Virus record (IMG/VR): IMGVR_UViG_3300046359_000009
Span: 1 to 46,227 of that record
Strand: one strand, 5' to 3'
DNA: 46,227 bases
Origin: a virus
The translations under genes were made by a program, and so were the position numbers. Of this stretch, positions 1 to 46,227 are shown piece after piece (position 1 is the first letter of the stretch; every line of letters begins with the position of its first letter). The notes under the pieces were generated by a model, which searched no databases, was not told the origin of the DNA, and saw only the letters and a list, made by a program, of their open reading frames with translations.

Positions 1-332
1 TAGATAAAGTATCTGGTGAAGTCTACATTGTAGACGGTGGCAATGATTACTTGCGCCGTAGCGTAAATACAACACCTGCTACAGCAATGGATGTGTACCT
101 GAGTGATCCTTTTGAGACTATTCGTAGGAACTTTGTGTGGAAGTCTTATGGTAAGAACGGTGAGCATATCCCACACGGTGTTTATATTTACTTGTGCGAG
201 ATGGCTATTGACCATATTCGTGCTATACTTGAGACTCAAACGCAGATCAGAGGTACTTACGTTGAGATGCTATTCAAGAAAGAACTTGTGTATAGAACAG
301 GAACTGTAACTTTAGGGGAAAATAATGAGTAA
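1..332 (+). CDS. Hypothetical protein, 5' end cut by the window edge
   Basis: The reading frame is open from base 3, the first complete codon, to TAA at 330-332, so the gene begins left of the window. A TTG at 51 is in frame. However, the residues before it (a GGNDYLRR stretch) read as real protein, so 51 is probably not the start. The visible part has a DPFETIRRNF segment and a helical HIRAILETQ segment; I recall similar small proteins in other tailed phages but cannot name a function. The stop overlaps the start of the next gene, as in a translationally coupled phage operon. Confidence 0.7.
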   Translation, partial: DKVSGEVYIVDGGNDYLRRSVNTTPATAMDVYLSDPFETIRRNFVWKSYGKNGEHIPHGVYIYLCEMAIDHIRAILETQTQIRGTYVEMLFKKELVYRTGTVTLGENNE

Positions 333-471
333 TCAATCAGATGTAGAGCAGTTTTGGTCTACAGTAGCTACAAAGTTTGGCGACAAACGTACATGGCATC
401 AGTTGAACCCAATGGAGCAACAGATGATCATCCAAGGTATTAACATGATTTTACAGGTGGTGGCACAATGA
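325..471 (+). CDS. Small hypothetical protein, 48 aa
   Basis: Begins at ATG 325, with the ribosome site TAGGGGAA at 313-320, and ends at TGA 469-471. It overlaps the preceding gene by 8 bases and the following ATG by 4 bases (ATGA). The protein contains EQFWSTVATKFGDKRTW followed by a MEQQ/INMIL helix. Short proteins of this look occur in many tailed phages with no known role. Coding is supported by the tight overlaps and by the ribosome site. Confidence 0.65.
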   Translation: MSNQSDVEQFWSTVATKFGDKRTWHQLNPMEQQMIIQGINMILQVVAQ

Positions 472-833
472 GTTTAGTATTTCTAATTTATTTGGCTGGT
501 GTTATTACCAGCATTGTAAAATTTCTAAGTTTTATCGTTGGCTCAACGATTGTTTTTTACGCTGCATATGTCGTTGGTTATTTACTAGCCAATGCGGACT
601 ACTGGCATAAAAGAGGTAAATTTTATTCATGGCCTATTGCTGTAATTCTAGCTTGTGGTACAATCGGAGCATTTCTGCCAAGCGAACGCACAATGTGGAT
701 GATGGCTGGTGCGTACACAGGTGAAAAAGTAATGGAAAGCACAATCGGTAAGCAGACATTAGAGCTTATTGAATTTAAGCTTGCAGAAGAGCTTGATGCT
801 ATCAAAAGTAAAGTCAAGGAGAAAACTAAATGA
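468..833 (+). CDS. Predicted inner-membrane protein, 121 aa
   Basis: The N-terminal half is strongly hydrophobic, with one or two membrane segments between about residues 4 and 42. Another spans about 55-70 (WPIAVILACGTIGAFL). The last 35 residues form a charged, probably helical, cytoplasmic tail rich in Lys and Glu. The ATG overlaps the previous stop (ATGA) and the stop overlaps the next start. No family was recognised. Membrane proteins in phage early operons often alter host physiology or exclude other phages, but nothing here shows which. Confidence 0.7.
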   Translation: MSLVFLIYLAGVITSIVKFLSFIVGSTIVFYAAYVVGYLLANADYWHKRGKFYSWPIAVILACGTIGAFLPSERTMWMMAGAYTGEKVMESTIGKQTLELIEFKLAEELDAIKSKVKEKTK

Positions 834-1051
834 AATTTCGTATTATTGAAGTACCTCGTTTTGAAAATTGGAGTGGTGAGTACGAAATGACATTTTCCGT
901 ACAACAAAAGGTTTGGTTTTTCTGGAAGAACGTTTACACCGGACTTACTGATGCCAGAAGTGCAGAGAAGTTGCTTGAACGTAAATTAAGAATAGCTAGT
1001 GTTCATAAGAACAAACCGAACGGAAAAATAGTTAAGGAGATCGAAGCATGA
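830..1051 (+). CDS. Small hypothetical protein, 73 aa
   Basis: Starts at ATG 830, overlapping the upstream stop by 4 bases, with an AAGGAG ribosome site at 816-821. The protein is basic, with aromatic residues in the middle (VWFFWKNVYTG) and a Lys/Arg-rich C-terminus. No motif was recognised. Its stop overlaps the next ATG, which supports expression as part of the same operon. Confidence 0.65.
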   Translation: MKFRIIEVPRFENWSGEYEMTFSVQQKVWFFWKNVYTGLTDARSAEKLLERKLRIASVHKNKPNGKIVKEIEA

Positions 1052-1158
1052 ATTTTCCTAAATTTATTTGGCAATCACCTAAGATTTTCTACCATGCTGG
1101 TCTATACTTGAAGATTGGTAACAAACGGTATCGCATTTTTAAAGCTGGGAGAGATTAG
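1048..1158 (+). CDS. Very small basic protein, 36 aa
   Basis: ATG 1048 overlaps the preceding TGA and is preceded by AAGGAG at 1034-1039; the frame ends at TAG 1156-1158. The product is basic and aromatic, with the segment YLKIGNKRYRIFKAGRD at its end. The only evidence is the coupling, ribosome site and position in a run of tiny overlapping genes. It directly precedes the homing endonuclease, so it could also be a remnant of a longer gene interrupted there. Confidence 0.5.
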   Translation: MNFPKFIWQSPKIFYHAGLYLKIGNKRYRIFKAGRD

Positions 1159-1160
1159 TT

Positions 1161-1736
1161 TTGATCAGATTTGAAGATTATTTTTATTACGATGAGACAA
1201 GTGAAAGTTGCCTACGTTGGAAATGTAACAAACTTACTCAAAAAGGTAGACAAACAGTTGCTCATTTTAATGATATTGCCGGACACAGAATATTTAGAAA
1301 AACAGGTAAACCGCAGAGTTGGCGAGTTACATTTGATAATAAATCTTATGCTGTACATCGAATTATTTGGAAACTGTTTAACCCTGATTTTGATATTTTT
1401 GATAAATCTTGTGTTATTGATCATATGGACAGAAATGCACACAATAACAATTTAAAAAATCTTTGTGTAAAATCTTTCAGAGAAAATTTACAAAATAGAA
1501 GTAAAAATTCTAACAATAGCTCAGGAATTACAGGTGTTTCGTATGACTCCAAAAATAAAAGTTGGAGAGCAACTTGGAAAAATATTAATGGTGAACAGAT
1601 GAACCTTTCGTTTTCTGCAGTAAAATACGGAGATGCTGTTGCTTTTAATAAAGCATATGAGGCTCGAAAAACAGCTATTGAAATTTTAAATCGAGACTAT
1701 TTTCAAAAATATACAGATCAACATGGAGAACGATGA
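1161..1736 (+). CDS. HNH homing endonuclease with C-terminal AP2-like DNA-binding domain
   Basis: Free-standing homing endonuclease of the HNH_3 type, 191 aa, predicted to cleave homologous genomes lacking it. The HNH region is about residues 65-115: VHRIIWKLF supplies the first His, then IDHMDRNAHNNNLKNL supplies the D-H and Asn positions. Residues about 120-175 (GITGVSYDSKNKSWRA onward, ending in an A-FNKAYEAR helix) look like an AP2 domain, the usual partner. It starts with TTG, with GGGAGAG at 1147-1153 as ribosome site; no ATG in frame fits. It sits directly before the DNA ligase gene, a common target type for such elements. Its stop overlaps the ligase start. The protein is AT-rich, Asn/Lys-rich and unlike its neighbours. 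Confidence 0.88.
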   Translation: MIRFEDYFYYDETSESCLRWKCNKLTQKGRQTVAHFNDIAGHRIFRKTGKPQSWRVTFDNKSYAVHRIIWKLFNPDFDIFDKSCVIDHMDRNAHNNNLKNLCVKSFRENLQNRSKNSNNSSGITGVSYDSKNKSWRATWKNINGEQMNLSFSAVKYGDAVAFNKAYEARKTAIEILNRDYFQKYTDQHGER

Positions 1737-2647
1737 TGACAATTCCAGAGGGCTTTAAGCCACAACTTGCAATCGAGCAAACCAAGGTTAAGACACAACC
1801 AGCAAACCGATATATGTCTGAAAAGCTTGACGGTATTCGCTGCATTGTATTTGGTGGTGTAGCTTATTCACGTAGTCTTAAATCGATTCCAAATAAGTTT
1901 ATTCAAGCTTATTTTAAGAACCAGTGGACAGGTGGGTTACTGGAGGGTCTAGATGGTGAACTAATCATTGGTGATAAGAATGCACCTGATGTATTTAACC
2001 AAAGTACTTCTGGAGTTATGCGTATTGAGGGTGAACCAGATTTTACTTTTTGGGTATTTGACCGCTTTCATCCTACATCTACTTGGTTAGAGCGTTACGC
2101 TCATTTGGTTAAGATAGATCGTGATGATCGTTTACCATTGCGAGTAGAAGTATTGCCGCACTATTCCATATCATGCGATGAACAGCTTGATGAATTTGAA
2201 GCTGAAATGCTGGCTCAAGGTGCAGAAGGTGTTATGATTCGTGATACCGATGCTAAATATAAGTGCGGTCGATCTGGAACTAAGAATCCAGAATTGCAGA
2301 AAGTCAAACGCTTTGTAGACAATGAATTTGAAATCATCGGTTGGGAGCCTAAGTACACCAACACCAATGAAGCAAAGACCAATGAATTAGGCCGCACAGA
2401 ACGCTCTACAGCTAAAGACGGTATGGTAGCCTTAGATACAATGGGATCGTTGCTTCTACGTACCTCTAAAGGCGATACATTCAGTTGTGGCAGTGGTATG
2501 ACTGATGCTATCCGAGAAGACTTGTGGGAACGCAGAGAATCACTGATGGGTCAACTTGCAAAGGTTAAGTACTTTGACGTTGGCACAGGATACTCCGTAC
2601 CTAGATTTCCGGTTTTAGTTGGTATTCGACATAAAGATGACATGTAA
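1736..2647 (+). CDS. ATP-dependent DNA ligase
   Basis: Seals nicks in duplex DNA through a covalent lysyl-AMP intermediate, joining Okazaki fragments and repair patches. The adenylation motif EKLDGIR lies near residue 30. Motif III follows (GLLEGLDGELIIGD), then motif IV (AEGVMIRD), then motif V (LQKVKRF), and a C-terminal OB-fold region ends the 303-residue protein. This is a compact two-domain phage ligase of the T7 class, a little shorter than T7 ligase. ATG codons occur at 1733 and 1736. I chose 1736 because GGAGAA at 1725-1730 is 5 bases away from it but only 2 from 1733. The next gene is an RNA ligase, so two nucleotidyl ligases lie side by side. Confidence 0.93.
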   Translation: MTIPEGFKPQLAIEQTKVKTQPANRYMSEKLDGIRCIVFGGVAYSRSLKSIPNKFIQAYFKNQWTGGLLEGLDGELIIGDKNAPDVFNQSTSGVMRIEGEPDFTFWVFDRFHPTSTWLERYAHLVKIDRDDRLPLRVEVLPHYSISCDEQLDEFEAEMLAQGAEGVMIRDTDAKYKCGRSGTKNPELQKVKRFVDNEFEIIGWEPKYTNTNEAKTNELGRTERSTAKDGMVALDTMGSLLLRTSKGDTFSCGSGMTDAIREDLWERRESLMGQLAKVKYFDVGTGYSVPRFPVLVGIRHKDDM

Positions 2648-2658
2648 AGGAGAAACAA

Positions 2659-3690
2659 ATGACAGAACGTAAATTAGCAACTATTCGTAAGATTGCAGCA
2701 ATTGAACCCATCGAAGGTGCAGATGCTATTGAAGTCGCTGTAGTCGATGGTTGGAAAGTTGTAGTAAAGAAGGGTGAATTTGCAGTTGATTCACTTGCCG
2801 TGTATATCGAAATTGACTCGTGGGTAGGTCACGATATTGCACCATTCCTATCTAAAGGTAAAGAGCCTCGTGAATTTGAAGGTGTAAAGGGTGAGCGCCT
2901 ACGTACAGTAAAACTACGTGGTCAAATTTCACAAGGTTTGTTGCTACCATTAAATGTACTAACGAAAGTACAAAAAGAAGATTGGCTAACTCCTGATGAA
3001 TTCGAAGGATCAGATGTAAGTGATATTCTTGGTATTATCAAATGGGAACGCCCCATGAACGCTCAACTTGCTGGTATGGCACGAGGTAATTTCCCTGCGC
3101 TAGTACCAAAGACTGATCAAGAGCGTATTCAAAACTTGACACGACAGTTTGAAGAGTACCAAAAAGATACTTGGTCAATCACGGAAAAGCTTGATGGCTC
3201 CTCTTCCACATTCTATCTTGATGATGAAGGTGTATTCCATGTATGCTCACGTAACTTAGACTTGAAAGAAGACGAAGCAAATTCATTCTGGAAAGTAGCA
3301 CGTAAGTTTAATATTGAAGATATCATGCGCCGTAATTTTATGAAGGGTATGGCAATTCAAGGTGAAATGATCGGTGAAGGTATCCAAGGAAATCAGTACA
3401 AAGTACAGCTTGACTTCTACGTTTACGACATGTACAATACCCACACAGGACAATATATCTTACCTGTACAGCTTAAAGCGGCGTGTGAAAAGCTTGGGTT
3501 AAAGCATGTGCCTATCATCAGAGAAACTGCCAATATTAAAGACTGTACTATTCAGATTCTATTAGAACATGCTGAAGGTAAGTCTTTGTTAAATGGCAGT
3601 GAACGTGAAGGTTTGGTGTTTAAGAGTAACACTGTGCATGATTGCAGCTTTAAGGCAATTAACAACAAATGGTTACTTAAAAACGAATAA
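2659..3690 (+). CDS. RNA ligase of the DraRnl/Rnl5 (DRB0094) family
   Basis: Predicted ATP-dependent RNA ligase. The N-terminal third (about residues 1-105) is an OB-like module; the nucleotidyltransferase domain follows. Its motif I is TEKLDGSS with the nucleophilic Lys at residue 177. Other visible motifs are CSRNLDLKE (motif Ia/III region), IQGEMIGEGIQGNQY (motif III/IIIa), REGLVFKS (motif IV) and FKAINNKWLL (motif V). The OB module before the catalytic domain, rather than after it, is the hallmark of Rnl5, typified by the Deinococcus enzyme that seals nicks with a 3' ribonucleotide. AAGGAG at 2647-2652 is the ribosome site. Its place in a genome with tRNA-like genes suggests repair of cleaved RNA, which is an inference. 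Confidence 0.88.
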   Translation: MTERKLATIRKIAAIEPIEGADAIEVAVVDGWKVVVKKGEFAVDSLAVYIEIDSWVGHDIAPFLSKGKEPREFEGVKGERLRTVKLRGQISQGLLLPLNVLTKVQKEDWLTPDEFEGSDVSDILGIIKWERPMNAQLAGMARGNFPALVPKTDQERIQNLTRQFEEYQKDTWSITEKLDGSSSTFYLDDEGVFHVCSRNLDLKEDEANSFWKVARKFNIEDIMRRNFMKGMAIQGEMIGEGIQGNQYKVQLDFYVYDMYNTHTGQYILPVQLKAACEKLGLKHVPIIRETANIKDCTIQILLEHAEGKSLLNGSEREGLVFKSNTVHDCSFKAINNKWLLKNE

Positions 3691-3698
3691 GGAGTAAA

Positions 3699-5417
3699 AT
3701 GGCGAATTTTATCAGGCATACAAGTTGTGATAAATGCGGCAGTTCAGATGGTAGAGCAGTGTATCAAGACGAATCAAGTCACTGTTTTGTTTGTGAGCAT
3801 ACAATACCATCTGAAGAGTTCAAAGAAGCAAATCAAAAGAAACCATCTAGAGTTCGCTCTAGCGTTAAAAAGGAAGTAGAGAACATGGAAGTTAAACCAA
3901 GTACAAAACCTGCACTTACACCAGAAGAGAATTCAGAGATTAAATCTGAAACTTCTGTTAAGGCTAAAGGCTTTCGTGGTATTGATGATGCTGTTTACAC
4001 TAAGTTTGGTGTACGACATGCTTTTGCAGAGGATACAGGCGAAGTTATTGAGCAGTACTACCCTTGCACACAAGAAGGTCAATTGGTAGGCTACAAGGTC
4101 CGTGAAGTACCTAAGAATTTCTATTCCAAAGGTCGAACAGGGGCTGACTGCGAGTTGTTCATGCAGTTTCGATTTAACCGTGGTGGTAAATATGTGATCA
4201 TTACCGAAGGTGAAATTGACGCACTATCTGCATATCAAATGCTGTCTGAGTATGCTGAAGCCAAAGGCGGTGTATTTGAAACTGCTGTAGTGTCTCCAAC
4301 TACAGGTGCTAACTCGCACAAACAAATTGCAGGACAATTCAGGTTCTTTGATTCGTTTGAGAATATTGTTATTTCATATGACAATGATAAGGCTGGTCAA
4401 ACTGCTACAGAGCAACTACTTAAAGTACTACCAAAAGGTAAGGTCAAGATTATGCCAATGCGTTATAAAGACGCAAACGAATATCTTGAAAAAGACAAAG
4501 CAAAGGAGTTCATTCATGATTTTTATGATGCTAAAAAGCAAGTTCCTGTAGGTGTATTAGCTTCTAGTAAACTGTATGACCGAATCATGGGTCAAACTGC
4601 GGTTGCCAAGATTCCGTTTCCACCTTTCATGCAAAAGCTTAACGAGTTGTTCGTTGGTGGTATGCCACTAGGTCACATTGTAAACATTGCTGCAGATACA
4701 GGCATTGGTAAAACTACACTGGTAAACGAATTGATTTACTACTGGATTTTTAACTCTCCACACACTGTAGGTATTGTGTCAATGGAATTAGATGCAGGTC
4801 AATATGGTGAAGTGCTATTGTCACGACACCTTGAAAAGAAGCTTGCACTAATCGAAAGCCAAGACGAGAAGATGGCTTACTTGAGTACAGACCGTGTAGT
4901 AGAAAAAGCAAAAGAACTTACCATTAAAGAAGATGGTGATTCTCGTTTCTATCTGCTAGATAACCGCGATGGTTCAATTGAAGAAATTCAAGACACTGTT
5001 GAAGAGTTAGTTTCTGCTTGTGGTGCGAAAGTAATCGTACTGGACCCACTGCAAGATATTTTGGATGGTCTATCTAACGAAGAGCAAGCGGAATTTATGA
5101 AGTGGGCTAAAGGCTTTATTAAGAGTCACGGCATTACTTTCATCTTTATTAACCACATGCGTAAGACACCTGCAGGTCAAAACGGTGCTGATAGCGAACA
5201 GAACATCATGGGTTCTAGTACGATTATCAAATCTGCTTCTGCTAATATCTTGCTAAAACGTGATAAGATGGCTGAAAGTGAGATCACACGTAACAGTACT
5301 GAAATCAGCGTAACTAAGAATCGTGTATGCGGTTTGACTGGACCTGCTGGTTCTATCTACTACGACAATGCCACTCATACACTGCATAGCTTGGATGACT
5401 GGTTAAACAATCATTGA
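3699..5417 (+). CDS. T7 gp4-like primase-helicase
   Basis: Bifunctional replication enzyme that unwinds the fork and makes primers, 572 aa (T7 gp4A is about 566). In order: a zinc-binding domain with Cys10, Cys13, Cys29 and Cys32; a TOPRIM primase domain with ITEGEIDALSAYQ (Glu170) and an SYDNDKAGQ acidic motif near 225; then a hexameric DnaB/RecA-type helicase with Walker A DTGIGKTT (Lys338), the Walker B-like VIVLDPLQDIL, and FIFINHMRKT. The ribosome site is AAGGAG at 3689-3694. An internal ATG at 3885 (Met63) is preceded by AGGAAG and matches the place where T7 makes its short helicase-only form gp4B. Partners are the polymerase and SSB encoded nearby. Confidence 0.96.
   Translation: MANFIRHTSCDKCGSSDGRAVYQDESSHCFVCEHTIPSEEFKEANQKKPSRVRSSVKKEVENMEVKPSTKPALTPEENSEIKSETSVKAKGFRGIDDAVYTKFGVRHAFAEDTGEVIEQYYPCTQEGQLVGYKVREVPKNFYSKGRTGADCELFMQFRFNRGGKYVIITEGEIDALSAYQMLSEYAEAKGGVFETAVVSPTTGANSHKQIAGQFRFFDSFENIVISYDNDKAGQTATEQLLKVLPKGKVKIMPMRYKDANEYLEKDKAKEFIHDFYDAKKQVPVGVLASSKLYDRIMGQTAVAKIPFPPFMQKLNELFVGGMPLGHIVNIAADTGIGKTTLVNELIYYWIFNSPHTVGIVSMELDAGQYGEVLLSRHLEKKLALIESQDEKMAYLSTDRVVEKAKELTIKEDGDSRFYLLDNRDGSIEEIQDTVEELVSACGAKVIVLDPLQDILDGLSNEEQAEFMKWAKGFIKSHGITFIFINHMRKTPAGQNGADSEQNIMGSSTIIKSASANILLKRDKMAESEITRNSTEISVTKNRVCGLTGPAGSIYYDNATHTLHSLDDWLNNH
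3871..3887 (+). promoter_or_regulatory. Possible internal translation start in the primase-helicase gene
   Basis: AGGAAG at 3871-3876 lies 8 bases before an in-frame ATG at 3885, which is Met63 of the primase-helicase. Starting here would give a 510-residue protein without the zinc-binding domain, as in the T7 gp4B isoform that begins at Met64. Base spacing and position are seen directly. Use as a start is inferred. Confidence 0.5.
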
Positions 5418-5420
5418 TAG

Positions 5421-5449
5421 TTGACATGGGCCTCAAGTTGTGATAGACT
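5421..5449 (+). promoter_or_regulatory. Sigma70-type promoter overlapping a dyad, upstream of DNA polymerase
   Basis: TTGACA at 5421-5426 and TAGACT at 5444-5449 are separated by 17 bases. An 8-bp dyad, GCCTCAAG (5430-5437) with CTTGGGGC (5448-5455), one G-U pair, overlaps the spacer and the -10 box and is followed by TTATTTATTT. It could be a weak terminator for the helicase gene, an operator, or both. Transcription would enter the polymerase gene, whose ribosome site is GGAAGGA at 5466-5472. Confidence 0.5.
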
Positions 5450-5476
5450 TGGGGCTTATTTATTTGGAAGGAAGAC

Positions 5477-7774
5477 ATGCGTTACATCATCGACATCGAA
5501 TCTACGAACTTGCTGCAAAACGGTTTGGATTACACCTCTATGCCTTTTCAGTTAAAGCCTGACTACAAAGTCTGGTGCGTGGTCGTGCGTAACCTAGACA
5601 CCAAAGCTGTAGTATCACTAGTCAAAGAAGAGATCACAAAGAAGAATCTCAGTCGTATTTTGAGTGATTGCACCGAACTGATTGGACATAACATTGTAGC
5701 TTTCGACTTACCTGTACTGATGCTGTATGATGCCTTGGACTACACTGTAGGCTATCCCGGTCAACCTAGTACACTGTTTGGTAAACCTGTTCAAATTACA
5801 GATACACTTTTGTGGTCTAAACTACTGAATGCTGATCGTCTTGGTGGTCACAGCCTTGATGCTTGGGGTAAGCGTTTGGGCAACAACAAGATTCACTTTG
5901 CAGAGTGGGACCGTTTCTCACAAGAAATGCTAGACTACTGTATTCAAGATACAAGCGTTAATGCTTCAGTTCTAAGCGAGCTTATCAAAGAGCAAGGTAA
6001 GCACGATTGGAATACACCTTACAGCATGGAAGTTAAGCTGACTGATCTTACCTTACGTCAAGAACTATTCGGTTTTGATTTTAACGTAGAGCTTGCACAT
6101 AAGAACATTGCAGAACTAACTACATTGATGCAAGACATTGCGAAGACTGTAGACCCACTGCTGCCTAAAAAGCGCATGACACAAGCCAATGCAAGTTTCT
6201 ATCAGTTGCCAAAGATTCGTTTTAAAAAGAACGGCGAAGTGTCAGCTAACCTTCTGAAGTTCTGCGAGAAAACTTCTGCAGTTATCTCAGAAGACCAAAA
6301 GACAATTACCTTTGAAGGTAAGGTATTTCCTATTACTACAGACGAGCCTCTAAAGAATGAAGAGGAGGCAGACATTGAAGATATCGATGTTGTCAAAGGC
6401 TATCTGATTTCCTTGGGTTGGGTTCCATCTGAAGTTAAAGAGCGCGATATCGTTAAGAAGACCGATAAGAGCGTAAGAGATTACGATGGCATCATTGAAG
6501 CTATTGACCGCTATGTCAAGCAAACTGAAACTTCAGTGTTTCGTGACTTGCGTTTAGAATTGCTGGATGTTCGTATGGAAAACTTACGTGCATTCTTGAT
6601 TAAGAAAATCAACGGTACAAAACCTATTTACCTGCCTACTACTCCTAAGCTTACTGTAGGTGTAGAAAAAGAAATCTGTCCTAACCTTATCTCACTAGGT
6701 CAAAAAGCAGAGTTCGTAAAAGATGTTGTGCATTACTACACATATCGTCACCGAAAGAATTCTATTGCTGGTGGTGCTTTGGATGAAGATGGTGAACCAA
6801 TGACAGGTTTTCTAAGTGCTGTACGTGAAGATGGTCGTGTGCCTACTCCTGCAGATACTTTAGGTGCTAACACTGGACGCTATCGCCATAAGATTGTGTG
6901 TAACGTACCTCGCGTAACTTCGCTGTACGGTGAACAAATGCGTACACTGTTTGGTAGCGGAAAGGGACTATGGCAGTTGGGTTACGACTTTGCTTCACTG
7001 GAGGCACGAGTAATGGGTCACTATGTGCTGCCTTATACTGACGGTGTAAACTTAGCTGCAGCGTTGGTTGCAGAAAAGCCTAATGACATTCACAGTATTA
7101 ACGCACGTAAACTTGGAATTGACCGTAGCTCTGCAAAGTCCTTTTCCTATGCTGCGATTTATGGTGCACAACCTAAAAAGCTATCTAAGATGCTTGGCAT
7201 TAGTGAAGCTGAAGGTCAACGCTTGTTTAACGAATATTGGGACGCTGTACCTGCACTTAAAGAATTAAAAGAACGTGTAGAGCAACGATGGGAAGCAAGC
7301 GGCAAGAAGAGCATTCCGGGCCTTGATGGTAGGTTGCTATCAACTCGTAGTAAACACAGCCTTATTAACGTTCTATTCCAGTCTGGTGGTGCTATTGCTG
7401 CTAAGTGGTCTGCTGTTCGTTTAGCTCAGGCTATGGAAGAGCGTGGAATCCTTGGCGATCCTTTCAAAGATACCAAGAAAGATGTTAAAGTCTGGTGGTT
7501 GATTCACATGCATGATGAACAACAGATGGCTTGTCATCCTAGTTTGCTGCAGATTAAATCGTTTGCAACTGAAGAAGAAGCAAAAGAATTCGTTCAAGCT
7601 AATCCCGGTTGTAGTGCTATTGGTCACGGTTCGAAGGGTGCGTATGTTGGTATGAAGACTGTACCTGTAGAATGCATCGAAGAAGGTATCAAAAAAGCTT
7701 GCCAAGAGTTGAAACTTCGTGTAGACTTAGGCTTTGAGTACATTCCCGGTATGAATTGGGGTCAGTGCCATTAA
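5477..7774 (+). CDS. Family A DNA polymerase, T7 gp5-like
   Basis: Replicative DNA polymerase, 765 aa (T7 gp5 is about 704). The N-terminal 3'-5' proofreading exonuclease has DIES (Asp6, Glu8), GHNIVAFDLPVL and DYCIQDTSVN. The polymerase domain has motif A YDFASLEARV (Asp504), motif B RSSAKSFSYAAIYG (Arg550, Lys554) and motif C HMHDEQ (Asp680, Glu681). The O-helix position equivalent to T7 Tyr526 is Tyr558, so weak discrimination against dideoxynucleotides is expected. A segment near residues 275-340 may hold the thioredoxin-binding region or an insertion; this is uncertain. It follows the primase-helicase, completing a T7-type fork. Confidence 0.96.
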   Translation: MRYIIDIESTNLLQNGLDYTSMPFQLKPDYKVWCVVVRNLDTKAVVSLVKEEITKKNLSRILSDCTELIGHNIVAFDLPVLMLYDALDYTVGYPGQPSTLFGKPVQITDTLLWSKLLNADRLGGHSLDAWGKRLGNNKIHFAEWDRFSQEMLDYCIQDTSVNASVLSELIKEQGKHDWNTPYSMEVKLTDLTLRQELFGFDFNVELAHKNIAELTTLMQDIAKTVDPLLPKKRMTQANASFYQLPKIRFKKNGEVSANLLKFCEKTSAVISEDQKTITFEGKVFPITTDEPLKNEEEADIEDIDVVKGYLISLGWVPSEVKERDIVKKTDKSVRDYDGIIEAIDRYVKQTETSVFRDLRLELLDVRMENLRAFLIKKINGTKPIYLPTTPKLTVGVEKEICPNLISLGQKAEFVKDVVHYYTYRHRKNSIAGGALDEDGEPMTGFLSAVREDGRVPTPADTLGANTGRYRHKIVCNVPRVTSLYGEQMRTLFGSGKGLWQLGYDFASLEARVMGHYVLPYTDGVNLAAALVAEKPNDIHSINARKLGIDRSSAKSFSYAAIYGAQPKKLSKMLGISEAEGQRLFNEYWDAVPALKELKERVEQRWEASGKKSIPGLDGRLLSTRSKHSLINVLFQSGGAIAAKWSAVRLAQAMEERGILGDPFKDTKKDVKVWWLIHMHDEQQMACHPSLLQIKSFATEEEAKEFVQANPGCSAIGHGSKGAYVGMKTVPVECIEEGIKKACQELKLRVDLGFEYIPGMNWGQCH

Positions 7775-7787
7775 TGAAAGGAAGATT

Positions 7788-8054
7788 ATGGATATCATTG
7801 AACGATTGAGAAATAATTTACAACCGAGAGGGACTGCCCCTGTTGTTCAATTACGTATAGCAGGTTGTGGAATTTTTGATAGCAACTTTGTTTCAAAATG
7901 CATTGACGATCTAGAAAACATTACATTACGGGCACACGTAGGTGATCCTCCTTCAAATCTAGAAAAGTTAGCATATCAATTACTACTGGACTCAGCATAT
8001 ATTGATTTAAAACACGAAAGTGAACGTGAAAAATGGTTGAAGGAGAACACATGA
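7788..8054 (+). CDS. Hypothetical protein, 88 aa
   Basis: Starts at ATG 7788 with AAAGGAAG at 7777-7784. The protein is mostly helical-looking, with a central GCGIFDSNFVSKCIDDLE stretch and a charged C-terminal tail. No family was recognised. Its TGA overlaps the next ATG by 4 bases, so it is co-translated with the small genes that follow. Confidence 0.65.
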   Translation: MDIIERLRNNLQPRGTAPVVQLRIAGCGIFDSNFVSKCIDDLENITLRAHVGDPPSNLEKLAYQLLLDSAYIDLKHESEREKWLKENT

Positions 8055-8254
8055 GTTGGGGTGCTTTACCGTTTTGGGTGTGGGAAGTAGCATACGAACA
8101 TGACCTTGCTAAGATGCAATGCTGTTTTGAAGATGAATGGTTTGCTGGTACACATAAGCAGTTACCTGAGCATGTAATCAGCATATCAAAAGCTACGTTT
8201 AAAACACACGCTGTTGGAGGATGGAATCATGAAAGAGTACTATGTGGTTTATAA
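8051..8254 (+). CDS. Hypothetical protein, 67 aa
   Basis: I chose ATG 8051 over an in-frame start at 8033 because AAGGAG at 8039-8044 lies just upstream of 8051 and the ATG overlaps the previous stop in the ATGA arrangement. The protein is rich in Trp, His and Cys (five Trp in 67 residues) with the segment MQCCFEDEW. It overlaps the next gene by 26 bases, so its last residues (WNHERVLCGL) share DNA with the following start. No function can be assigned. Confidence 0.6.
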   Translation: MSWGALPFWVWEVAYEHDLAKMQCCFEDEWFAGTHKQLPEHVISISKATFKTHAVGGWNHERVLCGL

Positions 8255-8375
8255 AGAATACAAGCAACCTAAGCTTGGGCACTTTATAATTACTGCACAA
8301 AACAAACATGAAGCTAAACTTGCATTTTTATCTTCAGGTATTAAACACGATTATATCATAAAGGTTATACTATGA
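8229..8375 (+). CDS. Small hypothetical protein, 48 aa
   Basis: ATG 8229 is preceded by a strong GGAGG at 8217-8221, inside the end of the upstream gene. The frame ends at TGA 8373-8375 and overlaps the next ATG by 4 bases. The protein has a YYVVYKEYK beta-like start, then a lysine-rich helix. It is too short to classify. Confidence 0.6.
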   Translation: MKEYYVVYKEYKQPKLGHFIITAQNKHEAKLAFLSSGIKHDYIIKVIL

Positions 8376-8548
8376 GTTACACGTATAAGTACAATAAAGA
8401 GTATCAAACGTTGGAGCAGTATGATAAAAACGGTATACTACGAGCTTGTATGTCAATGCCACAATCTGATCTTAACGAATTGACTAGGCTGAATATTAGA
8501 GTAAATATTTTACGAGTTGTTGACACAAAGTTAAAAACTGATGTATAA
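8372..8548 (+). CDS. Small hypothetical protein, 58 aa
   Basis: ATG 8372 overlaps the previous stop, with AAGG at 8361-8364. The frame ends at TAA 8546-8548, and its last codons contain the promoter of the tRNA cluster. The protein starts SYTYKYNKEYQTLEQYDKNG, then a short Leu/Arg helix. No family was recognised. Confidence 0.55.
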   Translation: MSYTYKYNKEYQTLEQYDKNGILRACMSMPQSDLNELTRLNIRVNILRVVDTKLKTDV

Positions 8549-8549
8549 T
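8520..8549 (+). promoter_or_regulatory. Strong sigma70-type promoter of the tRNA cluster
   Basis: TTGACA (8520-8525) and TATAAT (8544-8549) are both perfect consensus boxes with an 18-base spacer. The first tRNA starts 10 bases after the -10 box, so the transcript would begin almost at the mature 5' end. The promoter lies inside the end of the 8372-8548 gene. Confidence 0.75.
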
Positions 8550-8558
8550 TGAGATTAA

Positions 8559-8635
8559 GCGAGTGTAGCTCAGTTGGATAGAGCACTGGTCTTCTACACC
8601 ATTGGTCGTGGGTTCGAATCCCTCCACTCGCACCA
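8559..8635 (+). tRNA. tRNA-Arg(UCU)
   Basis: A complete 77-base cloverleaf. The acceptor GCGAGTG pairs with CACTCGC. The D-arm is GCTC-AGTTGGATA-GAGC. The anticodon loop is CTTCTAC, with U33, anticodon UCU and A37. The T-arm has the normal TTCGAAT loop, and CCA is encoded. It reads AGA and AGG, codons rare in many Gram-negative hosts but common in AT-rich phages. This is the only fully ordinary tRNA in the cluster. Confidence 0.93.
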
Positions 8636-8641
8636 AACAAT

Positions 8642-8743
8642 GTAACTGTAGCTCAGTTGGTAGAGCAGGAACCTCTTCACGGTGAAGGACCAAATGCCAG
8701 AGGGTAAACCAAGCCGATGGTTCGAATCCATCCAGTTACACCA
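8642..8743 (+). tRNA. tRNA-like gene with a displaced, enlarged anticodon/variable region
   Basis: The outer parts are canonical: acceptor GTAACTG/CAGTTAC, D-arm GCTC-AGTTGGTA-GAGC, T-arm GATGG-TTCGAAT-CCATC, and encoded CCA. Between the D-arm and T-arm there are 49 bases instead of about 22. They hold no standard 5-bp stem with a 7-base loop. The best stem is CCTCT (8672-8676) with AGAGG (8699-8703), closing a 22-base loop in which CTTCAC and GTGAAG can pair. A Glu-like TCTTCAC loop (anticodon UUC) can be drawn, but with only three stem pairs and C at position 33. It may be a degenerate tRNA-Glu or a tRNA mimic that does not decode. Confidence 0.6.
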
Positions 8744-8745
8744 GT

Positions 8746-8864
8746 TTTAAACTTACGAATGAACCGAAAGGTTGCCAGCCTCGATGCCTTTGTACTTACT
8801 CGTAGATGATTCTAGATATATCTAAGCTGCGATAGTCGGAAATCAAAGGATTCGTAAGTTTAAA
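8746..8864 (+). ncRNA. Candidate structured RNA closed by a 15-bp perfect stem
   Basis: Bases 8746-8760 pair perfectly with 8850-8864 (15 bp). Inside are an AACC-GAAA-GGTT hairpin with a GNRA tetraloop (8762-8773) and a second stem, CCTTTG (8787-8792) with CAAAGG (8844-8849), stacked directly on the outer stem. An AT-rich self-complementary 12-mer sits at 8813-8824. No open frame with a ribosome site lies here. The element starts three bases after the CCA of the preceding tRNA-like gene and would be in the same transcript. It matches no RNA family I can name. Confidence 0.5.
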
Positions 8865-8877
8865 TTCATAAATAGTC

Positions 8878-9123
8878 CCGCTGATGCCTGTTGCTCAAAT
8901 CCCTAGAGTTAGCGGCAAACTTCCAGCGAGGCGGGTGTAAGTCCCGTCATTAAAAATGCAAGTACAAGTTGCGCTGTACTGCAGGATTTCCAGCATGCGG
9001 ATTGTCGTCCAATAGTGTAACGAATAATAGGAGAGAAATCTTCTACGGGAGCGAAAGACACTATAATACTGGTTTAGGGACCAGAGTTTATAGTAAAGTG
9101 TATTTATGTATATTTTACTATAA
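8878..9123 (+). ncRNA. Second densely folded non-coding region between tRNA-like genes
   Basis: Consecutive hairpins can be drawn: CCGCTGA (8878-8884) with TTAGCGG (8909-8915); GGCGGG-loop TGTAAGT-CCCGTC (8930-8948), which looks like a T-arm; AGTACA/TGTACT (8961-8980); TAGGAGA-GAAA-TCTTCTA (9028-9045) inside ATAGTGT/ACACTAT (9012-9064); CTGGT/ACCAG (9069-9084); and TTATAGTAAA/TTTACTATAA (9088-9123). No convincing CDS is present. It may be a noncoding RNA, the remains of decayed tRNA genes, or precursor spacer RNA. Too short to be a typical GOLLD or ROOL RNA, which also lie near phage tRNA genes. Confidence 0.4.
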
Positions 9124-9125
9124 CC

Positions 9126-9200
9126 GTGAGTGAAGCCGAGAAGTCAGGCAGCGACCTCATAAGTCGTTGGAAGCAGGAGCGTTACCTGTCGCTCACACCA
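9126..9200 (+). tRNA. tRNA-Met(CAU)-like gene with a non-canonical T-loop
   Basis: The acceptor GTGAGTG pairs with CGCTCAC (one G-U), followed by A and an encoded CCA. The anticodon arm is GCGAC-CTCATAA-GTCGT; the loop CTCATAA is identical to the usual bacterial Met loop, giving CAU. The D-stem has only three pairs (GCC/GGC), with a loop lacking the usual GG. The T-stem GCAGG/CCTGT closes the loop AGCGTTA instead of TTCRANN. This makes it unlike standard bacterial tRNAs and easy to miss in tRNA scans. CAU could also be an Ile tRNA whose C34 is modified. Confidence 0.6.
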
Positions 9201-9205
9201 AACAT

Positions 9206-9283
9206 GGGCAGTTACTGTGTAAACGGCTAACAGGTGTTTGTAACTCAAGCATGGCGGCAGTTCGACTCTGCCACTGTCCACCA
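9206..9283 (+). tRNA. tRNA-like gene, anticodon uncertain (AAC by position)
   Basis: The acceptor is GGGCAGT/ACTGTCC (one G-U), with encoded CCA. The D-stem is CTGT/ACAG, with GG in an 11-base loop. The T-arm GGCAG-TTCGACT-CTGCC is canonical. The anticodon stem TGTTT/AAGCA closes GTAACTC, putting AAC (Val) at 34-36 but a U at 37, which is atypical. The stem can also extend to six pairs, leaving a 5-base loop. A Thr-type TTTGTAA loop is present out of register. The identity should therefore be treated as open. The next gene's ribosome site begins 5 bases after CCA. Confidence 0.6.
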
Positions 9284-9298
9284 AATAAAGGAGTTAAC

Positions 9299-10111
9299 AT
9301 GAAAAATCTTCTGATCGGTTCACAAGCATTGCAATACTGGAGTGCTACGTTTAAAGCAAAGCCAGATTCAGATTGGGATGTTATCAGCGAACATAAAATT
9401 CAAGATGACAATAAGCGCATTGAATGGCATACATTTGATCAAGTCGGTAATTACGATCTACTAAACTATGCAAGTACGCACTACATTGAGATTGCAGGTC
9501 AAAGAGTTTACGTAGTTAATCCTGTTGGCCTTGCTATTGTAAAGCGCAGTCACTTGTGGCGTGATCGGAAGTTTGAAAAACATATGACGCACTACAATCT
9601 GTACTTAAAAGTATTTCGTCCTTTCTTTACTGACAAAGATGAAGATGTACTAAACAAACGCACCAAACTTACAATGTCAGCATACCCACAAGGTAATCCA
9701 AACTTGATGCAAACAGTAGAAGATTTCTTTGATGATGCTGTAACTAAGAAGTACAATCACGATTACTTGCACGAGTTGTTTGCCTATTACGATCAACCTT
9801 TGTATAAAAAATTACAAAAAGATTCAAAGTTAGCGTGGTGCGATAAAAATTTGTGGTACAATCTAAGTCATGCAGACAAACTTAGATGCATTGCAGAAGA
9901 AGCTTATGTTATTTCAACTGAAAGGTTCTTAGTGCCTAGCGATTGGAATACACCAGCTAAACTAGCGTTTTACAAATCAGTCAACAAGATTTGTACTACA
10001 CTGTGTTCAGGCTGGTTTAGAAACTATGCAATTGATAACTATACAGATATCTTGGATATGTTTGATGCTGCTAAGTTTGAGAATGTTAAACAAATTTTAC
10101 TAAAGGAGTAA
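9299..10111 (+). CDS. Predicted pol-beta-type nucleotidyltransferase
   Basis: The 270-residue protein opens with LLIGSQALQYW and then SDWDVI (Gly7-Ser8, Asp25, Asp27). This fits the hG[S]-x(9-13)-DhD pattern of the nucleotidyltransferase superfamily (minimal nucleotidyltransferases, CCA-adding enzymes, kanamycin-type enzymes). The rest is helical and aromatic, without a recognised partner domain. A longer frame begins upstream, but it would run through the last tRNA genes, so I chose ATG 9299, with AAAGGAG at 9286-9292. Its place immediately behind four tRNA or tRNA-like genes suggests tRNA end repair or modification. The substrate is not shown by the sequence. Confidence 0.6.
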   Translation: MKNLLIGSQALQYWSATFKAKPDSDWDVISEHKIQDDNKRIEWHTFDQVGNYDLLNYASTHYIEIAGQRVYVVNPVGLAIVKRSHLWRDRKFEKHMTHYNLYLKVFRPFFTDKDEDVLNKRTKLTMSAYPQGNPNLMQTVEDFFDDAVTKKYNHDYLHELFAYYDQPLYKKLQKDSKLAWCDKNLWYNLSHADKLRCIAEEAYVISTERFLVPSDWNTPAKLAFYKSVNKICTTLCSGWFRNYAIDNYTDILDMFDAAKFENVKQILLKE

Positions 10112-10112
10112 T

Positions 10113-10469
10113 ATGACTGAGCGTTTAATTGACAGAATTAGTACACTACTTGCGGAAACTGCTAATGAAGTTAAATATGAATTGCATAATGGTGTGTTTT
10201 CATCTAAAGAAGATAATTGGGATTACCCAAGTGTAAAAGACTTTAGAAAACAGCTTACTGAAGCTAACATCAACTTTGAACTTGTAGATCGCTACGGCGG
10301 TGAAGACCAAGGATCGGACTACTGGAGTGTGTATTCATTCTCAGATGGAATGCAAGTTGTATTCATTAAGTTTGATGGCTACTATGCATCATATGATGAT
10401 TCAACCTACGAAGAATTCTACGAAGTGCAAGCTGTAGAGAAAACTATTACTGTGTTTGAAAAGAAATAA
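10113..10469 (+). CDS. Hypothetical protein, first of a paralogous pair, 118 aa
   Basis: Contains the signature YGGEDQGSDYWSVYSF, then FDGYYASYDDS and a VEKTITVFE end. The same signature in the same order occurs in the next gene, so the two arose by tandem duplication. Proteins with this signature are common in tailed phages and have no known function. The N-terminal 45 residues are helical and differ between the two copies. AAAGGAG at 10103-10109 is the ribosome site. Confidence 0.75.
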   Translation: MTERLIDRISTLLAETANEVKYELHNGVFSSKEDNWDYPSVKDFRKQLTEANINFELVDRYGGEDQGSDYWSVYSFSDGMQVVFIKFDGYYASYDDSTYEEFYEVQAVEKTITVFEKK

Positions 10470-10479
10470 GGAGTTTAAT

Positions 10480-10794
10480 ATGAGTCTTAAAGAAACTTTA
10501 AAAAGTATGTTTAGTAGTGTAACTGATAGTTCACTAGAAGATATGATGAATGAAGATAACTGTTACGGTGAAATTGCTACTGCACTTGACAATCAATCAA
10601 TCGCTTATGAATCGGTAGATAGTTACGGCGGTGAAGACCAAGGTTCTCACTACTGGTGCGTATGGAAGTTTAGCAAAGACGGTGAAGAGTGCTTTGTTAA
10701 AGTCTACGGTTATTACGCATCACACTACGGTACAGATTACCAAGGTTACAAGTTTGTAACACCTAAACAAAAGACTGTCATTGTCTACGAATAA
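10480..10794 (+). CDS. Hypothetical protein, second of a paralogous pair, 104 aa
   Basis: Carries YGGEDQGSHYWCVWKF, YGYYASHYGTDYQGY and KQKTVIVYE, parallel to the preceding protein. I chose ATG 10480 because AAGGAG (10468-10473) lies 6 bases upstream. An earlier in-frame ATG at 10456 is inside the previous gene and has no ribosome site. A promoter and the SSB gene follow. Confidence 0.75.
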   Translation: MSLKETLKSMFSSVTDSSLEDMMNEDNCYGEIATALDNQSIAYESVDSYGGEDQGSHYWCVWKFSKDGEECFVKVYGYYASHYGTDYQGYKFVTPKQKTVIVYE

Positions 10795-10803
10795 CAAAAA
10801 AAT

Positions 10804-10837
10804 AAAGCTTGACTTGACTAACAAGCTTTGTTATAAT
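10804..10837 (+). promoter_or_regulatory. Sigma70-type promoter of the SSB gene, overlapped by an 8-bp dyad
   Basis: TTGACT (10809-10814) and TATAAT (10832-10837) are 17 bases apart. A perfect 8-bp inverted repeat, AAAGCTTG (10804-10811) with CAAGCTTT (10822-10829), covers the -35 box and most of the spacer. It may be an operator or a weak terminator for the preceding gene; there is no U-run after it. The leader from the expected start (about 10844) to the SSB ATG is about 80 bases. Confidence 0.65.
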
Positions 10838-10859
10838 CTGGTTTGTGGCAAAAGCTGCA

Positions 10860-10908
10860 TTAGTCGTGCATTTAGTCCTGCACATTTTAGTCTGTAACAT
10901 AATTAGTC
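10860..10908 (+). repeat. Four TTAGTC repeats in the SSB mRNA leader
   Basis: TTAGTC occurs at 10860-10865, 10872-10877, 10887-10892 and 10903-10908, spaced 12, 15 and 16 bases. The second copy lies in the loop of a GTGCA/TGCAC hairpin (10866-10883). The run ends 5 bases before the AAAGGAAA ribosome site (10914-10921). Repeats in the leader of an ssDNA-binding protein resemble the autoregulatory operator of T4 gene 32, but no binding is shown here. Confidence 0.6.
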
Positions 10909-10923
10909 CTCGAAAGGAAATAT

Positions 10924-11565
10924 ATGAATAAATTAACTGGAACTCTACTCTACGTCCAACTCAACAAGCCTGTTAAAGCTTATGTCAAAGCTGGCGATGC
11001 ACCTAAAGCTGACGAATGGAAAGCATCTGTAGCTATTGTAGATGAAGACACTATCGATGAATTTGAAGATTATGCTAAAAGCATTGACGCAAAAGTATCA
11101 GTCAAGAAAGTCAAAACTGCAGAGTTTGAAGCCGTATATAAAACCGCACCACCAGAAGGCGCAGGTAAGAATATTTGGGTTGTCACTTTCCGTAAATCTA
11201 CAGAGCTAGGTAAAACTGGTAAGCCTGTACCTGATCTATATAAGCCGAAAGTCTTTGAGAAGGTTAAGAATACACTAGTTGATGTAACCAACACTAAGCT
11301 ACCCGGTAATGGTTCTATTGGTTCAATCAGTATTGATGTGTTTACTCGCAACAACGGTACAAGTTCTCTTTACCTAAAGAACATTCTTGTTACCGAAATG
11401 ATCGAATATGTGCCAGAAGAAGGTTCAGCAAGTGATTACAATCCCGGTGATGAATTCGGTGATGATACTCCTGCACCAAAAGCAGAGAAACCTGCCGCTA
11501 AACCTGCTGCAAAAGCTAAAGCTAAACCAGCGGTTGATGACACGGATGACGATATTCCGTTCTAA
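10924..11565 (+). CDS. Single-stranded DNA-binding protein, T7 gp2.5-like
   Basis: Binds and protects ssDNA at the fork and interacts with polymerase and primase-helicase. The first 165 residues are a beta-rich OB-fold body (KLTGTLLYVQLNKPV start, IGSISIDVFTRN, LYLKNILVTEMIEY). A low-complexity Ala/Lys/Pro linker follows, then the acidic tail VDDTDDDIPF. The final Phe and the acid run are the functional signature of gp2.5 and bacterial SSB tails. The 213 aa length is close to gp2.5 (232). The gene has its own promoter and a repeat-bearing leader, which suggests strong, regulated expression. Confidence 0.88.
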   Translation: MNKLTGTLLYVQLNKPVKAYVKAGDAPKADEWKASVAIVDEDTIDEFEDYAKSIDAKVSVKKVKTAEFEAVYKTAPPEGAGKNIWVVTFRKSTELGKTGKPVPDLYKPKVFEKVKNTLVDVTNTKLPGNGSIGSISIDVFTRNNGTSSLYLKNILVTEMIEYVPEEGSASDYNPGDEFGDDTPAPKAEKPAAKPAAKAKAKPAVDDTDDDIPF

Positions 11566-11574
11566 TCATATAGT
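11546..11574 (+). promoter_or_regulatory. Possible promoter whose -10 box overlaps the SSB terminator
   Basis: ATGACG (11546-11551) and TATAGT (11569-11574) are separated by 17 bases. The -10 box runs into the terminator stem that starts at 11573. The same TATA-AGGGGCT-TTCGG layout occurs at 19510, which is why I list this weak match. Confidence 0.35.
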
Positions 11575-11600
11575 AGGGGCTTCGGTCCCTACCTTTAATA
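11573..11600 (+). terminator. UUCG-loop terminator after the SSB gene
   Basis: GTAGGGGC (11573-11580) pairs with GTCCCTAC (11585-11592) around a TTCG tetraloop (8 bp, one G-U), followed by CTTTAATATT. The hairpin lies 8 bases after the SSB stop codon. Confidence 0.7.
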
Positions 11601-11621
11601 TTCAATAACACAAGGAGAATT

Positions 11622-11828
11622 ATGACAAAGCAAACTAAAGACATTCTAACGATTGTATCTGTTCTTACATTGGCTATTTTAGCTATCATTTTTGTGCCGT
11701 TGGCTACAATCTGGTCGCTCAATACGTTGTTTCCAATCCTGAGTATTCCATATACATTCTATAGCTGGTTAGCTGTAGTTGTAATGAATTTCACATGGAT
11801 GTACAAACCAAATCTTAAAAAGGCCTAA
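11622..11828 (+). CDS. Small membrane protein, 68 aa
   Basis: Two hydrophobic segments, about residues 9-31 (ILTIVSVLTLAILAIIFVP onward) and 35-58, are separated by a short turn. A few charged residues lie at both ends, suggesting a two-pass inner-membrane protein. The ribosome site CAAGGAG is at 11611-11617. Its role is unknown. The stop is one base before the next ATG. Confidence 0.7.
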   Translation: MTKQTKDILTIVSVLTLAILAIIFVPLATIWSLNTLFPILSIPYTFYSWLAVVVMNFTWMYKPNLKKA

Positions 11829-11829
11829 T

Positions 11830-12048
11830 ATGCAAAGTAAAGAAGCAATCGCTAAACTAGTACGACTATACACACAAGAACAGTCTCTTGGCGAAGAAAT
11901 CAAAGAGATTAAAGATGAAGCTAAAGCGGCAGGTCTTGACCCTTCAGTATTGTGCAATGTAGCTAAAGCTATCGTAAAAGATGGTGTCCAAAAGCTAGTA
12001 GAAAAATCAGAGCTAACACTAGAAGCCATCCAAGCTGCTCGTAGCTGA
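11830..12048 (+). CDS. GapR-like (DUF2312-like) small helical protein, 72 aa
   Basis: The LVRLYTQEQSLGEEIKEI segment, then DEAKAAGLDPSVLCNVAKAI, resembles the DUF2312/GapR pattern of a coiled coil followed by an AKA-G-D-L--V helix. GapR-type proteins bind AT-rich or overtwisted DNA as helical oligomers, and versions occur in phages. The resemblance is judged by eye, so the DNA-binding role is tentative. The gene is closely spaced behind the membrane protein and followed by a strong terminator. Confidence 0.6.
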   Translation: MQSKEAIAKLVRLYTQEQSLGEEIKEIKDEAKAAGLDPSVLCNVAKAIVKDGVQKLVEKSELTLEAIQAARS

Positions 12049-12055
12049 TAATAAG

Positions 12056-12084
12056 ACCCCGAGGTTAATCCCTTGGGGTTTTTC
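12056..12084 (+). terminator. Rho-independent terminator
   Basis: ACCCCGAGG (12056-12064) pairs with CCTTGGGGT (12071-12079), with loop TTAATC, then TTTTTC. It stands between the GapR-like gene and the exonuclease gene. I see no clear promoter between it and the next ATG, so the exonuclease gene probably depends on partial read-through. Confidence 0.85.
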
Positions 12085-12102
12085 TTTAAGGAGAATCTGT
12101 AG

Positions 12103-13080
12103 ATGACAGAAAGAGTACTTATCATTGATGCTGACCTGATTGCATATCAGTACGCTGCAGCGAATGAAAAGCGCAGTATTGTAGCAAAGCACCTAAAATC
12201 AGGCAGAGAAAAAATCTTTAAAACTCGCACAGAGCTAAAGACGTTACTCAAAGAAAAGAACATGGAGTTTAAACCTGAAGACTATGAAATTGAAGATGTA
12301 CAAACAGCAGCTTCTATTCGATTTGCTCTACGTAACGTAAAGAGCGTTATTCAGCGTTTAACGGACCATACGTGGGCTGATCGCGTAGAGCTATACCTTG
12401 GTACTGGTAAGACGTTTAGACACGCTCTAGCCCTTCCTACACCGTATAAGAACAATCGTGATGACCTAATCAAACCTTTGCAACTTGTAGATGTACGAAG
12501 ATACTTACAAGTTAAGCACAAAGCGCAGTTGATCAAAGGTATTGAAACTGACGACATGATTACAATTAGAGCCTACGAAGAGTTAGCTAAAGGTAATTAT
12601 CCTATCATTGCTTCTGCAGATAAAGACGCACAACAGTCTCAAGGCGTAGAGGTGCTAAACTTTGGACAAGAAGAGTGGCAAGGCAAGGTTATTCCCGATG
12701 TAGGGGCACTGTGGAAAGAAAAGACAAGTTACAAAGGTGAAGGTCTAAAGTTTCTAGCATTGCAAGTACTTTCAGGAGATAGTGCAGATACTTACAAAGG
12801 TTATCAGTTGTCTAATGTAGCTTACGGTCCAGCTAAAGCTATGAAAGCACTGGAGAAAGCAAACACTGAAAAAGAAATTCTTGAAGTTGTTATCAGCGAG
12901 TTTAAACACTTATATCCAGAACCTTTTGATTACACAGACTGTCATGGTGAAGATCACACAGAAGTTACTTGGTTTGACATGCTTCAGATGTACTGGACGT
13001 TAGCTTACATGAAGCGCAGTGCAGATGATGATAGTAGTTTTATTCAGTTTGCAGCGGAAAGAGGTGTGTATGTCAACTAA
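12103..13080 (+). CDS. 5'-3' exonuclease, T7 gp6-like (FEN/PIN fold)
   Basis: Removes RNA primers and degrades DNA from 5' ends during replication, recombination and host DNA breakdown. Metal-binding acidic clusters are visible in the expected order: IIDADLIAYQY near residue 7, IETDDMITIRA near 147, ASADKDAQQ near 166 and LSGDSADTYKG near 224 (the helix-hairpin-helix-type region). Length is 325 aa (T7 gp6 is about 300). The ribosome site is AAGGAG at 12089-12094. The end overlaps the start of the resolvase gene by 11 bases. Confidence 0.88.
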   Translation: MTERVLIIDADLIAYQYAAANEKRSIVAKHLKSGREKIFKTRTELKTLLKEKNMEFKPEDYEIEDVQTAASIRFALRNVKSVIQRLTDHTWADRVELYLGTGKTFRHALALPTPYKNNRDDLIKPLQLVDVRRYLQVKHKAQLIKGIETDDMITIRAYEELAKGNYPIIASADKDAQQSQGVEVLNFGQEEWQGKVIPDVGALWKEKTSYKGEGLKFLALQVLSGDSADTYKGYQLSNVAYGPAKAMKALEKANTEKEILEVVISEFKHLYPEPFDYTDCHGEDHTEVTWFDMLQMYWTLAYMKRSADDDSSFIQFAAERGVYVN

Positions 13081-13591
13081 ATCAAATAGCACAACTGATC
13101 TTTATAACACAGCAGACGTTAAGAAAGTACGAGAACTGCTTACAAAAGAGCAATTCAACACATGTGCAGTAACTGGCTTAGATATTCCGGTTAAGCAACA
13201 TGTTTTAGATCACGTTCACGATGAAACTCAGTTAGTTCGTGGTGTATTACATCGTCAGGTTAATGCTTTCTTAGGTAAAAGTGAAAATGCTTTTACACGT
13301 TTGATCGCTTGGTGGTATCCTAATGATCTACCCACTTTGCTCAGAGAGTGTGCAGACTATCTTGAGAAAGAACCTGACACACGCTACAGACATAACATGT
13401 GGATAAAGAAGATTAACACTGCATTTAATAAGCTAAAAGAAGCACAAAAAGATTCAGTGTTAGTTGCTTTAGGTAAAACTGCAGGTAAGAATGCTGTTGA
13501 ACGCAAGAAATTATTTCAATCTGCAGTGTTGACAAAGCAGTTCAGCTATGATACACTGCGAGACATTATCAACAAAGAGAAGGATGTGTGA
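13070..13591 (+). CDS. Endonuclease VII-like Holliday junction resolvase
   Basis: A 173-residue protein with the His-Me finger signature of recombination endonuclease VII: CAVTGLDI, then LDHVHDETQLVRGVLHRQVN followed by FLGKSEN. This matches the DHDH-TG-VRGLLC-CN-GLG pattern. The usual second zinc-ligand Cys pair appears replaced by Arg-Gln/Val, so zinc binding may be reduced or lost. It would cleave branched DNA before packaging. ATG 13070 with AGAGG upstream was chosen over an earlier start lying inside the exonuclease gene. The order exonuclease then resolvase is typical of T7-like replication modules. Confidence 0.8.
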   Translation: MSTKSNSTTDLYNTADVKKVRELLTKEQFNTCAVTGLDIPVKQHVLDHVHDETQLVRGVLHRQVNAFLGKSENAFTRLIAWWYPNDLPTLLRECADYLEKEPDTRYRHNMWIKKINTAFNKLKEAQKDSVLVALGKTAGKNAVERKKLFQSAVLTKQFSYDTLRDIINKEKDV

Positions 13592-13986
13592 TGGAAGTAA
13601 CCGAAGTACAAAAAAGTGGTTGGGGTGATTCTTATTATCCAAAAATGTCTGATTTAATTGGACGAGTGTTTACAGAAGTAATCGAAACTGGTGACCAACT
13701 TATCCTTAAAAACGATAAAGAATATTTTAAGTTTTATCATGAACAAGACTGTTGTGAGAGTGTATCAATTGAAGATATCACAGGTGACTTGACTGATTTG
13801 GTTGGTTCACCTATCTTATTTGCAGAGGAATCTTCAAACAACGATGAAAATACATCTGAATCTGGTACGTGGACTTTCTATAAGTTAGCTACAGTCAAAG
13901 GTTGGGTTGACATTCGCTGGTACGGTTCATCAAACGGTTATTACTCAGAGAGCGTAAGTCTAGCTTACGATAAGTATGAAAATTAA
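13591..13986 (+). CDS. Hypothetical phage protein, DUF7448-like, 131 aa
   Basis: The FYHEQDCCESVSIEDITGD and GSPILFAEE segments, followed by TWTFYKLATVKGWVDIRWYG and SNGYYSESV, match a protein type I know from many tailed phages (DUF7448 as I recall). Its function is unknown. ATG 13591, 6 bases after AAGGA, is preferred to the GTG at 13588. The ATG overlaps the resolvase stop. Confidence 0.75.
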   Translation: MEVTEVQKSGWGDSYYPKMSDLIGRVFTEVIETGDQLILKNDKEYFKFYHEQDCCESVSIEDITGDLTDLVGSPILFAEESSNNDENTSESGTWTFYKLATVKGWVDIRWYGSSNGYYSESVSLAYDKYEN

Positions 13987-14158
13987 AGTAATCGACTGCA
14001 ACGATGGTTTGCTTTGGTATGCTAAAAGAATCGGCGAAGAATTCAAAGTAGAGTTCATCGAAGACAAAGCGTATTGGGCAAGAGAAGGTGGACAATTCAA
14101 TGCACTGAATTGGATTAAAAAAGAAGATGCAACAATTACGGAAGGTAATGTAGAATGA
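13976..14158 (+). CDS. Small hypothetical protein, 60 aa
   Basis: Overlaps the previous gene by 11 bases and the next by 4. The protein reads as a small beta-rich domain (KIKVIDCN, LWYAKRIGEEFKVEF, AYWAREGG). Similar short proteins are frequent in phages. The ribosome site is weak, so translation is probably coupled to the gene upstream. Confidence 0.6.
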   Translation: MKIKVIDCNDGLLWYAKRIGEEFKVEFIEDKAYWAREGGQFNALNWIKKEDATITEGNVE

Positions 14159-15105
14159 AATATACACATGAAACAATTGAGAAAATCTGCAATATGAAAC
14201 TCGCAGGTTACTCTTCACGAACAATTGCACAATCTTTAGGTATCAGTAAGTCCGGTGTAAACGACTTGTTTCAACGTGGAGTACCTTTGCAATATGACCC
14301 TCGTGATGTTGCATTTAAGCGCAATGATGGCCCTAAGATTCTAATCTTTGATACTGAAACTGCAGCAGCTACTGCGCTTACATTTGGACGTTTCAAAGTT
14401 AACTTATCGCAGGATAATATCTTAGATAACGGCGGTTGGATTTTGTGCTCTAGCTGGCGCTGGTTAGGTCAGAGTGAAACACAAAGTATCTACCTTACAC
14501 CAAAAGAAGTTCTAGCTAAAGATGATAGCCGTATTGTTGCAAAGTTGTTTGAACTATACGAAGAAGCTGACGCTGTACTGGCGCACAATTCATTAGGTTT
14601 CGATCACAAAGTCGTACAAGCAAGAGCGATCTTTAATAACTTTCCACCGCTACCACAAGTTAAAGTGCTAGATACACTGCAGTTAGCACGTAAGTATCTA
14701 AAGCTACCAAGTAATCGGTTGGATGCAATTGGTGAGTTCTTTGGATTAGGTCGCAAAGTTAGCACTGGTGGTATCTCACTGTGGCGTAAGGTACAAGAAG
14801 GTGACGTGCAAGCTATGAAAGATATGGTGACATACTGCGAACAGGACGTAGATTTGCTGTATGATATCTACTTGCGTACTCGGCAGTTAGGTCGTGCAGG
14901 TTCAGACTTCAATGCAGCTTTGTATTACGATGACGATAAAACTCGTTGCCGTGTATGCGGCAGTGAAAATGTTGATCCTACAGGTCGTAACGTAACAACT
15001 TCTGTTAGCATCTTTGAAGAGGTTCGTTGCAATGATTGTGGTGCTGTGCATCGTACACGGACAACAACAGCTTCAAAAGAAAAACGAAAAAGCTTGATTG
15101 TTTAA
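14155..15105 (+). CDS. HTH + DEDD 3'-5' exonuclease + zinc-ribbon protein
   Basis: Three parts can be seen. Residues 1-42 form a helix-turn-helix (MKLAGYSSRTIAQSLGIS then KSGVNDLFQRG). Residues about 62-245 are a ribonuclease H-like DEDD exonuclease with IFDTETAAA, LAHNSLGFDHK and YCEQDVDLLYDIY; the spacing to the last Asp suggests the DEDDy class. Residues about 262-300 are a four-Cys zinc ribbon (CRVCG and CNDCG). A DNA-guided exonuclease role in replication or recombination is likely; the exact substrate is unknown. A promoter lies within its last codons. Confidence 0.8.
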   Translation: MKYTHETIEKICNMKLAGYSSRTIAQSLGISKSGVNDLFQRGVPLQYDPRDVAFKRNDGPKILIFDTETAAATALTFGRFKVNLSQDNILDNGGWILCSSWRWLGQSETQSIYLTPKEVLAKDDSRIVAKLFELYEEADAVLAHNSLGFDHKVVQARAIFNNFPPLPQVKVLDTLQLARKYLKLPSNRLDAIGEFFGLGRKVSTGGISLWRKVQEGDVQAMKDMVTYCEQDVDLLYDIYLRTRQLGRAGSDFNAALYYDDDKTRCRVCGSENVDPTGRNVTTSVSIFEEVRCNDCGAVHRTRTTTASKEKRKSLIV

Positions 15106-15123
15106 CGCAATTTATGCCATAAT
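15094..15123 (+). promoter_or_regulatory. Probable sigma70-type promoter before the HNH gene
   Basis: TTGATT (15094-15099) and CATAAT (15118-15123) are 18 bases apart, at the 3' end of the exonuclease gene. The leader to the next gene is about 130 bases and contains a terminator hairpin at 15200-15223, so early termination is likely. Confidence 0.45.
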
Positions 15124-15199
15124 TTAACTTGATTTCCTAAATAGTATCTGTTATAGTTATAAAGCAATAGTTAAAGAAGTCATGATCTTTAATGATAAG

Positions 15200-15223
15200 A
15201 GTAGTTTCCCGTAACTACTTTTT
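15200..15223 (+). terminator. Terminator upstream of the HNH gene
   Basis: AGTAGTT (15200-15206) pairs perfectly with AACTACT (15213-15219) around TCCCGT, followed by TTTT. It ends transcription from the exonuclease gene or attenuates the 15094 promoter. Confidence 0.7.
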
Positions 15224-15259
15224 GCTCTATATTTTACGGATGTTTGACGGGGATCAATT

Positions 15260-15787
15260 ATGAAAACATGCATTAAGTGCAAAGAGGTTAAATTATTCAC
15301 TGAGTTTTATAAACATAAGAATCAAAAAGATGGTTATCATGGAAAATGTAAAACTTGTATTAAGAGCTATTACGAAGACAACAAAAATAAAATTTCAGAT
15401 CGAAATTTCAGATATAGAGCAGAAAATAAAGATCAAATTTTAACACGGAAAGCGGAATACCGTCGAGATAACAAAAAGAAGATTGCAGCGTATGATGCAA
15501 AGTATGGTGTAATAAACAGGGATAAGATTAATGCTAAACATTCCAAACGCAGGGCAGCTAAACTTCAGGCTACACCTACTTGGTTAACTGCTGGAGAACT
15601 TGAACAAATGAGAGAACTTTACACTTGTGCCCAGATGTTTAGGCTCTATACAGGGCAAGATTATCATGTAGACCACATAGTACCGCTTCGAGGTAAAAAT
15701 GTTCGTGGTCTTCATGTACCGTGGAATCTACAAGTTATTCTTGCAAAAGAAAATCTAAGTAAATCAAATAAGCTGTTAGAAAACTAA
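15260..15787 (+). CDS. Free-standing HNH endonuclease
   Basis: A 175-residue homing-type nuclease. It starts with a four-Cys zinc element (CIKCKEVK and CKTC, residues 4-32), followed by a very basic, repetitive helical linker (RAENKDQILTRKAEYRRDN). At the C-terminus is an HNH core YHVDHIVPLRGKNVRG with PWNLQVILAKENLSKSNK. The ribosome site is GGGGA at 15250-15254. It is bracketed by its own terminators (15200 and 15794) and a promoter, consistent with insertion as a self-contained cassette between the exonuclease and pyrophosphohydrolase genes. Confidence 0.9.
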   Translation: MKTCIKCKEVKLFTEFYKHKNQKDGYHGKCKTCIKSYYEDNKNKISDRNFRYRAENKDQILTRKAEYRRDNKKKIAAYDAKYGVINRDKINAKHSKRRAAKLQATPTWLTAGELEQMRELYTCAQMFRLYTGQDYHVDHIVPLRGKNVRGLHVPWNLQVILAKENLSKSNKLLEN

Positions 15788-15793
15788 GTACAA

Positions 15794-15822
15794 ACCCTAG
15801 GTTAACTCCTAGGGTATTTTTT
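15794..15822 (+). terminator. Strong Rho-independent terminator
   Basis: ACCCTAGG (15794-15801) pairs perfectly with CCTAGGGT (15808-15815), with loop TTAACT, followed by ATTTTTT. It ends the HNH transcript. Confidence 0.9.
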
Positions 15823-15830
15823 CATCTAAT

Positions 15831-15861
15831 TTGTCGCAGTAGCCAAGAATTATGGTACAAT
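15831..15861 (+). promoter_or_regulatory. Extended -10 promoter after the terminator
   Basis: TACAAT at 15856-15861 is preceded by TGG, forming an extended -10. The best -35 is TTGTCG (15831-15836) at a long 19-base spacing. The sequence around the -10 (TACAATTGAGACT) closely matches that of the tRNA promoter (TATAATTGAGATT at 8544). It would drive the small membrane protein and pyrophosphohydrolase genes. Confidence 0.55.
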
Positions 15862-15892
15862 TGAGACTTAAACAACTTTGAAAGGATATTAA

Positions 15893-16054
15893 ATGCAACC
15901 TTGGGTAATTTGGTTAACAAACCACAACATGAAGTTTATTGTTTATATCGTATGGTTGCTGATCCTTCCGTTATTTCTATTGGGCTATATTGAAGACGCA
16001 ATGGAAGATGCACACGTAGCTTTAAAGGCTATTCACAATTTTAAAAAGGTATAA
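15893..16054 (+). CDS. Small single-pass membrane protein, 53 aa
   Basis: ATG 15893 follows AAAGGAT at 15881-15887. Residues about 13-31 (MKFIVYIVWLLILPLFLLG) form one membrane segment, with a short N-terminal part containing Trp and an acidic then basic C-terminal tail. It is the first gene after a promoter. Its function is unknown. Confidence 0.65.
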   Translation: MQPWVIWLTNHNMKFIVYIVWLLILPLFLLGYIEDAMEDAHVALKAIHNFKKV

Positions 16055-16056
16055 AC

Positions 16057-16560
16057 ATGCAAGATACATACAACATTTCAGATTTCCAAGTAGACTGTTG
16101 GACATTCAATGAAATCGCAGGTAAGCACAATCTCACTACACTCAAAGACATTGAGTTTCAATACAAACTTATTGCTGAAGAAACCAAAGAGATTAAAGAA
16201 AAAGGTATTGACCAGAACAACGTGAAAGAAACACTTGACGGTGTAATCGATGTAATGGTTACTGCACTAGGTCTATTACAGAAGTTGGAGTATCTAGGCG
16301 TAGACGTAAATAAAGCCATGAGAGATACAGCATATAATAACTTAACAAAGTATCCTTCAAAAGAACTAATTGTAATTCAAACTGCACAAAAGTATGAAGA
16401 AGATGGTATCCCGGTTCAAGTAGAGTTTAACTCTGAGTATGAACTGTTTGTTATTAAAAACTGGAATGACAAAGTTATGAAGCCAATTGATTTTGAATCA
16501 AACGACCTATCTAGCTGCATTCCTGCAAGTTTGTTATTGAATGGTTTTAAGGGGGATTAA
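16057..16560 (+). CDS. MazG-like nucleotide pyrophosphohydrolase
   Basis: The all-alpha NTP-PPase signature is present: AEETKEIKEKG (the EE-x-x-E metal site, about residues 46-52), then ETLDGVIDVMVTALG (E-x-x-D, about 69-73). Such enzymes hydrolyse dNTPs or alarmone-like nucleotides to monophosphate and pyrophosphate. The last 60 residues form an extra beta-rich tail of unknown role. It is next to another predicted pyrophosphohydrolase and to ribonucleotide reductase, which suggests nucleotide-pool control. The ribosome site is AAAAAGG at 16043-16049. Confidence 0.8.
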   Translation: MQDTYNISDFQVDCWTFNEIAGKHNLTTLKDIEFQYKLIAEETKEIKEKGIDQNNVKETLDGVIDVMVTALGLLQKLEYLGVDVNKAMRDTAYNNLTKYPSKELIVIQTAQKYEEDGIPVQVEFNSEYELFVIKNWNDKVMKPIDFESNDLSSCIPASLLLNGFKGD

Positions 16561-16562
16561 TT

Positions 16563-17117
16563 ATGAGTTTGGACAATATTACGGTTAACGGTGAGGTTTA
16601 TACACCTATCTTTGACAGAGAGAGCAGTAAGGGGTGTAATCTATGTGCATTCCGTAACGGTAGTAACGAGTGTACATCTGCAAATAAGTTTGTAGATTGT
16701 GCCAGAGATGATGTGTATTTTGTACCAGTTTCAACAGTAGATTTACGGTCTAATACACATCAAATGCAAGATTGGAAAGGCTTTGAAGCTAACCATAAAC
16801 CGCAAACTCCCGGTACTAAGTACGATCAAGGTAAGTTTCAATATACATTAGTACCTCCGTATGCATTACAGGAAGTTGCACGTAATTTAACTGAAGGTTT
16901 AAAGAAGTATAAAGAGCGTAATAACTGGCAGAAGGTAGAAGGTGCTGAACAACGCTACATGGATGCTCTTATGAGGCATTTTGAGGCTATTAGGAGGGGT
17001 GAAATCTATGATGTAGATAGTAGTGACCCAACTATCAGTCATATGTCTGCTGTAGCCGTTAATGCAATGTTCTTGCTTGAATTTATGTACAATCCTGAAT
17101 TGAAAGGTAAACAATGA
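16563..17117 (+). CDS. dATP/dGTP diphosphohydrolase-type protein (DUF5664-like)
   Basis: The GTKYDQGKFQYTLVPPYALQ segment followed by GLKKYKERNNW and MDALMRHFEAIRRGE, then DPTISHMSAVAVNAMF, fits the MazG-related dATP/dGTP diphosphohydrolase family found in phages. An N-terminal Cys-rich segment (CNLCAFRNGSNEC and a later Cys, residues 21-42) probably binds metal. It would remove specific dNTPs or damaged nucleotides. Relatives act in phages that change base composition, but no such pathway is visible here. The ribosome site is a run of G at 16551-16555. Confidence 0.75.
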   Translation: MSLDNITVNGEVYTPIFDRESSKGCNLCAFRNGSNECTSANKFVDCARDDVYFVPVSTVDLRSNTHQMQDWKGFEANHKPQTPGTKYDQGKFQYTLVPPYALQEVARNLTEGLKKYKERNNWQKVEGAEQRYMDALMRHFEAIRRGEIYDVDSSDPTISHMSAVAVNAMFLLEFMYNPELKGKQ

Positions 17118-17260
17118 ACTTTCTGTTGATTTTATGTGCTATCATTACGGTAGCAATCGTAGTAGTACTTTATGCTGCTACGCATAAGCTAATTCAAGAC
17201 CACAAGGAACTACATTCTGTAGATACGGATGAAGACCTTGCTTTACCCAAATCCCTGTGA
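17114..17260 (+). CDS. Small N-terminally anchored membrane protein, 48 aa
   Basis: ATG 17114 overlaps the previous TGA, with AAAGG at 17103-17107. Residues 2-22 are hydrophobic (NFLLILCAIITVAIVVVLYA); the rest is a short acidic tail in the cytoplasm or periplasm. The last codons carry the spacer of the next promoter. Confidence 0.6.
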   Translation: MNFLLILCAIITVAIVVVLYAATHKLIQDHKELHSVDTDEDLALPKSL

Positions 17261-17266
17261 TATAAT
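17238..17266 (+). promoter_or_regulatory. Sigma70-type promoter before the ribonucleotide reductase operon
   Basis: TTGCTT (17238-17243) and TATAAT (17261-17266) are 17 bases apart. The -10 box begins right after the preceding stop codon. It reads into the 139-aa gene and nrdA-like gene. Confidence 0.65.
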
Positions 17267-17296
17267 CACTATTCTCTTAATTTTTAAAGGTAGTAC

Positions 17297-17716
17297 ATGA
17301 ATAAAAAATTAACATTTCCTCCTCGTCCAAATGCAATCGTAGCATTGTGCATTGTTTCAGAATCTGAGATTGTAAAAGTAATGCCCAATTACTCAGCAGA
17401 GTTTGAAAATGAAGAGATTAAGTTCAAAAGTTTTCTGCATTCGTTAGGTATGGATGTTGATAAACCTTTTGAGCGTCAAGATGGGTTGACACATCGCAAT
17501 AGATTCAATGAAATTGTAATGTGTAGTAGGTGGGTTGGTGCAGAGCGCACAGATGAAGCTTGGATTTACAGTGGTTACGCTAGTAAACCAGCCATTGACA
17601 AAGCGAGTGGAAGCAAGTTAACAGAAGATGTTTACCGTTCAAGATATGAGACAGAAGATGCGCAAGCTATGCTTGAAGCACGAGATAAATATACAACAAT
17701 CACAGAGGATGAATAA
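17297..17716 (+). CDS. Hypothetical protein, 139 aa
   Basis: Begins MNKKLTFPPRPNAIVALC, then contains LHSLGMDVDKPFERQDGL and VMCSRWVGAERTDEAWIYS; the C-terminus is acidic. No family was recognised. It is the first gene of the operon with ribonucleotide reductase, and the stop abuts the nrdA-like ATG. A role linked to dNTP supply is possible but not shown. The ribosome site is AAAGG at 17286-17290. Confidence 0.65.
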   Translation: MNKKLTFPPRPNAIVALCIVSESEIVKVMPNYSAEFENEEIKFKSFLHSLGMDVDKPFERQDGLTHRNRFNEIVMCSRWVGAERTDEAWIYSGYASKPAIDKASGSKLTEDVYRSRYETEDAQAMLEARDKYTTITEDE

Positions 17717-19507
17717 ATGCAAATTAAGAAAGATTACACCCGAGATTCATTGTTTGATGAACTTGGTTTAAAACGATTAAAAGAGTCGTACATGCGAGAT
17801 GATGAACAGTCACCTCAAGATAGATTTGCTTTCGTATCACAATCTTTCGCTACAGATGAAGCACATGCTCAACGTCTTTATGACTACGCATCAAAGCACT
17901 GGTTATCTTACTCTACCCCAATTCTATCTTTTGGACGGAATAAACGTGGTTTACCAATTAGCTGCTACTTAAATTTCTTGGACGATACTTCTGAAGGTTT
18001 GGTTAATAACCTATCTGAAACAAACTGGTTATCTATGATGGGTGGTGGCGTAGGAATACACGTAGGTATCCGTGGTTGTGATGAAAAATCTGCAGGTGTA
18101 ATGCCGCATTTAAAAGTATACGATGCATCTAGTTTGGCATACAAGCAAGGTACAACTCGCAGAGGCTCTTATGCTGCTTACTTGGACATTAGTCATCCAG
18201 ATATTACGCAGTTCTTGGAAATGCGTAAACCAACTGGTGATCAAAACATGCGTACACTGAATTTGAATCACGGTGTAAATATCAGTGACAAATTTATGCA
18301 GATTATTGAAAAATGCATGATTGACCCAACAGCAGATGATTCGTGGGAATTGGTGCAACCACACAGCGGTAAAGTAACTGAAGTTGTTTCTGCTAAAGCT
18401 CTTTGGATGAAACTGCTAGAATTACGTATGCAAACTGGTGAACCATACCTTTGGTTTATTGATCGTGCAAATGAAGGACTACCTGAATACCAAAAGAAAC
18501 TAGGATTAAAAAATCATGGTTCTAATTTGTGCAGTGAAATTTCACTAGCTACGTCAGCAGAGCGTACTGCAGTTTGTTGCTTGAGTTCAGTCAATTTGGA
18601 ATACTTTGATACTTGGAAAAACGATTCTCAGTTCATTCCTGATATATTAGAAATGCTTGATAACGTTATTGAGTATTTTATTCAGAATGCTCCTAATGAG
18701 ATTGCAAGAGCAAGATTCAGTGCAATTCAAGAGAGAAGCGTAGGAGTTGGTGCATTAGGTTATCATGCTTATCTGCAAAAGAATAATATTGTATTTGAGG
18801 GCGCATTGGCTAAGAGTACTAACATGCGAATGTTTAAACACATTAGAACACAACTTGATGCTGCAAATGAAAAGTTAGCAATCTTACGTGGTCCTTGTCC
18901 AGATGCAGCAACTATGAATGTGATGAAGCGGTGTAGTCATGTTATGGCTGTTGCACCGAATGCGTCTAGTTCAATTATCATGGGAAACACTTCACCAAGT
19001 ATTGAGCCCTACTCAGCAAATGCATATCGTCAAGATACTACTTCTGGTGCATTCTTGAATAAGAACAGGTTTTTAGATAAGATCATTAAAGAAGAAGCTT
19101 TGAAACATGAAGATTCTTGGTATGATGATACGTGGGCGAGTATTATTGCAGATGATGGTTCAGTACAGAATCTAGAATGGATGGATCAGTACACCAGAGA
19201 TGTGTTTAAAACTGCTGCCGAAATTGATCAACGTTGGATTGTTGAGCAAACATCTGATAGACAACAGTTTGTTGATCAAGCAATCAGTACAAATCTGTTC
19301 TTTAGACCTGATGTTAGTGTAAAATACTTACACGCTGTTCACTTTCAAGCTTGGAAGCAAGGGTTAAAATCTTTATACTATGTTCGTAGTTCTAAATTGC
19401 GTAAAGCTGATAAGGTTGGTCAGAAGGTTGAACGAAGAAGAATTGAGGATGAAATCGACATGTCATCATTAGTAAACAACGACACTTGTCTAGCTTGTGA
19501 AGGTTGA
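17717..19507 (+). CDS. nrdA: Class I ribonucleotide reductase, large (alpha) subunit
   Basis: Reduces ribonucleoside diphosphates to deoxy forms. Visible sites: PISCYLNFLDD with the first active-site Cys near residue 78; SNLCSEISL with the N-x-C-x-E radical site near 270; LYYVRSSKL with the Tyr-Tyr radical relay near 560; and a C-terminal CLACEG redox pair for thioredoxin. At 596 aa it is shorter than E. coli NrdA (about 760) because it begins almost directly at the catalytic domain. No N-terminal ATP-cone is seen, so feedback inhibition by dATP through that site should be absent. The ribosome site is AGAGGA. Partners are the beta subunit and thioredoxin just downstream. Confidence 0.95.
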   Translation: MQIKKDYTRDSLFDELGLKRLKESYMRDDEQSPQDRFAFVSQSFATDEAHAQRLYDYASKHWLSYSTPILSFGRNKRGLPISCYLNFLDDTSEGLVNNLSETNWLSMMGGGVGIHVGIRGCDEKSAGVMPHLKVYDASSLAYKQGTTRRGSYAAYLDISHPDITQFLEMRKPTGDQNMRTLNLNHGVNISDKFMQIIEKCMIDPTADDSWELVQPHSGKVTEVVSAKALWMKLLELRMQTGEPYLWFIDRANEGLPEYQKKLGLKNHGSNLCSEISLATSAERTAVCCLSSVNLEYFDTWKNDSQFIPDILEMLDNVIEYFIQNAPNEIARARFSAIQERSVGVGALGYHAYLQKNNIVFEGALAKSTNMRMFKHIRTQLDAANEKLAILRGPCPDAATMNVMKRCSHVMAVAPNASSSIIMGNTSPSIEPYSANAYRQDTTSGAFLNKNRFLDKIIKEEALKHEDSWYDDTWASIIADDGSVQNLEWMDQYTRDVFKTAAEIDQRWIVEQTSDRQQFVDQAISTNLFFRPDVSVKYLHAVHFQAWKQGLKSLYYVRSSKLRKADKVGQKVERRRIEDEIDMSSLVNNDTCLACEG

Positions 19508-19515
19508 TGTATAAT
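19486..19515 (+). promoter_or_regulatory. Promoter at the end of nrdA whose start region is the terminator stem
   Basis: TTGTCT (19486-19491) and TATAAT (19510-19515) are 18 bases apart. The hairpin at 19517-19536 starts two bases after the -10 box, so transcription would start within it. Confidence 0.6.
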
Positions 19516-19516
19516 A

Positions 19517-19545
19517 GGGGCTGCTTCGGCAGTCTCTTTCTATTT
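19517..19545 (+). terminator. UUCG-loop terminator between nrdA and nrdB
   Basis: GGGGCTGC (19517-19524) pairs with GCAGTCTC (19529-19536), with two G-U pairs, around TTCG, then TTTCTATTTT. It would stop part of the nrdA transcripts while the overlapping promoter restarts transcription for nrdB. Confidence 0.65.
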
Positions 19546-19556
19546 TAAGGATATAA

Positions 19557-20528
19557 ATGAAAACAAAATTGAAACTTACAGATAAACGCAGTTACTTTAA
19601 ACCCTTTAGCTACCCTTGGGCATACGATGCTTTCTTAATGTCTGAAAAGATGCATTGGTTGCATACTGAAGTACCAATGATTGAAGATGTTAATGATTGG
19701 AAGAACAAGCTCACAGAAAGTGAAAAGCAGTTTCTTACACACATCTTTCGATTCTTCACACAAGGTGATATTGATGTAGCTGGTGCATATGTAACAAATT
19801 ACCTTCCAAACTTTCCTGCACCTGAAGTACGAATGATGTTATCAAGCTTTGCAGCACGAGAAGCAATTCACGTTGCAGCTTATTCACACCTGATTGAAAC
19901 ATTGGGTATGCCAGAGACTACATACAATGAATTTCTACAGTATGAAGAGATGAAGGACAAGCACGATTACATTGAATCTTTTATTAATCAAGATGAAAAT
20001 TCAGTGGCACAACAAGTTGCTGTATTTAGTGCATTCACAGAAGGTATGCAACTATTCAGTTCTTTCGTAATGCTTTTAAACTTTGCTCGTTTCGGTAAGA
20101 TGAAAGGGATGGGTCAAATCATTGCTTGGTCACAAGTTGATGAATCTCTACACACTGAAAGCATGATCAAATTATTCAGAGAATTTGTTAAAGAAAATAA
20201 ACATATTTGGACTGATGAACTAAAATCTCAGTTGTATACCATTGCACAAAAAATGGTTGATCTTGAAGATAAATTCATTGACTTAGCTTTTGGTGTAAAT
20301 GAAATGCAAGGGCTGACTAAAGAAGAAGTTAAACTTTATATTCGTTACATTGCAGATCGCAGGTTGATTGCTCTTGGTTTGAAAGGTATCTTTAAAATCA
20401 AAAAGAATCCTTTACCTTGGGTTGATGGTATGCTTGGTACTACACATAGCAACTTCTTTGAGCAACGAGTAACTGATTATGCCAAAGGTGCTTTAACAGG
20501 TGATTGGCAAGATGTGTGGGCTAAATAA
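19557..20528 (+). CDS. nrdB: Class I ribonucleotide reductase, small (beta) subunit
   Basis: Holds the di-metal centre and radical. The ligand set is visible: GDIDVAGAYV (first acid), AREAIHVAAYSHLIE (Glu-x-x-His, with a Tyr four residues later at the radical position), FTEGMQ (Glu) and DESLHTE (Glu-x-x-His). The Tyr is kept, so a normal tyrosyl radical is expected. Length is 323 aa. The ribosome site AAGGAT is at 19547-19552. The last 17 bases are shared with the start of a homing-type endonuclease gene. Confidence 0.94.
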   Translation: MKTKLKLTDKRSYFKPFSYPWAYDAFLMSEKMHWLHTEVPMIEDVNDWKNKLTESEKQFLTHIFRFFTQGDIDVAGAYVTNYLPNFPAPEVRMMLSSFAAREAIHVAAYSHLIETLGMPETTYNEFLQYEEMKDKHDYIESFINQDENSVAQQVAVFSAFTEGMQLFSSFVMLLNFARFGKMKGMGQIIAWSQVDESLHTESMIKLFREFVKENKHIWTDELKSQLYTIAQKMVDLEDKFIDLAFGVNEMQGLTKEEVKLYIRYIADRRLIALGLKGIFKIKKNPLPWVDGMLGTTHSNFFEQRVTDYAKGALTGDWQDVWAK

Positions 20529-20961
20529 GGTCTGTTCTCGCTGTGGAGAATTAAAACTCTACAGTGAGTTCTCAAATTACAAACACTCTAAAGACGGTAA
20601 GAAAGCTGCTTGTAAATCTTGTCAAAAAGTTTACAATGACAAATGGTTTGAGAAAAATCGAGATAAGAAAGCAGATTCTAATCGTTGGTGGATGATCGAA
20701 AATAAATACAATCTGACAAAAGAACAATACTTGGAGTTATTAGAAAAACAGAATTACAACTGCAAAATATGCGGAACACATCAAGATAATAACACGCATA
20801 AATATCTCTACGTTGACCACTGTCATTCAACTGGCGTAGTAAGAGGGTTATTATATCGCTCGTGCAATTCAATGCTCGGTATGGCTAAAGATAATCCTGT
20901 TATTTTAGAAAACGCTATCAACTATTTAAAGGAAACAAATGAAAAATCTAGTAGTATTTAG
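20512..20961 (+). CDS. Endonuclease VII-type homing endonuclease overlapping nrdB
   Basis: A 149-residue nuclease with an N-terminal zinc element (CSRCGELK and CKSCQK) and a C-terminal endonuclease VII core: CKICG, then VDHCHSTGVVRGLLYRSCNSMLGMAKDN. The second zinc pair keeps one Cys; Tyr-Arg-Ser replaces the first. I chose ATG 20512 because AGGTGA (20498-20503) is 8 bases upstream; a GTG at 20500 is also in frame. Both ribosome site and start lie inside the end of nrdB. The 3' end overlaps the thioredoxin start by 23 bases. This is typical of a mobile endonuclease fitted neatly between dNTP-synthesis genes. Confidence 0.85.
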   Translation: MCGLNKVCSRCGELKLYSEFSNYKHSKDGKKAACKSCQKVYNDKWFEKNRDKKADSNRWWMIENKYNLTKEQYLELLEKQNYNCKICGTHQDNNTHKYLYVDHCHSTGVVRGLLYRSCNSMLGMAKDNPVILENAINYLKETNEKSSSI

Positions 20962-21181
20962 CGCCCACTGGTGCGGCCCTTGTCAACAACTGAAGAAAAA
21001 ACTTCAAGATATTGACCTCGGCGTTCCGATCAATATAATTGATATTGACGCTGACCCTACAGCTACAACTGAATTCAATATTCGTGGAGTACCTACGGTA
21101 TTGCTAATGGAAGGAACACAAGTAGTTAAACGTCACACAGGTTCAATGACAGCTAAACAACTAGAAGAGTTTGTAGGATAA
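20939..21181 (+). CDS. Thioredoxin-like protein
   Basis: An 80-residue thioredoxin fold with the classic WCGPC active site at residues 11-15 and the cis-proline motif GVPTVLL. It is shorter than host thioredoxins (about 108), as is common in phages. The most likely role is reducing the C-terminal CxxC of the ribonucleotide reductase encoded just upstream. As the replicative polymerase is T7-like, it could also serve as a processivity partner, but that is speculation. The ribosome site AAAGGAAA is at 20928-20935. Confidence 0.88.
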   Translation: MKNLVVFSAHWCGPCQQLKKKLQDIDLGVPINIIDIDADPTATTEFNIRGVPTVLLMEGTQVVKRHTGSMTAKQLEEFVG

Positions 21182-21195
21182 CTACAGACGTAGAA

Positions 21196-21240
21196 AAACC
21201 CCTAGAAGATTCCGTAAGGTTTCCTCTAGGGGTTTCTTTT
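21196..21240. terminator. Bidirectional terminator between the two genome halves
   Basis: AAACCCCTAGA (21196-21206) pairs perfectly with TCTAGGGGTTT (21225-21235), 11 bp. The plus strand continues with CTTTT and the minus strand with a T-run from the A-tract at 21194-21198. It ends both the thioredoxin transcript and the lysis transcript. Confidence 0.85.
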
Positions 21241-21685
21241 ATTTGAAAAGACCAGAAATAAATCTAGTCTTGCCATCTGTCTTTTTAGCGGTTAATACTT
21301 GCTTGCGGTTACTACCTTGGTTAAAACTAAGATGTGTCCATTCGTTAAACTCGTTAATAACTTGATCAAACTCAATGTTCATATCAAGTAAGAACTGCAC
21401 AACATCGTAAGGTGTCATACCGTCTACAACAATATCCACTGCCATACCTTCGCTGTGCTGGCTTGTTTTAACACCACCAACGGCTTTATTCACTGCAAGG
21501 CTACGGTAGCCGCTAGTAACCTTAATTGAGCGCCCTAGGGCTGTTCTAAGCGGTTGCAGGACGTTTGTTACAAGTAGTTGTAGATTAGCAATGACTTCTG
21601 GTGTTGGTTCGTTAGAGATACCAAGTCTTTTAGCAGACGCTGATTGTGTGAATTCATCCAATGTAAAATTTTGAGATAATTTCAT
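21239..21685 (-). CDS. Endolysin, M15-family peptidase
   Basis: Predicted peptidoglycan-cleaving D-Ala-D-Ala-type peptidase (Peptidase_M15_3), 148 aa. Zinc ligands and active site are visible in order: SQHSEGMAVDI (His77, Asp84), then EWTHLSF (His118), with the typical TSGYRSLAVN in front. There is no signal peptide, so release needs the holin encoded upstream. It is the last gene of the minus-strand transcript and ends at the bidirectional terminator. Confidence 0.92.
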   Translation of the reverse strand: MKLSQNFTLDEFTQSASAKRLGISNEPTPEVIANLQLLVTNVLQPLRTALGRSIKVTSGYRSLAVNKAVGGVKTSQHSEGMAVDIVVDGMTPYDVVQFLLDMNIEFDQVINEFNEWTHLSFNQGSNRKQVLTAKKTDGKTRFISGLFK

Positions 21686-21693
21686 GTTACACC

Positions 21694-22185
21694 TTACTTG
21701 GTTAATTTACTTATGGTGTCATCTTTTAATTGAGAATTGCGAGAAGACCCACGATGAAAGTTAATGATAGTACCTGTAAGTGTCCACAAGGAACCTAATG
21801 CCATATAAACAATTTCTTTATTCTCAACAGGCACACCTTTAAAGAATGCAAGCCAAGATACAATCACTGCAGCACTGACGATAATGAAATCTAGGATATA
21901 AGCTGCGTTTTTAGCTAGTGTAGAAGCAACGCTGGATTCTTGCACACGAGCATTCATATCACGAGCACTTGCAGTATTTTTATTGTGCTGTTCTTCTTGG
22001 AATTCTTCGTGCTTAGAAGCTGCTAGTTTTAATTCTGCGATCTTTTCAGCAGACATTTCAGGTTCCAGCTTTATACCTGTTTTCTCTTCCACATAATCTA
22101 AACCCTTGTCAACTACAACTTGTGCAAGCTTTGGTAATCCCGCAGAGATTAATGAACTTACTATTCCCGATATTAATGGTAACAT
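21694..22185 (-). CDS. Holin-like 3TM protein (GTA_holin type)
   Basis: 163 aa. The N-terminal helix is hydrophobic (LPLISGIVSSLISAGLPKLA). A charged helical middle contains AELKLAASKHEEFQEEQ and SARDMNARVQ. Two membrane segments follow at about 93-113 and 125-145, then a basic SSRNSQLKDD tail. This order matches the holin of 3TMs family used for endolysin release. The gene lies between a second holin-like gene and the endolysin. Confidence 0.78.
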   Translation of the reverse strand: MLPLISGIVSSLISAGLPKLAQVVVDKGLDYVEEKTGIKLEPEMSAEKIAELKLAASKHEEFQEEQHNKNTASARDMNARVQESSVASTLAKNAAYILDFIIVSAAVIVSWLAFFKGVPVENKEIVYMALGSLWTLTGTIINFHRGSSRNSQLKDDTISKLTK

Positions 22186-22186
22186 G

Positions 22187-22414
22187 TTATAATCCTACTA
22201 TTAATTTGAGTACGTTAGTAATACCCATTGATTGAGTTAGTACAACTAACACTGCACCGATTGCCAAGTATTTAATCTGATTTAACGTCTTTTCAATACC
22301 AGATAAAGAATTGCGTAAATCTGTAGAGATATCTTGCAGTTTCTTTAGTTCTTCTGCGTGATCTTCTACTTTTAACTCTAGTTTAATAACACGGTGTTCA
22401 ATTTGTTCTGACAT
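22187..22414 (-). CDS. XhlA-like coiled-coil membrane protein, possible holin partner
   Basis: 75 aa. A long amphipathic coiled coil (residues 5-48, with VEDHAEELKKLQDISTD) is followed by one C-terminal membrane segment (YLAIGAVLVVLTQSMGI). This arrangement resembles haemolysin XhlA, which assists lysis. It is the first gene of the lysis transcript, behind a promoter and leader hairpin. Confidence 0.7.
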   Translation of the reverse strand: MSEQIEHRVIKLELKVEDHAEELKKLQDISTDLRNSLSGIEKTLNQIKYLAIGAVLVVLTQSMGITNVLKLIVGL

Positions 22415-22476
22415 AGTAATACCTTTGACTGCTAGTTTGCTGTATAACGTTAGTTATGATCTGTAATAAAAATAAA

Positions 22477-22514
22477 GCCTGAAAACCGTCTGAATTAACA
22501 GAAAGCTTTCAGGC
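22477..22514 (-). terminator. Terminator-like hairpin in the leader of the lysis operon
   Basis: Read on the minus strand, GCCTGAAA (22514-22507) pairs with TTTCAGGC (22484-22477), followed by TTTATTTTTATT. The hairpin begins about 8 bases after the start expected from the promoter at 22528. It can terminate that transcript itself, so it looks like an attenuator. It could equally be the terminator of the upstream tail operon. Confidence 0.65.
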
Positions 22515-22527
22515 GAAAGTTAAGACT

Positions 22528-22556
22528 ATTATATCATAACTAGTTGGTTAAATCAA
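22528..22556 (-). promoter_or_regulatory. Sigma70-type promoter of the lysis genes
   Basis: On the minus strand TTGATT (22556-22551) and TATAAT (22533-22528) are separated by 17 bases. It lies directly after the cupin gene and drives the holin-like and endolysin genes. Confidence 0.7.
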
Positions 22557-22562
22557 GGGTGA

Positions 22563-22916
22563 TTATGAACAAATAGGACCAGCTAATGACAGAGGTTTAA
22601 CACCTTCGGGTATCATTGTTGGGTCTAAAATTTCATTATTATCTTTATCACGTAAAGCATGAATACAGTAAGCTACTGTTTCATCTGTCAAAGCCTCTAA
22701 CTCATGCACTTTATCTTTGTGGATATAGATCATGTGTGGGGCTGTGAACTCAGATGATACGCCATCTACGGTAACTTTAAGTTTACCTTTGGCTAATAAG
22801 GTCAAATGGTCGAACTGGTGCGTGTGCCCGTGCTCGATATCTCCCGCTTTTACAAAGTGCATCATGCGGGAGAATAAATTAGCTACACAACCAATGGATA
22901 CATTAGGGGTACTCAT
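22563..22916 (-). CDS. Cupin-fold protein
   Basis: 117 aa with the two cupin motifs: HGHTHQFDHLTLLAKGKLKV (two or three His as metal ligands) and APHMIYIHKDKVHELEAL. Small cupins of this kind occur in phage tail regions with unknown function. The C-terminal 30 residues form an extended tail. It overlaps the upstream gene by 4 bases and is the last gene before the lysis promoter. Confidence 0.75.
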   Translation of the reverse strand: MSTPNVSIGCVANLFSRMMHFVKAGDIEHGHTHQFDHLTLLAKGKLKVTVDGVSSEFTAPHMIYIHKDKVHELEALTDETVAYCIHALRDKDNNEILDPTMIPEGVKPLSLAGPICS

Positions 22917-23185
22917 AGGATGTTCACCACAGGAATTTCAGCAGAAGGGGGTGTTGGGAATGGTGAAGTAGTAACGGGATTTTCAGTTACCAAGATAAAC
23001 TCTTTGATTTCCCCGTATTTACCTGCGACTGCGTCCTGAAAAAGTTTTTTACCGTGGTTTTCCGGGTCGCTTAAAGAAGCTGTAAACGGGTGCTCTTCAC
23101 TAAAATGCTCCCATTTTACAATTAAATCAATTGTGTCTTGGGACTCGTTTGACCATCGCAGGTCTTTTGCGTATTCAATTTTCAT
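22913..23185 (-). CDS. Small tail-region protein, 90 aa
   Basis: Starts MKIEYAKDLRWSNESQDTID, then PFTASLSDPENHGKKLFQDAVAGKYGEI. It reads like the short proteins found next to tail fibres in many phages, where they are often annotated as tail-fibre assembly proteins. Proline-rich C-terminus. The role is inferred from position only. Confidence 0.6.
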   Translation of the reverse strand: MKIEYAKDLRWSNESQDTIDLIVKWEHFSEEHPFTASLSDPENHGKKLFQDAVAGKYGEIKEFILVTENPVTTSPFPTPPSAEIPVVNIL

Positions 23186-23201
23186 TTTGCAAATCCTTTT
23201 A

Positions 23202-23570
23202 TTAAGAAATTCTTACGAACAAACTTGGGAGCCAATAGTATATTAAATTACCATAGGAGTCATATGGTGAAGTCTGATAACTAAATCCGTATGACATCTT
23301 TCTCCAAGTTCCAGATGGTGCTATACCGCCTCCGGGGTAGGTGCCGTAGATGTTTCTAGTAACAGCGCCAAAAGGAGTAATACCAGTTAATGAATGCCGC
23401 AAACTTGATCCCGCTATTGTGGCACCTTGGGCCAAATCTGAATTGACTGCATGCATTAAAATTGCGTAAGTACCAACGACACCAAAGTCTGTGCTAGGGG
23501 TTGCTGCAGCAGTACTCTGCGTACTACCATCATTGAATACAATATCACCACCTCTAACTCTTACTGTCAT
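23202..23570 (-). CDS. Predicted tail-fibre or virion protein, 122 aa
   Basis: Begins with the GGDIVFNDGSTQSTAA segment typical of fibre proteins. A Gly/Tyr/Ser-rich beta region follows (GTYPGGGIAPSGTW, SYQTSPYDSYGNL). It overlaps the S74 fibre gene by 4 bases. Its composition and position point to a distal virion component. No specific fold was recognised. Confidence 0.55.
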   Translation of the reverse strand: MTVRVRGGDIVFNDGSTQSTAAATPSTDFGVVGTYAILMHAVNSDLAQGATIAGSSLRHSLTGITPFGAVTRNIYGTYPGGGIAPSGTWRKMSYGFSYQTSPYDSYGNLIYYWLPSLFVRIS

Positions 23571-24466
23571 AATTGATTCTCCAATTGTTTAATTTTTTCT
23601 TTTAACATTTCAACTTCCTTTGCCAACGCAATTGCAGAAACTAATGCTGCATTAGCATATGCAAGAGATAACATTCCATTTTCATTTTCAGAGACAACTT
23701 CAGGAAGTAACTTCTGCCAGTCTTGGGCAGATGACCCTGCTTGAGTCATCGGAATATCTGTTCTATCGTAAATACCTGATTTTACTTTAGATAGTTTTTC
23801 TACGAAGTCAACAGGTAACTCTCTCCAATTTGTCTTTAAACGTTCATCAGATGTTGCTTGAACTTCAGATGCATAAATAGTATCTAAACCGGGATTACAA
23901 AAAATACCTCCTGTAGCATATATACTATTTCCAGAGCCCCAAAGCAGTGCATAAGTGCCATTTGAATCGTTGTTATAATTTACAACAACTTGAGAAGATA
24001 CCGATGCATTAGTTGCATTAGTTGCATTGGTAGCTGTAGCTGCATTACCAGAGATATTACCACTAATCGTACTTGTAAAAGTTTTAGTTCCTGTAATAGT
24101 TTGATTACCAGAGGTTGAAACATCACCTGTTCCTGAGATTTGTTTGTAATTTGTTGTATCTGAGCTTGGGTCTGTAGTACCAGAACCACTTGCCGCAATT
24201 CTACGATAAGCTAAACCGTTAATGGGGCTCCAAACCGCAGCACCATTTTCATATGTTGTACCGCTAACCCATTTGACAATGTTAACAACAGACAGTGCAG
24301 AGGCAGAAGCAGCAACAGCACTTTCTTCTTTTTGGTTTACGTTCTCTTGTAGTGCATTTGCTTCGGTTTGAAATAAAGGTAAAGCACTTAAGAAAGTGTC
24401 TGCCCTGTCGTTGAAATTTGTAGGGTCTTGCCTACTTGGTGGGGTTGGTAATGCTGTAATAGACAT
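23567..24466 (-). CDS. Tail fibre with S74 intramolecular chaperone domain
   Basis: 299 aa. The N-terminal 60 residues are helical with Ala-rich repeats (SAVAASASALSVVNIVKW), probably the attachment coiled coil. The middle is beta-repeat fibre (TGTKTFTSTISGNISGN, then repeated NAT units). The C-terminal 95 residues are a Peptidase_S74 chaperone starting at SDERLKTNWRELP, with LLPEVVSENENGMLSLAYAN and an end coiled coil. S74 domains trimerise the fibre and then cleave themselves off just before the Ser of SDERLK (Ser206), so the mature fibre should be about 205 residues. Confidence 0.88.
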   Translation of the reverse strand: MSITALPTPPSRQDPTNFNDRADTFLSALPLFQTEANALQENVNQKEESAVAASASALSVVNIVKWVSGTTYENGAAVWSPINGLAYRRIAASGSGTTDPSSDTTNYKQISGTGDVSTSGNQTITGTKTFTSTISGNISGNAATATNATNATNASVSSQVVVNYNNDSNGTYALLWGSGNSIYATGGIFCNPGLDTIYASEVQATSDERLKTNWRELPVDFVEKLSKVKSGIYDRTDIPMTQAGSSAQDWQKLLPEVVSENENGMLSLAYANAALVSAIALAKEVEMLKEKIKQLENQL

Positions 24467-24478
24467 TCTTATTCCTTA

Positions 24479-25831
24479 TTAAATTAAACCTTCGATCTGC
24501 AAATTACAGATAGAGTGCATTGGATAGGAAATCTCTGTTGAGAAATCCTTATAAAACCCGTAGATGATTAGCGGCTCTTCAAATTGAACATCGGTACTTG
24601 CAAGCCAAAGAACAGGTGTAGCCCTAAACTGATATAAAATACGTTGAACTTTATTTAAGTTAGCATTTGTTAGAGATATCGTAGCATTCATGCGTTTGCT
24701 GAAGTTTCTTTTTACAAAGCTGGTATTACCAAACTCATCTACGTCTTTTCTAGAGTAATCAATAATCCCTGAGTTCACGCCATACTGTGTAGTACCTAAA
24801 TATTTTAACTGTCCTGAAATAAATGTACCAACTGATAGTGTACCTAGACCAGAGACTTTAATAGAAATCAAACCATTAGATACCTTCGGAACATCTAGGT
24901 ATAAACTACTAGTTCGTAGAGTGTCTTCATCGTAGAAGAAGTAACTAAACCAATCTAATGATTCCTCACCAGATAATTGCTGTGAGTTGTGATATACGGG
25001 CTGATGTGTGCTAACGTCTGTAACTGAAATAGAAGTTCTATCTGCAACTATATTTAGAAGTGATACAGTATCCACTGAACTAGATGTAATTGCAAATATG
25101 ATATCTGAGTTAGCAGATGATACGCTACTGATTTGTTCATCAAACATTGCCATCTTATTTGTTGGCCCTGTACGGACCCAATAAGCGTCAGTGTATGGCG
25201 ATACAATCGGTGGTGTATGATTTAAGTTACCAGCTTGTAGACTTTCGTAAGTTCCATAAGCACCATATACAACTTTTGCACCTAATGCATAAGTAGTTGC
25301 ACTAGACCATGTTGGATTACTTTCAGTTAGCGTAGTGTAAACTAAACCAGAGCCTGTAATAACGTCTGCTGCTCTAGTTGCAGGAGAGCCGTTGGTTGAA
25401 ATCCAGCTTGTAGCATTAGAACCTAACTCTAATTGTGCTTTTTGAACAGTGCCTGTTACGGTTAACGTTAAACTTCCTGCTGTTGGTGTAAACGTATAGC
25501 TTGTTCTTACCGGATAAGTACCTGTACCAATAACGGTAGTAGAGTGAACACCAGATAAAACCACAGTACCTGTACCATAGAAAGATAAAGTATATTGTGA
25601 TGCTGTTACGGTAGCACTTTGCGTAACAAGAGTAGTTGAATTTAAGAGAATGTTTGTACTAGCTGCTTCAACTAATACACCTCTAAACTCCCTTGTGATG
25701 GGTTCATAGTCAATACGAACAGCATTAATTGCTGCAGTTTGCATTGTGCCTGTACTATCGAAATAAGTACCTATCGTACTCCTAGTAATAGAACCAGTGC
25801 TATTAATTGTTTCTGGTTTTACTAAATTCAT
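24479..25831 (-). CDS. Tail tip/fibre protein, 450 aa
   Basis: N-terminal segment IDYEPITREFRGVLVEAAST then NILLNST, seen in phage structural proteins with carbohydrate-binding-like beta domains. A beta-sandwich region follows to about 160 (SLTLTVTGTVQKAQLELGS), then a region of tail-tip type with WSSATTYALGAKVVY and YHNSQQLSGEESLDW. It lies between the small assembly gene and the S74 fibre gene, so a distal tail role fits. The exact family is uncertain. Confidence 0.6.
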   Translation of the reverse strand: MNLVKPETINSTGSITRSTIGTYFDSTGTMQTAAINAVRIDYEPITREFRGVLVEAASTNILLNSTTLVTQSATVTASQYTLSFYGTGTVVLSGVHSTTVIGTGTYPVRTSYTFTPTAGSLTLTVTGTVQKAQLELGSNATSWISTNGSPATRAADVITGSGLVYTTLTESNPTWSSATTYALGAKVVYGAYGTYESLQAGNLNHTPPIVSPYTDAYWVRTGPTNKMAMFDEQISSVSSANSDIIFAITSSSVDTVSLLNIVADRTSISVTDVSTHQPVYHNSQQLSGEESLDWFSYFFYDEDTLRTSSLYLDVPKVSNGLISIKVSGLGTLSVGTFISGQLKYLGTTQYGVNSGIIDYSRKDVDEFGNTSFVKRNFSKRMNATISLTNANLNKVQRILYQFRATPVLWLASTDVQFEEPLIIYGFYKDFSTEISYPMHSICNLQIEGLI

Positions 25832-25843
25832 AATTTATCTTTC

Positions 25844-26176
25844 TTATACTGGTTTCGGATACTTAGCTTTTATTTCTGAGCATTTTCTGATGTATTCATC
25901 AATTTGATTTTGATCGCCTTTTACTACACCATCTATGTATTCAGTAATAGGAGGATATTCTTGAGCACGTAACGATTGATATTCAATTGCTGAATTATCT
26001 GGAATTTCATTTGGTATAAGAACTAGTACATCATCAATGCACTCGACTCTATTACCTTGTTCAACACCTTTAATTAGTGCAGAATATTCAATATCTGAAA
26101 TAGCAATGAAATTATCTAATATATCTACATTAGGAATAGCAAAACGCTCTTTATCTTTTAAATAATATTTAGGCAT
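25844..26176 (-). CDS. Possible tail-fibre assembly protein, 110 aa
   Basis: The C-terminal half, with YQSLRAQEYPPITEYIDGVV and IDEYIRKCSEIKAKYPKP, is the pattern of short helical proteins that follow tail genes. I place the start at the ATG at 26176 (MPKYYLK) because it overlaps the previous TGA and has GAGG 8 bases upstream. A start 27 bases earlier lacks a ribosome site. Confidence 0.6.
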   Translation of the reverse strand: MPKYYLKDKERFAIPNVDILDNFIAISDIEYSALIKGVEQGNRVECIDDVLVLIPNEIPDNSAIEYQSLRAQEYPPITEYIDGVVKGDQNQIDEYIRKCSEIKAKYPKPV

Positions 26177-26745
26177 CAGTCGATCCTCATGATACGTAGA
26201 CAACCTGCGTAACCAGCAGCCGAATAAAGTACATAAGATTGCAGAGGAGAAGGAGTACCAGCAGTGATTAATTCTCCAGCATTTAGATAACCCCAGTAAG
26301 ACGATTCGCTAAATTTATTATTATAACCAGAATGATCATGTTCCCATGCACCAGTTGTTCTATTCTCCAAAGCATCTCTTGATCCGTTTATACCTATACC
26401 AATATACATATCAGTACCAATAGAACGAGCAGTAGCTCTGCATAAATATAATCCAGACTTTAGAACATAAATACCATCGGTAGATGATACCCAATCTAAA
26501 CTCGAACCATTTCCTTTTCCACTATTATATCTAAATTTATAATCAGATATCCAACTAGTTTGACCGATCTTAGCAGCCCATTCACCACCTAGAGTTTTAG
26601 CTCTGTAAGCAGTCGTAGAAGTGGCTACAGCGAATCTATTTTCATCGGTAATAAAAAGGGGTTCACCTTCTAGCAAACCCCCTGTAGAAGCTAGAGCATC
26701 TATCTTAGCTCTAGTACCTCGTTTTAATTGAATCGTTGTTGTCAA
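26176..26745 (-). CDS. Tail-fibre-like protein, 189 aa
   Basis: Starts TTTIQLKRGTRAKIDALAS, followed by LLEGEPLFITDENRFAVAT, a common N-terminal virion-attachment pattern of phage fibres. The rest is a jelly-roll-like beta domain (YVLKSGLYLCRATARSIG, GYLNAGELITAG) resembling C1q-type receptor-binding heads. It comes directly after the tape measure gene with a 4-base overlap. Confidence 0.6.
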   Translation of the reverse strand: MTTTIQLKRGTRAKIDALASTGGLLEGEPLFITDENRFAVATSTTAYRAKTLGGEWAAKIGQTSWISDYKFRYNSGKGNGSSLDWVSSTDGIYVLKSGLYLCRATARSIGTDMYIGIGINGSRDALENRTTGAWEHDHSGYNNKFSESSYWGYLNAGELITAGTPSPLQSYVLYSAAGYAGCLRIMRID

Positions 26746-29700
26746 ACGACACCTCCATCAATAGTAGCTGATACACTAAGTGTTTCACCATCTTGGTTAG
26801 CACGTTCTAGAATCTTAGCTGTTTTAGCGTTGTGTGAAACATCGGCTCTAACTTCAGCACGTAGACCTTGAACTTCAGTTACCAACGCAGATAATAACTC
26901 TTGATTACTAGAGGATGAATTTACAGAAGTTGGCGCACCAGTTGCTGATACAGAAGATACCGTAGGAACAGAGGTTGTAGCTGAAGAACTTAACAGACCG
27001 TTAGCACCGACATAACCTAATGTGTCTTGCAACGATTGCGCTAGTCTTGCACGGGCAACGATAATATCAGTTGCATTAACTGCACTAGAAGCTGCAATTT
27101 GTTCAAGACCTTTAGTAACTTCAGGTAGTTGAGCTAATGCAGTTAAGTCACCAGACCGAGCTTGTGCAGTTAGAATAGCAAATTGAGATTCCAATGCAGT
27201 ACTAGATGTATTAACACCACGTAGACGGTTAATTTCATCAACGATTGTAGTAGTCGCAGCAGTTAGTTTCTGCAATGATTCAGCAGCAGCAGCATCAGCT
27301 TCTTGCTTGTCTTTTAATGCATTGATCTGATCGTACAACGCTTTATTGGTATCATAGATTTTAGCGCGTTCTCTTTCACGGAGTGCAACAGTATCACCTT
27401 GTAACTCAAGTAGTTGAGCCTCTAGATCATAACGTTGTTGCATTACGTTATTGTATAAAGAACTCAACTGTTCAGCAGTAGCACCAGCACCTAGTACCAA
27501 TGCAGCAAGTTCATTACCTACATCTTTAAAAGTCGTAGCAATCTTATCTTGAATCTGTTCGTTAGTTAAACCATCAAAACTAATTTCAATTTTCTTAGTG
27601 TAACCTGCAATGTCATCTGAAGATTTACCAATGGCTTCTGCCATCATACTAGTTGAATTCTTTAGATCAGCAAAAGTAGCTTGTAGTGCATCAGAACCAG
27701 AGAACTCACCACGGTTTTCTCTCCAGTATTTTGGTCCACTGAAGAGACTACCAGATTTACGCATTGTAGTGTAACTGTTAATGTCACCCGAACCTAACGT
27801 ACCTTCAATACCACTACCAACTTGTTTTGTAGTTTTAAATAGACCAAGAGCATTTGCCACCAGTAAAGCACCAGCTACATAAGGGATAGCACTGGCTACA
27901 GCAGCACCTGCAGATAAACCTGTACTTACACCTTGCATTCCTGCTGCACTGTAGGCGGCAGAGGCTGCTTCGACAGAACCACCACCAACGGTAGTCATAA
28001 AACCTGTAGCAAAAGATTCTCCTGCTGCTGCTAGTGTACTACCACCAATTGTAATGTTACCCAAGGATTTACTTGCTGCATTACTGATGAAATTACCAAC
28101 CAGTGAAGAACCTGAACCACCTCCACCAGATGAACCACCTAGTGCAGCGTTGACAAGGGCATTTACGATAACAGTGACAGGTTTCTTCAACTCAGCAACT
28201 AAGACATCACGAAGTTTTTTACTACCTGATTTACCACCTTCAAATAAAGCAGTTACAATACTATCAGAGATACCTGTTTTGAGATTATCAAATTGTTTCT
28301 GAAAATCTAGTGCAGCTTTAAGGTTAGCATCTTTATCTAGGTTTTCACGCTTTAAGATGAACTGCTTATACGCTTCTAATTCTAAATCTTCTTTTGTACC
28401 TGAAAGTAAGTTCAAAGATTTGATACGAGCAATCTCTTTTTCGTATTCAATTTGAATCTTCTTTAGTGCAAGTAACTTCTCAGCTTCCTTTTCTTCTTTA
28501 CCTACTAATGTTAACTTATAGTCGTATAGAGCAGATTCATCGATTAAAGCTTGAGTTGTTTGTTTAGAAGCGTCCAATTGTTTAGCACCAGCTTCAACCA
28601 ACTCGTTTCTGGTTTTGACCACTTGTTCGTTGATTTTCTGTTGACGTTCTAATTCATTAGCGATTAGTTCTTCAGCGTGAGCACGTTCAATAGCATTTGC
28701 AATTTCAATTCGCTGTTGTTCAGGATACTTTTTAAACGCAGGACTAGCGAAAATATCTAAAGCTAACTTCTGAGCTTTAGTATAATTCTCTTGTTCTTTA
28801 ATAGCACCATTAGTTAAGTTAGAAATTTTCGCTAAATCTGTAAGATAAGATTTGAAAAGTTTATCAGATTCTTTCTGACTATCTGTTTTAGGTGTTTTAT
28901 ATTTATCTTGAATATTTGCAATTAACTGCTCATATTGAACTTGTGAAATTTGACCACTCTTAACTAGACCTTGATACTTAGTTTCAGCTTCTGCGAGTTC
29001 TTTCTTACGTTTCATTTCGTTCGAAGCAAACTGCTCTGAATCTTTAATAAAACCTTCGTAAGCTTTTGCACTTCTAGCTTGATCTGAAAGTCTGGTTTGA
29101 TCTGCATCACTAGCTTGTTGTGTCAACTTTAATTGCTCTTTAAGTGCGAGTAGTTTAGCATTATTTGAAGCTTTAGTTGTATCTGAAGCACCAGTACCCA
29201 TTTTAATGGTATTTTCAACATCTGCTATTTCTTTTTTAATAGCTTCAGTTGGGGACGCTTTTCTCCACAGGCTTCTAAAAACATCATCAAAGAATTCACC
29301 AACATTAGATGATAAACTTTTAATAAAAACTGCAAAACCACTAAGTTCAGATTTTAACCTATCTTTTTGTTGGATAGTTACATCAGCATAAGCTTTCATT
29401 GCAACAGCAGCCGCTTCACTTGTTTTACCTTGTTGTGTAAGTTCGTAAACTAATTTTGTAATCTCAGGAGCTACCATTCCAGTTGCTCTTGCAATCTCAA
29501 GTAGTGCTTCAACTGGTTTCTCTTTTAATTTAGCAAATTGCTTAACGGTGTCTTCAATTGCAACGCCAGCAAATTTCAAGTTATTAGCTGCAACAACAAT
29601 CGTGTTAATCTCACCAGCTAAGAAGCCACCTTCTTTTGCCATTGCTTGAATGACCTTTAAGGCTGAAGCTGTTGTGACACCTACAGAATTTAAAGAATTT

Positions 29701-31172
29701 GCGTAGGAGATTGCTGCAGTTGTATTAACACCTAATGAAGCACCAGTTAGTACTAATTGTGTAGCCAATGCGTCTTGTTCTTTGATTACATCGGATAAAC
29801 CTTTACTGAGCATTACAAGACCTACTACAGCAACCGTACCTGCAACCTTACTAAGTGAAATGAAAGATTGAATCATTCTACCATTAGCAACTTCCATTAA
29901 TCTTGCATAACGTAAGCTTGAAATTAAACCATCATCTAACTGTTTTAACGCAGCCTTAGCTTCCGACATTCTGGTAAATGGGGCGATAATACTATCGGCA
30001 ATAGCTTTACCTGTTCCAGTAATCGCACCAGTAACTAGTTGACCAACAGCAAGTCCAATATCTTTAACACTAACAACCATTGCCTTACTAGCTTGAACCA
30101 GCATTTTACCCATGTCTGCACCAGCTACACCAGCCAGAGCAAATTGATCTCGTAACTGACCACCTTGTTGGAGTAGGATAGTTAACGGTGCTTGACCAGT
30201 AGCTAAACCAACACCGATATCAGTAATCTGTGGACCTAATGCCCGAGATAGATAGTCAACTTGACGATTACCAGCGGCTTTTTGCGTAGATAACATCTGT
30301 TCATTAAATAATTTTAATAAATCGGCTTGTTCTTTTGCAGTTTTACCGGATGCTTTTAAAGCCTGTTCAAATTTGATTTGCTTATTATTTGTTGCACTAG
30401 TAATTGTACCATTAGATTCTGTTAAACGATTGAGTCGTTCCATTTCGGATGAAATATAATTATTAGCTTTAGTGGCATCATTCTGCGCTTTAACTTGCTG
30501 ACGCATACTATTAGTACGAGCATCGTTTAAACGATTAAGTTCTACGCTCTTGTTAATGATCTGTTGGTACTCAGCATCTAACCCATCTAAGCTTCTTTTC
30601 TCGTGGTTATATAAAGCAATTAATCGCTCTTTTTCACGAGCAAGTTCGATCATTTGTTTTTCAGTTAAACCGAGACTTTGATTGAATAGTTTATTTACTT
30701 CTGAAGTAACCTTAGTTTCGTTACTAAGCTTTTGCATCAAACCAATGCTTTTATCAAACGCATCACCACCAATTAAACTTCGTTGAGTTTTTAATGTTGT
30801 CTCTAACTGCCCGAGTTCTTCATCTAATGCACCAGCAGCCTTAGCTGTAGCCATGTAGGATGCTTGACCTTTTGATAGACCAGTTGCCATGTAGCCGAGA
30901 ATCATTGTCTGACGCTCTAGTACACTTGTAGATTTACCTGTAGAATCTGCACTCTTTGTTTGAGCCTGTTCTAACTTGAGTTGAGCAAGTGCAGCTTTAG
31001 CAGCGGCTTCTTCAGCTTTGGATAATTCTTTATTACTCTTTGCAGATTCTTTTGTCAAGTCCTGCATTGGTTTGTTTAGTTTGGAAACCTCTGTTCCTAA
31101 CTCTTTAATTCTTGTTGCTGCTTTTTCTAAGTCGTCAGTTAAAACGACAAATTTAAGTTCGGCTAAATCCAT
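26742..31172 (-). CDS. Tail tape measure protein
   Basis: At 1476 aa this is the longest complete protein in the window. Long helical coiled-coil stretches fill the N-terminal 340 and residues about 650-1000. Hydrophobic helices occur near 450 (VAGTVAVVGLVMLSKGL) and 1130-1160 (AIPYVAGALLVANALGLF). A C-terminal charged region ends the protein. The start resembles lambda-type tape measures (ELKFVVLTDDLEKAATRIKE). Known tails scale at about 0.15 nm per residue, which would give a tail of roughly 220 nm (estimate). The ribosome site is AGGAGAAA just upstream. It follows the frameshifted chaperone genes as in lambda. Confidence 0.93.
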   Translation of the reverse strand: MDLAELKFVVLTDDLEKAATRIKELGTEVSKLNKPMQDLTKESAKSNKELSKAEEAAAKAALAQLKLEQAQTKSADSTGKSTSVLERQTMILGYMATGLSKGQASYMATAKAAGALDEELGQLETTLKTQRSLIGGDAFDKSIGLMQKLSNETKVTSEVNKLFNQSLGLTEKQMIELAREKERLIALYNHEKRSLDGLDAEYQQIINKSVELNRLNDARTNSMRQQVKAQNDATKANNYISSEMERLNRLTESNGTITSATNNKQIKFEQALKASGKTAKEQADLLKLFNEQMLSTQKAAGNRQVDYLSRALGPQITDIGVGLATGQAPLTILLQQGGQLRDQFALAGVAGADMGKMLVQASKAMVVSVKDIGLAVGQLVTGAITGTGKAIADSIIAPFTRMSEAKAALKQLDDGLISSLRYARLMEVANGRMIQSFISLSKVAGTVAVVGLVMLSKGLSDVIKEQDALATQLVLTGASLGVNTTAAISYANSLNSVGVTTASALKVIQAMAKEGGFLAGEINTIVVAANNLKFAGVAIEDTVKQFAKLKEKPVEALLEIARATGMVAPEITKLVYELTQQGKTSEAAAVAMKAYADVTIQQKDRLKSELSGFAVFIKSLSSNVGEFFDDVFRSLWRKASPTEAIKKEIADVENTIKMGTGASDTTKASNNAKLLALKEQLKLTQQASDADQTRLSDQARSAKAYEGFIKDSEQFASNEMKRKKELAEAETKYQGLVKSGQISQVQYEQLIANIQDKYKTPKTDSQKESDKLFKSYLTDLAKISNLTNGAIKEQENYTKAQKLALDIFASPAFKKYPEQQRIEIANAIERAHAEELIANELERQQKINEQVVKTRNELVEAGAKQLDASKQTTQALIDESALYDYKLTLVGKEEKEAEKLLALKKIQIEYEKEIARIKSLNLLSGTKEDLELEAYKQFILKRENLDKDANLKAALDFQKQFDNLKTGISDSIVTALFEGGKSGSKKLRDVLVAELKKPVTVIVNALVNAALGGSSGGGGSGSSLVGNFISNAASKSLGNITIGGSTLAAAGESFATGFMTTVGGGSVEAASAAYSAAGMQGVSTGLSAGAAVASAIPYVAGALLVANALGLFKTTKQVGSGIEGTLGSGDINSYTTMRKSGSLFSGPKYWRENRGEFSGSDALQATFADLKNSTSMMAEAIGKSSDDIAGYTKKIEISFDGLTNEQIQDKIATTFKDVGNELAALVLGAGATAEQLSSLYNNVMQQRYDLEAQLLELQGDTVALRERERAKIYDTNKALYDQINALKDKQEADAAAAESLQKLTAATTTIVDEINRLRGVNTSSTALESQFAILTAQARSGDLTALAQLPEVTKGLEQIAASSAVNATDIIVARARLAQSLQDTLGYVGANGLLSSSATTSVPTVSSVSATGAPTSVNSSSSNQELLSALVTEVQGLRAEVRADVSHNAKTAKILERANQDGETLSVSATIDGGVV

Positions 31173-31236
31173 AGCACTTTCTCCTGTTATAACGGAATTC
31201 TATATTTATATACCATGCAGATATACAAATATAGAA

Positions 31237-31252
31237 GCCCTCGTTAGAGGGC
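31237..31252 (-). terminator. Hairpin between tail chaperone and tape measure genes
   Basis: GCCCTC and GAGGGC pair perfectly around a 4-base loop. On the minus strand it is followed by TTCTATATTTG, a poor U-run, so it may only reduce read-through or protect the mRNA end. Confidence 0.5.
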
Positions 31253-31257
31253 AACTA

Positions 31258-31650
31258 TTATTTCTTAGAGGCTTTCTTTCGCTCTAGTTCTGCTTCTTTT
31301 GCATACGCTGTTAATGCTTCATTGTCCAGCAGTTTAATCAACGTCACTTCCCATTCTTCGGGTTGCAAATCAATCAAATCAAAGTATGATTTAATCTCAG
31401 TATATGTGATCGGGTTGATTCCAAAACCATTAGAACCTCTTGCATTGTGAAGGTCAATAAACCACTTCCAAACTGACAGACAATCTTGAGGTAACTCAAG
31501 TAGTTCATCAAGTTCTTTAGGTTTTTTACCTGTTTGTCTCCATACAGAGTTTAGCTGATCTCGTAAGGTAGAACCGTCTTTTGACTTCCTACCTAAACCA
31601 AATTCTTGCTTTGCAAAAGCTACAGTTTGTTCGATTTCTTGATTATCGAA
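31258..31650 (-). CDS. Tail assembly chaperone C-terminal part, reached by +1 frameshift
   Basis: This frame overlaps the end of the upstream chaperone gene and runs 129 codons beyond the likely slip site, ending KKASKK and TAA. It contains no Met codon at all and no plausible start with a ribosome site. It nevertheless reads as real protein (EFGLGRKSKDGSTLRDQLNS, LPQDCLSVWKWFIDLHNARG, PITYTEIKSYFDLIDL). It lies one base forward of the upstream frame. The predicted slip is UUU-C at 31651-31648, where tRNA-Phe would move from UUU to UUC in front of a CGA codon and the UAA stop. The product would be a fusion of about 263 aa, the equivalent of lambda gpGT. Confidence 0.78.
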   Translation of the reverse strand, partial: FDNQEIEQTVAFAKQEFGLGRKSKDGSTLRDQLNSVWRQTGKKPKELDELLELPQDCLSVWKWFIDLHNARGSNGFGINPITYTEIKSYFDLIDLQPEEWEVTLIKLLDNEALTAYAKEAELERKKASKK

Positions 31651-32050
31651 AATTGAGCAGTTGACCCGCTTCCTCCATCACTGCCTCTTTAATCCAAGAA
31701 TACTCTTTAAAGATACGCTCTGCGTTTTCTTTTGTGAACGGGATTTCCTTACCACCCTCTGTAATGTTTTCCCAAGAGATAACACGAACAACAGCAGACT
31801 CAATACCTAGCTCTTCTGCTTCTTCCAGTGTCATGTCTTCAACATCTTTACCTCTACGTTTAGCTTGTTGCTCACGGAGTTTGAATTCGCTATATTTTTT
31901 ACGAGCGAAAGCTTTTACTGTTTTAGATTGATCGCCACGTACTGTAATAAATACTCCAGTACCTTCACCAGTACCGGGAAGTTTTAGCTCAAACTTGTAG
32001 CCTACTTCAGCAATCTCTGTGTAATTATGTTTTGCTAGATCAAAAATCAT
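31643..32050 (-). CDS. Tail assembly chaperone (gpG equivalent)
   Basis: 135 aa, acidic and basic helical protein (VKAFARKKYSEFKLREQQAK, DMTLEEAEELG), directly before the tape measure gene. This is the place and size of siphovirus tail assembly chaperones that hold the tape measure during tail growth. Its stop overlaps the downstream open frame; see that entry for the frameshift. Start ATG 32050 with AAAGGAA upstream. A promoter at 32086-32114 drives it. Confidence 0.82.
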   Translation of the reverse strand: MIFDLAKHNYTEIAEVGYKFELKLPGTGEGTGVFITVRGDQSKTVKAFARKKYSEFKLREQQAKRRGKDVEDMTLEEAEELGIESAVVRVISWENITEGGKEIPFTKENAERIFKEYSWIKEAVMEEAGQLLNFR

Positions 32051-32085
32051 AATAGTTCCTTTCTGTTATTGTTAATGAAGTACTG

Positions 32086-32114
32086 ATTATAACATAAAAT
32101 TCAAGATAAATCAA
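32086..32114 (-). promoter_or_regulatory. Sigma70-type promoter before the tail chaperone genes
   Basis: On the minus strand TTGATT (32114-32109) and TATAAT (32091-32086) are 17 bases apart. The -10 context GTTATAATC is the same as at the SSB promoter. It follows the terminator of the tail tube gene, so it restarts transcription for the tape measure section. Confidence 0.75.
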
Positions 32115-32156
32115 GAGGTGTAAGCAAATGAAATAAGGGTAGGTACAAATAAAGAA

Positions 32157-32185
32157 AAACCCCTCGGCTTTTGACCAAGGGGTTT
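32157..32185 (-). terminator. Strong terminator after the tail tube gene
   Basis: AAACCCCTCGG (32157-32167) pairs with CCAAGGGGTTT (32175-32185), with one G-U on the minus-strand RNA, around a 7-base loop. The minus strand continues with a TTTTTC run. High-level tube-gene transcription would end here. Confidence 0.85.
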
Positions 32186-32213
32186 ATCACAATATCCACT
32201 AAGGGTTAACTAA

Positions 32214-33419
32214 TTAAGCAGCAGAGTCTTGAATTTGAATTGTAGTAGCTGGTAGACCAGCAGATGTATCTGAGTTCAATAGGGCTTGGAAACTTGCAGA
32301 AGCAATCAAACCAAGTTCACCATCATCTTTGGTGAAGCTACCTAGTTTTACTTTTGGTAGTGCAAAAGCTACGAAATCAGAAGTTGCGGTACTGTCTGCA
32401 TTTACAGTTAGTACAATTGATACAGGTGTTTCATCGTCAAAGTAATCACGGAAAGCTGCATCTTGGAAGTAAACACTCAAGTTACCAGTTACACGGATAC
32501 GACCAGTGAAAATATCGGCAATAGAGTTAGAACCAACAACTGTAGCGTTTTCGGTAGCACGTTCAACTGAAAAGTCAGCGGAAGTCACTAGAGCGACAGG
32601 AGCGCCACCTACAAGCATTACACCGTTAACAGCAGCGAAAATACCAGTAGTACCTTGAGCAGCAGGGGAAGTGAAATACTGAGTAGTGCCAGTTTGTGTT
32701 AGGTCTTTACCAGCAAAACCAACATCTACGGTAGTTAAACCAGTTGCAGGTAATTGCACAGCTACACTGTTGACCTTCATACCTGTGTAAACTTCAGACT
32801 GCGCAATGTCAGAATAAAACTCTTCTACAGTGTAGGAATCATCGGTGTGACCAGTTGCAGGAACAAATGATTGCTTACCGGGAGCTGTCAAAGTTACGCT
32901 TGAAGCAACAGCTTGAGCAATCATTGTAGAACCGTTTAAAGGCACTACAACAGCGTTTGTTGCGCTTAGTGAAGCAACGAGTAGGTTCTTTGCATTATCA
33001 GCAGTAGCAGTCAAACCAGAGGCTCGTACAACCATACCAACTTTAACACCATCAGTTAACCATGATCCAGTTGCACGAACTAGAGTGTAAGTAGAACCAG
33101 TAATAGTTACGGTAACTTGTGCAGCAGCGCCTAGAGTAACAGATGCGAAATCTTTACCAACGATAGAACCCATGAAATCAGCATATGATGCAGCAGATAG
33201 TTCACCGTTTAATGAACCTTCAGCAGAGCGAACACCGTGGCGAAAGTCAGCTACTTGACGATCTACACGAATTTCATTAGACTCGTAAGATTCTTTCATT
33301 AGGTTAAAGTTAGCTGTAACTCGGCGGAGTAGTTTACCAGATGTATTACCTGCTAAAGTACCAAAGGTAGATTCTTTTTTGTAAGCAACTTGTTTAGCTG
33401 TACCTTTAGAAATTGTCAT
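32214..33419 (-). CDS. Major tail (tube) protein
   Basis: 401 aa, beta-rich, with the start KGTAKQVAYKKESTFGTLAG, then LLRRVTANFNLMKESYES and the end LGLIASASFQALLN. This pattern fits the Phage_tube_2 family that polymerises into the tail tube. The middle (about 95-190) looks like an inserted Ig-like domain (VTVTITGSTYTLVRATGSW). It sits between the tail terminator and chaperone genes, as expected, and has its own terminator. Confidence 0.88.
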   Translation of the reverse strand: MTISKGTAKQVAYKKESTFGTLAGNTSGKLLRRVTANFNLMKESYESNEIRVDRQVADFRHGVRSAEGSLNGELSAASYADFMGSIVGKDFASVTLGAAAQVTVTITGSTYTLVRATGSWLTDGVKVGMVVRASGLTATADNAKNLLVASLSATNAVVVPLNGSTMIAQAVASSVTLTAPGKQSFVPATGHTDDSYTVEEFYSDIAQSEVYTGMKVNSVAVQLPATGLTTVDVGFAGKDLTQTGTTQYFTSPAAQGTTGIFAAVNGVMLVGGAPVALVTSADFSVERATENATVVGSNSIADIFTGRIRVTGNLSVYFQDAAFRDYFDDETPVSIVLTVNADSTATSDFVAFALPKVKLGSFTKDDGELGLIASASFQALLNSDTSAGLPATTIQIQDSAA

Positions 33420-33484
33420 ATTATTTTCCTTAATTTAAATTATCACATTTGCAAATGTACTGATTTAGGTTCAGCAACCATGAT

Positions 33485-33892
33485 TCAATAAGAATAAACT
33501 TCAGCTACTAATTCAATTAGAACTGGACAGATTACTCTTTCAGATACAACAGTGTTACCAGCAATTTGTGGTGTTCTTAACACATGAATCTTTACGTTAC
33601 CTTCTTGCAGTACTAAACCTTTGGCGAAATGCGCTCTGATTAATTCTGCACGGTTAATTACTTCAGAAGTTCCTTTGTTTGCAGCACCAACAACAAATAC
33701 TTGCAGTGTCATGCGCTCTCTGTGAAAACCTGTACCAAGCACAGGATCATCGGGAGTTTGAATCGTAAATTGAACTCGTTGGTATAAACCATTTGGAGGT
33801 TCAAAACTTATACCTTCCCAAGCTGTTGGAATAGTAGGAGTTAATGCGTTTAGTTTACGTTCGGCTGCTCTTTTAATTTCTATAATTGCCAT
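33485..33892 (-). CDS. Tail terminator protein (DUF4128-like)
   Basis: 135 aa. Contains AWEGISFEPPNGLYQRVQF, DDPVLGTGFHRE and a central AELIRAHFAKGL helix, matching phage tail terminators of the DUF4128 type that cap the finished tail for head joining. It overlaps the neck gene by one base and precedes the tube gene. Confidence 0.85.
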   Translation of the reverse strand: MAIIEIKRAAERKLNALTPTIPTAWEGISFEPPNGLYQRVQFTIQTPDDPVLGTGFHRERMTLQVFVVGAANKGTSEVINRAELIRAHFAKGLVLQEGNVKIHVLRTPQIAGNTVVSERVICPVLIELVAEVYSY

Positions 33893-34437
33893 TAGCTTGC
33901 CTCATAGTATGATTTTAATTCTGCTCTATAAATACCATAGATAGCATGTAATGTTGGTTCCATAATGCCGTAAGGTGCTTGTGAAGATGCACCACCTTCA
34001 AGTGATCTAACAGGAGAACCATTTTTATAAGTATCGTAAGGCCAACCATCACCTGATACATAAGGTACATTGTTAGTAATGTAAACGGTGTCACCAAGTT
34101 TATAATTCTCAGAGCGATAGTCTGCAGATTGTTTTACATTAAGTGCAGCTTCATTGTCAGCTTGCATGAACCACCAACTTGTGTAAGGTTTGTTCATCTC
34201 AATAATCCAACCGCCTTTAGCCATACCCGCTTTTGCATTTTTTAGAACCCGCTTACGAATATTGTTATTATAAAGCGCAGCGTATTCTTTATCATCACCA
34301 TATGGTGTATTTTCAATAGCTTCAAAAGTTGTCTTATAAGAAAAGATTTGAACCATACCTTCCATCTTACGCACAGCTTCTTCATGGAACTTCTTAAGGC
34401 TTTGTTCTAGTTTTGAAGTATCGCATGTAATCTGCAT
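33892..34437 (-). CDS. Neck/minor tail protein, HK97 gp10-like
   Basis: 181 aa with an N-terminal helical segment (DTSKLEQSLKKFHEEAVRKM) and the middle TPYGDDKEYAALYNN, then NNVPYVSGDGWPYDTYKNGS. This order is typical of head-tail neck proteins related to HK97 gp10. Assignment rests on pattern and position between the stopper-like gene and the tail terminator. Confidence 0.7.
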   Translation of the reverse strand: MQITCDTSKLEQSLKKFHEEAVRKMEGMVQIFSYKTTFEAIENTPYGDDKEYAALYNNNIRKRVLKNAKAGMAKGGWIIEMNKPYTSWWFMQADNEAALNVKQSADYRSENYKLGDTVYITNNVPYVSGDGWPYDTYKNGSPVRSLEGGASSQAPYGIMEPTLHAIYGIYRAELKSYYEAS

Positions 34438-34439
34438 GA

Positions 34440-34796
34440 TTAACCCTTTACAGTTAATATCTTGTATAAAATAACAAGACCATCTGCAGCATGTTCAGTT
34501 ACAGAGTCTACTGTATATGTAGTAGTGTCAATTGTAATCTTATCTTTAGGTGCAGGAATAAAACTCAGTTTGTTATTGGCTAAATAAAACAGTGCAGAAT
34601 CTCTGCCGATCATATTTGGAAAGTTATACTGACTAGCACGAATATGCTTTTTATACATCTTTACTGAATAAACAGTTTCAGTGTTAGTTGTAGCACCTGT
34701 TTCAACATCATATTCACCTTCAGTAACGATAGAATATGTGCAGTTTTTGCCGTGCTGATTAATTGCTTTTAGTGTTATAGCAAGATGTCTGTCCAT
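34440..34796 (-). CDS. Head-tail joining protein (head closure type)
   Basis: 118 aa, small beta-rich protein (CTYSIVTEGEYDVETG, DKITIDTTTYTVDSVTEH). It lies between the adaptor and neck genes, the usual slot for the stopper/head closure protein. Sequence similarity is too weak to be certain, so this is a position-based call. Confidence 0.6.
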   Translation of the reverse strand: MDRHLAITLKAINQHGKNCTYSIVTEGEYDVETGATTNTETVYSVKMYKKHIRASQYNFPNMIGRDSALFYLANNKLSFIPAPKDKITIDTTTYTVDSVTEHAADGLVILYKILTVKG

Positions 34797-34809
34797 ATTA
34801 TTCCTTCAG

Positions 34810-35211
34810 TTAAATACCAAATGAACTTGGACGATAAGTAAATGTTTCAGCGTTAGGTTGCTTAACGATGTTATTATCTAAGTTAGCATCGTTGGCTTGC
34901 ATATCACTTCTAGATACCCCTCCTGCATAACCTTGTAAAGTCTGTAATGTTTGGTTAAGATTAGGGTCTGAAATATACATTTTCAAAGCTTGCATATACT
35001 GTTTTGCAGCAGAAGAACCCTTGATGGAAAAAATATCGACTGTGCTGTCTGTAGCCATTGATAGTTTTAACAACATTGATTTGGCTACATCTAGACAAGT
35101 GCGCCTAATGTTCCAATCATTCTTGGACAAGAAATAATTAATCTCTTCATCACTCATCACAGGTAACTCTGACGTATCACCTAATTCAATTCTAACGGCA
35201 TGTATTGTCAT
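34810..35211 (-). CDS. Head-tail connector adaptor protein
   Basis: 133 aa, mostly helical (MSDEEINYFLSKNDWNIRRTC, DVAKSMLLKLSM, AAKQYMQALKMYI) with an extended C-terminus. This is the form of gp6/gp15-type adaptors that attach below the portal. The start overlaps the end of the endonuclease gene by 4 bases. It is the first connector gene after the major capsid gene once the endonuclease insertion is ignored. Confidence 0.72.
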   Translation of the reverse strand: MTIHAVRIELGDTSELPVMSDEEINYFLSKNDWNIRRTCLDVAKSMLLKLSMATDSTVDIFSIKGSSAAKQYMQALKMYISDPNLNQTLQTLQGYAGGVSRSDMQANDANLDNNIVKQPNAETFTYRPSSFGI

Positions 35212-36008
35212 TTTTCACCTATATTGTTCAATTCTTTAATTTTATCTTCACGCCATTTTATCGCATTTAATAGTGCAATTTCTTCACCATATTTCTTTTG
35301 GCTGAAACCTTTTTCATAGAGTTTACCATGAAATCTTATAGTAGCATAGGAACTTTTAATACCTAAAATTGATGTTTTAATTGATACACCAACTATACCA
35401 GAAATACCAGTGGGTTTTCTTATTGTACGAGCACAATTTTGTTGCTGTGTACAAAGTTCTAAATTTTCAATACTATTGTTAAGTCTATCACCATCGATAT
35501 GATTTATTACTTTATCATTTGGTATATCCTTACCGTAATAAAGAACCCATAATATCCTATGAACATAAAATGTTTTACGATTTAAATTTACCCTGTTATA
35601 ACCTTTTGACATTAAGTTACCAGCAGGTGAATCTTTAATCGTTGATTGAATATTTCTATGTTCACCTGAATATATTGTTTTATTCCATCTTAATAAAGTG
35701 GGAGAACTTATGTCAAAATAAAAATACTCTCTACAAAAATCATATGTCAGATCGTTAACATAAGCTGTTGAGTTTTTATTCAGTAAATTATCTGAGTTTT
35801 GTATTAACTTAGATTCTATAGAAAGAGCTTGGTCTTTCGTTAAGTTTTCATACAATATTTCAATAGTAAAATCTTGACTATTAATAAACTCTAAAAATTC
35901 AGGTGATCTACCTGATTTACTTTTTACACGGTCAGGTCTACCTTGACCTACATATCTTATGATATTTTGTGAGTCTTTGTATACGTATACACAATAATTG
36001 TTGTACAT
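35208..36008 (-). CDS. GIY-YIG + HNH + AP2-like homing endonuclease
   Basis: 266 aa with apparently two nuclease domains. Residues 1-70 are GIY-YIG: CVYVY at 6-10, RYVGQG at 18-23 (YVG at 19-21), Arg27, and the catalytic Glu65 in ALSIESKLI. Residues about 125-190 are HNH_3: FYVHRILWVLY (His150), then INHIDGDRLNNSIENLEL (His170, Asn177, Asn182). Residues 195-255 look AP2-like (GISGIVGVSIKTS, with YGEEIALLNAIKWRE). It is inserted between the major capsid gene and the first connector gene. It has its own promoter inside a 17-bp inverted repeat and a folded leader that may hide its ribosome site. AT-rich, Asn/Lys-rich composition unlike the flanking structural genes. Confidence 0.87.
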   Translation of the reverse strand: MYNNYCVYVYKDSQNIIRYVGQGRPDRVKSKSGRSPEFLEFINSQDFTIEILYENLTKDQALSIESKLIQNSDNLLNKNSTAYVNDLTYDFCREYFYFDISSPTLLRWNKTIYSGEHRNIQSTIKDSPAGNLMSKGYNRVNLNRKTFYVHRILWVLYYGKDIPNDKVINHIDGDRLNNSIENLELCTQQQNCARTIRKPTGISGIVGVSIKTSILGIKSSYATIRFHGKLYEKGFSQKKYGEEIALLNAIKWREDKIKELNNIGEK

Positions 36009-36116
36009 TTAATCCCTCGGTTGGATTTGAATAGGTATTCCTAGTTATGAACCGGCATAACAGAGCTTGCAGACTCTTTTCGGAATGTAAGTATCGCACT
36101 GCAATGCGACTGCAAG
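36009..36116 (-). promoter_or_regulatory. Folded 5' leader with a masked ribosome site
   Basis: Four hairpins follow each other on the minus strand: CTTGCAG/CTGCAAG (36116-36110 with 36072-36066) enclosing TCGCA/TGCGA (36109-36094); GTTATG/CATAAC (36061-36044); TAGG/CCTA (36043-36032); and AATCC/GGATT (36027-36011). The ribosome site GAGGG (36018-36014) lies partly in the last stem and its loop, 5 bases before the ATG. T4 homing endonucleases are known to be restrained by ribosome-site hairpins; the same logic is inferred here. Confidence 0.55.
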
Positions 36117-36120
36117 TTTT

Positions 36121-36181
36121 ATCTAACATTAATCTTGAATTATAACATAAGATTTGTTACAACGCAAGACTAATGTTAGAT
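36121..36181 (-). promoter_or_regulatory. Promoter framed by a 17-bp inverted repeat
   Basis: On the minus strand TTGCGT (36167-36162) and TATAAT (36144-36139) are 17 bases apart. The flanking arms 36121-36137 and 36165-36181 are inverted repeats matching at 16 of 17 positions. The upstream arm overlaps the -35 box and the downstream arm covers the start site, so a bound repressor or a cruciform could control it. Confidence 0.65.
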
Positions 36182-36230
36182 GCCTCCGCGAAGAGGCAAT
36201 CTAAGTTTACATCAGAAAGCCCCGAAGGGC
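36182..36230 (-). terminator. Two terminator-like hairpins after the major capsid gene
   Basis: Nearest the capsid stop is GCCC-TTCG-GGGC (36230-36219), followed by TTTCTG. Next is GCCTC/GAGGC (36197-36182) without a good U-run. Together they would separate capsid transcription from the endonuclease promoter. Confidence 0.65.
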
Positions 36231-36235
36231 AATCA

Positions 36236-37249
36236 TCAGTTAGAAGTTGTTAACTTAATAACAGCTTGTGGGCGGCGAATCAAGTTCAAGAAGTTAGCTT
36301 CGGATTGAATTTGGATTTCGCTGTCTTTAGGGTCTTTGTAGGTAAAGACATACGCTTGCTCACCAATGGTGTTAACGTGTGAGAACTTGTTAGCAGGGCT
36401 AAAGTAGGTTTTGAACATGTCAGCAGTACCTTGTGGTAGCATGTAAGCTTCACCAGCAGGGATTAGAGCAGTACCATTGTAAGCACCACGGTATTCAATG
36501 TACTCAACACCACCGTGTACGAAACGGCGATAGACACCAGAACCTAGACGGTTACGTAGTGGCTCTTGAGTGCTTGTGTAGTACTTGTAAGCTTCTTTAA
36601 CAGTAGCGTGGTTGATCAACTTGCCGAAGAAAGCAGGTGAGCATAGTACGATAATGTTGCTAACGACTTCACCGCTTAGGATGTTGTCTTGAATGTGAGC
36701 GATACCTTCTTCAGACTTAGCGTTTAGGTCGGTAGTTGAAGTACCGAGTACGAAGTCGATTGACTTGCGGGTTACGCCAAAGTCAGTGTAGAAGTTACCA
36801 GCTACAGTACCGTTAGGAGCGTAGATAGCACCAGCAGTAATAGCGTAAGCACGAGCAGCTTCTAGAGTTACGGAGTGGTTCATGCGGATACGCTCTAGCT
36901 TACGAGCGATAACGGCAGCTTCAGTTTCAGCTTGATCAGCGGAACCGTAAGCGCGTTTACCTTGAACGTCTTCTGGCTTAACAGCATCGTCCATTGGGAA
37001 GTGCGGAATAGCGAATGAACGTAGAGCACGAGTATCACTCTTACCTACGGTGTTACGAGCGCCACGTACTTGGTCGGTAACTAGACCGAGAGTACCTTCG
37101 CTGGATTCAACGGTAACGCTGTGTTGAGCAACGCCTTCTTCGCCGAAAAGACCTAATTCGTTAATTAGACCCCACTTATTAGGAACTAAGAGTAGTTCTT
37201 CAGTGTAATCGACTAGCTCAAATGGTTTTTCAAAACTACGAGTTTGCAT
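36236..37249 (-). CDS. Major capsid protein, lambda gpE family
   Basis: 337 aa HK97-fold shell protein. The start FEKPFELVDYTEELLLVPNK, followed by WGLINELGLF, and the segments DQVRGARNTVGKS, AIPHFPMDDAVKPEDVQG and YTDFGVTRKSIDFVLG match the phage major capsid protein E family (lambda gpE is 341 aa). Codon use and base composition are more balanced than in the neighbouring hypothetical genes, as is common for highly expressed capsid genes. The decoration protein and scaffold genes precede it. Confidence 0.93.
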   Translation of the reverse strand: MQTRSFEKPFELVDYTEELLLVPNKWGLINELGLFGEEGVAQHSVTVESSEGTLGLVTDQVRGARNTVGKSDTRALRSFAIPHFPMDDAVKPEDVQGKRAYGSADQAETEAAVIARKLERIRMNHSVTLEAARAYAITAGAIYAPNGTVAGNFYTDFGVTRKSIDFVLGTSTTDLNAKSEEGIAHIQDNILSGEVVSNIIVLCSPAFFGKLINHATVKEAYKYYTSTQEPLRNRLGSGVYRRFVHGGVEYIEYRGAYNGTALIPAGEAYMLPQGTADMFKTYFSPANKFSHVNTIGEQAYVFTYKDPKDSEIQIQSEANFLNLIRRPQAVIKLTTSN

Positions 37250-37286
37250 TATAATTTCCTTATTTTATTGTTCGGTAATTTAGATA

Positions 37287-37601
37287 TTAAACTGCATCGT
37301 TGCAGAGAATACCTTTAGCTTCTAGGGCAGCGTATACATCAGCAGCAACTAGAGTGCCTACGAATAGACCATCTTTAGATACGATAGCAGGACCACGAAC
37401 TAGAGCTAATACTTTAGCACCAGTACCTGATTTTTCTTCCATAGCAACACCTAGCACGTTGTCTTCTGCATCAGCAATAACAGTACCGGGAACGAAAGTA
37501 CCAGTAGCGGTTAGAACATCACGGCAGTAGCCAGATTCAGGGAAGAGTTCTTGTTTAACAACGTTAGAAAGACGTTTTGCTTCAGTGGCAATTAGAGTCA
37601 T
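37287..37601 (-). CDS. Head decoration protein (gpD-like)
   Basis: 104 aa, beta-rich (GTFVPGTVIADAEDNVLGVA, KVLALVRGPAIVSKDGL). It has the size, composition and position of lambda gpD-type stabilising proteins, located just before the gpE-type capsid gene. AAGGAA upstream of the ATG is the ribosome site. Confidence 0.82.
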   Translation of the reverse strand: MTLIATEAKRLSNVVKQELFPESGYCRDVLTATGTFVPGTVIADAEDNVLGVAMEEKSGTGAKVLALVRGPAIVSKDGLFVGTLVAADVYAALEAKGILCNDAV

Positions 37602-37619
37602 TTTATTTTCCTTTTAAGA

Positions 37620-38612
37620 TTACTTAACTTGCTTGGCTTTTAATAGCTTTGCCACAGCAGATTCTTTTACAACGGTTTCTTCTTGAGTTGAAGCACCTTT
37701 TTCTACGAACATCTCGGATGTTTCTACAGTGGTCATCATTGCTTCCATAGCAGCGAGGAATGCAGTAAAATCATCTTCGGATTCTAGTGATAGAGCAGCC
37801 TTAGCGATTGCTTCTACTTTGCTTTCGTCTTTCACGATAGCTTTAACTTTTTCAGTTTTCGCTTTATTGATAGCTTCTTTTTTATCAGCTTCAAATGCAG
37901 CGATTGTTTCCATAGCTTTTTGTAGTTGTACCTTTTGCTCGTCTAGAGCTTTTTGCACAAGTTCAAATTGAGCTTTTTCAACGGTTTCGACTTTTACTTC
38001 GTCTTCCATCTTAGATTTCTCCAATTCTTCTTTGTTAACAGAGGTAGACACCCCTTCAATATTCTCAACGCCAGCGTTTGTTGAGGTATCATTACCGTCT
38101 GCAAGAGCAGCAGGTGCAGATTCTTGTGTAGCTTTCTCAATAGCTTCAAATGCTTTTTCAATTAAAGCTTGATCATTGAGCATAGCTAAATATTCGTTTT
38201 CATCTAATTCAGATAGTACTTCAGATAGAGCCTCTGCATCATTGGCAGACTTTAAAACTTCAAAAGCTTCTAGTTTAGATTGGATATAATCTTCGTAGTA
38301 ATCTTTAGATTCTTCAACCTTGGATTCTTCTACTTCAGGTTTCTCATAACCCATCATACGAGCTAGAACTTCTGCATCTTCGTAATATACTGAGAAGAAC
38401 TTACGTAGAAAATCAGGTAGTTCCATAGTTACACGAACTTGTTGCATCTTTTGTACAAACTCTTCGCTAAACTTATTTGATTTTAATACTAGTGCATAAT
38501 CGTGTGTATTAGCAGGACCACCTTGAGACTTAGATGTAAGAGCTACGTGAGCACCTTCTTTCTCAAAACTAATATCGGATAGCTTTCTTTTAGCTTTACG
38601 TTGTGTTGCCAT
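37620..38612 (-). CDS. Capsid scaffolding protein
   Basis: 330 aa, highly charged and mostly helical. After an N-terminal part (KRKLSDISFEKEGAHVAL) come acidic Ser/Glu repeats (VEESKVEESKDYYEDY) and a coiled coil at about 205-275 (VEKAQFELVQKALDEQ, AFEADKKEAINKAKTEK). A short basic C-terminus (AVAKLLKAKQVK) is the usual capsid-binding end. Position between protease and capsid genes supports scaffolding. It shares its first base with the end of the protease gene. Confidence 0.8.
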   Translation of the reverse strand: MATQRKAKRKLSDISFEKEGAHVALTSKSQGGPANTHDYALVLKSNKFSEEFVQKMQQVRVTMELPDFLRKFFSVYYEDAEVLARMMGYEKPEVEESKVEESKDYYEDYIQSKLEAFEVLKSANDAEALSEVLSELDENEYLAMLNDQALIEKAFEAIEKATQESAPAALADGNDTSTNAGVENIEGVSTSVNKEELEKSKMEDEVKVETVEKAQFELVQKALDEQKVQLQKAMETIAAFEADKKEAINKAKTEKVKAIVKDESKVEAIAKAALSLESEDDFTAFLAAMEAMMTTVETSEMFVEKGASTQEETVVKESAVAKLLKAKQVK

Positions 38613-39406
38613 TATTCATCCTCTTCGATTGATTCGACAGATGCTAACGCACCGATACTCAAACCATTGATTTCACCAGACTTGATTAATTCCCAAAGAT
38701 TATCATCTAAGGATTGAATAGTTGCTAACCAAGTGCCTTTTTTTACAAATTTGTCACCTAGCACAAAATCGCTAGGACAGCAATAGCTTTCACAAAACTC
38801 AAAAGTATCTGTTTCAACTAAATGAAATAGATTAGCTTTCATAGAGTATTTATTAAAGTTATGACAGGCTTTACGAACTTCAGCTTCACTGGTTACATCA
38901 CCGTGAGCATCAACTTCTTCAGGAACCATAACGATAAAAGTAGCTTGCTTTAATTCTTCGTCAACTGCTTTTGTAATTGGAAGTTTAACATTAGGTAAAA
39001 CATCCTCTGAGTTAACTTCAGCGTCTGTAATCTCTTTGATGTAACTTTTAAGAATATCTTCTTGTTTCAGTACACGCCTAGCAAAAGCTAAACCTGCAGA
39101 GCCACCCCAAAGTAACCAAGCGATAGTACCAGCAGTAGGTCCACCATCAGGCATTTTCTTCTTAGGGTTATAATTCTTTTCGTGTCTGCTAAAGAAAGCG
39201 TACATACGTTTGACTGTAGCCAAGCTAAGATTACCATTAATGATATCTCTTGCTCTTGCTACACCGGAACCTACACCTTCTGATTTAGCTTGCGAAGCGT
39301 CTAGTCCACCACGATTATATTTCTCTCGTAGTGCTAAACCTCTTCGTGCATTATTTCGCATTGCTTCTGTGGGAGCATAACTTTTAGCTTTATTAATTGT
39401 TTCCAT
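38612..39406 (-). CDS. Prohead protease, XkdF/S78_2-like, with N-terminal extra domain
   Basis: 264 aa. Residues about 110-255 match the XkdF-type serine protease: ATFIVMVPEEVDAHGDVTSE, then FHLVETDTFEFCESY and SLDDNLWELIKSGEINGLSI. The N-terminal 100 residues (NNARRGLALREKYNRGGLD, ATVKRMYAFFSRHEKN, PDGGPTAGTIAWLLWGGSAG) form a separate helical domain that I have seen attached to phage head genes. I use the ATG at 39406, which has GGGAAG just upstream; the ATG at 39424 has no ribosome site. It processes scaffold and capsid during maturation. Confidence 0.82.
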   Translation of the reverse strand: METINKAKSYAPTEAMRNNARRGLALREKYNRGGLDASQAKSEGVGSGVARARDIINGNLSLATVKRMYAFFSRHEKNYNPKKKMPDGGPTAGTIAWLLWGGSAGLAFARRVLKQEDILKSYIKEITDAEVNSEDVLPNVKLPITKAVDEELKQATFIVMVPEEVDAHGDVTSEAEVRKACHNFNKYSMKANLFHLVETDTFEFCESYCCPSDFVLGDKFVKKGTWLATIQSLDDNLWELIKSGEINGLSIGALASVESIEEDE

Positions 39407-39436
39407 ATTCTTCCCATTTAGCACAATATAAACATT

Positions 39437-39465
39437 ATTATATCATAATTTTATTAGAAAATCAA
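39437..39465 (-). promoter_or_regulatory. Promoter P2 of the head gene operon
   Basis: On the minus strand TTGATT (39465-39460) and TATAAT (39442-39437) are 17 bases apart. The start is expected about 25 bases before the protease ATG. Confidence 0.7.
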
Positions 39466-39479
39466 GTATAATAAACAGA

Positions 39480-39502
39480 AAGGGCTACACGAGGTAGCCT
39501 TT
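39480..39502 (-). terminator. Terminator-like hairpin between two head promoters
   Basis: GGCTAC/GTAGCC (39483-39488 with 39494-39499), extendable by flanking A/T and G-U pairs, followed on the minus strand by CTTTCTGTTTATT. It lies between promoters P1 and P2, so it could attenuate P1. Confidence 0.6.
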
Positions 39503-39567
39503 TCTTATATTAGTCTTGTACTTTATCTTTTTGATCGCACTTAAGGTATCATTTGTCAATCAAATTT

Positions 39568-39596
39568 ATTATAACACTTCTAAAGAGATGTGTCAA
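39568..39596 (-). promoter_or_regulatory. Consensus sigma70 promoter P1 of the head gene operon
   Basis: On the minus strand TTGACA (39596-39591) and TATAAT (39573-39568) are perfect boxes with 17-base spacing, one of the strongest promoters in the window. A near-perfect dyad (39613-39634) lies 16 bases upstream of the -35 box. Confidence 0.8.
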
Positions 39597-39650
39597 GATT
39601 AAACTTCAATTGTAACGACAAACAGTTTGCGTTATAAATCACTTGCCCAA

Positions 39651-40079
39651 TTAAGTTGACGGCTGTTCAGGCCAAACGATGAAAGGCCAATTTGGGTTTT
39701 TCGTCAGGTTACGCAACGCTTGGCGGTAAGTCGCCCACGCATGCTTGTCAACATCGGTATCTGGGAGTTGAGTCCAATCACAGTCGAGTAGAAGTGAATT
39801 CCTGATTGACTTGACTTGAATTGCGAGTCTCTCAATCTCATATTCATTGAGTGGCTCAATGACATATTTAGTGCGCCACTGTGAGTCAACAAATTCAACG
39901 CCATCAATTACAACCTTATAACCAGTTGGGGCTACAGGCTTGTCTGTTTCGTACAAAATGGCGTACCCGTATTCTGCAATGATGCCGTCTGTTAACACCA
40001 TTGGAAACGATGAGTCAGGGTTTGATCGGCGAAATTCTTGTTCGCTTACACGAGATTGGTCTGATAGTTTCAGGAGCAT
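39651..40079 (-). CDS. Tail fibre assembly chaperone
   Basis: 142 aa. The C-terminal pattern IRNSLLLDCDWTQLPD, WATYRQALRNLTKN, WPFIVWPEQP is the hallmark of phage tail assembly chaperones of the Phage_tail_APC type. The N-terminal half is a beta domain (EYGYAILYETDKPVAPTGYK). It is the last gene of the fibre cluster, before the head promoters, and lies in the GC-richer block. Confidence 0.82.
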   Translation of the reverse strand: MLLKLSDQSRVSEQEFRRSNPDSSFPMVLTDGIIAEYGYAILYETDKPVAPTGYKVVIDGVEFVDSQWRTKYVIEPLNEYEIERLAIQVKSIRNSLLLDCDWTQLPDTDVDKHAWATYRQALRNLTKNPNWPFIVWPEQPST

Positions 40080-40088
40080 ATTTAATCC

Positions 40089-40730
40089 TTACGCAGGTTT
40101 AAGAGTCAACAAAATGGCACACACGTAGTCTGACTGTGTGGCTGTAAAAGTGGCGGATGTTGCCCCTGCACTCACTGGTTTTTCCCCTGCATACTGAGCG
40201 CAGTTTGGTAGTGTCGAGATGGCTAACTGCGTGAGATCAGTTGACCCCAAAGTAACGCTATCCCCACTAGTATCACCCCTGCTCACGAAACCTAACAACA
40301 CAGAGTTATCCGCTGTTGCCGTTGGGCCTGTGACTGTGACCGGAGTGGAGTAGACGTACTCGTGTTGAGCAGCCGTGTCATACGCAGCCCCACCGTAGAC
40401 AACAGCAACGCCTCTCCCCCAATCCAAACGGAAATTTCCGTACCCGTAATAGAAAGTCACGGTACTTTGATCTCCTGCTTGCTGCACTCGGTAAAGCGCC
40501 ACGCTCTCAGACGGGTTATTTGAAATACGTGTCCAGCCAGCATCAGCGCCCCAGTTAAGTAGACCTTCCTTTGAGTCAGGAGTCGCAAAAGCAATAACGA
40601 TGTCACCTGCGCTTGCAACAAAGCTGAGTGATCCGTTTACAAGATCACCTGCATAAACACCCTTGCGCACTGGCGACACCTTTGCCGTGCTTGCACCTGC
40701 AGCAGCCATGATAATATCACGCGCTGTCAT
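40089..40730 (-). CDS. Tail fibre/virion protein, 213 aa
   Basis: Starts at the ATG at 40730 with AAAGGACG upstream and ATGA overlap with the previous gene; a longer frame reading into the upstream gene was not used. Gly/Ala/Ser/Thr-rich beta protein (SLSFVASAGDIVIAFATP, VYSTPVTVTGPTATADNS, VCAILLTLKP). This looks like a lectin- or adhesin-type fibre tip found behind short fibre genes. It lies in the GC-richer segment, suggesting transfer from another phage. Confidence 0.65.
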   Translation of the reverse strand: MTARDIIMAAAGASTAKVSPVRKGVYAGDLVNGSLSFVASAGDIVIAFATPDSKEGLLNWGADAGWTRISNNPSESVALYRVQQAGDQSTVTFYYGYGNFRLDWGRGVAVVYGGAAYDTAAQHEYVYSTPVTVTGPTATADNSVLLGFVSRGDTSGDSVTLGSTDLTQLAISTLPNCAQYAGEKPVSAGATSATFTATQSDYVCAILLTLKPA

Positions 40731-41359
40731 TTCACGTCCTTTCCAAGCACAAGGCCAGTCCAAGTAACTCCGCCATCGTATGTAAAGAACCCAAGCACAT
40801 CGCGACCAGATGCCGTGAGGATTGGCGCAGTGCCGCCAGCCCACTTCACACCTGACCACCAAGTGATCACTGCGCTACCACCGTTCGTCAAATCTAAGAT
40901 GAACGAGATCGCAGTACCGTTCGCTGGCACGTTCAATACCGAGAACGTCAAAGCGCCTGAGATCGTGCGGGTGAAGTAGTTAGCTGATGTCAGGTCAATC
41001 GCGCCAGTAGACAGCGCCACACGAGACTCACGGGTTCCCGTAAGGGTCGGCACTGTAAGTACAGCACCAGAACTTGTCGCATATGAATTAGTATCTAAGC
41101 TCCAAGTATCTACTGCTGTTTTTCTTAATAGTCCGTTTGTACCTGTCAAACTTGCAATCGCGGTTAAATCTGCGTCCAAAGGTTGTGCATTTGTAATCCC
41201 AAAACCAGTTAAGGTTGTAGGAGTATCTGATATTTTATCCCACGGTATATTAGAACCTACAGGAATCCAACTTAAACCGTCCCACCTCCAACTACGACCA
41301 GCAGATGAAACGTAGATTTGGTTAAGTGTAGGAGATGTTGGAAAATTTAGTACTGTCAT
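40727..41359 (-). CDS. Tail fibre protein with mosaic composition, 210 aa
   Basis: The N-terminus (LNFPTSPTLNQIYVSSAGRS, then WRWDGLSWIPVG) attaches to the virion. A typical fibre repeat follows (GFGITNAQPLDADLTAIASL and TGTNGLLRKTAVDTW), then a beta C-terminus (FILDLTNGGSAVITWWSGVK). The coding DNA changes from AT-rich in the N-terminal part to GC-rich in the C-terminal part at about 41050-41060. This suggests recombination that swapped the receptor-binding end together with the two genes downstream. Confidence 0.75.
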   Translation of the reverse strand: MTVLNFPTSPTLNQIYVSSAGRSWRWDGLSWIPVGSNIPWDKISDTPTTLTGFGITNAQPLDADLTAIASLTGTNGLLRKTAVDTWSLDTNSYATSSGAVLTVPTLTGTRESRVALSTGAIDLTSANYFTRTISGALTFSVLNVPANGTAISFILDLTNGGSAVITWWSGVKWAGGTAPILTASGRDVLGFFTYDGGVTWTGLVLGKDVK

Positions 41360-41376
41360 TTGACACTCCTATTATA

Positions 41377-41544
41377 TTAATTGAACGAGTAAGTCTCTTG
41401 TGGATTATTAACACCCGGATCAATAAGTGGATCATAAGAAATTTTTAATCTTTTGATTGTCTCGGCACTCAAGAGTTGTTTAATTGTCTCAAGATTCTGC
41501 CAATTTGTTTGATCCTTAGATAAAACCTGAAATGCTAGTAACAT
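41377..41544 (-). CDS. Small tail-region protein, 55 aa
   Basis: Starts at the ATG at 41544 and ends at TAA 41379-41377. The sequence MLLAFQVLSKDQTNWQNLET continues into a helix and ends LIDPGVNNPQETYSFN. It lies two bases after the gene upstream and 17 bases before the fibre gene. No family was recognised. Small helical proteins here often help fibre assembly. Confidence 0.55.
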   Translation of the reverse strand: MLLAFQVLSKDQTNWQNLETIKQLLSAETIKRLKISYDPLIDPGVNNPQETYSFN

Positions 41545-41546
41545 AT

Positions 41547-42602
41547 TTAATCCGTTTTCATAATTACACCGAAGCCAGAACCACAGTTAAAAAACATATA
41601 AGAATCACCACCCACCTCAAGCTCGTCACCAGTACTGCCGATATTACCCCGTGTCCAGTAAATTGGAACAATACCTGTTACAAACTGTGTAGGATAACCT
41701 AATTCACCGATTTGGAAATATACTGGGCCAATTTGATATTTAGGAGAACCTGCAGCATTTATAGAGTTATTTCGGTAACTAGAACTTGCTTGTGCCAAGT
41801 TACCTAAGTTAGCAGTCCCTGCTTCACTAATATCGTATGTTCCGTAATAAGTACCTGTGTTTACGTTTGTAACACCACTGGCGATAGCCATCCAACCGGG
41901 GCTTTGCGTGAGAGTGTAGCCGGTAGGTGAAATAATGGGAAATCTTGCGGTTGCTGAAGATTGTGCGTGTGAATACTGTATGAATGAAGCTTTATTATAA
42001 AAATCATGTACATCAGTATTTGTTGCTTCCCAAACTGCACTCAAACCTGCAATTGACCCTTCAACGATAATTGTGATATGGCGTGGTGAAGCAATAACGT
42101 GCAGGATAAAGTTAGCTGCAGTACAAATTGCTAAACTGTTCGTTTCACCAATACCTTCAGCAGCGGCTGCGAATGGGCGTGGACCTTCATTTGTTGCAAT
42201 ACCAAGAGGTGTAACACTTTGGGCAGCAGTTAAGGCAAAAGTATAACCACTGGTTGTAGTCCCTCTCCAAACAAGACTTAGCAGTGCATACTTTAAACGA
42301 GATGGGTTATTTAAACAGGGAGCAGAAAATGCAAGATTGTAATGCGTATCGTTAGTGTAACCGTAAGGGGATGTTGTAGCTGCCGTAGAATCTACAGCGG
42401 CAATGGATGGCTGATCTGCTGCATTTACACCACCTACATATGTCCAACCTGCCGGGGTCGGGTCAATAATTATGGATGAAGTTTTATTAAACGCTGTAAG
42501 TAAATCAACGCTCGGATTTGCAGATGTAATTAACCTACCGATATCCCGCATTGCACGAACTGCACTAATAATTGATGGACCTACTACTAATTTTGCGTAC
42601 AT
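41547..42602 (-). CDS. Putative virion/tail fibre protein, 351 aa
   Basis: Ser/Thr/Ala/Gly-rich beta protein without recognised motifs: an N-terminal helical part (ISAVRAMRDIGRLITSAN), then DPTPAGWTYVGGVNAADQ, IEGSIAGLSAVWEATN-like strands and the C-terminal QFVTGIVPIYWTRGNIGS. Position inside the fibre cluster suggests a virion surface or baseplate role. Specific function unknown. Confidence 0.6.
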   Translation of the reverse strand: MYAKLVVGPSIISAVRAMRDIGRLITSANPSVDLLTAFNKTSSIIIDPTPAGWTYVGGVNAADQPSIAAVDSTAATTSPYGYTNDTHYNLAFSAPCLNNPSRLKYALLSLVWRGTTTSGYTFALTAAQSVTPLGIATNEGPRPFAAAAEGIGETNSLAICTAANFILHVIASPRHITIIVEGSIAGLSAVWEATNTDVHDFYNKASFIQYSHAQSSATARFPIISPTGYTLTQSPGWMAIASGVTNVNTGTYYGTYDISEAGTANLGNLAQASSSYRNNSINAAGSPKYQIGPVYFQIGELGYPTQFVTGIVPIYWTRGNIGSTGDELEVGGDSYMFFNCGSGFGVIMKTD

Positions 42603-42808
42603 TATTTAACTCCTTGTGTATTATCAGCGAATAGCTTAATTCTGCTATTAACTGGAACAATTTTGTCAGAAATAAAATACGTTTTATAATCTGAAGTAAT
42701 ATAATTTATACTGTTATCAGGTAACAGATATGATAACTCTTCTGCTTGTGCATCAAATTCGTATATTAAATAGTTTCCAAAATAGTTTCTGATTTGTTCT
42801 TCTGTCAT
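42602..42808 (-). CDS. Small hypothetical protein in fibre cluster, 68 aa
   Basis: Acidic protein starting TEEQIRNYFGNYLIYEFDAQ, with a beta-like second half (YKTYFISDKIVPVNSRIK). It overlaps the next gene by one base and follows the previous by five, so it is co-translated. No family was recognised. Confidence 0.55.
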   Translation of the reverse strand: MTEEQIRNYFGNYLIYEFDAQAEELSYLLPDNSINYITSDYKTYFISDKIVPVNSRIKLFADNTQGVK

Positions 42809-42813
42809 TTATA

Positions 42814-43284
42814 TTATCCTGCGTAATAACTAACTCGTACTGATAAACCAGCACCTCTTTTAATGCTTCCAGATTGGATGACACTAAAATATAAACTTTC
42901 ATTAGCATCTACTTGCATCGTAGTAATATAACCTCTTGTATTTAAACCTACAGGTAACTCGTAAGTTGAAATCTCGGTAGATAGATCGTAAGTTAGACCC
43001 TTGCGTACAGAGATAATAATACTTTGTCCTGAGCAGACTGTTAAAACGGATAAGTCAATGCGTGTAACTAGAGCACCACTTGGTGATAAGTACATACCCG
43101 TTAAACCAGTTCCTAAATTTTTAGTAGGCACTACTTGTACTCTAGCATTTGCACTTAAACTTTTAACTAATAATTTTGTTCCAGCAATCAGCTTGTCAGG
43201 GCTGGCTTCACTAACAGATTTAACACCAGTGAATATTTTACCCAGTGTATTGTCAACAAGGAAGGCTCTTGTTCGTCTTGTCAT
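42814..43284 (-). CDS. Putative virion protein, 156 aa
   Basis: Basic N-terminus (MTRRTRAFLVDNTLGKIF), then a beta-rich body (AGTKLLVKSLSANARVQVVP, ISVRKGLTYDLSTEISTYEL) ending GLSVRVSYYAG. It resembles small virion-decorating or fibre-linked proteins, but no family was recognised. One base separates it from the upstream gene. Confidence 0.55.
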   Translation of the reverse strand: MTRRTRAFLVDNTLGKIFTGVKSVSEASPDKLIAGTKLLVKSLSANARVQVVPTKNLGTGLTGMYLSPSGALVTRIDLSVLTVCSGQSIIISVRKGLTYDLSTEISTYELPVGLNTRGYITTMQVDANESLYFSVIQSGSIKRGAGLSVRVSYYAG

Positions 43285-43285
43285 A

Positions 43286-44011
43286 TTAAACCTCTATTGT
43301 GTTAACTACTGCTCGCCAAGTGTATGTTTGTCCAACTACACCTGTAACAAAAATACCAATAGAATTAGTGCTGTCATCTGCACGGGCATCTACTGCAATG
43401 GTTGGGTCTGTTCTTGTTACAACAATTTCGTAAACATTGCCTACGTTTGAAACCGTACTGGCTGTGTTACTTGCTGCACTCTTTAATTGGAAAAAGGCAT
43501 AGCCTCCTGTTGCATTTGTTCTTCTGGCTACAATATCGATAGAATATGCACAAACTGTGTCAGGTGCAACTGGAATTCTAGAGTTTAAAACACCGTTTAC
43601 AAATATTTCTGTTTCGTTAGCATCAGTTGTAGTTCCTGTTACCACATATTCATTAGAGTAAGGACTTACACTTGTAGCACTTCCCGATCCCTCTATGTTA
43701 ATTATCTCAGAGACACCTGCTGCACTTACCCACTGTGAAGAACTACCATCATCAAAAAATATATTAAGATTACCTGTAGCAGAATTCCACCATAACGTAC
43801 CCGGACTTGGACTCGGAGGTGCAGACTCAGAGATTGCAACACCTGCAGAAGATTCAGAACCTTTTGAAAAAGCGTCAATATTACCATCTGCCTTTTTGAA
43901 ATATAACTTACCGTCAGTATAGTTAATAGCTAATTCACCGAAATCTAAATCACCTGCAACGGGTACTTTAGAAGCTACTGAAGACTTCTTTAATATAATC
44001 TTACTTGGCAT
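43286..44011 (-). CDS. Tail fibre protein, 241 aa
   Basis: The N-terminal IILKKSSVASKVPVAGDLDF, followed by GELAINYTDGKLYFKKADG, is a common phage fibre attachment pattern. Next comes a PPSPSPGTLWWNSATGNLNI segment seen in fibre shafts. The rest is beta-rich, ending YTWRAVVNTIEV. I use the ATG at 44011, 6 bases after AAGGA. The gene starts just downstream of a strong terminator. Confidence 0.72.
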   Translation of the reverse strand: MPSKIILKKSSVASKVPVAGDLDFGELAINYTDGKLYFKKADGNIDAFSKGSESSAGVAISESAPPSPSPGTLWWNSATGNLNIFFDDGSSSQWVSAAGVSEIINIEGSGSATSVSPYSNEYVVTGTTTDANETEIFVNGVLNSRIPVAPDTVCAYSIDIVARRTNATGGYAFFQLKSAASNTASTVSNVGNVYEIVVTRTDPTIAVDARADDSTNSIGIFVTGVVGQTYTWRAVVNTIEV

Positions 44012-44030
44012 TTGCAATCCTTAATAAAGG

Positions 44031-44058
44031 GAAAAGAAAAGGGCGGTAAAAACCGCCC
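44031..44058 (-). terminator. Strong terminator inside the fibre cluster
   Basis: GGGCGGT and ACCGCCC (44041-44047 with 44052-44058) pair perfectly around four bases, followed on the minus strand by TTTTCTTTTC. The next gene's ribosome site is only 9 bases beyond this tract, and I see no promoter between, so downstream fibre genes depend on read-through. Confidence 0.88.
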
Positions 44059-44076
44059 ATTAATCAAATACATGAT

Positions 44077-46227
44077 TTAGTATGTACCACCATCAATGTC
44101 AGCCCAAACTGGAACACCGCTACCATTTACTTGCAGCACCTTACCGTTAGTTCCAATACTTAATTTAGATAGAGTATCTGAACCAGAAGCATACAGTATA
44201 TCACCAGTTGCGTAAGTTGTCAAGCCTGTACCGCCCTTGGTAGTAGCAATGGTATCAGCAGACCAAGTACCACTTGAGATAGTGCCTAATGTGGTGATAC
44301 TGGTTTGACCTACGTATGTAGAAGCAATATCGATTGCGTCTGCGCTCACTGCAATTCTATTAGCAGTACCAACTGCACTTACTACACCTGCGTTAAATGC
44401 TAGACCGTTACCTGCAACTGAGTCTGCAAGAGATACAGCGTTAGCAGTTACTGCAATACCAGCGCCAGCGCCTACATCGAAAGTTGTACCAGTTAATGTT
44501 AAACCTTCACCAGCTACATATGCACCGGAACCTGAGAACTGAACCCAAGTTTGACCTGCAAAGCTAGTTAAATAATGATTAGTTTGTACCCAACCTGTTT
44601 GAGCGTATGTAGTGCCTTCTACAACGAAGACTGAAGCACCATCTAATTCGGTGTAAACATCTGTATCAGCAGCACGGGATAGTGTGTAAGTTGTACCGTT
44701 ATCTGCATAAACATAAATACCGTTTTCAGAGTTTGTTGTCTGTGCAGTAAGTAAAATGCGATAACCGTTGTCAGTTTGATCTAAGGCAGAGTGACCATCA
44801 ATAACCAATGTTGAAGTGCTACCTGTTAATGCGATGTTTGTATTAGCAAAAAGATTAACAGCAGCCTTAAAACTCAAACCAGTGACAGCATTATCTACGT
44901 AAACTTTGTTGGCAGCATCTGTTGCATTGACAGGATCGGCTACACCAGTAATACGGGAATCTGAAACATCAACTACACCGTTACCGTTAGGGACCAATAC
45001 GACACTGCCGTTAACGTCAGTTGCGGTTAAGGAGTTACCGTTAAGGTTTAAATTATCTACTTGAACTTCAGTTAGACCAGTTAAAGAAGTAATCGTTGCA
45101 CCTAGTGCTACGTTCGAAGTACCTACGGTTACACTGGAGTTAACTAACTTTGCGTTTGTAACACCTGCGTCTTTGAGGATAACATCGCCAGAAGTTACCA
45201 AGAAGTTAGCTGCATTAAAAGTAGCTACACCTTTATTGGTGTCTGAAGCGTTTTCAGCAGAAATTGTAATTGTATTAGTTGCACCGCTGATACTGGTATC
45301 AATACCTTCACCACCTACAATTGATAGTGTCTCACCATTGTTGAAAACATCAGGAGTACCAGTATCAGCAGCAATAGTGAATGAAGTTGAAATACCTGCA
45401 GTACTTACAGCAGTTACTAAGCCTTTTTCGTTTACAGTTACAACAGGAACTGCACTTGAAGAACCAAATGTACCTACGTTGGAGTTCACTGTATCTAGTA
45501 TAACAGCAATGGTTGTGTTACCCAAATTGGTCATCGTAGCAGTACCGTCTACATCTCCAGAGATGGTGATGACAGGACTATTAACTGCAAAATCTAATTT
45601 ACCATTCGTATCATCGTAAGTAACAGAAATACCAGTTTCTACGTTGGAGCTAACCATTGTACCAACTACATCTTGAATGTGTTCGTGGTTAATACTGACA
45701 GCACCACCTGCTACAGAGAAATCTGTAGTATTGAAACTTGCTACACCCTTTTGAGTATTACTTGCATCTTTTACAGAAATTGTAACTTCATTATCGGTTA
45801 CTACAGTGTCAATTGCATCTGTACCTGAAAAGATCAGGGTATCGCCATTACTGAATAAATCGCTACCTGAGTCGCCTTGGATAGTGAAATCACCTGAAGG
45901 TGGGCTACTCCACACGGTTTGACCTGAACCATCTGTCTTTAAATATTGTCCGTTTGTACCGGATGTTTGAGGCCAAGATTGACCATCTAGAACAACAGAA
46001 CCTGAACCATTTGGTGCAATGTTTACGTTACCGTTTGGGTTTGTTGAGCTAATCGTGTTAGCATCAATTTCAATGTTGTCTACTTTGAGGTTGTCAATCT
46101 TACCGTTAGCATCAACGATGATCGCAGATGAAGGTGTAACTGTACCGGGAGTATGATCGAGTTTATCTGTAAAGTATTTACCGCCGATAACAACGTGGTT
46201 AACTGCATTACCTGCAGTCTCTGTACC
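44077..46227 (-). CDS. Large tail fibre/structural protein, N-terminus beyond the window
   Basis: The frame is open to the right edge (716 codons visible). The GTG at 45915 is internal, because the residues before it continue the protein (SGTNGQYLKTDGSGQTVW). The visible part is built of repeats: about 30-residue units such as FTIQGDSGSDLFSNGDTLIF and FTIAADTGTPDVFNNGETLS, each followed by a DA/EA-S-KGVA-FN segment. Near the C-terminus is an LSKLSIGTNGKVLQVNGSG unit of fibre-shaft type. Such repeat proteins form long side or central fibres. Function in host binding is inferred. Confidence 0.78.
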   Translation of the reverse strand, partial: GTETAGNAVNHVVIGGKYFTDKLDHTPGTVTPSSAIIVDANGKIDNLKVDNIEIDANTISSTNPNGNVNIAPNGSGSVVLDGQSWPQTSGTNGQYLKTDGSGQTVWSSPPSGDFTIQGDSGSDLFSNGDTLIFSGTDAIDTVVTDNEVTISVKDASNTQKGVASFNTTDFSVAGGAVSINHEHIQDVVGTMVSSNVETGISVTYDDTNGKLDFAVNSPVITISGDVDGTATMTNLGNTTIAVILDTVNSNVGTFGSSSAVPVVTVNEKGLVTAVSTAGISTSFTIAADTGTPDVFNNGETLSIVGGEGIDTSISGATNTITISAENASDTNKGVATFNAANFLVTSGDVILKDAGVTNAKLVNSSVTVGTSNVALGATITSLTGLTEVQVDNLNLNGNSLTATDVNGSVVLVPNGNGVVDVSDSRITGVADPVNATDAANKVYVDNAVTGLSFKAAVNLFANTNIALTGSTSTLVIDGHSALDQTDNGYRILLTAQTTNSENGIYVYADNGTTYTLSRAADTDVYTELDGASVFVVEGTTYAQTGWVQTNHYLTSFAGQTWVQFSGSGAYVAGEGLTLTGTTFDVGAGAGIAVTANAVSLADSVAGNGLAFNAGVVSAVGTANRIAVSADAIDIASTYVGQTSITTLGTISSGTWSADTIATTKGGTGLTTYATGDILYASGSDTLSKLSIGTNGKVLQVNGSGVPVWADIDGGTY

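Follow-up and report, generated by a model that had tools for sequence, protein, structure and literature searches.

For decades there has been debate over why phages carry tRNA clusters, whose genes have all been counted as decoding tRNAs. The tRNA cluster of phage T4 contains the stable RNAs C and D, which are small, stable and without an assigned function, and in the bacterial Y RNA YrlA the tRNA-like domain is circularly permuted, with the T-arm ahead of the D-arm (an order also present in the Rfam model), and a stem binds Ro60. The non-coding RNAs GOLLD and ROOL occur near phage tRNA islands (PMC12286853), and RNAs built on an engineered tRNA scaffold accumulate in E. coli (PMC3753655). 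Here we describe a predicted phage RNA that, as read from its homologues, is a retained tRNA core in which the anticodon loop has been exchanged for a covarying module and the encoded CCA has mostly been lost.

The element lies in the window, that is, the whole stretch of 46,227 nucleotides that was analysed (IMG/VR virus record IMGVR_UViG_3300046359_000009, positions 1 to 46,227), whose gene families are those of a tailed phage and which, among named phages, is closest to Limnohabitans phage DC31. Sequence reading, ARAGORN and Rfam RF00005 all call a tRNA-like gene at 8642-8743 on the + strand (Table 1), confirming the canonical acceptor, D-arm, T-arm and CCA that an earlier note had described there. 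The 7-bp acceptor, the D-arm and the T-arm with a UUCRA loop that define RF00005 are all present, and the model scores the gene at 49.9 bits while leaving the anticodon arm unmatched. Also as claimed in that note, 49 nt (element positions 26-74) substitute for the anticodon arm and variable loop, and within them the CCTCT/AGAGG stem (8672-8676 / 8699-8703) encloses a 22-nt loop. The element has no 5-bp anticodon stem with a 7-nt loop and U33, and carries instead an NAAGG pentaloop in a longer, interrupted arm; because a proper anticodon arm is missing, the ARAGORN label tRNA-Arg(acg) is spurious. Within the internal loop, the CA of the 5' side probably pairs with UG at 8695-8696, and the base that follows UCA (8680) occurs as all four letters among relatives. 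RNAfold, applied to the window element alone, returned the same cloverleaf as the minimum free energy structure with z = -1.39, a value that makes the single sequence weak evidence for the fold; as far as sequence can tell, the support for the element beyond chance is comparative.

Table 1. Parts of the element and the neighbouring canonical tRNA gene in the window.
Feature	Coordinates	Strand	Basis or remark
Entire tRNA-shaped element, its anticodon loop replaced by a structured module	8642..8743	+	ARAGORN, Rfam, RNAfold, covariance model, covariation
Acceptor stem, 5' strand GTAACTG	8642..8648	+	pairs with 8733-8739 (CAGTTAC)
D-arm, D-stem GCTC/GAGC	8651..8666	+	Rfam, alignment
Outer helix, 5' strand, 2 bp in the window	8668..8669	+	pairs with 8709-8710
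Middle stem, 5' strand CCTCT	8672..8676	+	covaries with 8699-8703: UA/GC/CG/AU
Internal loop, 5' side UCAN	8677..8680	+	alignment, mutual information
Apical hairpin GGT-GAAGG-ACC	8681..8691	+	closing pair 8683-8689
Internal loop, 3' side AAATGCC, consensus WAA(N)NGCN	8692..8698	+	alignment
Middle stem, 3' strand AGAGG	8699..8703	+	covariation with CCTCT
Bulge of 5 nt, A-rich (GTAAA), separating the middle stem from the outer helix	8704..8708	+	alignment
Variable loop AAGCC; GCC invariant in the family	8711..8715	+	alignment, mutual information
T-arm GATGG-TTCGAAT-CCATC	8716..8732	+	T-stem GATGG
Acceptor 3' strand, discriminator A, encoded CCA	8733..8743	+	CCA in only 9/43 members
Canonical tRNA-Arg(TCT)	8559..8635	+	6 nt upstream of the element; ARAGORN, Rfam

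Relatives of the neighbouring DNA polymerase gave the first three homologues of the element, in which CCTCT/AGAGG is replaced by CCGAC/GTCGG and an inner pair T-A by C-G. Pattern scans of IMG/VR yielded at least 43 distinct homologous sequences from about 23 phage groups, whose flanking regions had nothing recognisable in common. Several patterns were used, each with different parts unconstrained: one constrained the core together with some of the D-arm and left the T-arm free, and another fixed the flanks, left seven bases (the loop and its closing pair) unconstrained and returned NAAGG-type loops only. Because every collection scan used a partly specified pattern, ascertainment still bears in part on the true diversity and on the invariance of some patterned bases. 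A covariance model built from 11 members (R1) scored the members beyond its training set at 55-112 bits, with maxima for ordinary tRNAs of 52.4 bits in phages and 56.9 bits in bacteria; the three weakest members (55-56 bits) overlap the range of ordinary tRNAs and were retained because of their length of about 99 nt and complete core. A model of all members (R2), which favours them by construction because it was built from its own test rows, placed members at 81 bits or more (81-112) and ordinary tRNAs at 60.6 bits or less. Chance matches in coding sequence were dropped (L025, L034, L035, L037, L067-L074, L081, L084, L089, L092, L095, L108 and L123), as were all 28 matches from a scan of genome contigs, which were likewise chance coding matches, mostly of one recurrent coding stretch.

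The fold is supported by compensatory change. In an alignment of 46 rows fitted to the model structure (A6), 20 of the 28 base pairs show double-sided compensatory changes and 93.9% of cells are paired; the covariation score is 0.521, compared with 0.144 in shuffles (0/500 reaching it) and at most 0.092 in controls with slid partners, with kinship allowed for in the compensation counts only through the 23 flank groups. The acceptor stem alone has double changes at six of its seven pairs, and 98.6% of its cells are paired despite the sequence differences between lineages. A smaller, structure-free MAFFT alignment (A4) gave double changes at 8 pairs, 99% pairing and a covariation score of 0.318 versus 0.136, and when mutual information was computed without a structure the proposed pairs ranked first, on an alignment that had itself been fitted to that structure. 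Compensating changes in CCTCT/AGAGG among related phages, which the earlier note had set beforehand as its test, were found, the stem being both conserved and covarying. A normal tRNA with a simple insertion, named there as the finding that would speak against it, was not seen among the relatives; the homologues carry the same arm in the same register. Judged by these alignments, the module is under selection and is neither decay nor a chance insertion.

The arm runs from an outer helix through an A-rich bulge on the 3' side, a covarying middle stem and an asymmetric internal loop to the hairpin. Its consensus comprises an outer helix of 2-5 bp, a middle stem of 3-5 bp, an internal loop UCAN / WAA(N)NGCN and a hairpin GGY-NAAGG-RCC. 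The outer helix reaches 5 bp in other members (for example, UCGCU/AGCGA), and its pair 28-68 exchanges among GC, CG, UA and AU. The most conserved part of the element is the inner hairpin, which the earlier note had overlooked and whose AAGG is invariant in 43 of 43 members and whose closing pair is U-A in 22, U-G in 13 and C-G in 8. It starts 12-14 nt past the D-stem in all members but L091, L097 and L105, whose internal loop holds an additional hairpin, and the T-stem begins 24-27 nt beyond it; the motif does not recur outside the element in 490 kb of carrier sequence. The T-stem is of three types (GTTGG in 29, GATGG in 11 and GTGGG in 3), and acceptor stems vary freely with pairing kept. 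A tRNA body (acceptor, D-arm, T-arm and variable loop) combined with a covarying module in fixed register is thus found across the family.

The family has neither a 7-nt anticodon loop nor a constant U33, the first loop base being G in 23, U in 17 and A in 3 of 43 members. An encoded CCA is present in 9 of 43 elements versus 207 of 267 neighbouring tRNAs (Fisher p about 1e-12, with rows that are not independent); 20 carriers combine an element lacking CCA with tRNAs that mostly encode it, and the reverse was seen once. The discriminator base is A in 18, U in 17, G in 4 and C in 4, and pair 3:70 is not conserved. A CCA end with a conserved aminoacylation identity is therefore not a property of the family, although the window element encodes CCA, and the missing anticodon loop and U33, the free base after UCA, the CCA counts, the discriminator and pair 3:70 together argue against a common aminoacylation identity. 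These features point to an RNA that would be matured like a tRNA without charging or decoding. Charging may occur in the window's own lineage, because CCA is encoded there, and elsewhere CCA could be supplied by the host CCA-adding enzyme. The tRNA mimic proposed in the earlier note thus stands in its non-decoding part, given the conserved covarying arm, and is not supported in its dependence on CCA. Several more specific matches were rejected: an AlaRS identity (G3:U70 in just 5 of 42), an AUG reading frame within the insert (its third base is N), a CsrA site (ANGGA; 20 of 43 loops read AAGGG) and the 11-nt tetraloop receptor (UAUGG/CCUAAG), whose letters are similar, although base 39 of the element is any nucleotide.

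The carriers fall into 23 groups by similarity of flanking DNA, on contigs of 4 to 283 kb, with one copy of the element per virus record, and no flanking or neighbouring protein family common to all lineages was found. All 267 neighbouring tRNAs called by ARAGORN are on the strand of the element; a tRNA is in reach of 33 elements, and for 24 of these the distance is 12 nt or less; from this shared strand and these short distances, the element is very probably co-transcribed and matured with the tRNAs.

The surroundings of the element hold other unusual RNA features. In the window, a long imperfect hairpin (AAACTTACGAAT...ATTCGTAAGTTT) occupies 8744-8866 immediately 3' of the element and is missing in the close relative L026. 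At 8870-9105, adjoining the tRNA cluster, lies a conserved stretch of about 240 nt (GTCCCGCTGATGCC...CCCTAGAGTTAGC...GTCGTCC...GACACTATAATACTGG), probably a structured non-coding RNA; blocks of it are conserved in 7 or more related phages, and it has no Rfam match. It is followed by a tRNA-like gene with a CAT anticodon and an abnormal T-loop, AGCGTTA (9126-9200; RF00005 40.8 bits), and by a tRNA-Val(aac) call with an odd D-arm (9206-9283; 27.3 bits, below gathering). In the place of the window's canonical tRNA-Arg, L001 (~2000-2095), L032 (~480-570) and L011 (~11490-11575) have tRNA-Arg(TCT) genes with a normal acceptor and T-arm, TACCG(A/G)A for a D-arm and a long variable part, AGTAYCGTAATGGAGTCAATG. 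A tRNA-like pair with an enlarged middle (GAAGCTGTAACTCAGTTGGTAGAGTCAT...; L005 11569-11679 and L009 12001-12101) is possibly a second family of tRNA-shaped RNAs, to which L078 11136-11245 may be related. Tracts of 101-143 nt with large hairpins inserted in the middle (L078 10999-11125, L093 5940-6082, L094 2451-2551 and L087 8968-9084) are also tRNA-like genes and suggest that large phage tRNA clusters hold further tRNA-like RNAs with an extended arm.

The explanation that we favour, and consider fairly probable, is that of a phage-borne, non-decoding, tRNA-shaped small RNA that shows its AAGG hairpin to one putative partner. Host tRNA-maturation enzymes would cut the element out of the tRNA transcript, the tRNA body would provide processing, stability and a fixed geometry, and the RNA would stay un-aminoacylated. 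The extended arm would then offer the hairpin to a single specific partner and so sequester or redirect it while infection runs; the likeliest candidate is a host factor, protein or RNA, that acts in translation or RNA turnover.

Among the rivals, the strongest is a decoy for a host tRNA-cleaving defence (an anticodon nuclease, a HEPN toxin or a Cas effector), bound or cut instead of real tRNAs, and we regard it as unlikely. Countering tRNA-targeting defences is an established role of phage tRNAs (PMC10264068, PMC11555353), the element combines a tRNA body with a conserved exposed loop, and a sub-family reading YUAAGGR bears a superficial likeness to an anticodon loop of 7 nt with G36-G37. However, the loop is near-invariant over about 23 phage groups, whereas diverse nucleases should drive its diversification, and the mostly absent CCA tail argues against tail-cutting enzymes such as Cas12a3. 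In addition, most members (GAAGG in 23 and AAAGG in 3 of 43) have no U33, and just 3 bp make up the apical stem.

An intramolecular or ligand-binding role, in which a kinked arm docks AAGG on the GCC and T-stem to form a compact aptamer- or ribozyme-like fold, is quite improbable. It would account for the co-conservation of AAGG, the A-rich bulge, the GCC of the variable loop and the G-N-U/G-G-G of the T-stem beside free acceptor stems, but the invariant columns offer no covariation and the extra internal-loop hairpin of three members would alter the geometry. The idea that AAGGR pairs with the anti-Shine-Dalgarno sequence of 16S rRNA (UCCUU), with the tRNA body on the 30S subunit modulating initiation, likewise has a low probability. 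AAGG is followed by A or G in 43 of 43 members, which gives complementarity to UCCUU, and in UAAGG the terminal A is matched as well; however, a five-base match arises easily by chance, the R base is largely occupied in pairing and covarying with Y42 (U-A/C-G/U-G), and AAGG is never swapped for other Shine-Dalgarno subsets. We find it very unlikely that the gene is a decoding or intron-bearing tRNA, with the module either excised or serving as an unusual anticodon (AAG, Leu), even though the body is canonical and the window lineage encodes CCA: the module covaries as a permanent structure, excision would leave loops that lack a constant anticodon (AAGUAAA, AAAAAAA and 5-nt loops), U33 is absent and CCA is not conserved, and we know of no bacterial protein enzyme for such an excision. 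Finally, a decaying tRNA-Glu, which the earlier note had also considered, with a random insertion is scarcely credible. ACCTCTTCACGGTG looks like a tRNA-Glu anticodon arm in few members only, the arm is kept across about 23 phage groups, and the 43 sequences bear marks of selection in their compensatory changes and invariant core.

Searches beyond the collection returned no further member. The 55-nt central module had no match in Rfam 15 at E <= 10, and blastn against 50,697 named phage records of INPHARED gave at best D-arm matches to ordinary 75-nt tRNAs, an absence that is provisional because blastn is weak for a 55-nt motif; the 'tRNA-OTHER' of Rhodococcus phages was set aside as such a D-arm match to an ordinary 75-nt tRNA. 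A single-pattern scan of 84,980 genomes found no member, and a covariance-model search of 696 bacterial genomes (399 + 297; two phyla), with strict filters and 10-13 candidates scored per genome, returned only ordinary tRNAs of 73 nt. The literature contained reviews of phage tRNAs, of tRNA-targeting defences and of GOLLD and ROOL, and no account of this RNA was found in it. The family is previously undescribed among tRNA-like non-decoding RNAs and lies outside every family tested. Phage tRNA clusters thus carry at least one tRNA-shaped RNA that is apparently not for decoding and deliver structured RNAs as well, and annotators mislabel some of their genes, as with the call of tRNA-Arg for the window element. 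The fixed 11-nt hairpin with its invariant AAGG loop also provides a handle for a partner search.

Compared with the canonical tRNA (RF00005), the family shares the acceptor, D-arm, T-arm, a 5-nt variable loop with G46/C48-like bases and the location in tRNA clusters, and differs in that about 33-45 nt of structured module stand where the 7-nt loop would be and in that CCA and discriminator are not conserved. The tRNA-like domain of tmRNA is also a tRNA body with an extended arm at the place of the anticodon arm; in contrast, the family has a D-stem, a length of 99 nt, no tag reading frame and no G3:U70 identity, and neither ARAGORN nor Rfam called the element as tmRNA. With YrlA and the bacterial Y RNAs (RF02553), the family has tRNA mimicry without decoding in common, and the sole RF02553 match in the window (28.3 bits versus a gathering threshold of 69) straddles two adjacent genes. 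GOLLD and ROOL are hundreds of nucleotides long and unrelated in structure, and the element has no Rfam match to them, whereas RNAs C and D of T4, which are not known to keep complete D- and T-arms, are a lead by description only. The engineered tRNA scaffold has the same architecture, with a foreign hairpin at the site of the anticodon stem-loop, but carries arbitrary RNA, whereas the phage module is natural and conserved (PMC3753655). It is conceivable, at somewhat less than an even chance, that the family represents a class of uncharged, tRNA-processed phage RNAs of many lineages, whose AAGG effector arm captures a host factor, and with it the first case in nature of a tRNA scaffold employed for delivery; several such RNA classes may sit in phage tRNA clusters. 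By this analogy the element would be, in effect, nature's equivalent of the laboratory tRNA scaffold, and it suggests a scaffold that is both compact and natural for delivering stable RNA.
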